A stretch of 10,017 nucleotides of DNA from Pseudomonadota bacterium (GTDB lineage Bacteria > Pseudomonadota > Gammaproteobacteria > Burkholderiales > SG8-39): assembly GCA_021825225.1 (NCBI GenBank), contig JAKAIH010000056.1, positions 1 through 10,017 of the forward strand, in the 5' to 3' direction. A program made the position numbers and the translations under genes. Numbering within the stretch: the first letter of the stretch is position 1; the number at the start of each line of letters is the position of its first letter. Of the stretch, positions 1 through 10,017 are shown in pieces. The notes beneath the pieces were generated by a model. That model was given only the letters and a program-made list of their open reading frames with translations, had not been told where the DNA came from and did not search any database.

Positions 1-680
1 TCCTGCACCGATACCTCGCCGGCGGAGAAGCCGGGCAGCGACTCTATCGGCAGCGGCCGCTCGAGCAGGATCGCCTGCTCGCCGACGAGTTCACCGGTGA
101 GCCCGCGCTCGGCGAGCCGGGCGAGGAGGTATTGCTCGGCCGTGAGGCGGCGCGGGTTGACGCGCAAGGTCATCGGCGGATGCAGGTTGCCAGCGTTGAG
201 CACCGACTCCCAATGCCGCGGCCAGGCGGCACGCACGCGATCTATCCACCATTGCGGATAGGAGTAATGCGCGACTTCGGAGCTGCAGCGCGCGACGAGC
301 GCGTCCGCCTCGCGCAGATAGTTGCGCAGCACCGCGTTGGCCAGGCCCTTGGCCGCGGGCTCGAGGCGCGCCACCGCGCGCACCGCCTGATCCACCGTGG
401 TATGGCTCGCGCCCGGCCGCGCCCGCAGCTGATACAGCGCGGCGAGCAACAAGGCGTGCAGTACCGGTTTGACCGGCTTGTGCAGCAACTCCGCCAGCAG
501 TGCGTCTAGCAGGCCCAGGTTGCGCAGCGTGCCATAGGCCAGGTCGCGCACCGCCGCACCCATGCTCGAACCTGCTTCCAGCGTTGCGAGCGCGTCCGAC
601 AGGCTGCGGCCGGCGCGCACCTGCGCGATGGCGTCGCCTGCGGCATACAGCGCGAGTTCTAGATTAGCGGATCTGGACAA
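1..680 (-). CDS. rsmB: 16S rRNA (cytosine-967-C5)-methyltransferase RsmB, 5' part (runs off left edge)
   Basis: RsmB (Sun/Fmu) uses SAM to methylate C967 of 16S rRNA in the cytoplasm. The window holds the first 226 codons; the end lies beyond base 1. Residues about 5-135 form the NusB-like RNA-binding domain (RDLAYGTLRNLG at 45-56, HTTVDQAVR at 93-101, KGLANAVLRNYLR at 111-123). The family signature HYSYPQWW follows at 138-145, then TLRVNPRRLT at 171-180 and LPGFSAGEVSVQ at 215-226, where the SAM-binding domain is about to begin. The catalytic cysteines are outside the window. No in-frame ATG or GTG lies upstream in the htpX-rsmB gap; the TTG at 680-678 gives a normal family N-terminus (MSRSANLELALYAAG). 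No clear ribosome-binding site precedes it, and a 20-bp palindrome ends 12 bp away. It is the last visible gene of the def-fmt-htpX group. Family certain, start uncertain. Confidence 0.9.
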   Translation of the reverse strand, partial: MSRSANLELALYAAGDAIAQVRAGRSLSDALATLEAGSSMGAAVRDLAYGTLRNLGLLDALLAELLHKPVKPVLHALLLAALYQLRARPGASHTTVDQAVRAVARLEPAAKGLANAVLRNYLREADALVARCSSEVAHYSYPQWWIDRVRAAWPRHWESVLNAGNLHPPMTLRVNPRRLTAEQYLLARLAERGLTGELVGEQAILLERPLPIESLPGFSAGEVSVQ

Positions 681-692
681 GGGAACAAGGCT

Positions 693-712
693 GCGGCGGC
701 CATGGCCGCCGC
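693..712. repeat. 20-bp perfect palindrome just upstream of rsmB
   Basis: GCGGCGGCCA is followed directly by its reverse complement TGGCCGCCGC. In the minus-strand transcript this can fold into a very stable GC hairpin ending 12 nt before the proposed rsmB TTG start, where a Shine-Dalgarno sequence would normally sit. The central ATG (703-701) opens a 14-codon frame that ends at TAG 661-659, overlapping the start of rsmB in another frame. There is no T-run of the kind that marks an intrinsic terminator. The dyad is certain; a role in limiting rsmB translation or transcription is inference. Confidence 0.7.
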
Positions 713-810
713 GCCGGAGTGGTGATGGAAGAACCCCGCATGCTACACCGGGAAGCGGGTGTGGAGTACCGCTGTCGTGCGTTACGTCGTTGCCTGCTGG
801 CGGGCACCCT

Positions 811-1650
811 TTACGCCATCGCCCGCAGGCGGGCGATGCGCATCTCGGTCGCGGGGTGGGTGCTGAACAGATTCTGCATGCCTGAGCCTGAGAGCGGGTT
901 GATGATCATCATCTGCGCCGTCGCCGGATGCTCCTCGGCGGCAACCATGGGCAGGCCGTGGGCGTAGCGTTCCATTTTCGCGAGCGCATCGGCGAGCGCG
1001 TTCGGGTCGCCCGAGATCTCGGCGCCGCCGCGGTCGGCCTCGAATTCGCGTGCGCGTGAAATCGCCATTTGAATCAGCATCGCCGCGATCGGCGCCAGGA
1101 TCATCACGATCAGTCCGACGACAGGATTGGCGCGTTCGCCATCGCTGCGCCCGCCGAAGAGGAAGCCGAACTGGGCGATGGAAGAGATCGCTCCGGCCAC
1201 GGTGGCGGCTACGGTGGAAATCAGGATGTCGCGATGCTTCACATGCGTCAGTTCGTGCGCCATCACGCCGCGCAATTCGCGCGCCGTCAACAGCTGCAGG
1301 ATGCCGGTGGTCGCCGCGACTGCGGCATGCTCGGGGTTGCGTCCGGTGGCAAACGCATTGGGCTGCGCTTCGTCGATCAGGTACACGCGCGGCATGGGCA
1401 GCCCGGCGCGCTGCGCCAATTCCTGCACCAGGCCATAGAACTGCGGCGCGCTCGCCGCATCGACTTCATGCGCGTTATACATGCGCAGCACCATCGCGTC
1501 GGAGAACCAGTAGGCGAAAATATTCATCGCGCCGCCAAGCGCGAGCGCGAGCAGCATGCCGTTTGCGCCGCCGATCGCGGCGCCGACGACGCCGAACAGC
1601 GCCACGATGCCTGCCATCAGGATGGTGGTCTTAAGCCAGTTTCCCAGCAT
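811..1650 (-). CDS. htpX: Membrane zinc metalloprotease HtpX (M48B)
   Basis: HtpX is an inner-membrane zinc endopeptidase that degrades misfolded or damaged membrane proteins, with its active site in the cytoplasm. The 279-residue product has the usual family length and plan. Hydrophobic segments lie at about 8-28 and 31-49, the zinc motif HELTH at 132-136 (two His ligands and the catalytic Glu), two more hydrophobic segments at about 142-165 and 176-196, and EFEAD at 202-206, whose first Glu is the expected third zinc ligand. The family motif [15 protein letters not shown] is at 98-112. I prefer the ATG at 1650-1648: AGGA at 1662-1659 lies 8 nt upstream and the protein then begins MLGNWLKT as in relatives. 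A GTG at 1665-1663 would add five residues but would put the AGGA inside the gene. It starts 36 bp after fmt, probably in the same transcript. Its conserved place beside fmt and rsmB does not itself explain its role. Confidence 0.95.
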
Positions 1651-1686
1651 TCGCGGGTTCCTCACAAGGGTTGATTATGCAGAGCA

Positions 1687-2631
1687 TCAAATGGGGGCCT
1701 TGGCGGACAATTCAAGCCGCTCCCCTTGCGTCAGCGCAAAGCCGGCGAGGAACTGCGCCGCCGCCAGGCGCTTGCCCCCGGCGCGCTGCAGTTCCTCCAG
1801 CTTTAGCGCGCCGCTGCCGCAGGCGACGACTACGCCGGCGGGACCCGCCTCCAGGATGGTTCCGGGCGCGCCTTGCGCTGCAACCGTCCGGGCGCGCCAG
1901 ATTTTCAGCCCGACGTTTCTTATGCTGCTCGACGCGCCCGGCAGCGGATTGAACGCGCGCACCTTGCGCTCGATCGCCACCGCGCTCTCGCGCCAGTCGA
2001 TCCCGGCTTCGGCCTTGTTGATCTTCGCCGCGTAGCTCGCGTCCGCGTCCGTCTGGGGCTGGGCGGGCAGCGCGCCGTGCCCCAGCTGAGGAAGTACGCG
2101 CACGATCAGGCGTGCACCCAGCTCGGCCAGCTTGTCGTGCAGGCTGCCGCCGGTGTCGTCCGCAGCAATGGGTATCGCCTCGGCGGCGAGCACCGCCCCG
2201 GTATCCAGGCCGCGGTCCATTTGCATGATGGAGATTCCGGTGCTTGCGTCCCCGGCGAGGATGGCGCGCTGGATCGGCGCCGCGCCGCGCCAGCGCGGCA
2301 GCAGCGAAGCGTGGATATTGATTGCGCCCAGACGCGTCAGCGCGAGCACCGGCTCAGGCAGGATCAGGCCGTAGGCGGCGACTACCATCAGCTCAGCCCC
2401 GGCCGCGCGCAGGCGCTCGCGTGTCTGCCCGTCCTTGAGGCTCGCCGGCTGAAACACCTGCAGGCCGTACTCCAGCGCCAGCGCCTTTACCGCGCTGGGA
2501 GCGAGTCTGAGCCCGCGGCCTGTGGGCCGGTCGGGCTGGGTCAGGACCAGGGCGATGTCATGGCCCGCGCCGTGCAGCGCAGCCAGGGCGCGCGCGGCGA
2601 ATTCGGGAGTGCCGGCAAATATGAGGCGCAT
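1687..2631 (-). CDS. fmt: Methionyl-tRNA formyltransferase
   Basis: Fmt transfers a formyl group from 10-formyl-tetrahydrofolate to the amino group of Met on initiator tRNA, making fMet-tRNA for translation start. The 314-residue protein is full length. It has the N-terminal Rossmann domain (MRLIFAGTPEFA), the tRNA-contacting loop QPDRPTGRGLRL at 32-43, and the catalytic Asn-His-Asp set as N105 and H107 (INIHASLLPRWRGAAPI, 104-120) and D143 (MDRGLDTG). The C-terminal tRNA-binding domain begins near 205 (YAAKINKAEAGIDW, AFNPLPGA). The ATG at 2631 is the family start, 19 bp after the def stop, with only a poor ribosome-binding site; coupling to def translation is likely. def and fmt are a functional pair, the formyl group added here being removed by Def. 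Confidence 0.97.
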   Translation of the reverse strand: MRLIFAGTPEFAARALAALHGAGHDIALVLTQPDRPTGRGLRLAPSAVKALALEYGLQVFQPASLKDGQTRERLRAAGAELMVVAAYGLILPEPVLALTRLGAINIHASLLPRWRGAAPIQRAILAGDASTGISIMQMDRGLDTGAVLAAEAIPIAADDTGGSLHDKLAELGARLIVRVLPQLGHGALPAQPQTDADASYAAKINKAEAGIDWRESAVAIERKVRAFNPLPGASSSIRNVGLKIWRARTVAAQGAPGTILEAGPAGVVVACGSGALKLEELQRAGGKRLAAAQFLAGFALTQGERLELSAKAPI

Positions 2632-2650
2632 CCGCGCGGGCTGGGGGAGG

Positions 2651-3154
2651 TCAGGCGCTCTGGCGCTGCTGCTTGAGCATCTTGGCGCGGATGCGGGTTT
2701 GCTTCAGGCGCGACAGGTACTCGACAAACACCTTTCCCTTGAGGTGGTCCATCTCGTGCTGTATGCACACCGCGAGCAGGCCCTCGGCTTCCATGGTGAA
2801 ACTCTGGCCGTCCAATCCCAGCGCGCGCACCACGATATGCTCGGCACGCGCGACTTTCTCGTATATGCCCGGCAGGGAGAGGCAGCCCTCTTCGCAATCG
2901 GATTCGCCCATGGCGGCGACGATCTCGGGATTGATCAGGGTCAGCAGCTGGTCGCGGCTCTCCGAGGTGTCGATGACGATCACCTGTTCGTGCACGTCCA
3001 CCTGGGTCGCGGCCAAACCTACGCCGGGGGCGGCATACATGGTTTCGGCCATGTCGGCGACCAGACGGCGTATGCCGTCGTTTACCTCCGCCACCGGCGC
3101 CGCGATTTTGTGCAAGCGCGGATCGGGGTAGCGCAGGATGTGTAAGCGAGACAT
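2651..3154 (-). CDS. def: Peptide deformylase
   Basis: Def removes the N-formyl group from nascent proteins at the ribosome exit. It is a small metalloenzyme, usually Fe(II). The 167-residue protein carries all three family motifs: GVGLAATQ at 44-51, EGCLSLPG at 89-96 with metal ligand C91, and QHEMDHLKG at 132-140 with ligands H133 and H137 and catalytic E134. The pattern and the short basic C-terminus fit the Gram-negative type 1 enzyme. The ATG at 3154 gives the typical N-terminus ([14 protein letters not shown]). It is the first gene of the leftward group and is transcribed from the AT-rich divergent region shared with the LysM gene; no other gene precedes it. Confidence 0.97.
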
Positions 3155-3262
3155 AAAAACTTGCTAATTGAACGGATTAGGTGCTAAATTTAATGAAGTC
3201 TATAAAAAGCGTGCTAGACTTTATATGATTCAGCCCTCTATTTAGATAGGTTCGAGGCTCCT
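3155..3262. promoter_or_regulatory. Divergent promoter region between def and the LysM gene
   Basis: This 108-bp stretch is clearly AT-richer than its surroundings and separates two outward-facing genes, so it should hold promoters for both. For the plus strand I see -10-like hexamers TATAAA (3201-3206) and TATGAT (3224-3229), neither with a good -35 at standard spacing. TTGAAC (3168-3173) is a -35-like hexamer, but it has only TAATGA 17 bp downstream. The pentamer TGCTA occurs three times, at 3162, 3182 and 3212, that is 20 and 30 bp apart. An exact 7-bp inverted repeat, AAGTCTA (3196-3202) and TAGACTT (3215-3221), has a 12-bp spacer. The LysM gene has GAGG at 3254-3257, 5 nt before its ATG. 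Regulatory role is inferred from position; the exact promoters are not resolved. Confidence 0.6.
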
Positions 3263-4324
3263 ATGCGCAAGTCTATCATAGTCGCAATGCTCGCCGCGGC
3301 GTTGGCGGCCACGCCCCTCATGGCTCAGCAGCGCGCGGAAACAGGGCTGCAGAACGATGCGCCTGACCGTTATGTCGTCGTCAAGGGCGATACCTTGTGG
3401 AGCATTGCGGCGAAGTTTCTCAAGGACCCCTGGCGCTGGCCCGAAATGTGGAAGCTGAACCAGGAGGACGTCAAGAACCCGCACTTGATCTATCCGGGAG
3501 ACGTGATCGTGCTCGACCGTAGCGGGCCGAAGCCGGAACTCAAGATCGAGATGGGCGCGACGGTAAAGCTGGAGCCGCGCATACGCGTCGAGGACACCAG
3601 CAGGGAGGCGATTCCCAGCATTCCGCCCAGCGTCATCGAACCTTTCCTGTCGCGGCCGCTGGTGATAGAGCCCGACGGCCTGGACAAGGCGCCGCACATC
3701 ATCGCGGCGCAGGCCGACCGCGTCTACCTGGGCTCGGGCGACGTAGCCTACGTCAGCGGCATCAAGGACGCGAAGGTCGACAGCCTGTGGCAGATATATC
3801 GCCAGGGCAAGCCGCTGGTCGACCCCGAGACCAAGAAGACGCTGGGCTACGAAGCGGTGTTTCTCGGCGACGGCCGCGTTACCGCGGCCGGAGACCCCGC
3901 AACCATACGGATATTCGGCGCGCAGCGGGAGATCGGCACCGGGGACAGTCTGATCGCCGCCGACCCGCTGGTGCTGAAGAGTTACGCTCCGCACGCACCC
4001 GACAAGCAGATACACGGCCGCATCATCGCCACCCGCGGCGGCTTGCGCGAGACCGGCCCGCAAAACGTGGTGACACTCAACAAGGGCAAGAACGATGGCC
4101 TGGAGCCCGGCCATGTGCTCGCCCTGCTGCGCCTGGGACGCACGGTATCGAAGACGACCCGCAGCACCAAATGGTTTCGCGCGGACCAGGTCGAGGCCAC
4201 CAAACTGCCGGACGAACGCTACGGACTGGTGTTCGTATTCCGCACCTTCGACCACGTTTCCTACGCCCTGGTGATGTCGGCCAACCGGCCGGTGCTGCTG
4301 GACGACGTGGTGACCACACCTTAA
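3263..4324 (+). CDS. tsaP: Secreted LysM peptidoglycan-binding protein, TsaP-like
   Basis: This is probably the periplasmic protein that binds peptidoglycan and associates with the type IV pilus secretin (TsaP family of Neisseria and Pseudomonas), helping pili emerge through the outer membrane. The 353-residue product starts with a signal peptide (MRKS, then a hydrophobic run to about residue 21, likely cleavage after PLMA). One LysM domain follows at about 36-85 (YVVVKGDTLWSIAAKFL, then LIYPGDVIVLD), with the DPWRWPEMWKLN insert typical of this family. The remaining 270 residues have no motif I can name; the family carries a C-terminal FlgT-like region there. ATG at 3263 is supported by GAGG 5 nt upstream and by the signal peptide. 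It is followed by dprA, as is the TsaP gene in Pseudomonas. No pilus gene is in the window, so the pilus link rests on family and gene order. A generic LysM cell-wall protein is the alternative. Confidence 0.8.
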   Translation: MRKSIIVAMLAAALAATPLMAQQRAETGLQNDAPDRYVVVKGDTLWSIAAKFLKDPWRWPEMWKLNQEDVKNPHLIYPGDVIVLDRSGPKPELKIEMGATVKLEPRIRVEDTSREAIPSIPPSVIEPFLSRPLVIEPDGLDKAPHIIAAQADRVYLGSGDVAYVSGIKDAKVDSLWQIYRQGKPLVDPETKKTLGYEAVFLGDGRVTAAGDPATIRIFGAQREIGTGDSLIAADPLVLKSYAPHAPDKQIHGRIIATRGGLRETGPQNVVTLNKGKNDGLEPGHVLALLRLGRTVSKTTRSTKWFRADQVEATKLPDERYGLVFVFRTFDHVSYALVMSANRPVLLDDVVTTP

Positions 4325-4334
4325 GTCGGACGAA

Positions 4335-4359
4335 CCGGAACCAGGCAAAGTGCCTCCGG
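4335..4359 (+). terminator. Hairpin after the LysM gene, possible weak terminator
   Basis: Ten nt after the TAA stop, AGGCA (4343-4347) and TGCCT (4351-4355) form a 5-bp stem with loop AAG. This is flanked by CCGG at 4335-4338 and CCGG at 4356-4359, which can pair as an outer stem. There is no T-run after it, so intrinsic termination is doubtful; it may only protect the 3' end or reduce read-through into dprA. Confidence 0.3.
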
Positions 4360-4384
4360 CCGGGAACGAACCCTTCTCCCACGA

Positions 4385-4435
4385 ACAAGGGGGGGATGCA
4401 CCCCCCCTTGTCCCCCGAGGGGACTTCCTTCGGGG
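4385..4435. repeat. Tandem GC hairpins with G7/C7 stem in the LysM-dprA gap
   Basis: ACAAGGGGGGG (4385-4395) and CCCCCCCTTGT (4401-4411) are exact reverse complements, giving an 11-bp stem around ATGCA. Immediately after, CCCCGAGG (4413-4420) pairs with CCTTCGGGG (4427-4435) with a one-base bulge. With the hairpin at 4335-4359 they fill most of the 149-bp gap (4325-4473). The look is that of a dispersed intergenic palindrome or a transcription-attenuating structure rather than a classical terminator, because no T-run follows. I saw no second copy in this window. Confidence 0.6.
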
Positions 4436-4473
4436 CGTAAATCCCCCCGCGCCTACTGCATGTCCGGAACGCG

Positions 4474-5544
4474 ATGCAGCCGGACGCTGATCTCGCGGCG
4501 TGGATCAAGCTCAGCCTGGTGCCTGGCTTGGGCGGCCAGAGCCTGCGCAAACTGCTCGGCGCGTACGGCCTGCCGCAGCAGGTACTGGCAGCCGGCCGCA
4601 GCGCGCTCACCCGGGTCGTTTCCGCCGAGCTTGCGACGCGTATCCTGTCCGACGAGGATGCGGCTGCAGTCGAGGCTGCGCTGGAATGGGCGGCGGCAGA
4701 AGGCCACGCCGTAATCACGCTGGCCGATGCGGATTATCCGCAGCCGCTGCTCGAGACCCCGGATCCGCCGGCGCTCCTGTATCTGCGCGGCCGGCGCGAG
4801 TTGCTCGCGCGTCCCGGCCTGGCCATCGTCGGCAGCCGCAATGCCACGCCCCAGGGCGAGAGCAATGCCGAACAATTTGCGCGCGCGTTCAGTTCCGCGG
4901 GTTTCACCATCGTCAGCGGCCTTGCGCTGGGCATAGATGCCGCGGCGCATCGCGGCGGCCTGGCCGCGGCGGGCTCTACCATCGCGGTGCTGGGCACCGG
5001 GGCGGACATACTCTATCCGCAGCGCAACCGCGCGCTGGGCGAGCGCATTGCGCGCGAGGGGCTGATTCTGTCGGAATTTCCGCTGGGTACGCCGCCGCAC
5101 GCCGGCAATTTCCCGCGGCGCAACCGTGTGATCTCGGGTCTCGCGCGCGGCTGCCTGGTGGTGGAGGCCGCGCTCGCCTCGGGTTCGCTGATCACCGCGC
5201 GCCTCGCCGCCGAGCAGGGACGCGAAGTGTTCGCGCTGCCCGGGTCGATCCATTCGCCGCATTCCAAGGGCTGCCATGCGCTGATCAAGCAAGGCGCGAA
5301 GCTGGTGGAAAGCGCGCAGGACCTGTTGCAGGAGTTCGGCATGCAGGCGCAGGCCACGCCGGCTGCCGCCGCCGCGCCCGCTACCGGCCTGCTCGCGCAA
5401 CTGGGCTATGACGCCTGTGACATAGACACGCTGTGCGCGAGAAGCGGCTTGACTGCGCACGAGGTATCGGCCATGCTGCTGCAACTCGAGCTCGACGGCA
5501 AGGTCGCGAGCCTGCCCGGCGGGCTGTATCAGAAAGTCTCCTGA
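4474..5544 (+). CDS. dprA: DNA-processing protein DprA (Smf)
   Basis: DprA binds incoming single-stranded DNA during natural transformation, protects it and loads RecA. The 356-residue protein has the full family plan. An N-terminal helix-hairpin-helix/SAM-like part covers about 1-65 (LVPGLGGQSLRKLL). The Rossmann-like core at about 80-290 carries IVGSRNAT (118-125), SGLALGIDAAAH (148-159), NFPRRNRVISGLA (212-224), SGSLITAR (236-243) and ALPGSI (254-259). An Ala/Pro linker (292-303) precedes a winged-helix C-terminal domain (305-356). The ATG at 4474 has GGAA 4 nt before it. It follows the LysM gene by 149 bp containing strong hairpins, so it may have some independent expression. dprA is also widespread in bacteria not known to transform; its presence with a TsaP-like gene is consistent with competence but does not prove it. 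Confidence 0.96.
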   Translation: MQPDADLAAWIKLSLVPGLGGQSLRKLLGAYGLPQQVLAAGRSALTRVVSAELATRILSDEDAAAVEAALEWAAAEGHAVITLADADYPQPLLETPDPPALLYLRGRRELLARPGLAIVGSRNATPQGESNAEQFARAFSSAGFTIVSGLALGIDAAAHRGGLAAAGSTIAVLGTGADILYPQRNRALGERIAREGLILSEFPLGTPPHAGNFPRRNRVISGLARGCLVVEAALASGSLITARLAAEQGREVFALPGSIHSPHSKGCHALIKQGAKLVESAQDLLQEFGMQAQATPAAAAAPATGLLAQLGYDACDIDTLCARSGLTAHEVSAMLLQLELDGKVASLPGGLYQKVS

Positions 5545-5549
5545 AAAAC

Positions 5550-5573
5550 CGTTGCAAAAGGAAATTTGCAGCG
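5550..5573 (+). repeat. Stem-loop just after dprA
   Basis: CGTTGCAAA (5550-5558) can pair with TTTGCAGCG (5565-5573) as a 9-bp stem including one G-U pair, with loop AGGAAA. It begins 5 nt after the dprA stop. No T-run follows, so it is more likely an RNA-stability or attenuation element than a terminator. The rest of the 101-bp dprA-smg gap holds nothing I recognise apart from TAAGAGG at 5627-5633, 12 nt before the smg ATG. Confidence 0.35.
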
Positions 5574-5645
5574 GCCCGATCCGGGGGAGTATGAGAGAAA
5601 GCGTCCGCTCATAGCGCAACAAGTTCTAAGAGGCCGCCCAGAAGA

Positions 5646-6104
5646 ATGTTCGACATACTCGTCTACCTGTTCGAAAACTACTACCACACCGACCTCTACC
5701 CCGATCAAGATGCGCTGGCGCGCAAACTCAGCGCCGCCGGCTTCGAGCACGAAGACATCAGCGAGGCGCTCGCCTGGCTGCAGGGGCTCACCGCCACCGA
5801 GACCAGCACGCTTCCCGATTCACTCGCGCAAAGCACGGCGTTTCGCGGCTATGCCGAAGTCGAGGCGGTCAAGCTCGGCGTCGAAGGGCGCGGTTTTCTC
5901 GCTTTTCTGGAGGGCGCCAAGGTGCTCACGCCGCTGGTGCGCGAGATCATCATCGAGCGCGCGATGGCACTCGCGGAAGACAGCGTGAGCATCGAGAAAC
6001 TGAAAGTGATCGTGCTGATGGTTTTGTGGAGCCAGCAGCATGCGATCGATTCGCTCATCCTGGAAGAACTGCTCTCCGATCGCGCGCAATTGCTAATGCA
6101 TTAG
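5646..6104 (+). CDS. smg: Smg family protein (DUF494), function unknown
   Basis: This 152-residue acidic, mostly helical cytoplasmic protein is a recognisable Smg/DUF494 member: it begins MFDILVYLFENYY, and the helical C-terminal part (EIIIERAMAL, LKVIVLMVLWSQ) is typical, as is the total length. It has no signal peptide, no convincing membrane segment and no catalytic motif. The family's biochemical function is not established; its link is positional, sitting next to dprA and a topoisomerase gene in many proteobacteria. The ATG at 5646 gives the family N-terminus. The ribosome-binding site is either the weak AGAAG directly before it or TAAGAGG 12 nt upstream. Probably co-transcribed with dprA. 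Confidence 0.92.
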   Translation: MFDILVYLFENYYHTDLYPDQDALARKLSAAGFEHEDISEALAWLQGLTATETSTLPDSLAQSTAFRGYAEVEAVKLGVEGRGFLAFLEGAKVLTPLVREIIIERAMALAEDSVSIEKLKVIVLMVLWSQQHAIDSLILEELLSDRAQLLMH

Positions 6105-6146
6105 GTTTGCTGGCGCAGATTAAGTCGCTGTTTCCCTGAACTTTGT

Positions 6147-6163
6147 CACGGCGCAGCGCCGTG
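6147..6163. terminator. Compact dyad after smg, possible terminator
   Basis: CACGGCGC and GCGCCGTG are perfect reverse complements around a single A. As RNA this folds as a 6-bp GC stem (CACGGC/GCCGTG) with loop GCAGC, 43 nt after the smg stop. It is followed by TCTCCTTGCTTC, pyrimidine-rich but without a proper T-run. A weak terminator separating smg from topB would fit, because a promoter-like sequence and a 259-bp gap follow. Confidence 0.4.
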
Positions 6164-6168
6164 TCTCC

Positions 6169-6198
6169 TTGCTTCGCCCTCCGGTTTGCACTTATCAT
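6169..6198 (+). promoter_or_regulatory. Candidate sigma-70 promoter for topB
   Basis: TTGCTT (6169-6174) and TATCAT (6193-6198; five of six bases match TATAAT) are 18 bp apart, just after the dyad at 6147-6163. Transcription would start near 6205 and give a leader of about 160 nt that includes the short topB-like reading frame at 6265-6354. The -35 is poor, so this is a suggestion from position and pattern only. Confidence 0.35.
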
Positions 6199-6264
6199 GC
6201 TGCCGCTTGCTGCACCGGGCAGATCAATATCGATTGAGGCTGCGCGCGCGGGTCCGACCACACC

Positions 6265-6354
6265 ATGACCAAAAAACTCATCATCGCCGAGAAGCCTTCC
6301 GTCGCGAACGATATTGCGCGCGACCGAGTTCACGAGCGCGCGCCCGCGCACTGA
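6265..6354 (+). pseudogene. Truncated duplicate of the topB 5' end (29 codons)
   Basis: An ATG here opens a 29-residue frame beginning MTKKLIIAEKPSVANDIAR, matching residues 1-19 of the topB product that starts exactly 99 bp downstream, except for T instead of A at position 2. After codon 19 the frame goes on with ten unrelated residues (DRVHERAPAH) and stops at TGA 6352-6354, 9 nt before the topB ATG. Over the 57 shared bases there are 8 differences, all transitions, and 7 are silent. That pattern means both copies evolved under protein-level constraint, so this is neither a recent copying slip nor an assembly duplication. It carries the EKPS part of the topoisomerase active site but nothing else, so it cannot be an enzyme. 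It may be a remnant of a replaced topB allele, or now a leader peptide for topB. No convincing ribosome-binding site lies upstream (ACCACACC before the ATG). Confidence 0.8.
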
Positions 6355-6363
6355 CCGGACCTT

Positions 6364-9006
6364 ATGGCCAAGAAGCTCATCATTGCCGAGAAGCCCTCCG
6401 TTGCGAATGACATTGCGCGCGCACTGGGCGGCTTCACCCGCCACGGCGATTATTTCGAGAGCGAGGAGTATGTGCTGTCCTCGGCGATCGGCCACCTGCT
6501 CGAACTGGTGGCCCCGGAAGGCGTCGAGGTCAAACGCGGCAAGTGGTCGTTCGCGAATCTGCCGGTCATCCCGCCGCACTTCGATCTGAAGCCGATCGAG
6601 CGCACCGAGGACCGGCTCAAGCTGCTGCTGAAGCTGTTGAAGCGCAAGGATGTCACCGGCGTCATCAACGCCTGCGACGCGGGACGCGAAGGCGAACTGA
6701 TATTCCGCTACATCATGCAGCACGCGGGCAACAAGAAACCGATCCAGCGGCTGTGGCTGCAATCGATGACGCAGGGCTCGATCCGCGACGGTTTCGAAGG
6801 TCTGCGCAGCGACAAGTCCATGCTGCCGCTCGCCGATGCCGCGGTGTGCCGTTCCGAATCCGACTGGCTGGTCGGCATCAACGGCACGCGCGCGATGACC
6901 GCGTTCAATTCCAAAGAGGGCGGCTTCTACAAGACCACCGTGGGCCGGGTGCAGACGCCCACGCTGGCGATCCTGGTCGAGCGCGAAGACCGCATCCGCA
7001 AGTTCCAGTCGCGCGACTACTGGGAAGTGCACGCCACTTTCGCCGCCGCCGCGGGGAGCTACAACGGGCGCTGGTTCGACGAGAAGTTCGCCAAGGCGGC
7101 GAAGGAAGAGGATGCCGAAGCCAGGCCCGAGCGCCTGTGGGATGCGGCGCGCGCCGAAGCGCTGCGCCGGAAGTGCGAGGGCAAGCCCGGCGTCGCCACC
7201 GAAGAAGCCAAGCCCACCACCCAGATCTCGCCGCTGCTGTTCGACCTGACCAGCCTGCAGCGCGAGGCCAACGGGCGCTTCGGCTTTTCCGCGCGCACCA
7301 CGCTGTCGCTGGCGCAGGCGCTGTACGAAAAGCACAAGGTGCTGACCTACCCGCGTACCGACGCGCGCGCGCTGCCGGAAGACTATCTGCCGACGGTCAA
7401 GTCGACCATGGAAATGCTGGCCGGCAAAGCCAAGGGCAAGGACAAGAGCGAGGGCGTCGCGGCCTATGCGCCGTTCGCGCGCCAGGTGCTCAAGGAAGGC
7501 TGGGTCAAGCCGAGCAAGCGCATCTTCGACAACAGCAAGATCTCCGATCACTTCGCCATCATTCCCACGCTGCAGGCGCCGGGCAATCTGTCCGATGCCG
7601 AAGCCAAGCTCTATGACATGGTGGTGAAGCGCTTCCTCGCGGTGTTCTTCCCCGCGGCCGAGTTCCTCGTCACTACGCGCATCACCCGCGTCGAGGGCGA
7701 ACCGTTCAGGAGCGAAGGCCGGGTAATGGTGAAGCCAGGCTGGCTCGCGATCTACGGCCGCGAGACGGAGAAGGACGATGCGCTGATGGTCGCGATCGCC
7801 GAAAGCGAGAAAGTCAGGACCACGGCGATCGACGTCAAGGCCAACCAGACCAAGCCGCCGGCGCGTTTCTCGGAAGCGACGCTGCTCTCGGCCATGGAGG
7901 GCGCGGGCAAGCTGGTCGAGGACGAGGAATTGCGCGAGGCCATGAGCGCGAAGGGCCTGGGCACGCCGGCGACGCGCGCCGCCGTCATCGAGGGTCTCAT
8001 CTTCGAGGACTATGTGCATCGCAACGGGCGCGAACTGGTGCCCACGCCCAAGGCGTTTTCGCTCATGTTCGCGCTCGGCCATTTCGGCATCACCGAGCTC
8101 ACTTCGCCCGAACTCACCGGCGACTGGGAGTTCAAGCTGAAGCAGATGGAGCGCGGCGAACTCGGCCGCTCCGAGTTCATGGACCACATCGTCGAATCCA
8201 CGCGCGAGCTGGTTTCCGCGATCAAGAAAGGCGACATTCCCGATACCGCATTTCTGACGCTCAAGGCGCCCTGCCCGAAATGCGGCGGCAAGGTGCAGGA
8301 GAACTATCGCAAGTTTCAGTGCCAGGCCTGCGACTTCAACATCTGGAAGGTGGTTTCCAGCCGCGAGTTTGCGCCGGAGGAGATCGAGGAGCTGATCGCC
8401 AAGCGCAGCGTCGGCCCGCTGCAGGGCTTCCGCAGCCGCATGGGCAAGCCCTTCGCCGCGGTGCTGCGGCTGTCGCCCGAATTCAAGGCGGAATTCGATT
8501 TCGGACAGTCCGGCGATGGCTCCGAGGAAGCACCCGATTTCAGCGGACTGGAACCGCTGGGGCCCTGCCCGAAGTGCAAGTCGCGCGTGTTCGAGCAGCC
8601 CATGGCCTATGTGTGCGAGAAAAGCCTGGGCCCGGAAAAGAGTTGCGACTTTCGCTCCGGCCGCATCATCCTGCAGCGGCCGATAGAGCGCGAGCAGATG
8701 CAAAAGCTGCTGGCGACCGGCAAGACCGACCTGCTGCACCGTTTCATCTCCAAGAAGGGCCGTCCGTTCTCGGCCTTCCTCGTGCGCGGCGCCGATGGCC
8801 GGGTCGGTTTCGAGTTCGCGCCGCGCGCGGCCAAGCCGGGCAAGGCCGCGCCCGCCGAAGCCGAGACCGCCGCGGGCAAGCCCGCTGCCAAGACGGCGGC
8901 GAAGGCCGCTGCGAAGCCTGCCGCGAAAACTGCGGCGAAGACTCCGGCCAAGCCCGCGGTCAAGGCGGTGAAGGCGGTCAAGGCGCGCAAGCGCGAGGCC
9001 GGCTAG
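6364..9006 (+). CDS. topB: DNA topoisomerase III (type IA) with Lys/Ala-rich tail
   Basis: Type IA topoisomerases cut one DNA strand through a 5'-phosphotyrosine and pass another through, relaxing or decatenating DNA. The 880-residue protein starts with the Toprim domain (IIAEKPSVA at 6-14; DAGREGE at 105-111, the DxG variant found in one bacterial TopB subclass). The central type IA domains follow, with SESDWLVGINGTRAMT at 164-179, GRVQTPT at 194-200, the catalytic tyrosine Y329 in LTYPRTDAR, ISDHFAIIPT at 393-402 and GLGTPATRA at 531-539. Two four-cysteine clusters follow: C637/C640/C653/C656 and C735/C738/C751/C761. The last 58 residues are a repetitive Lys/Ala/Pro tail resembling histone H1-like tails, probably a nonspecific DNA-binding extension. 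ATG at 6364 gives the family start; the ribosome-binding site is weak (GGA 4 nt upstream). Calling it topA would also be defensible by location, but the sequence subtype is TopB. Confidence 0.93.
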   Translation: MAKKLIIAEKPSVANDIARALGGFTRHGDYFESEEYVLSSAIGHLLELVAPEGVEVKRGKWSFANLPVIPPHFDLKPIERTEDRLKLLLKLLKRKDVTGVINACDAGREGELIFRYIMQHAGNKKPIQRLWLQSMTQGSIRDGFEGLRSDKSMLPLADAAVCRSESDWLVGINGTRAMTAFNSKEGGFYKTTVGRVQTPTLAILVEREDRIRKFQSRDYWEVHATFAAAAGSYNGRWFDEKFAKAAKEEDAEARPERLWDAARAEALRRKCEGKPGVATEEAKPTTQISPLLFDLTSLQREANGRFGFSARTTLSLAQALYEKHKVLTYPRTDARALPEDYLPTVKSTMEMLAGKAKGKDKSEGVAAYAPFARQVLKEGWVKPSKRIFDNSKISDHFAIIPTLQAPGNLSDAEAKLYDMVVKRFLAVFFPAAEFLVTTRITRVEGEPFRSEGRVMVKPGWLAIYGRETEKDDALMVAIAESEKVRTTAIDVKANQTKPPARFSEATLLSAMEGAGKLVEDEELREAMSAKGLGTPATRAAVIEGLIFEDYVHRNGRELVPTPKAFSLMFALGHFGITELTSPELTGDWEFKLKQMERGELGRSEFMDHIVESTRELVSAIKKGDIPDTAFLTLKAPCPKCGGKVQENYRKFQCQACDFNIWKVVSSREFAPEEIEELIAKRSVGPLQGFRSRMGKPFAAVLRLSPEFKAEFDFGQSGDGSEEAPDFSGLEPLGPCPKCKSRVFEQPMAYVCEKSLGPEKSCDFRSGRIILQRPIEREQMQKLLATGKTDLLHRFISKKGRPFSAFLVRGADGRVGFEFAPRAAKPGKAAPAEAETAAGKPAAKTAAKAAAKPAAKTAAKTPAKPAVKAVKAVKARKREAG
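8824..9003 (+). repeat. Low-complexity Lys/Ala/Pro repeat region at topB 3' end
   Basis: Codons for about residues 821-880 of TopB repeat short Ala-Ala-Lys and Pro-Ala-Lys units (for example KPAAKTAAKAAAKPAAKT), ending KAVKAVKARKREAG. The DNA is made of degenerate GCC/GCG/AAG repeats, a likely site of in-frame length change between strains. The codons keep synonymous variety (AAG/AAA, GCC/GCG/GCT), so it is not a perfect microsatellite. Confidence 0.75.
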
Positions 9007-9080
9007 GCCGCTCTCCTGCTGCGCGCGGTGGCCGGGACGGCGCCGGTGCCTGGCGCGGTATTCGGCGACGAGGGATCAGC

Positions 9081-10004
9081 GTGGCTGAAGATTTCACCTT
9101 GCAGGAAGTGCTGTCCGATGCCGACGCTTACTACGCGGCCGGCGCGGCGCGCGGCGCAGTCGAGCTTCTGTTGCAGGGCTGGGAACAGTTCGAAGCCGCC
9201 GGCATGGACAGTGCAGTCGAGGCTGTCCAGCTCGCCTTGGCGCGGATCTGCCACGCATACTGGGTGAAGCGCGATTTCGCGGCGGGCGCACAGATCACGG
9301 CGATGGTGGTGAGCGCGGCGCTGGCGCGCGCGCGGCGCACGGTAGAGCCCGGATTTGCCGCCGTCTACGCGCAGGCTGTTGCAGCGACCGGCACATCGCC
9401 GTTCCCGCTGCGACGGATTTTTCGTCACCAAAACCTGATCCGCCTGTTTTCCCGCGTGTGCGCGGACGTCTCAGGCGAGGTCGCCGAATGCGGCTGCGCG
9501 CGCGGCCTTTCGTTCATGGAGCTGTGCCTGAGCTTTCGCAAGGACCATCCCGATTGGGCCGGCGAGGGCTTCCATGTGTTCGATTCCTTCCAGGGGCTGA
9601 GCGAGCCGGGAAAAAAAGATCTGGCGTTCGTCGCATCGGACGCGGATAGGGCGCAGACCGCGCGCAATATGCTGCCGGGCAATTTCGCCGTCGCCTTCGA
9701 GCTGGTCAGGGAGAATATCCATCGCGAGTTCCCGCGCGCCGAACTGCACCCGGGCTGGATCCCGAGCGCGTTCCCCGCGGTGGCCGGGCGCAGCTTCAGC
9801 TTCGTGCACCTGGACGTCGATTTGTACCAGCCGACGCTGGACAGCCTGGACTATTTTTTCCCGCGGCTTGCCGGCGGAGGCGCGATTGTCACCGATGATT
9901 ACAACTGGCCAGGCGCGCGAGCGGCGTTCGACGAATTTTGCGCCGCGCACGGCCTGCAACTGCAGGCCACCGATACCTCACAGGCGTTTGTGCTCAAGTC
10001 CTAG
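9081..10004 (+). CDS. TylF/MycF-type SAM-dependent methyltransferase
   Basis: The C-terminal two thirds of this 307-residue protein match the TylF (macrocin O-methyltransferase) family: the SAM-binding motif VAECGCARGLSF at 134-145, FDSFQGL at 167-173, HLDVDLYQPTLDSL at 243-256 with acidic residues expected to bind the metal ion, and TDDYNWPGARAAFDEF at 271-286. Family members methylate sugar hydroxyls in antibiotics and, in many genomes, unknown glycan substrates; the substrate here cannot be read from the sequence. Residues 1-110 are helical and Ala-rich with no family I can name. Reading stays open far upstream in this frame, but that part overlaps topB antisense to sense; GTG at 9081 is chosen because AGGGA (9071-9075) lies 5 nt before it. 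It starts 74 bp after topB and is not part of the common tsaP-dprA-smg-topB cluster. The next gene is outside the window. Confidence 0.85.
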   Translation: MAEDFTLQEVLSDADAYYAAGAARGAVELLLQGWEQFEAAGMDSAVEAVQLALARICHAYWVKRDFAAGAQITAMVVSAALARARRTVEPGFAAVYAQAVAATGTSPFPLRRIFRHQNLIRLFSRVCADVSGEVAECGCARGLSFMELCLSFRKDHPDWAGEGFHVFDSFQGLSEPGKKDLAFVASDADRAQTARNMLPGNFAVAFELVRENIHREFPRAELHPGWIPSAFPAVAGRSFSFVHLDVDLYQPTLDSLDYFFPRLAGGGAIVTDDYNWPGARAAFDEFCAAHGLQLQATDTSQAFVLKS

Positions 10005-10017
10005 CCCATCTTTCTCA

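Follow-up and report, generated by a model that had tools for sequence, protein, structure and literature searches.

A tandem minisatellite made of the topB gene start, with copy number varying between species of uncultured betaproteobacteria

Why does the beginning of topB, the gene for DNA topoisomerase III, occur twice at one locus, and what, if anything, does the additional copy do for the gene? The window (the whole 10,017-nt stretch of DNA that was analysed) belongs to a draft genome of 3.1 Mb in 544 contigs, which is 85% complete, and carries codons 1–19 of topB at the gene itself and once more in the gap behind the neighboring gene smg. We compared this gap among relatives of the source organism, and asked where the copy stands, how it arose and changed, and whether ribosomes may use it.

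The repeated topB start in the window

The features of the locus are collected in Table 1. The topB product passes the NCBIfam model NF006032 with a score of 1422 bits (cut-off, 1058), and smg matches NF002897 with an E value of 4.6e-35 and 121 bits, under the model's cut-off of 191; smg precedes topB at all 13 loci of the genus in which topB was found. Among the direct-repeat families of the window, the topB-start repeat is the largest, with 58 nt at 86% identity (positions 6265 and 6364; spacing, 99 nt). Over codons 1–19, copy 1 and topB have 49 of 57 bases in common, and the eight differences, located at positions 4, 9, 12, 21, 33, 39, 45, and 48 of the alignment, are all transitions, seven being synonymous and one nonsynonymous (T2A). 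When the 300 nt upstream were dinucleotide-shuffled 1000 times, the top match reached 31/57, and the mean was 24.8.

Table 1. Features of the smg–topB region, in positions of the window
Feature	Positions	Strand	Basis or remark
smg (DUF494)	5646..6104	+	ORF list; 152 aa; upstream neighbor
Promoter-like conserved block, TTGCTT...TATCAT	6169..6198	+	comparison of congeners
Leader ahead of copy 1	6220..6264	+	counterpart of topB's own leader in array-less congeners
topB-start copy 1 (codons 1–19, T2 form)	6265..6321	+	repeat search, alignment
Mini-ORF, 29 codons, MTKKLIIAEKPSVANDIARDRVHERAPAH, TGA at 6352–6354	6265..6354	+	translation
Linker, 42 nt; contains GC-rich inverted repeats and, 9 nt ahead of the next ATG, an in-frame TGA	6322..6363	+	
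topB-start copy 2 = genuine topB start (A2 form)	6364..6420	+	ORF list, repeat search, alignment
topB, DNA topoisomerase III, 880 aa	6364..9006	+	NCBIfam NF006032

The original prediction, made from the window alone, had described the twofold codons 1–19 with exactly these eight transitions, seven silent and one T2A, and the recount agrees with it in every figure. Its reading of the copy 1 frame is likewise confirmed, the frame running for 29 codons to a TGA from which 9 nt lead to the ATG of topB. It had also suggested that the repeat may reach upstream of the ATG; this is weak inside the window (local P, 0.13; global P, 0.09) and is borne out in the relatives, where successive copies are separated by the recurring 42-nt linker, which therefore belongs to the repeat unit.

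Copy number, ancestral start site, and turnover of the array

Fourteen genomes of the genus, one per species, were sampled, and topB was found in 13 of them; a run of N covers the site upstream of topB in G002/L015, which was left out, hence 12 readable congeners. The array is present in 10 of the 12, with 13 upstream copies overall. A single upstream copy occurs in seven genomes (the window, G001, G003, G005, G007, G008, and G010) and two copies in three (G004, G006, and G011), whereas G013/L005, the sister of the window, and G012/L007 have none. The unit measures 99 nt (57 nt of topB start plus the 42-nt linker) in 12 of the 13 upstream copies, and Tandem Repeats Finder (TRF) gave a period of 99 with 2.6 copies in L041; the exception is one copy of G006 with a linker shorter by 30 nt, in which the TGA plus 9 nt are still present. 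The ATG, the frame, and the TGA-N9-ATG layout are intact in all 13, and the linker reads in frame roughly as [D/G]R[I/V/L][H/Y]ERAPAR-TGA-nine nt. At G011/L010 the genuine topB start is CTG, standing behind upstream copies that bear ATG. The sequence ahead of the remaining copy of G007/L008 is itself linker-like, and G007 has therefore probably lost a first copy. As in a VNTR, the units stand head to tail and their number (0, 1, or 2 among the 12 congeners) differs between relatives; topB of these uncultured betaproteobacteria is preceded by a tandem minisatellite array with species-variable copy number.

Copy 1 of the window, and not the start that opens the gene, occupies the ancestral topB start, so that the extra DNA sits between copy 1 and the gene body, because the T2 form, the leader, and the spacing to TATCAT all match those of an array-less topB. 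T2 is the form of topB itself in array-less L005, and also in L007, and 35 of the 45 bases of the copy 1 leader (counted by eye) are equal to the topB leader of L005. The TATCAT motif begins 72 nt ahead of copy 1 in the window; in 11 of the 12 readable congeners, irrespective of the presence of an array, it precedes the first start by 62–74 nt, and the twelfth, G007/L008, has TATGAT 89 nt before its first remaining copy. The conserved block TTGCTT...TATCAT may be a promoter; a consensus promoter scan called none in 6080–6420. The two array-less species are nested within the genus tree (support is uneven, and the smg and topB trees partly disagree), which suggests loss, in line with contraction between copies.

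As to the origin of the array, a tandem duplication, probably dating back to the ancestor of the genus, would have taken in the 57-nt topB start and the stretch ahead of it, now the 42-nt linker, and copies would later have been gained, lost, and homogenised via recombination between repeats. The plain tandem duplication that we infer is supported for L017, a locus outside the genus described below, and not for the genus, because the genus linker resembles the old leader weakly: across the eight genus cases, P falls no lower than 0.038, uncorrected, whether global (L009) or local (L012). Exchange between copies has left several traces. A single base of the 57 separates copy 2 of G004/L004 from the topB start of the same genome, and the upstream copy nearest to the gene in G006 shares with its own topB a change from N to T at codon 15, which is absent from the other 11 genomes. 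In G010/L013, copy 1 matches the genome's own topB start at every position from base 18 onward, with all seven differences before that (P, 1.2e-4, for a boundary picked after the fact). The sister G008 has the same topB start as G010, yet its copy shows differences in that stretch; the tract looks conversion-like, a sign of turnover. On average, copies are closer to their own topB start than to those of other genomes (9.4 vs 10.8 differences; P, 0.006).

A different origin had been put forward in the original prediction, in which copy 1 was a one-off, recent remnant of allele replacement: a related allele would have homologously replaced the resident topB, leaving the old 5' end behind in the lineage of the window. 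Copy 1 of the window indeed differs from the genuine start of L005 at three silent positions but from its own at eight, copy 2 of L010 shows five differences from the topB start of L006 and nine from its own, and the nearest congener shifts along topB, so that interspecies exchange is possible and could add copies. Against such a replacement, the array and a common linker are found in 10 of the 12 congeners, the topB start lies in no clear imported tract, and array-less L005 can equally be a product of contraction. We looked for an imported topB tract at the start of the gene in the window and discarded it: over 14 segments of smg and topB, the nearest relative of the window is L005 in eight and another congener in six, and the lead of L004 (0.060) over L005 (0.087) in the first 150 nt of the topB body is too slight to weigh. 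The one-off remnant is thus abandoned, and we regard allele replacement in the lineage of the window as improbable. An assembly artefact from mixed strains, which might be suspected since the window stems from a fragmented draft, is very unlikely, to the point of being negligible, because ten separate assemblies, classed as different species, show the same structure.

Divergence of the copies and their possible translation

Pooled over genome pairs, pN/pS is lowest at the genuine topB start (0.07) and in the topB body (0.10), rises to 0.25 in the topB-derived part of the 13 upstream copies, and reaches 1.6–2.4 in the ten linker codons, which hold few silent sites. Among the 12 full-length upstream copies, 60% of the changes are synonymous, compared with a mean of 20% and a maximum of 36% under random placement. 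The topB-derived part of the copies thus diverges in a relaxed coding-like manner; together with the three silent differences between copy 1 and the topB of L005, these figures uphold the earlier claim that copy 1 had diverged as coding DNA. The silent:changing ratio is 7:1 for the copy of the window and, outside the start codon, 8:0 for copy 2 of G011/L010, and other copies look neutral (G005/L009, 7.5:12.5; G010/L013, 2:5; L010 copy 1, 1:3; G003/L011, 6.5:6.5). The ATG, the open frame, and the stop are jointly intact in 12/12 full-length copies and in 0 of 20000 random placements (each alone: ATG kept in all copies, 0.6%; stop, 2%; open frame, 11%), figures that overstate the case because the trials treat non-independent copies as independent.

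In the linker, third codon positions are the slowest (divergence, 0.08) and second positions the fastest (0.30), and it is therefore not maintained as a peptide. Its mean divergence is 0.20, vs 0.25 and 0.33 at the four-fold sites of topB and smg, respectively, and the 9 nt following the TGA differ at 0.34 per site, yet the TGA is invariant. We conclude that the copies begin as pieces of a working gene and then drift, while the frame itself survives. A conserved peptide, as expected of a leader peptide, is seen neither in the linker, with its high pN/pS, nor in the N-terminal part, where the ratio is 0.25 and several copies look neutral.

The array, its variable copy number, its conserved spacing, its intact frames, and the signs of turnover are observed directly; on balance, though with no great confidence, we take this minisatellite of a gene start to consist of copies that are probably translated as mini-cistrons and would deliver ribosomes to topB. 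The route that we infer would run as follows. Transcription would begin near the conserved block and pass through the array, and ribosomes would initiate at copy 1, which retains the original leader and start position; initiation at that point is to be expected, since the array-less sister uses a very similar leader and start for its topB. The product would be a 29-residue peptide, the first 19 residues of which are the N-terminus of the topB product, and the ribosomes would terminate at the TGA, restart on the next copy, and finally reach topB. With 9 nt between the stop and the ATG that follows, termination–reinitiation is allowed; an alternative route to topB would be the unfolding of the GC-rich linker.

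In a review, uORFs are considered as possibly serving solely to deliver a ribosome, with mycobacterial interspersed repetitive units (MIRUs) as a natural case, and coupling in Escherichia coli is described across a range of positive spacings, with exceptions (PMC12548453). According to another paper, coupling in six tested pairs falls steeply with distance until hardly any is left at about 20 nt, and overlaps greatly outnumber the other arrangements (PMC10666635); +9 nt is hence not a typical coupled spacing, and coupling across it is plausible but not assured. The original prediction had offered a leader peptide coupled to topB translation as its alternative. The architecture agrees with this (TGA-N9-ATG in 13/13 copies), and the linker pN/pS speaks against a functional peptide; the 29-codon frame with its tail, the conservation of which in many distant genera would have favored a functional leader, is conserved within the genus of the window only.

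The main rival to translated mini-cistrons is a neutral minisatellite, made by slippage or unequal exchange of GC-rich repeats, whose mini-ORFs do nothing for topB and are open merely because the copies were fairly recently cut from a working gene. Such an array would be expected to vary in copy number and to be missing from some species, as it is from two here, and the unconstrained linker peptide, the several copies evolving in a neutral-like manner, and the existence of a young copy (L004 copy 2) are consistent with it. It accounts less readily for the retention of start, frame, and stop in all 13 copies, the most diverged included, for a TGA that does not change next to nine nucleotides that do, and for a linker that has diverged a little less than the four-fold sites of topB, and less than those of smg, although it is not refreshed from topB. 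We therefore hold the neutral account to be possible but unlikely. A regulatory leader, in which either the 29-residue peptide stalls the ribosome or GC stems (S1-linker and linker-S2) switch, so as to set the topB level by a signal, could draw on the slow third and fast second positions of the linker, which point to constraint at the nucleotide level, and on the Alifold prediction of pairing between the end of copy 1 and the linker, in which one base pair has changed on both sides (in the sisters L012 and L013). The peptide is, however, not conserved, and the covariation term is near zero. With a longer alignment, Alifold gave three pairs changed on both sides, two of which came from that same pair of sisters, and the linker hairpin by itself contained no such pair; five folded RNA stretches were no more stable than their shuffles (z-scores, −0.95 to 1.14), and a search of Rfam returned no family above threshold, the single match being far below threshold and on the other strand. 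A regulatory leader peptide or attenuator of this kind is highly improbable.

A further step beyond ribosome delivery, which we put forward as speculative and rather doubtful, would be that topB sets its own level of translation by duplicating its start, the copy number acting as an evolvable rheostat for topoisomerase III. Each mini-cistron would then catch ribosomes and pass a share to the next start, and the CTG of G011/L010 would look like the result of a relaxed demand for a good start codon, ribosomes being delivered by the mini-cistron ahead of it.

Relation to known systems and occurrence elsewhere

Tandem arrays of variable copy number are common, and MIRUs, a dispersed family present at many genomic loci (senX3-regX3 being an example), have a unit similar in size to that of topB. 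Start-codon repeats with coupled ORFs are already known in the form of MIRUs, the closest published idea, in which a short repeat at the start codon carries a small gene-coupled ORF (PMC12548453). The topB unit likewise lies at a start codon and contains a small ORF ending nearby (29 codons; +9 nt; 13/13 copies). MIRUs are described as apparently mobile and coupled with a spacing of −4 nt (PMC12548453), whereas the topB unit ends at +9 nt, is cut from the gene it precedes, and is found at one locus only; neither dispersal over the genome, in the 14 genus genomes, nor a stop/start overlap of −4 nt was seen. With minisatellites and VNTRs it shares the head-to-tail units, the copy number varying between relatives, and the signs of homogenisation; what sets it apart is that every unit includes the start codon and first 19 codons of its host gene, followed by a stop at a fixed place. 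With a short ORF that ends shortly ahead of the main start, the unit also recalls the coupled, ribosome-delivering uORFs treated in the review (PMC12548453); unlike the known ones, the uORF of topB, for which coupling is putative, copies the main gene's own start and is present in 0–2 copies depending on the species. A literature search that reached few subscription papers found neither a repeated topB start nor a published case of a repeat unit that derives from the start of its host gene, turns over at one locus in a genus, and arises again in another.

The congeners form a natural series of 0, 1, and 2 copies for measuring how the repetition of a translation start affects a conserved gene, and G011, with CTG behind ATG-bearing copies, is a natural test case. 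The array also shows how coupled upstream ORFs might be born from nothing beyond a gene's own 5' end, and explains an annotation trap, in which two or three starts are equally good and the last alone opens the real topB frame.

Outside the genus, 71 genomes of the family had a topB match, and 50 upstream regions were examined. A clear copy was present in one of the 50, G022/L017 (48/57 at −88), with a 21-codon frame ending in TAG. In L017 the linker and the leader of the locus match (local P, <0.001; global P, 0.002), and a plain tandem duplication therefore seems to have arisen independently in G022; two congeners of G022 that were examined showed no such copy. In a third genus, G067/L128 has matches of 33/57 at −94 and 27/57 at −193, again spaced by 99 nt, and 1 of 2000 shuffles reached 33; these may be relics of two decayed copies, which is only suggestive given the 50 family genomes examined. 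An order-wide screen covered 300 genomes, 159 of which had a match at E up to 1, with matches listed to about E 0.006; a second nearby start occurred in G000 and G022 only, among the matches listed.

The possibility that the linker is a mobile or dispersed element was rejected, its full-length matches being at topB loci and the remaining ones shorter, and in the 14 genus genomes no further full copy of the linker together with the start was reported away from topB. Four short linker matches that were inspected (L160–L163) fall in coding-like DNA unrelated to topB. Two of the four, in G009 and G002 (E, 8e-4), lie within a tryptophan-synthase-beta-like ORF, so named by the look of its translation.

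A control over 791 ORFs of at least 150 codons (spurious ORFs included) in 399 kb from four relatives placed topB in both of the best two positions (G010, 50/57; G022, 48/57), followed by matches of 42, 40, and 36; the topB of G011 was missed because its start is CTG. By eye, the matches of 42 and 40 resemble intergenic repeats under doubtful ORFs, and that of 36 resembles a repeat inside a protein.

Start codon of topB in a congener with two upstream copies

The real start of topB (DNA topoisomerase III) in L010, the locus of congener G011 that carries two upstream copies of topB codons 1–19, is CTG, the other readable congeners having ATG at this position; both upstream copies of L010 retain ATG. 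Between the TGA that closes the upstream mini-ORF and the IAEKPS motif of the product, which has a catalytic role, L010 contains no in-frame ATG, GTG, or TTG. In another congener, G002, a run of 100 consecutive N begins one base past topB codons 1–19, which would fit an assembly break at the array.

Coordinates of features at and around topB
Feature	Locus position	Genome position	Strand
Tandem duplication of the topB start, with 21-codon frame	L017 2101-2188	G022:C19:24790-24877	minus
Real topB start, CTG	L010 1501	G011:C132:14460	
N run	L015 (G002) 1404-1503		
Imperfect 24-nt repeats, topB C-terminal tail	window 8873-8968		
24-nt repeat	L041 4262-4308		

Copies and possible copies of the topB start in other genera

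The frame found in G022, a genome of another genus, comprises 21 codons (MADKLIIAEPPCVANDIAHEA) and ends with TAG, 22 nt ahead of topB, and is apparently a tandem duplication of the topB start of independent origin. In a third genus of the same family, two stretches of L128 weakly resembling the topB start lie 94 and 193 nt upstream of it, with a spacing of exactly 99 nt, and could be decayed copies.

Termini of the topB product and related public records

On visual inspection, the topB product of genus g6 (L016, L120, L121, L123, and L127) seems to be extended at its N terminus by a Lys/Ala/Pro-rich stretch of ~40–60 codons preceding the conserved LIIAEKPS start. The C-terminal tail encoded in the window is Lys/Ala-rich and contains imperfect 24-nt repeats, with a similar unit found in L041.

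Three metagenome records (L056, L082, and L090) are titled Bordetella parapertussis or Verrucomicrobia, names that may be wrong; their topB shows 81–83% identity to that of the window across ~200 residues, on par with the uncultured betaproteobacteria neighbouring them in the match list.
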